From Candidatus Latescibacterota bacterium (GTDB taxonomy: Bacteria > JAAXHH01 > JACQVL01): a DNA stretch of 8,418 nucleotides. The notes under the pieces are model-generated. The model was not told where the DNA came from. It ran no database searches and saw nothing but the letters and a program-made list of their open reading frames with translations. Shown one piece after another: positions 1 through 8,418 of the stretch; the stretch's first letter is position 1, and each line of letters starts with the position of its first letter. The DNA lies in assembly GCA_016209865.1 (NCBI GenBank), contig JACQVL010000336.1:1-8418 (forward strand), in the 5' to 3' direction. The translations under genes and the position numbers were made by a program.

Positions 1-666
1 CCTGAGACCGTCTCCCAGTCCAAACTCGCCGCCCTTCGCCGGTATCCGGTCGACCTCGTCCTCGCCGGTCGCGGCTATGAAGAGACGGAAGAGATCGCCT
101 TAGCGGCATGCCGGGACAACGGCCGGACGTTCATCTCCCCGTTCGACGACGTCAAGGTGATGGCCGGACATGGGACGATCGCGCCGGAGATGCTGGAGGA
201 TGAGCCGTCGCTGGACGGCGTCGTCGTGCCGGTCGGCGGCGGTGGGCTGATCGGCGGAGTGGGCTCCGCGCTCAGGCATCTCAAACCAGATGCGGCCGTG
301 ATCGGATGCCAGTCGATCGCCTCATGCGCGATGTACCGGTCGCTGCGCGAAGGGCGGGTGTACGAGACGTTCCCGTCCGAGCCGACGATCGCAGACGGAC
401 TGGACGGCGGAATCAGAGAGACGACATACCGGATCGGCCGGGAAGTCATCGACGAGATGCTCGTCGTGACCGAGGACGAGATCAGGCATGCGATCGCGTT
501 CCTCCTGCGGGAGCACCATCTCGCCGTCGAAGGCTCCGCCGCCGTCGGCGTTGCCGTCCTGCTGTTCGGCCACGTCACGCGCTCGTGCCGGAACGTGGGC
601 GTCGTCGTGACCGGTTGTCATCTCGATTGGGCGGTGTTGAAAGAGATTGTGCTGAATTCCGCTTGA
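1..666 (+). CDS. Threonine dehydratase-like PLP enzyme (5' end missing)
   Basis: The reading frame is open from the first base to TGA at 664-666, giving 221 residues. It matches the C-terminal two thirds of fold-type II PLP enzymes of the threonine ammonia-lyase/serine racemase group, which are usually about 310-330 residues. The visible signatures are PETVSQSK near the left edge, FISPFDD (codons 46-52), the glycine loop PVGGGGLIGG (about 226-258) that binds the PLP phosphate, TIADGLDGG, and VEGSAA near the end. The Schiff-base lysine would lie in the roughly 100 residues upstream of the window, so catalytic competence cannot be judged. The protein stops soon after the catalytic domain, so there is no ACT regulatory domain. 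This points to a short catabolic or racemase-like form, not feedback-regulated IlvA. One oddity is that the usual C-terminal SGGN-type motif reads TGCHLD. The exact substrate (Thr, Ser, or a 3-hydroxyaspartate) cannot be set from sequence alone. Confidence 0.85.
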   Translation, partial: PETVSQSKLAALRRYPVDLVLAGRGYEETEEIALAACRDNGRTFISPFDDVKVMAGHGTIAPEMLEDEPSLDGVVVPVGGGGLIGGVGSALRHLKPDAAVIGCQSIASCAMYRSLREGRVYETFPSEPTIADGLDGGIRETTYRIGREVIDEMLVVTEDEIRHAIAFLLREHHLAVEGSAAVGVAVLLFGHVTRSCRNVGVVVTGCHLDWAVLKEIVLNSA

Positions 667-690
667 CAGTCCCCGGTGTCAGGGTATCTT
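663..690 (+). promoter_or_regulatory. Sigma70-like promoter for the ClpX/HslU-like ATPase gene
   Basis: A perfect TTGACA at 663-668 is followed, after a 16-base spacer, by TATCTT at 685-690 (4 of 6 to TATAAT). Transcription would begin near 697 and leave a leader of about 54 bases before the ATG at 751. The -35 box overlaps the stop codon of the upstream enzyme (cTTGAca). The -35 region is also one arm of an inverted repeat, TGACA (664-668), N8, TGTCA (677-681), which could be a regulator site or chance. The promoter argues against translation starting at the in-frame GTG at 676. Confidence 0.55.
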
Positions 691-698
691 GTGAAGGG

Positions 699-714
699 AG
701 CTGAGCGCTCGGCT
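699..714. promoter_or_regulatory. 16-base dyad at the predicted transcription start
   Basis: The sequence AGCTGAGCGCTCGGCT is symmetric apart from one T/G position, with the perfect 8-base palindrome GAGCGCTC at 703-710 in its centre. It lies about 2-18 bases downstream of the transcription start expected from the 663-690 promoter. That is a usual place for a repressor operator, or the dyad could form a short hairpin at the 5' end of the mRNA. No regulator is encoded nearby, so the function is a guess. Confidence 0.25.
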
Positions 715-750
715 GGTGAGGTTCGACGCGGAACGGATAGAAGGATCATT

Positions 751-2256
751 ATGGCTAATATTCCCAACCTCGGAGATTTGCAGAAAGAGCTGAAGGAGTT
801 CTTTGCCCAGAAATACGGGCAGAACGTCACCTTTGCCCAACCGGAGGCGGAGGGCACCGACGCGGGGCCGGCGACGACCGAGCAGCCCGTCAACATCCAG
901 TTCGACCTGAAGCCGGAAGAACTGGAAGCCTACCTCAACGAGTACGTCATCCGGCAGGATGAGACGAAAGAAATCCTCGCCACGAAGATCTGCACCCATT
1001 TCAACAGGCTGAAACTCCCCGACGCGGATGAGGTGGTCGGGAATATCAAGAACAACATCATCCTGATCGGGCCGACCGGGGTGGGCAAGACCTACCTGAT
1101 CAAACTGATCGCCAAGAAAATCGGCGTGCCGTTCGTCAAGGGAGACGCAACGAAGTTCAGCGAGACAGGGTATGTGGGCGGGGATGTCGAAGACCTCGTC
1201 CGCGCCCTCGTCCATGAGGCGAAGGGCAGCATCCAACTCGCCCAGTATGGGATCATCTACATCGACGAGATCGACAAGATCGCCGCGTCCGGGACGGTCA
1301 TCGGCCCGGACGTCTCACGGACGGGCGTGCAACGCAACCTCCTGAAGTTGATGGAAGAGACCGAGGTCGACCTGCAGGCTCCGCACGACCTGGCTTCTCA
1401 GATGGAGAGCGCCCTCCAGTTTCAGCGGACGGGCAAGATCGAGCGAAAACGGATCAACACCAAACACATCCTGTTCATCGTCAGCGGCGCGTTCGCGGGC
1501 TTAGAGGACATCATCAAGCAACGGCTAAATCAGCAGCGGATTGGGTTCAGCGCGGTCGACCGGTCGTCCCACGTCGAGAACGGGTCGTGGCTGCGGCACG
1601 TCAAAGCGGAGGACCTCATCCAGTACGGGTTCGAGTCGGAATTCGTCGGCCGGCTGCCCGTCGTCGCCGTCCTCCATCCGCTGAGCAAGGATGATCTCTA
1701 CCAGATCCTGACAAACCCGAACAGTCCGGTCATCATCGGGAAGAAACGGGACTTCCAGGCGTACGGCATCACCGTCGACTTCGACGCCGCCGCCCTCCGG
1801 TTGATCGCCGAGCGGGCGTACGACGAGAAAACGGGCGCCCGCGGCCTGGTGGGTGTCTGCGAGAAAATCCTGATGAGGTACGAGAAGAAACTGCCGTCAA
1901 CGGATATCGCGCAGTTCCGGGTCACCCGGGCGGTCGTCGAACATCCGAATCAAGAACTCGACCGGCTGCTGACAGAGGCGGCCATCGCGCGGTTCGAGAG
2001 CCGCTTCCAGTCGGACAACGGCATCCGGTTGGCCCTCGACCCGGAGGCGCGCGCCGCGCTGATCGACGCCGCCCGCGCCAGCGGGAAGACGCCGGACGCC
2101 CTCGGCCGCGAGTTGTTCAAGGATTACGGGCATGGCCTCAAGCTCGTCCAACTGGAGGCGTTGACCGTCCCGAAAGCCGCGGTCGAGGACCCCGTCGGCT
2201 ACCTGAACCGGCTGATCCGGGAGTTCTATGAGAAGCAAAAAGATGGTAGTCGGTGA
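751..2256 (+). CDS. ClpX/HslU-like AAA+ unfoldase ATPase lacking the zinc domain
   Basis: This 501-residue AAA+ ATPase probably unfolds proteins in the cytoplasm and may feed a peptidase. Residues 50-400 form a HslU/ClpX-family module: Walker A GPTGVGKT (107-114), pore-1 loop GYVG (140-143), Walker B IIYIDEID (168-175), sensor 1 around ILFIVSGAF (240-248), an IGF tripeptide (264-266), arginine finger in EFVGRLP (R301) and sensor 2 GAR (362-364). Several stretches resemble HslU ([21 protein letters not shown]), while [13 protein letters not shown] and TGARGL resemble ClpX. There is no HslU I-domain between the pore loop and Walker B, and no N-terminal Cys4 zinc domain; the only cysteines are C81 and C370. 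Residues 405-501 extend beyond the usual ClpX end and are not recognised. I chose the ATG at 751 because AAGGA at 741-745 sits 5 bases upstream. The GTG at 676 would fall inside the promoter. The last codons and the stop lie in a heptad repeat. No clpP or hslV is in view. Confidence 0.88.
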
Positions 2257-2274
2257 TCGGTGGTCAGTGGTCGG
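2247..2274. repeat. Heptad repeat array A (4 units, TRRTCRG-like)
   Basis: Four consecutive 7-mers can be read: TAGTCGG, TGATCGG, TGGTCAG, TGGTCGG. The first unit and the TGA that begins the second are the last codons and stop of the ATPase gene, so the array overlaps the coding end by ten bases. A seven-base period in a non-coding stretch is not explained by codon structure. Imperfect heptads of this kind resemble the short tandemly repeated sequences described in some bacteria. No function can be read from them. Confidence 0.6.
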
Positions 2275-2283
2275 TAAAACCAG

Positions 2284-2304
2284 TGACGAGTGATGAGTGA
2301 CGAG
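2284..2304. repeat. Heptad repeat array B (3 units, TGAYGAG)
   Basis: Three consecutive 7-mers are present: TGACGAG, TGATGAG, TGACGAG. Array B lies nine bases after array A and fifteen bases before a perfect inverted repeat. All units begin with T, as in array A, and the A and B units may share an origin by drift. There is no coding potential here. Confidence 0.6.
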
Positions 2305-2318
2305 AAAAATCGGTTGTC

Positions 2319-2338
2319 ATTCCCGCGAAAGCGGGAAT
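2319..2338. repeat. dRS3-like palindrome, ATTCCC-N8-GGGAAT
   Basis: ATTCCCGC (2319-2326) and GCGGGAAT (2331-2338) form a perfect 8-base-pair stem around a GAAA loop, a GNRA tetraloop if transcribed. The 20-base unit fits the ATTCCC-N8-GGGAAT format of the neisserial dRS3 repeat. Similar TCATTCCCGCG...GCGGGAATCC repeats are spread between genes in many unrelated bacterial genomes. It lacks a downstream T-tract, so it is not a standard intrinsic terminator, although the hairpin could stabilise an mRNA 3' end. Its position in the gene gap, flanked by heptad arrays, suggests a composite repeat element. Confidence 0.75.
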
Positions 2339-2356
2339 CCATCTGATCTTTGCTTT

Positions 2357-2391
2357 TCCCGAACCCCGTACCCCGAATCCCGTACCCCGAG
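2357..2391. repeat. Heptad repeat array C (5 units, YCCCGWR)
   Basis: Five consecutive 7-mers are present: TCCCGAA, CCCCGTA, CCCCGAA, TCCCGTA, CCCCGAG. The last unit ends in GAG and, with the following G, forms the GAGG Shine-Dalgarno (2389-2392) five bases before the thiDN start codon. Changes in copy number would therefore alter the leader sequence directly next to the ribosome binding site. The rest of the 2257-2397 gap holds arrays A and B and the palindrome. I see no promoter or TPP riboswitch in it. Confidence 0.65.
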
Positions 2392-2397
2392 GACTCC

Positions 2398-3744
2398 ATG
2401 CTCCCCAGAGCGCTCACCATCGCAGGTTCCGACTCCGGCGGTGGGGCGGGCATCCAGGCCGACCTGAAGACGTTCGCCGCGGCCGAGGTGTACGGCATGT
2501 CCGTCCTCACCTCGATCACCGCCCAGAACACCGTCGGCGTACAGGGGGTGTTCGATCTCCCGCCGGAGTTCGTCGCCCGGCAGATCGATTCTGTCCTGTC
2601 GGACATCGGCGCGCAGGCGATCAAGACCGGGATGCTGTCGAACGCCGGGATCATCACGGCGGTGGCGGAGCGGCTCCAGGTCTACCGTGATATCCCCCTC
2701 GTCGTCGACCCGGTGATGGTCGCCAAGAGCGGAGACCCCCTGCTCGACCCGGCGGCGGTGACGACCCTTATTGAGCGGCTCCTCCCGTTAGCGACGGTCG
2801 TCACCCCCAACCTGAACGAAGCGCGGACGCTGACGGGACTCGACATCAGCGACGTCGAGGGGATGCAGGAAGCCGCCCGGCGCATCCGGCAGATGGGCGC
2901 GGCGCACGTCGTCGTGAAAGGCGGGCATCTCGCCGGACGGGCGATCGACGTCCTCTACGACGGAATGGGGTTTCAGACGTTCGAGGCGGAGCGGATCGAC
3001 ACCCCCAACACGCACGGGACGGGCTGTACGTTCGCGTCCGCCATCGCCGCGGAACTGGCGAAGGGCCGGGATGTCCGGGACGCGGTCGCGGAAGCCAAAG
3101 CCTACCTGACCGAGGCCATCCGGTACGCCGAGCCGATCGGACACGGACACGGCCCCGTCCATCATTTCTACTCGCTCTACCGGGACGCGGAGAAACAGGC
3201 GGTGCTGGAGGCGCTGTCAGCGGCGGTCAAGCGGCTGGAAGGGGCAGCAGTCGGCGCGTTGATCCCGGAAGTCCAGTCGAACCTCGGCATGGGGCTGTCC
3301 GGGGCGAGGACGCCCGCCGACGTGGCGGCGTTCCCCGGCCGGATCGTACGGCTCGGCCGGACTGTCCGGACGCTCGCTCCGCCGGAGTTCGGCGCGTCCG
3401 CCCACATCGCCAAGATCATCCTGACCGCCATCCGTCACGACCCGACCAGACAGGCAGTGATGAACATCCGGTACTCCGACGACATCCTGGCGGCGTGCCG
3501 GGCGCTCGACCTGTGCATCGCCTCGTTCGACCGGCTCCAGGAGCCGAAGGACGTGAAAGCGCGCGAGGGGTCGTCCCTCGAATGGGGCACGGAGCAGGCG
3601 ATCCTGAGCGCGGGGGCGGTCCCCGACATCATCTACGACCTGGGGGACGTGGGCAAGGAGCCGATGGTCCGGGTGATCGGGACGGAGCCGGCGGCGGTGG
3701 TGGACACGGTCTTGAAGATCGTAGAACGGGTGCGAGAGCGGTAA
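2398..3744 (+). CDS. thiDN: Bifunctional HMP/HMP-P kinase and thiamin phosphate synthase (ThiD-ThiN)
   Basis: This 448-residue cytoplasmic fusion acts in thiamin synthesis. Residues 1-260 are ThiD of the ribokinase fold, phosphorylating hydroxymethylpyrimidine to HMP-P and then HMP-PP. The signs are [14 protein letters not shown] (9-22), TAQNT (41-45), KTGML (76-80), DPVMVAKSG (104-112) and the anion-hole motif GTGC (207-210). Residues about 265-448 match the ThiN domain, which joins HMP-PP to thiazole phosphate and replaces ThiE in many archaea and some bacteria. Visible stretches are [14 protein letters not shown] (290-303), MNIRYS (355-360) and [15 protein letters not shown] (414-428). The length fits a full ThiD plus ThiN. 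I chose the ATG at 2398 because GAGG at 2389-2392 lies five bases upstream and the product then begins at the conserved LTIAGSDS. The in-frame TTG at 2350 would translate repeat sequence. The upstream gap holds repeats and no recognisable TPP riboswitch. Confidence 0.93.
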
Positions 3745-3817
3745 GACCGGGACTTCTTGCTGAAACAGAGAGAAAAAGCAACGGCATTAAACCGTATCCA
3801 ATCTCTATCATATCCAT

Positions 3818-3824
3818 AGGAGGT
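3818..3824 (+). promoter_or_regulatory. Strong ribosome binding site AGGAGGT
   Basis: AGGAGGT is nearly the full anti-16S complement. Two in-frame ATGs follow, at 3828 and 3831. The spacing of six bases favours 3831; three bases for 3828 is short. The two starts differ by a single methionine. The gap 3745-3817 shows no convincing promoter. Confidence 0.75.
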
Positions 3825-3830
3825 GGGATG

Positions 3831-5477
3831 ATGAAACCTAATACTTTGTTGCGGCTCGTGACTCTCGCGGCACTCCTCTATGCTCCTGAGGTCATGGCAC
3901 AAGAGAATCACCAGCATACGCCTCCAGCAGGCAAACCCGAACAACTGGGCAGGGTCCATTTTTCGATCTCCTGTCGTGCTGAGACCCAGAAGAAGTTCGA
4001 TCGAGCCGTGGCATTGCTCCACTCGTTCTGGTACGATGAGGCGCTCAAAGCCTTTACCGAGATCACAGTCACAGATCCCAACTGTGCGATGGCCTACTGG
4101 GGGATTGCGATGAGTCTCTATTATCCCCTCTGGCAACCGCCTGATACGACAGCCCTCAAGAAAGGATTGGCCGCGATCGAGCACGCGAAGCGTCTCGGCG
4201 CGAAGACCAGCCGTGAACAGGCGTACATCGAGGCGATCGAGACGTTCTACAAGAACTTCGAGACACTCGATCACCGGACACGAGCCCTTGCGTACGAGAA
4301 AGCTATGGAACAGATCTCCCGCCGCTATCCAGAGGATCCAGAAGCGGCGATCTTCTACGGGCTGGCCCTCAACGGCACCGCGCTGCCGACTGACAAGACG
4401 TACAGCAACCAGAAAGCAGCCGGGGAGATTCTCGCGAAGGTGTTTACCGAACAGCCGGACCATCCGGGTATTGCGCACTACATCATCCACAGTTACGACT
4501 CCCCACCGCTGGCGAGCCGGGCCCTGCCTGCCGCACGGCGGTATGCCAAGATCGCGCCATCATCCCCTCATGCCCTGCACATGCCCTCGCACATCTTCAT
4601 CCGGCTCGGCCTGTGGCCGGAGTCGATCGAGTCGAACCGCGCATCCGCGGTGGCCGCGAAAGAACATGTCACCAGGACTCGCCCAGGTGCCGCCTCGTTT
4701 GACGAGCTTCATGCCATAGACTACCTGATGTACGCGTACTTGCAGGGCGCCCAGGATCGGGAAGCGAAGCGCCTCCTCGACGCCTTGAACGCGATGGAGC
4801 GGGTTGATGTCGAAAACTTTGCTGCCGCGTACGCGTTTGCCGCCGTTCCGGCCCGCTGGACACTGGAACGGCGTCGCTGGTCTGAGGCCGCGACGCTCAC
4901 GCTGCATCCGAGCAGTTTTCCATGGAACCGTTTCCCCTGGACTGAGGCGATCGTGTATTTTGCCCGTGCTCTTGGGGCGACACGGAGTGGTGATCTCGCA
5001 AGAGCGCAAACGGATGTGGCCAAACTCCAGTCACTCCACCAAGCCTTGGTTGACACCAAACAGGCTTACTGGGCGGATCAGGTCGAGATCCTCCGTCGAG
5101 CCGCCGCTGCCTGGCTCGCCCACGCCAAAAGTCAGCACGCAGAAGCGTTGACCCTCATGCGTTCTGCGGCCGATCTTGAAGACGCGACAGAGAAGCACCC
5201 GGTCACGCCAGGAGCGATTGTGCCGGCGCGCGAGCTCTTGGGCGATCTGCTGCTCGAGCTGAATGAGCCCAAACAAGCCCTGCGTGAGTTTGAAACCTCG
5301 CTCACTGCATCGCCCAACCGGTTGAACGGACTGTACGGCGCGGCACGAGCGGCGGAGCTCATAGGCGAGACGCAGAAGGCCCGTCATTACTATACGCAGC
5401 TCATGACGAACTGCGACCGGGCCGATAACGAAATCCCCGCTCTTCAGCAGGCGAAGACGTTTTTGACAAAGAAGTAA
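3831..5477 (+). CDS. Exported TPR-type helical repeat protein with conserved His motifs
   Basis: The product is 548 residues with a likely signal peptide: MKPNTLLR, a hydrophobic core, then VMA|QE near residue 23. It would act in the periplasm or outside the cell. The mature part is helical and TPR-like: DEALKAFTEITVTDPNCAMAYWGIAM (69-94) and PKQALREFETSLTASPNRLNGLYGAA (480-505) have the usual small-residue spacing. The central part carries many histidines in signature-like runs: DHPGIAHYIIHSYD (210-223), PHALHMPSHIFIRLG (246-260) and DELHAIDYLMYAYL (291-304). I recall these as conserved in a family of exported TPR proteins of unknown function. They could bind a metal or simply pack helices. 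The gene lies 39 bases before an exported peptidase and probably shares its transcript. Its codon use is more mixed than in the ATPase and thiDN genes (CGT, CGC, CGA alongside CGG), which may reflect transfer. The frame is open upstream into thiDN, but that part is a shadow. Function unknown. Confidence 0.88.
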   Translation: MKPNTLLRLVTLAALLYAPEVMAQENHQHTPPAGKPEQLGRVHFSISCRAETQKKFDRAVALLHSFWYDEALKAFTEITVTDPNCAMAYWGIAMSLYYPLWQPPDTTALKKGLAAIEHAKRLGAKTSREQAYIEAIETFYKNFETLDHRTRALAYEKAMEQISRRYPEDPEAAIFYGLALNGTALPTDKTYSNQKAAGEILAKVFTEQPDHPGIAHYIIHSYDSPPLASRALPAARRYAKIAPSSPHALHMPSHIFIRLGLWPESIESNRASAVAAKEHVTRTRPGAASFDELHAIDYLMYAYLQGAQDREAKRLLDALNAMERVDVENFAAAYAFAAVPARWTLERRRWSEAATLTLHPSSFPWNRFPWTEAIVYFARALGATRSGDLARAQTDVAKLQSLHQALVDTKQAYWADQVEILRRAAAAWLAHAKSQHAEALTLMRSAADLEDATEKHPVTPGAIVPARELLGDLLLELNEPKQALREFETSLTASPNRLNGLYGAARAAELIGETQKARHYYTQLMTNCDRADNEIPALQQAKTFLTKK

Positions 5478-5516
5478 TACCATACCACTCGTCATTGCTT
5501 TTCAAGGAGACTCGCG

Positions 5517-7016
5517 ATGACCAATCGTTTCATGCGCTCATGGAACATATACTGTCTGTTCTGCGCTGTTCTCGTGATCGTCCCGTCGCTCGCCTTCCCT
5601 CAAGTCAAACCCGCGAAAAGCCCGCCGCGCACCCTCACGCCCGCGAAGCAGACCGCCGTCTCGTGGGTCGATGCGAACCAGGCGAAGCTGATCGACGTCA
5701 ACCAGGCGATCTGGAACTATGCAGAAGTTGGCCTCCAGGAGTACAAGTCATCCCAGGCGTTGATCGACCTGCTGACGGCGAACGGGTTCACCATCCAGAA
5801 GGGCGTCGCGGGGATGCCGACCGCGTTCGTCGCGTCGTACGGCTCGGGCAAGCCGGTCATCGGGATGATGGCGGAGTACGACGCCCTGCCCGGCCTGTCG
5901 CAGGACACGGTGCCGTACCGCAAGCCGCTCGTCGAGAACGGCGCCGGCCACGGGTGCGGCCACAGTATCTTCGGGACGGCGAGCACGGCGGCAGCGATCG
6001 CCATCAAGGACGCGATGGTGAAGGGAAAATTGGCCGGGACGATCCGGTTGTACGGGACGCCAGCGGAGGAGACGGGCATCGGGAAGGTCTACATGGTCAA
6101 GGCCGGACTGTTCGATGATGTGGACGCGGTGCTCCACTGGCACTTGGGGGACAAGACGGCCGTCGGGTACGGGACGACGAAGGCGGTCGTCTCCGTGAAA
6201 TTCACGTTCACCGGGGTCGCCGCGCACGCGTCCGCCTCGCCCCATCAGGGCCGGAGCGCCCTCGATGCGGTCGAGTTGATGGACATCGGGGTCAACTACA
6301 TGCGGGAGCACGTGAAGGAAGACGCCCGTATCCACTACGTCATCACCGACGGCGGCGGCCAGCCGAACGTCGTCCCACCCCGCGCGCAGGTGTGGTACTA
6401 CGTCCGGGCGAATACGCACAAGGATGTCGAGAATTACTACGCGTGGATCGTCGACATCGCGAAAGCGGCCGCGCAGATGACGAAGACGAGCGTCGAGGTC
6501 AAGGTCGATTCCGACACGCACGAGATCCTGCCCAACCGTCCGCTCGCCGAGCTGCTCTACTCCAACTTGACGCTCGTCGGCGCGCCGCGATTCACGGACG
6601 ACGAGAAGATGTTTGCCCGGAAGCTACAAGAAACTGTTGAGCAGGAATTCGGCGGGAAATTCGACAGGGCGCTGTCCGAGGAGGTCGAACCGTTGCCCGA
6701 CCGGCCGGAGCAGGGGACGGCGTCGACGGACGTCGGTGAGGTGAGCTGGAAGGTCCCGACGATCGGGATGCGGGCGTCGTCAACCGTGTACGGCGCGCCC
6801 GGCCATAGCTGGCTGAACGTGGCGGCGTCCGGGATGTCGATCGGGCAGAAGGGCATGGTCGTCGCCGCCAAAGCCCTCGCCTGTACTGGGATCGAGTTGT
6901 TGACGAACCCGAAAGCGGTCGAAGCCGCGTGGGCGGATTTCCGGGCGCGGACGAAGGACACGACGTTCGTGTCGCTCATCCCGCCGGGGCAAGGCCCCCC
7001 GACGGCGATACGGTAG
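5517..7016 (+). CDS. Exported M20-family amidohydrolase, AbgB-like
   Basis: This 499-residue protein resembles subunit B of p-aminobenzoyl-glutamate hydrolase (M20 metallopeptidase family), which cleaves an amide bond using metal ions. Family marks are AEYDALPGLSQ (119-129), the metal-site motif GHGCGHS (144-150), the catalytic acidic pair in TPAEET (181-186), HWH (207-209), AAHASASPHQGRSALDAV (235-252, the start of the dimerisation lid), NVVPPRA (284-290), STDVGEVSW (403-411) and the late histidine in GAPGHSW (426-432). All expected ligand motifs look intact. Unlike cytoplasmic AbgB, it begins with a likely signal peptide: a basic start, a hydrophobic stretch at about 11-22 and a possible cut after SLA (26). 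It would then act in the envelope. I chose ATG 5517 because AAGGAG at 5504-5509 is seven bases upstream. It lies 39 bases after the TPR gene, so co-transcription is likely. The substrate is not known; an N-acyl amino acid or peptide is plausible. Confidence 0.9.
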   Translation: MTNRFMRSWNIYCLFCAVLVIVPSLAFPQVKPAKSPPRTLTPAKQTAVSWVDANQAKLIDVNQAIWNYAEVGLQEYKSSQALIDLLTANGFTIQKGVAGMPTAFVASYGSGKPVIGMMAEYDALPGLSQDTVPYRKPLVENGAGHGCGHSIFGTASTAAAIAIKDAMVKGKLAGTIRLYGTPAEETGIGKVYMVKAGLFDDVDAVLHWHLGDKTAVGYGTTKAVVSVKFTFTGVAAHASASPHQGRSALDAVELMDIGVNYMREHVKEDARIHYVITDGGGQPNVVPPRAQVWYYVRANTHKDVENYYAWIVDIAKAAAQMTKTSVEVKVDSDTHEILPNRPLAELLYSNLTLVGAPRFTDDEKMFARKLQETVEQEFGGKFDRALSEEVEPLPDRPEQGTASTDVGEVSWKVPTIGMRASSTVYGAPGHSWLNVAASGMSIGQKGMVVAAKALACTGIELLTNPKAVEAAWADFRARTKDTTFVSLIPPGQGPPTAIR

Positions 7017-7071
7017 GACAGAAACAGCGAAACTGCTCGTGGATTCCCAGAGCGGCGACAAGGAGAACACG

Positions 7072-7158
7072 ATGCCAGCAACGATTGAGCATGAGCGTGT
7101 GCCGACTTCTCAACGTCAGCAGATCCAAATCCCGTCAATGTGTGACACCCGTCACTAA
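7072..7158 (+). CDS. Possible 28-residue micro-ORF with a good ribosome binding site
   Basis: ATG at 7072 is preceded by AAGGAG (7060-7065) with six bases of spacing, as good as any start in the window. The frame runs 28 codons (MPATIEHERVP... to ...MCDTRH) and ends with TAA at 7156-7158. That TAA overlaps an ATG (TAATG, ATG at 7158) which opens the frame leading without a stop into the beta-helix gene. It could be a leader peptide, a real small protein, or the truncated start of a lost third gene in the TPR/peptidase unit. The product has no membrane segment or known motif. It overlaps the putative CRP-like site, so it would be read only from an upstream promoter. The evidence is the ribosome binding site alone. 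Confidence 0.35.
   Translation: MPATIEHERVPTSQRQQIQIPSMCDTRH
7141..7156. promoter_or_regulatory. CRP/FNR-family operator candidate (TGTGA-N6-TCACT)
   Basis: TGTGA (7141-7145), CACCCG, TCACT (7152-7156) matches the CRP half-sites TGTGA-N6-TCACA at nine of ten positions. The inner part GTGAC-N4-GTCAC is a perfect inverted repeat. Its centre lies 27.5 bases before a perfect TATAAT, close to but two bases short of the classic class II activator arrangement (about -41.5). This fits an activated promoter for the beta-helix gene. No CRP-type regulator is in the window, so its identity is inferred from the motif only. Confidence 0.45.
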
Positions 7159-7175
7159 TGAACCTTATAGCGCTC

Positions 7176-7181
7176 TATAAT
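7176..7181 (+). promoter_or_regulatory. Perfect -10 box TATAAT before the beta-helix gene
   Basis: TATAAT lies in an AT-rich patch 81 bases before the ATG at 7263. The bases 16-18 upstream (around 7152-7159) do not resemble TTGACA, which is usual when an activator replaces the -35 contact. Transcription would start near 7188, leaving about 75 bases of leader. A small inverted repeat, TATAG-CGCT-CTATA (7166-7179), overlaps it. Apart from these sites and the micro-ORF, the 7017-7262 gap shows no terminator or further gene. Confidence 0.5.
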
Positions 7182-7262
7182 ATTCAGTCAACCATACTCT
7201 CCATACCTTACGGCAAATATATGAGCATGAACCCTGTACGCTCACCTAGAGGGAGCACTGCC

Positions 7263-8276
7263 ATGAAAACCGCTACTCTTCGCATGCTGGTCATCAGCGC
7301 ATGTCTCCTCGGCATCCAGACCATGATGCCGTGGGCGGCGTTTGCGCGAATCTGGTTTGTGGACAACAATCCGGGCAACAACCCGGATTTCACCTCCGTT
7401 CAGGCCGCTCATAACGCCGCATCGCCCGGCGATTCGCTCTATGTCGCCGGCTCTTCCCAGAGTTACGCGATCGCGACGATCACCAAGCAACTCTTTATCT
7501 TTGGCCCCGGATATTTCCTGGGTGAAAACCCGGACACGCAGGCCGAACCGCTCTCCGCCATAATCCTAGGGCTGACGTTCAATGCCGGGTCGGACGGATC
7601 ACTGGTGACTGGATGCTTTATGCAGGGTACAATTACAGTCAACACCAGTGATATCACGATTAAACGCAATCGGTTCATTGTCAATAATGTCCATATCAAT
7701 ATTGCCTCGAACCTGGCGAACGTGGTCATCATCCAGAATTTCATGGATGATGCGATCAATGCCACGGGTATCAATGTCTCTTCCAACAGCCAGAACATCC
7801 TGATCGCCAATAATTATATCCAACGGCATGCCGTTGCACAGGTCATTATCTCCGACGCCACCGCTTCGCTCATCGTCAAGAATAACGTGCTGAACAACAC
7901 GCTCACCATCCATAATTCGACGTTTTACGACAATATCCTGCGGGGCGGCGCGTTCAACGGCACCAACAACGACATCCGGAATAATATCGGGAACAGTACG
8001 CAGTTCGGCACGGGCAACGGCAACCAGGAGAACGTTGACATGAACACCGTGTTTGTTGGCACCGGCAGCACGGATGGTCGGTGGCAGTTGGCCCAGGGGT
8101 CGCCCGCCATTGGCGCCGGGGTAACCGGCGGCCACATAGGCATGTATGGGGGCACCGATCCGTACGTGCTGTCCGGGATTCCATCTATTCCGGCGATCTA
8201 TTTCTTCGACGCCTCTGTCCAGGGCTCTGCCACCTCGGGGCTTCCGGTTCAGATGAAGGTGAAGTCGCGAAATTAG
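7263..8276 (+). CDS. Secreted right-handed parallel beta-helix protein
   Basis: The product is 337 residues. A clear signal peptide (MKTATLRM, a hydrophobic core, then AAFA near residue 28) is followed by RIWFVDNNPGNNPDFTSVQAAHNAASPGDSLYVAG, the typical start of pectate-lyase-like parallel beta-helix proteins. Residues about 95-245 show rungs of alternating hydrophobic and Asn/Thr/Ser residues (DITIKRNRFIVNN, NILIANNYIQ, ASLIVKNNVLNN, NDIRNNIGN), with Asn ladders. After QGSPAIGAG and GMYGGTDPYVLSGIPSIPAIYFF (293-315) it ends in a short tail, LPVQMKVKSRN. I see no catalytic residues, so a surface adhesin or structural role is as likely as glycan binding or cleavage. GAGGGAG at 7249-7255, seven bases upstream, supports the ATG at 7263. 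The open frame extends back to 7158, but that would bury the signal peptide. The gene is richer in A and T than its neighbours, hinting at transfer. A CRP-like site and TATAAT lie upstream. Confidence 0.87.
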   Translation: MKTATLRMLVISACLLGIQTMMPWAAFARIWFVDNNPGNNPDFTSVQAAHNAASPGDSLYVAGSSQSYAIATITKQLFIFGPGYFLGENPDTQAEPLSAIILGLTFNAGSDGSLVTGCFMQGTITVNTSDITIKRNRFIVNNVHINIASNLANVVIIQNFMDDAINATGINVSSNSQNILIANNYIQRHAVAQVIISDATASLIVKNNVLNNTLTIHNSTFYDNILRGGAFNGTNNDIRNNIGNSTQFGTGNGNQENVDMNTVFVGTGSTDGRWQLAQGSPAIGAGVTGGHIGMYGGTDPYVLSGIPSIPAIYFFDASVQGSATSGLPVQMKVKSRN

Positions 8277-8376
8277 GGAATGAGCGAATCAGGAATAATC
8301 ACTAGTCCAGAATCTCAAATCCGTTTCTTCACCCATTCAGCCATTGCTCCAGCGATGCGCAGAACGGGTCACGAGG

Positions 8377-8418
8377 ATGAAGAAATCCCTCCTGCTGGCG
8401 GTCTTCCTGTGGGTGCCA
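8377..8418 (+). CDS. Start of a possible next exported protein (3' end missing)
   Basis: ATG at 8377 opens 14 codons, MKKSLLLAVFLWVP, to the window edge. Two lysines followed by a hydrophobic run are the typical start of a signal peptide. The only Shine-Dalgarno-like sequence, GAGG at 8373-8376, touches the ATG and is too close, so either the start lies elsewhere or initiation is weak. It begins 100 bases after the beta-helix gene on the same strand, so the two could share a transcript. That gap (8277-8376) holds no clear terminator or promoter. Nothing can be said of its function. Confidence 0.5.
   Translation, partial: MKKSLLLAVFLWVP

Follow-up and report, generated by a model that had tools for sequence, protein, structure and literature searches.

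A widespread ClpX-like AAA+ unfoldase with tandem small domains and a putative ClpP-docking loop

The stretch of DNA analysed here, referred to as the window (8,418 nucleotides, contig JACQVL010000336.1 of the Candidatus Latescibacterota assembly GCA_016209865.1), carries at positions 751 to 2,256 of the forward strand an open reading frame whose 501-residue product is an AAA+ unfoldase, ClpX-like and single-ring, that has two small domains in tandem. We consider it probable that this protein is a sister of canonical ClpX and a second Clp unfoldase of the single-ring type, one that would dock on ClpP while choosing substrates other than ssrA-tagged proteins. The open reading frame is real, and an earlier note that had read it as a ClpX/HslU-related ATPase proved correct in nearly all its details.

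Results

Motor core

The motifs of the motor are found as Walker A (GPTGVGKT, residues 107–114, positions 1,069 to 1,092), the pore-1 loop GYVG (140–143, 1,168 to 1,179), Walker B (IIYIDE, 168–173, 1,252 to 1,269) and GRLP (300–303, 1,648 to 1,659), the latter holding the arginine finger Arg301; all features described lie on the forward strand. These motor motifs are invariant in the family alignment. As Walker A and B, the GYVG loop, the arginine finger and sensor 2 are all intact, the protein should form an ATP-driven hexamer able to thread proteins.

Pfam recognizes AAA_2 and ClpB_D2-small in the 501-residue protein. Among the NCBIfam models ClpX is the best, yet the scores remain under both curated cut-offs (316.4 versus 359 for NF003745 and 292.3 versus 370.75 for TIGR00382); the HslU model scores 172.9, with a cut-off of 362.45. 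The closest solved structures are ClpX chains, whose coverage is restricted to residues 52–403, and a fold search of the AAA+ core against the PDB gave a Z of 32.7 to ClpX (3hte) over 310 residues. AlphaFold2 predicts the full-length structure with a pLDDT of 82.9. The I-domain is absent, as had been claimed: GYVG and Walker B are separated by 30 residues, the same number as in ClpX, versus 163–180 in HslU. The presence of the GYVG loop and the absence of the I-domain are both ClpX-type features.

N-terminus and the Clp complement of the host genome

The zinc N-domain of ClpX is the part of that protein that binds adaptors. In the present protein its place is taken by a weakly conserved amphipathic helix (about residues 5–23, positions 763 to 819; 7–22 in the predicted structure), followed by an unconserved linker up to about residue 50. 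The lack of a Cys4 N-domain extends to the whole family, with no cysteine within residues 1–60 in any of 37 sequences. A wrongly assigned start concealing the zinc domain was considered and rejected, since the orthologues from the window's order begin at the identical residue and none of the 37 sequences has an early cysteine.

The assembly from which the window comes has 3.75 Mb and is 83% complete. It holds a standard clpX beside clpP, in a cluster that reads tig-clpP-clpX-lon, and also an hslVU pair located away from the 751–2,256 gene, its HslU ending in a normal tail, DLSRYIL. The labels tig (trigger factor), lon and hslV were given from inspection of the sequences. The canonical ClpX of this genome has the Cys motif and is 40% identical to the 751–2,256 protein. 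Given the presence of both the tig-clpP-clpX-lon cluster and hslVU, the 751–2,256 protein is an extra unfoldase rather than a mis-started ClpX. Neither of the two outcomes that would have spoken against a separate ClpP partner, a wrong start or a genome devoid of ClpP, was found. The genome contains one clear ClpP, so that no dedicated peptidase marks the pairing, and the gene sits away from clpP.

Phylogeny

In trees built on 338 columns of the AAA+ core, the family forms one clade (SH-aLRT 98 in a quick tree, 100/99 in a careful one), HslU forms a separate clade (100/100) and the ClpX of the window's genome groups with other ClpX. In the careful tree the family lies outside ClpX, with a ClpX monophyly of 62/65 and a bootstrap that had not fully converged. 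We read the family as a probable deep sister lineage of ClpX; its branching relative to ClpX and to a third group of paralogues is uncertain.

These trees bear on the explanation that the gene arose by recent local duplication of the host clpX, followed by loss of the zinc domain and rapid divergence. An AU test does not reject a single clade of the family and the ClpX of its own order (p-AU 0.156), a point in favour of such a duplication; however, members from very different phyla cluster together at 100/99, the ClpX of the window's order falls among other ClpX, and the family members have in common the second small domain, the insert at the RKH site and the residues E203 and T139. A clade that crosses phyla and shares these traits needs one old origin, and we regard local duplication as very unlikely.

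The description of the protein as a ClpX/HslU mosaic has to be revised, because the family is one coherent deep clade in which per-segment identity reveals no clear HslU-derived block. Overall identity is 0.40 to ClpX versus 0.37 to HslU and is slightly higher to ClpX in most segments, the exception being the pore-1 segment (0.53 to HslU versus 0.47 to ClpX). One HslU-like stretch is confined to some family members, others having GRDVSGRGVQ. With no clear HslU-derived block, the mosaic appearance is better read as common ancestry with retained residues. The local proximity of pore-1 to HslU, together with the hslV gene in the genome, is what could be invoked for an HslU-type partner of HslV, but the protein has neither the I-domain nor the HslU C-terminal tail, it carries an IGF loop, its HslU score is less than half of the cut-off, and hslV already has an hslU adjoining it, all of which make this the least credible of the explanations considered.

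At least two further groups of ClpX-like paralogues without a Cys4 domain were also seen. One (L147, L148 and L149, from genomes G039, G055 and G043) is a 100/100 clade, in which the two sequences that were read have GYYG for GYVG and QHW..H at the RKH site; L150, L151 and L153 are highly divergent.

Distribution

Among relatives within the window's order, 14 of 15 have a full-length orthologue; counting the window's own genome, the total for the phylum is 15 of 16. Others were found in Latescibacterota, Thermodesulfobacteriota (Desulfobacteraceae/Desulfosarcina) and Verrucomicrobiota, as well as in three further groups represented by genomes G022, G047 and G054. The last is a probable Poribacteria genome, its canonical ClpX core being identical to the core in a Poribacteria record. 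A profile of the second small domain matched 33 of 39 genomes in the phylum of G022 and, in samples drawn from the phyla to which one Verrucomicrobiota and one Thermodesulfobacteriota genome belong, 35 of 145 and 71 of 148 genomes, respectively. A full-strength ClpP match was obtained in 28 of the 29 family genomes examined, and of 13 family genomes from other phyla 12 also encode canonical ClpX; in G063, a MAG that is possibly incomplete, neither ClpP nor ClpX was found.

In the Latescibacterota genome G059, which has a family member, there are three copies of ClpP and two other ClpX matches, and two Verrucomicrobiota genomes (G068 and G071) have two ClpPs each. In Desulfobacteraceae loci L008–L013, about 55 extra residues separate the two small domains. 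Genome G069 has, besides the full-length form, a shorter relative (C42:151313-152371, an open frame of 425 residues with 46% identity across residues 47–409) that seems to stop after the first small domain; judged from its sequence, it is a possible single-small-domain cousin.

A second small domain at the C-terminus

The first AAA+ small domain spans residues 311–402 (positions 1,681 to 1,956) and contains the sensor-2 GAR motif (1,834 to 1,842). It is followed by some 95 residues that the earlier note had reported as unrecognized, rightly so in that no Pfam family matched them, either within the whole protein or with that part alone; the model ClpB_D2-small reaches them at sub-threshold level only, in 4 of 18 members. 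The same note had also suggested that this part could replace the zinc N-domain. Instead, profile and model evidence shows residues 404–497 (1,960 to 2,241) to be the AAA+ small domain of this protein repeated in tandem, in degenerate form.

Several lines of evidence lead to this assignment. Profile comparison by hhalign matched the second copy to the family's own first copy (97.9%, E 4e-13), to the ClpX small domain (95.8%) and to the HslU small domain (87.9%), while the negative controls (large-domain, N-terminal and insert segments, and column-shuffled profiles) gave at most 0.7%. When the second-copy profile was used alone in six-frame genome searches, the second match in many genomes was the first copy of the same open reading frame. 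In the full-length AlphaFold2 prediction the order helix-strand-helix-helix-strand-helix occurs twice, and one continuous helix (residues 399–423) joins the two copies. Folded alone, the second copy has a pLDDT of 94.2, and its best match in the PDB has a Z of 8.2 (2.5 Å over 82 residues), a value that is moderate by itself, although the top matches are without exception small domains of ClpX or HslU, and the further matches inspected likewise belong to AAA+ small domains. Foldseek gave a weak E-value (0.14) with a probability of 0.98. A novel domain, or a substitute for the zinc domain, is therefore rejected by the hhalign and fold matches. As the best alignment of the second copy is to the family's own first copy, an internal duplication is its likely origin.

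Two other candidates were discarded. Matches of the C-terminal profile to DnaK (E 0.005–1) span 44 residues of helix only and are thus taken as chance, and Pfam RHH matches at the C-terminus, scattered over one or two members, are equally regarded as chance.

The sensor-2 GAR motif is absent from every aligned second copy, which consequently cannot play the usual part at an ATP site. Mean conservation is 0.45 in the second copy versus 0.73 in the core, a difference that fits a structural or a lineage-specific binding role.

The RKH site and the pore loops

The segment before sensor 1 was said to be about 11 residues longer than in ClpX, and so it is: measured after Walker B, at residues 203–237 of this protein, its median length is 35 residues (32–36) in the family, versus 24 in 39 of 39 ClpX and 13 in HslU. 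Residues 204–237 (positions 1,360 to 1,461) stand there in place of the ClpX RKH loop, with an invariant Asp213 and Gln or Met at 217. The RKH motif occurs in 38 of 39 ClpX sequences and in none of 24 family sequences, where the pattern EET-V...D..[SG][QM] replaces it. In the pore-2 loop region (residues 180–191, 1,288 to 1,323), the position of E. coli ClpX Thr199 is occupied by Gly or Ser and that of Val202 by Val or Ile, and the pore-1 pair corresponding to Tyr153 and Val154 is retained.

In E. coli ClpX, the ssrA tag is contacted by Arg228 and His230 of the RKH loop, by Thr199 and Val202 of pore-2 and by Tyr153 and Val154 of pore-1, and the replacement of RKH by AAA abolishes degradation of ssrA substrates (PMC7652416, PMC7112951). 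Degradation of ssrA substrates is also missing in human ClpX, where Leu stands in place of both Thr199 and His230 (PMC7652416). With the RKH loop and the pore-2 Thr replaced and the zinc N-domain absent, ssrA-tagged proteins should escape this unfoldase, which would handle another set of substrates; we thus predict that the family member does not read ssrA. The proposal of the earlier note that the protein makes its own substrate choice gains support from these replacements.

The IGF loop

The tripeptide IGF at residues 264–266 (positions 1,540 to 1,548), corresponding to the ClpP-docking motif of ClpX, is where it had been reported, within a variable loop of low confidence in the predicted structure. 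Gly265 and Phe266 are invariant in 29 of 29 sequences, and [ILMV]GF is found in 24 of 24, with the same usage of I, L, M and V as in ClpX. In ClpX of E. coli, Ile268 and Phe270 pack into clefts of ClpP (PMC7112951). Mean conservation is 0.90 for [ILMV]GF versus 0.30 over the 17 residues downstream of the tripeptide. Retention of IGF could be ancestral; the variable flanks argue for constraint, against mere ancestral retention. The retained tripeptide is the best evidence for ClpP docking, and since ClpP is encoded in the same genomes, the protein most likely docks on the shared ClpP in competition with ClpX. The idea of a separate ClpP partner is supported at the level of sequence in this way.

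The alternative that deserves most attention is a ClpP-independent remodelling chaperone, that is, a hexamer that disassembles or matures specific complexes, with IGF as a relic or in facultative use. Some Clp unfoldases do work without ClpP, and ClpI has subclasses with or without the docking motif (PMC10149685); moreover, the gene is located away from clpP and the C-terminal domain could block or reshape the protease face. However, the G and F of [ILMV]GF are invariant over about six phyla in a loop that otherwise drifts, which is unlike a relic, and we judge this alternative to be unlikely, if well short of negligible.

Gene neighbourhood and other features of the window

In genomes of the window's order thiD-thiN lies downstream of the gene, at a gap of 28 bases in several genomes and of 96 in the window according to the open reading frame listing. 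No neighbourhood conserved across phyla was found; neighbours are lineage-specific and elsewhere look like unrelated housekeeping genes, so they suggest no substrate. At several of the Desulfobacteraceae loci L008–L013 the next gene starts with MIGISKLYCG and has a CxxxC motif; we presume, by eye, that it encodes a radical-SAM protein. At two of them a probable hemB comes after it, and a link of these members to heme synthesis is possible.

The window contains at 2,316 to 2,339 an intergenic palindromic repeat, GTCATTCCCGCGAAAGCGGGAATC, of which the genome has 180 copies (at most two mismatches, both orientations) versus 0 for a reversed control pattern; it is a dispersed REP/MITE-like element. 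At 7,158 to 8,276 there is a 372-residue protein without Pfam or NCBIfam match, which, from its asparagine-rich repeats, resembles a secreted right-handed beta-helix protein.

Discussion

We propose a model in which the hexamer would thread proteins at the expense of ATP, [ILMV]GF would dock it on the shared ClpP with ClpX as a competitor, and ssrA-tagged proteins would be spared, a different set of substrates being delivered to ClpP. Substrates might be picked by the new 204–237 loop at the pore entrance and possibly also by the N-terminal helix. The second small domain, held rigid through the shared helix, cannot supply sensor 2; more speculatively, it would thicken or stabilize the periphery of the ring, or else present a surface for adaptors or for the ClpP rim.

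In a bolder form, to which we would give somewhat less than an even chance, the family would represent a third single-ring Clp unfoldase class, with an age matching that of several phyla, that uses the shared ClpP and reads another degron through the remodelled pore entrance, with the second small domain as an extra tier or adaptor platform unlike solved Clp structures. If the model is true, many members of Verrucomicrobiota and Thermodesulfobacteriota operate one ClpP with two unfoldases, one of them blind to ssrA, and regulated proteolysis in those phyla has an unread half with unknown degrons. The replacement at the RKH site amounts to a natural experiment in how specificity depends on the loops of the pore entrance, and the tandem small domain illustrates in simple form the growth of an AAA+ ring through domain duplication.

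The search of the open-access literature on ClpX paralogues returned no description of this unfoldase family, which is apparently an undescribed, well-defined and widespread variant; the comparison with Myxococcus xanthus ClpX3 was made by description only. ClpX3 (MXAN_2743), a paralogue encoded away from clpP and 43.5% identical to E. coli ClpX, has neither N-domain nor RKH motif, and thermotolerance depends on it (PMC11423568). By that description, the present family resembles it in its location away from clpP and in the absence of the N-domain and the RKH motif, and one of the further Cys4-less paralogue groups may correspond to it. The ClpI unfoldases of Actinomycetota, a class overlooked until it was found by sequence and including members with a ClpP-docking motif (PMC10149685), are a precedent for overlooked Clp classes, but they are of the double-ring ClpB/ClpC type and unrelated in architecture.

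The family shares with HslU (ClpY) the AAA+ core, the absence of a zinc domain and similar pore-1 and Walker B stretches; unlike HslU, it has no I-domain and no HslV-docking C-terminal tail, it has the IGF loop, and it forms a separate clade. With canonical ClpX (NF003745/TIGR00382) it has in common the fold of the AAA+ core, about 40% identity, GYVG, [ILMV]GF and the absence of an I-domain. It differs from canonical ClpX in lacking the Cys4 domain, the pore-2 Thr199 and the RKH loop, in whose place there is a segment 11 residues longer, in its extra small domain, in its location outside the tig-clpP-clpX cluster and in scoring under both curated cut-offs.
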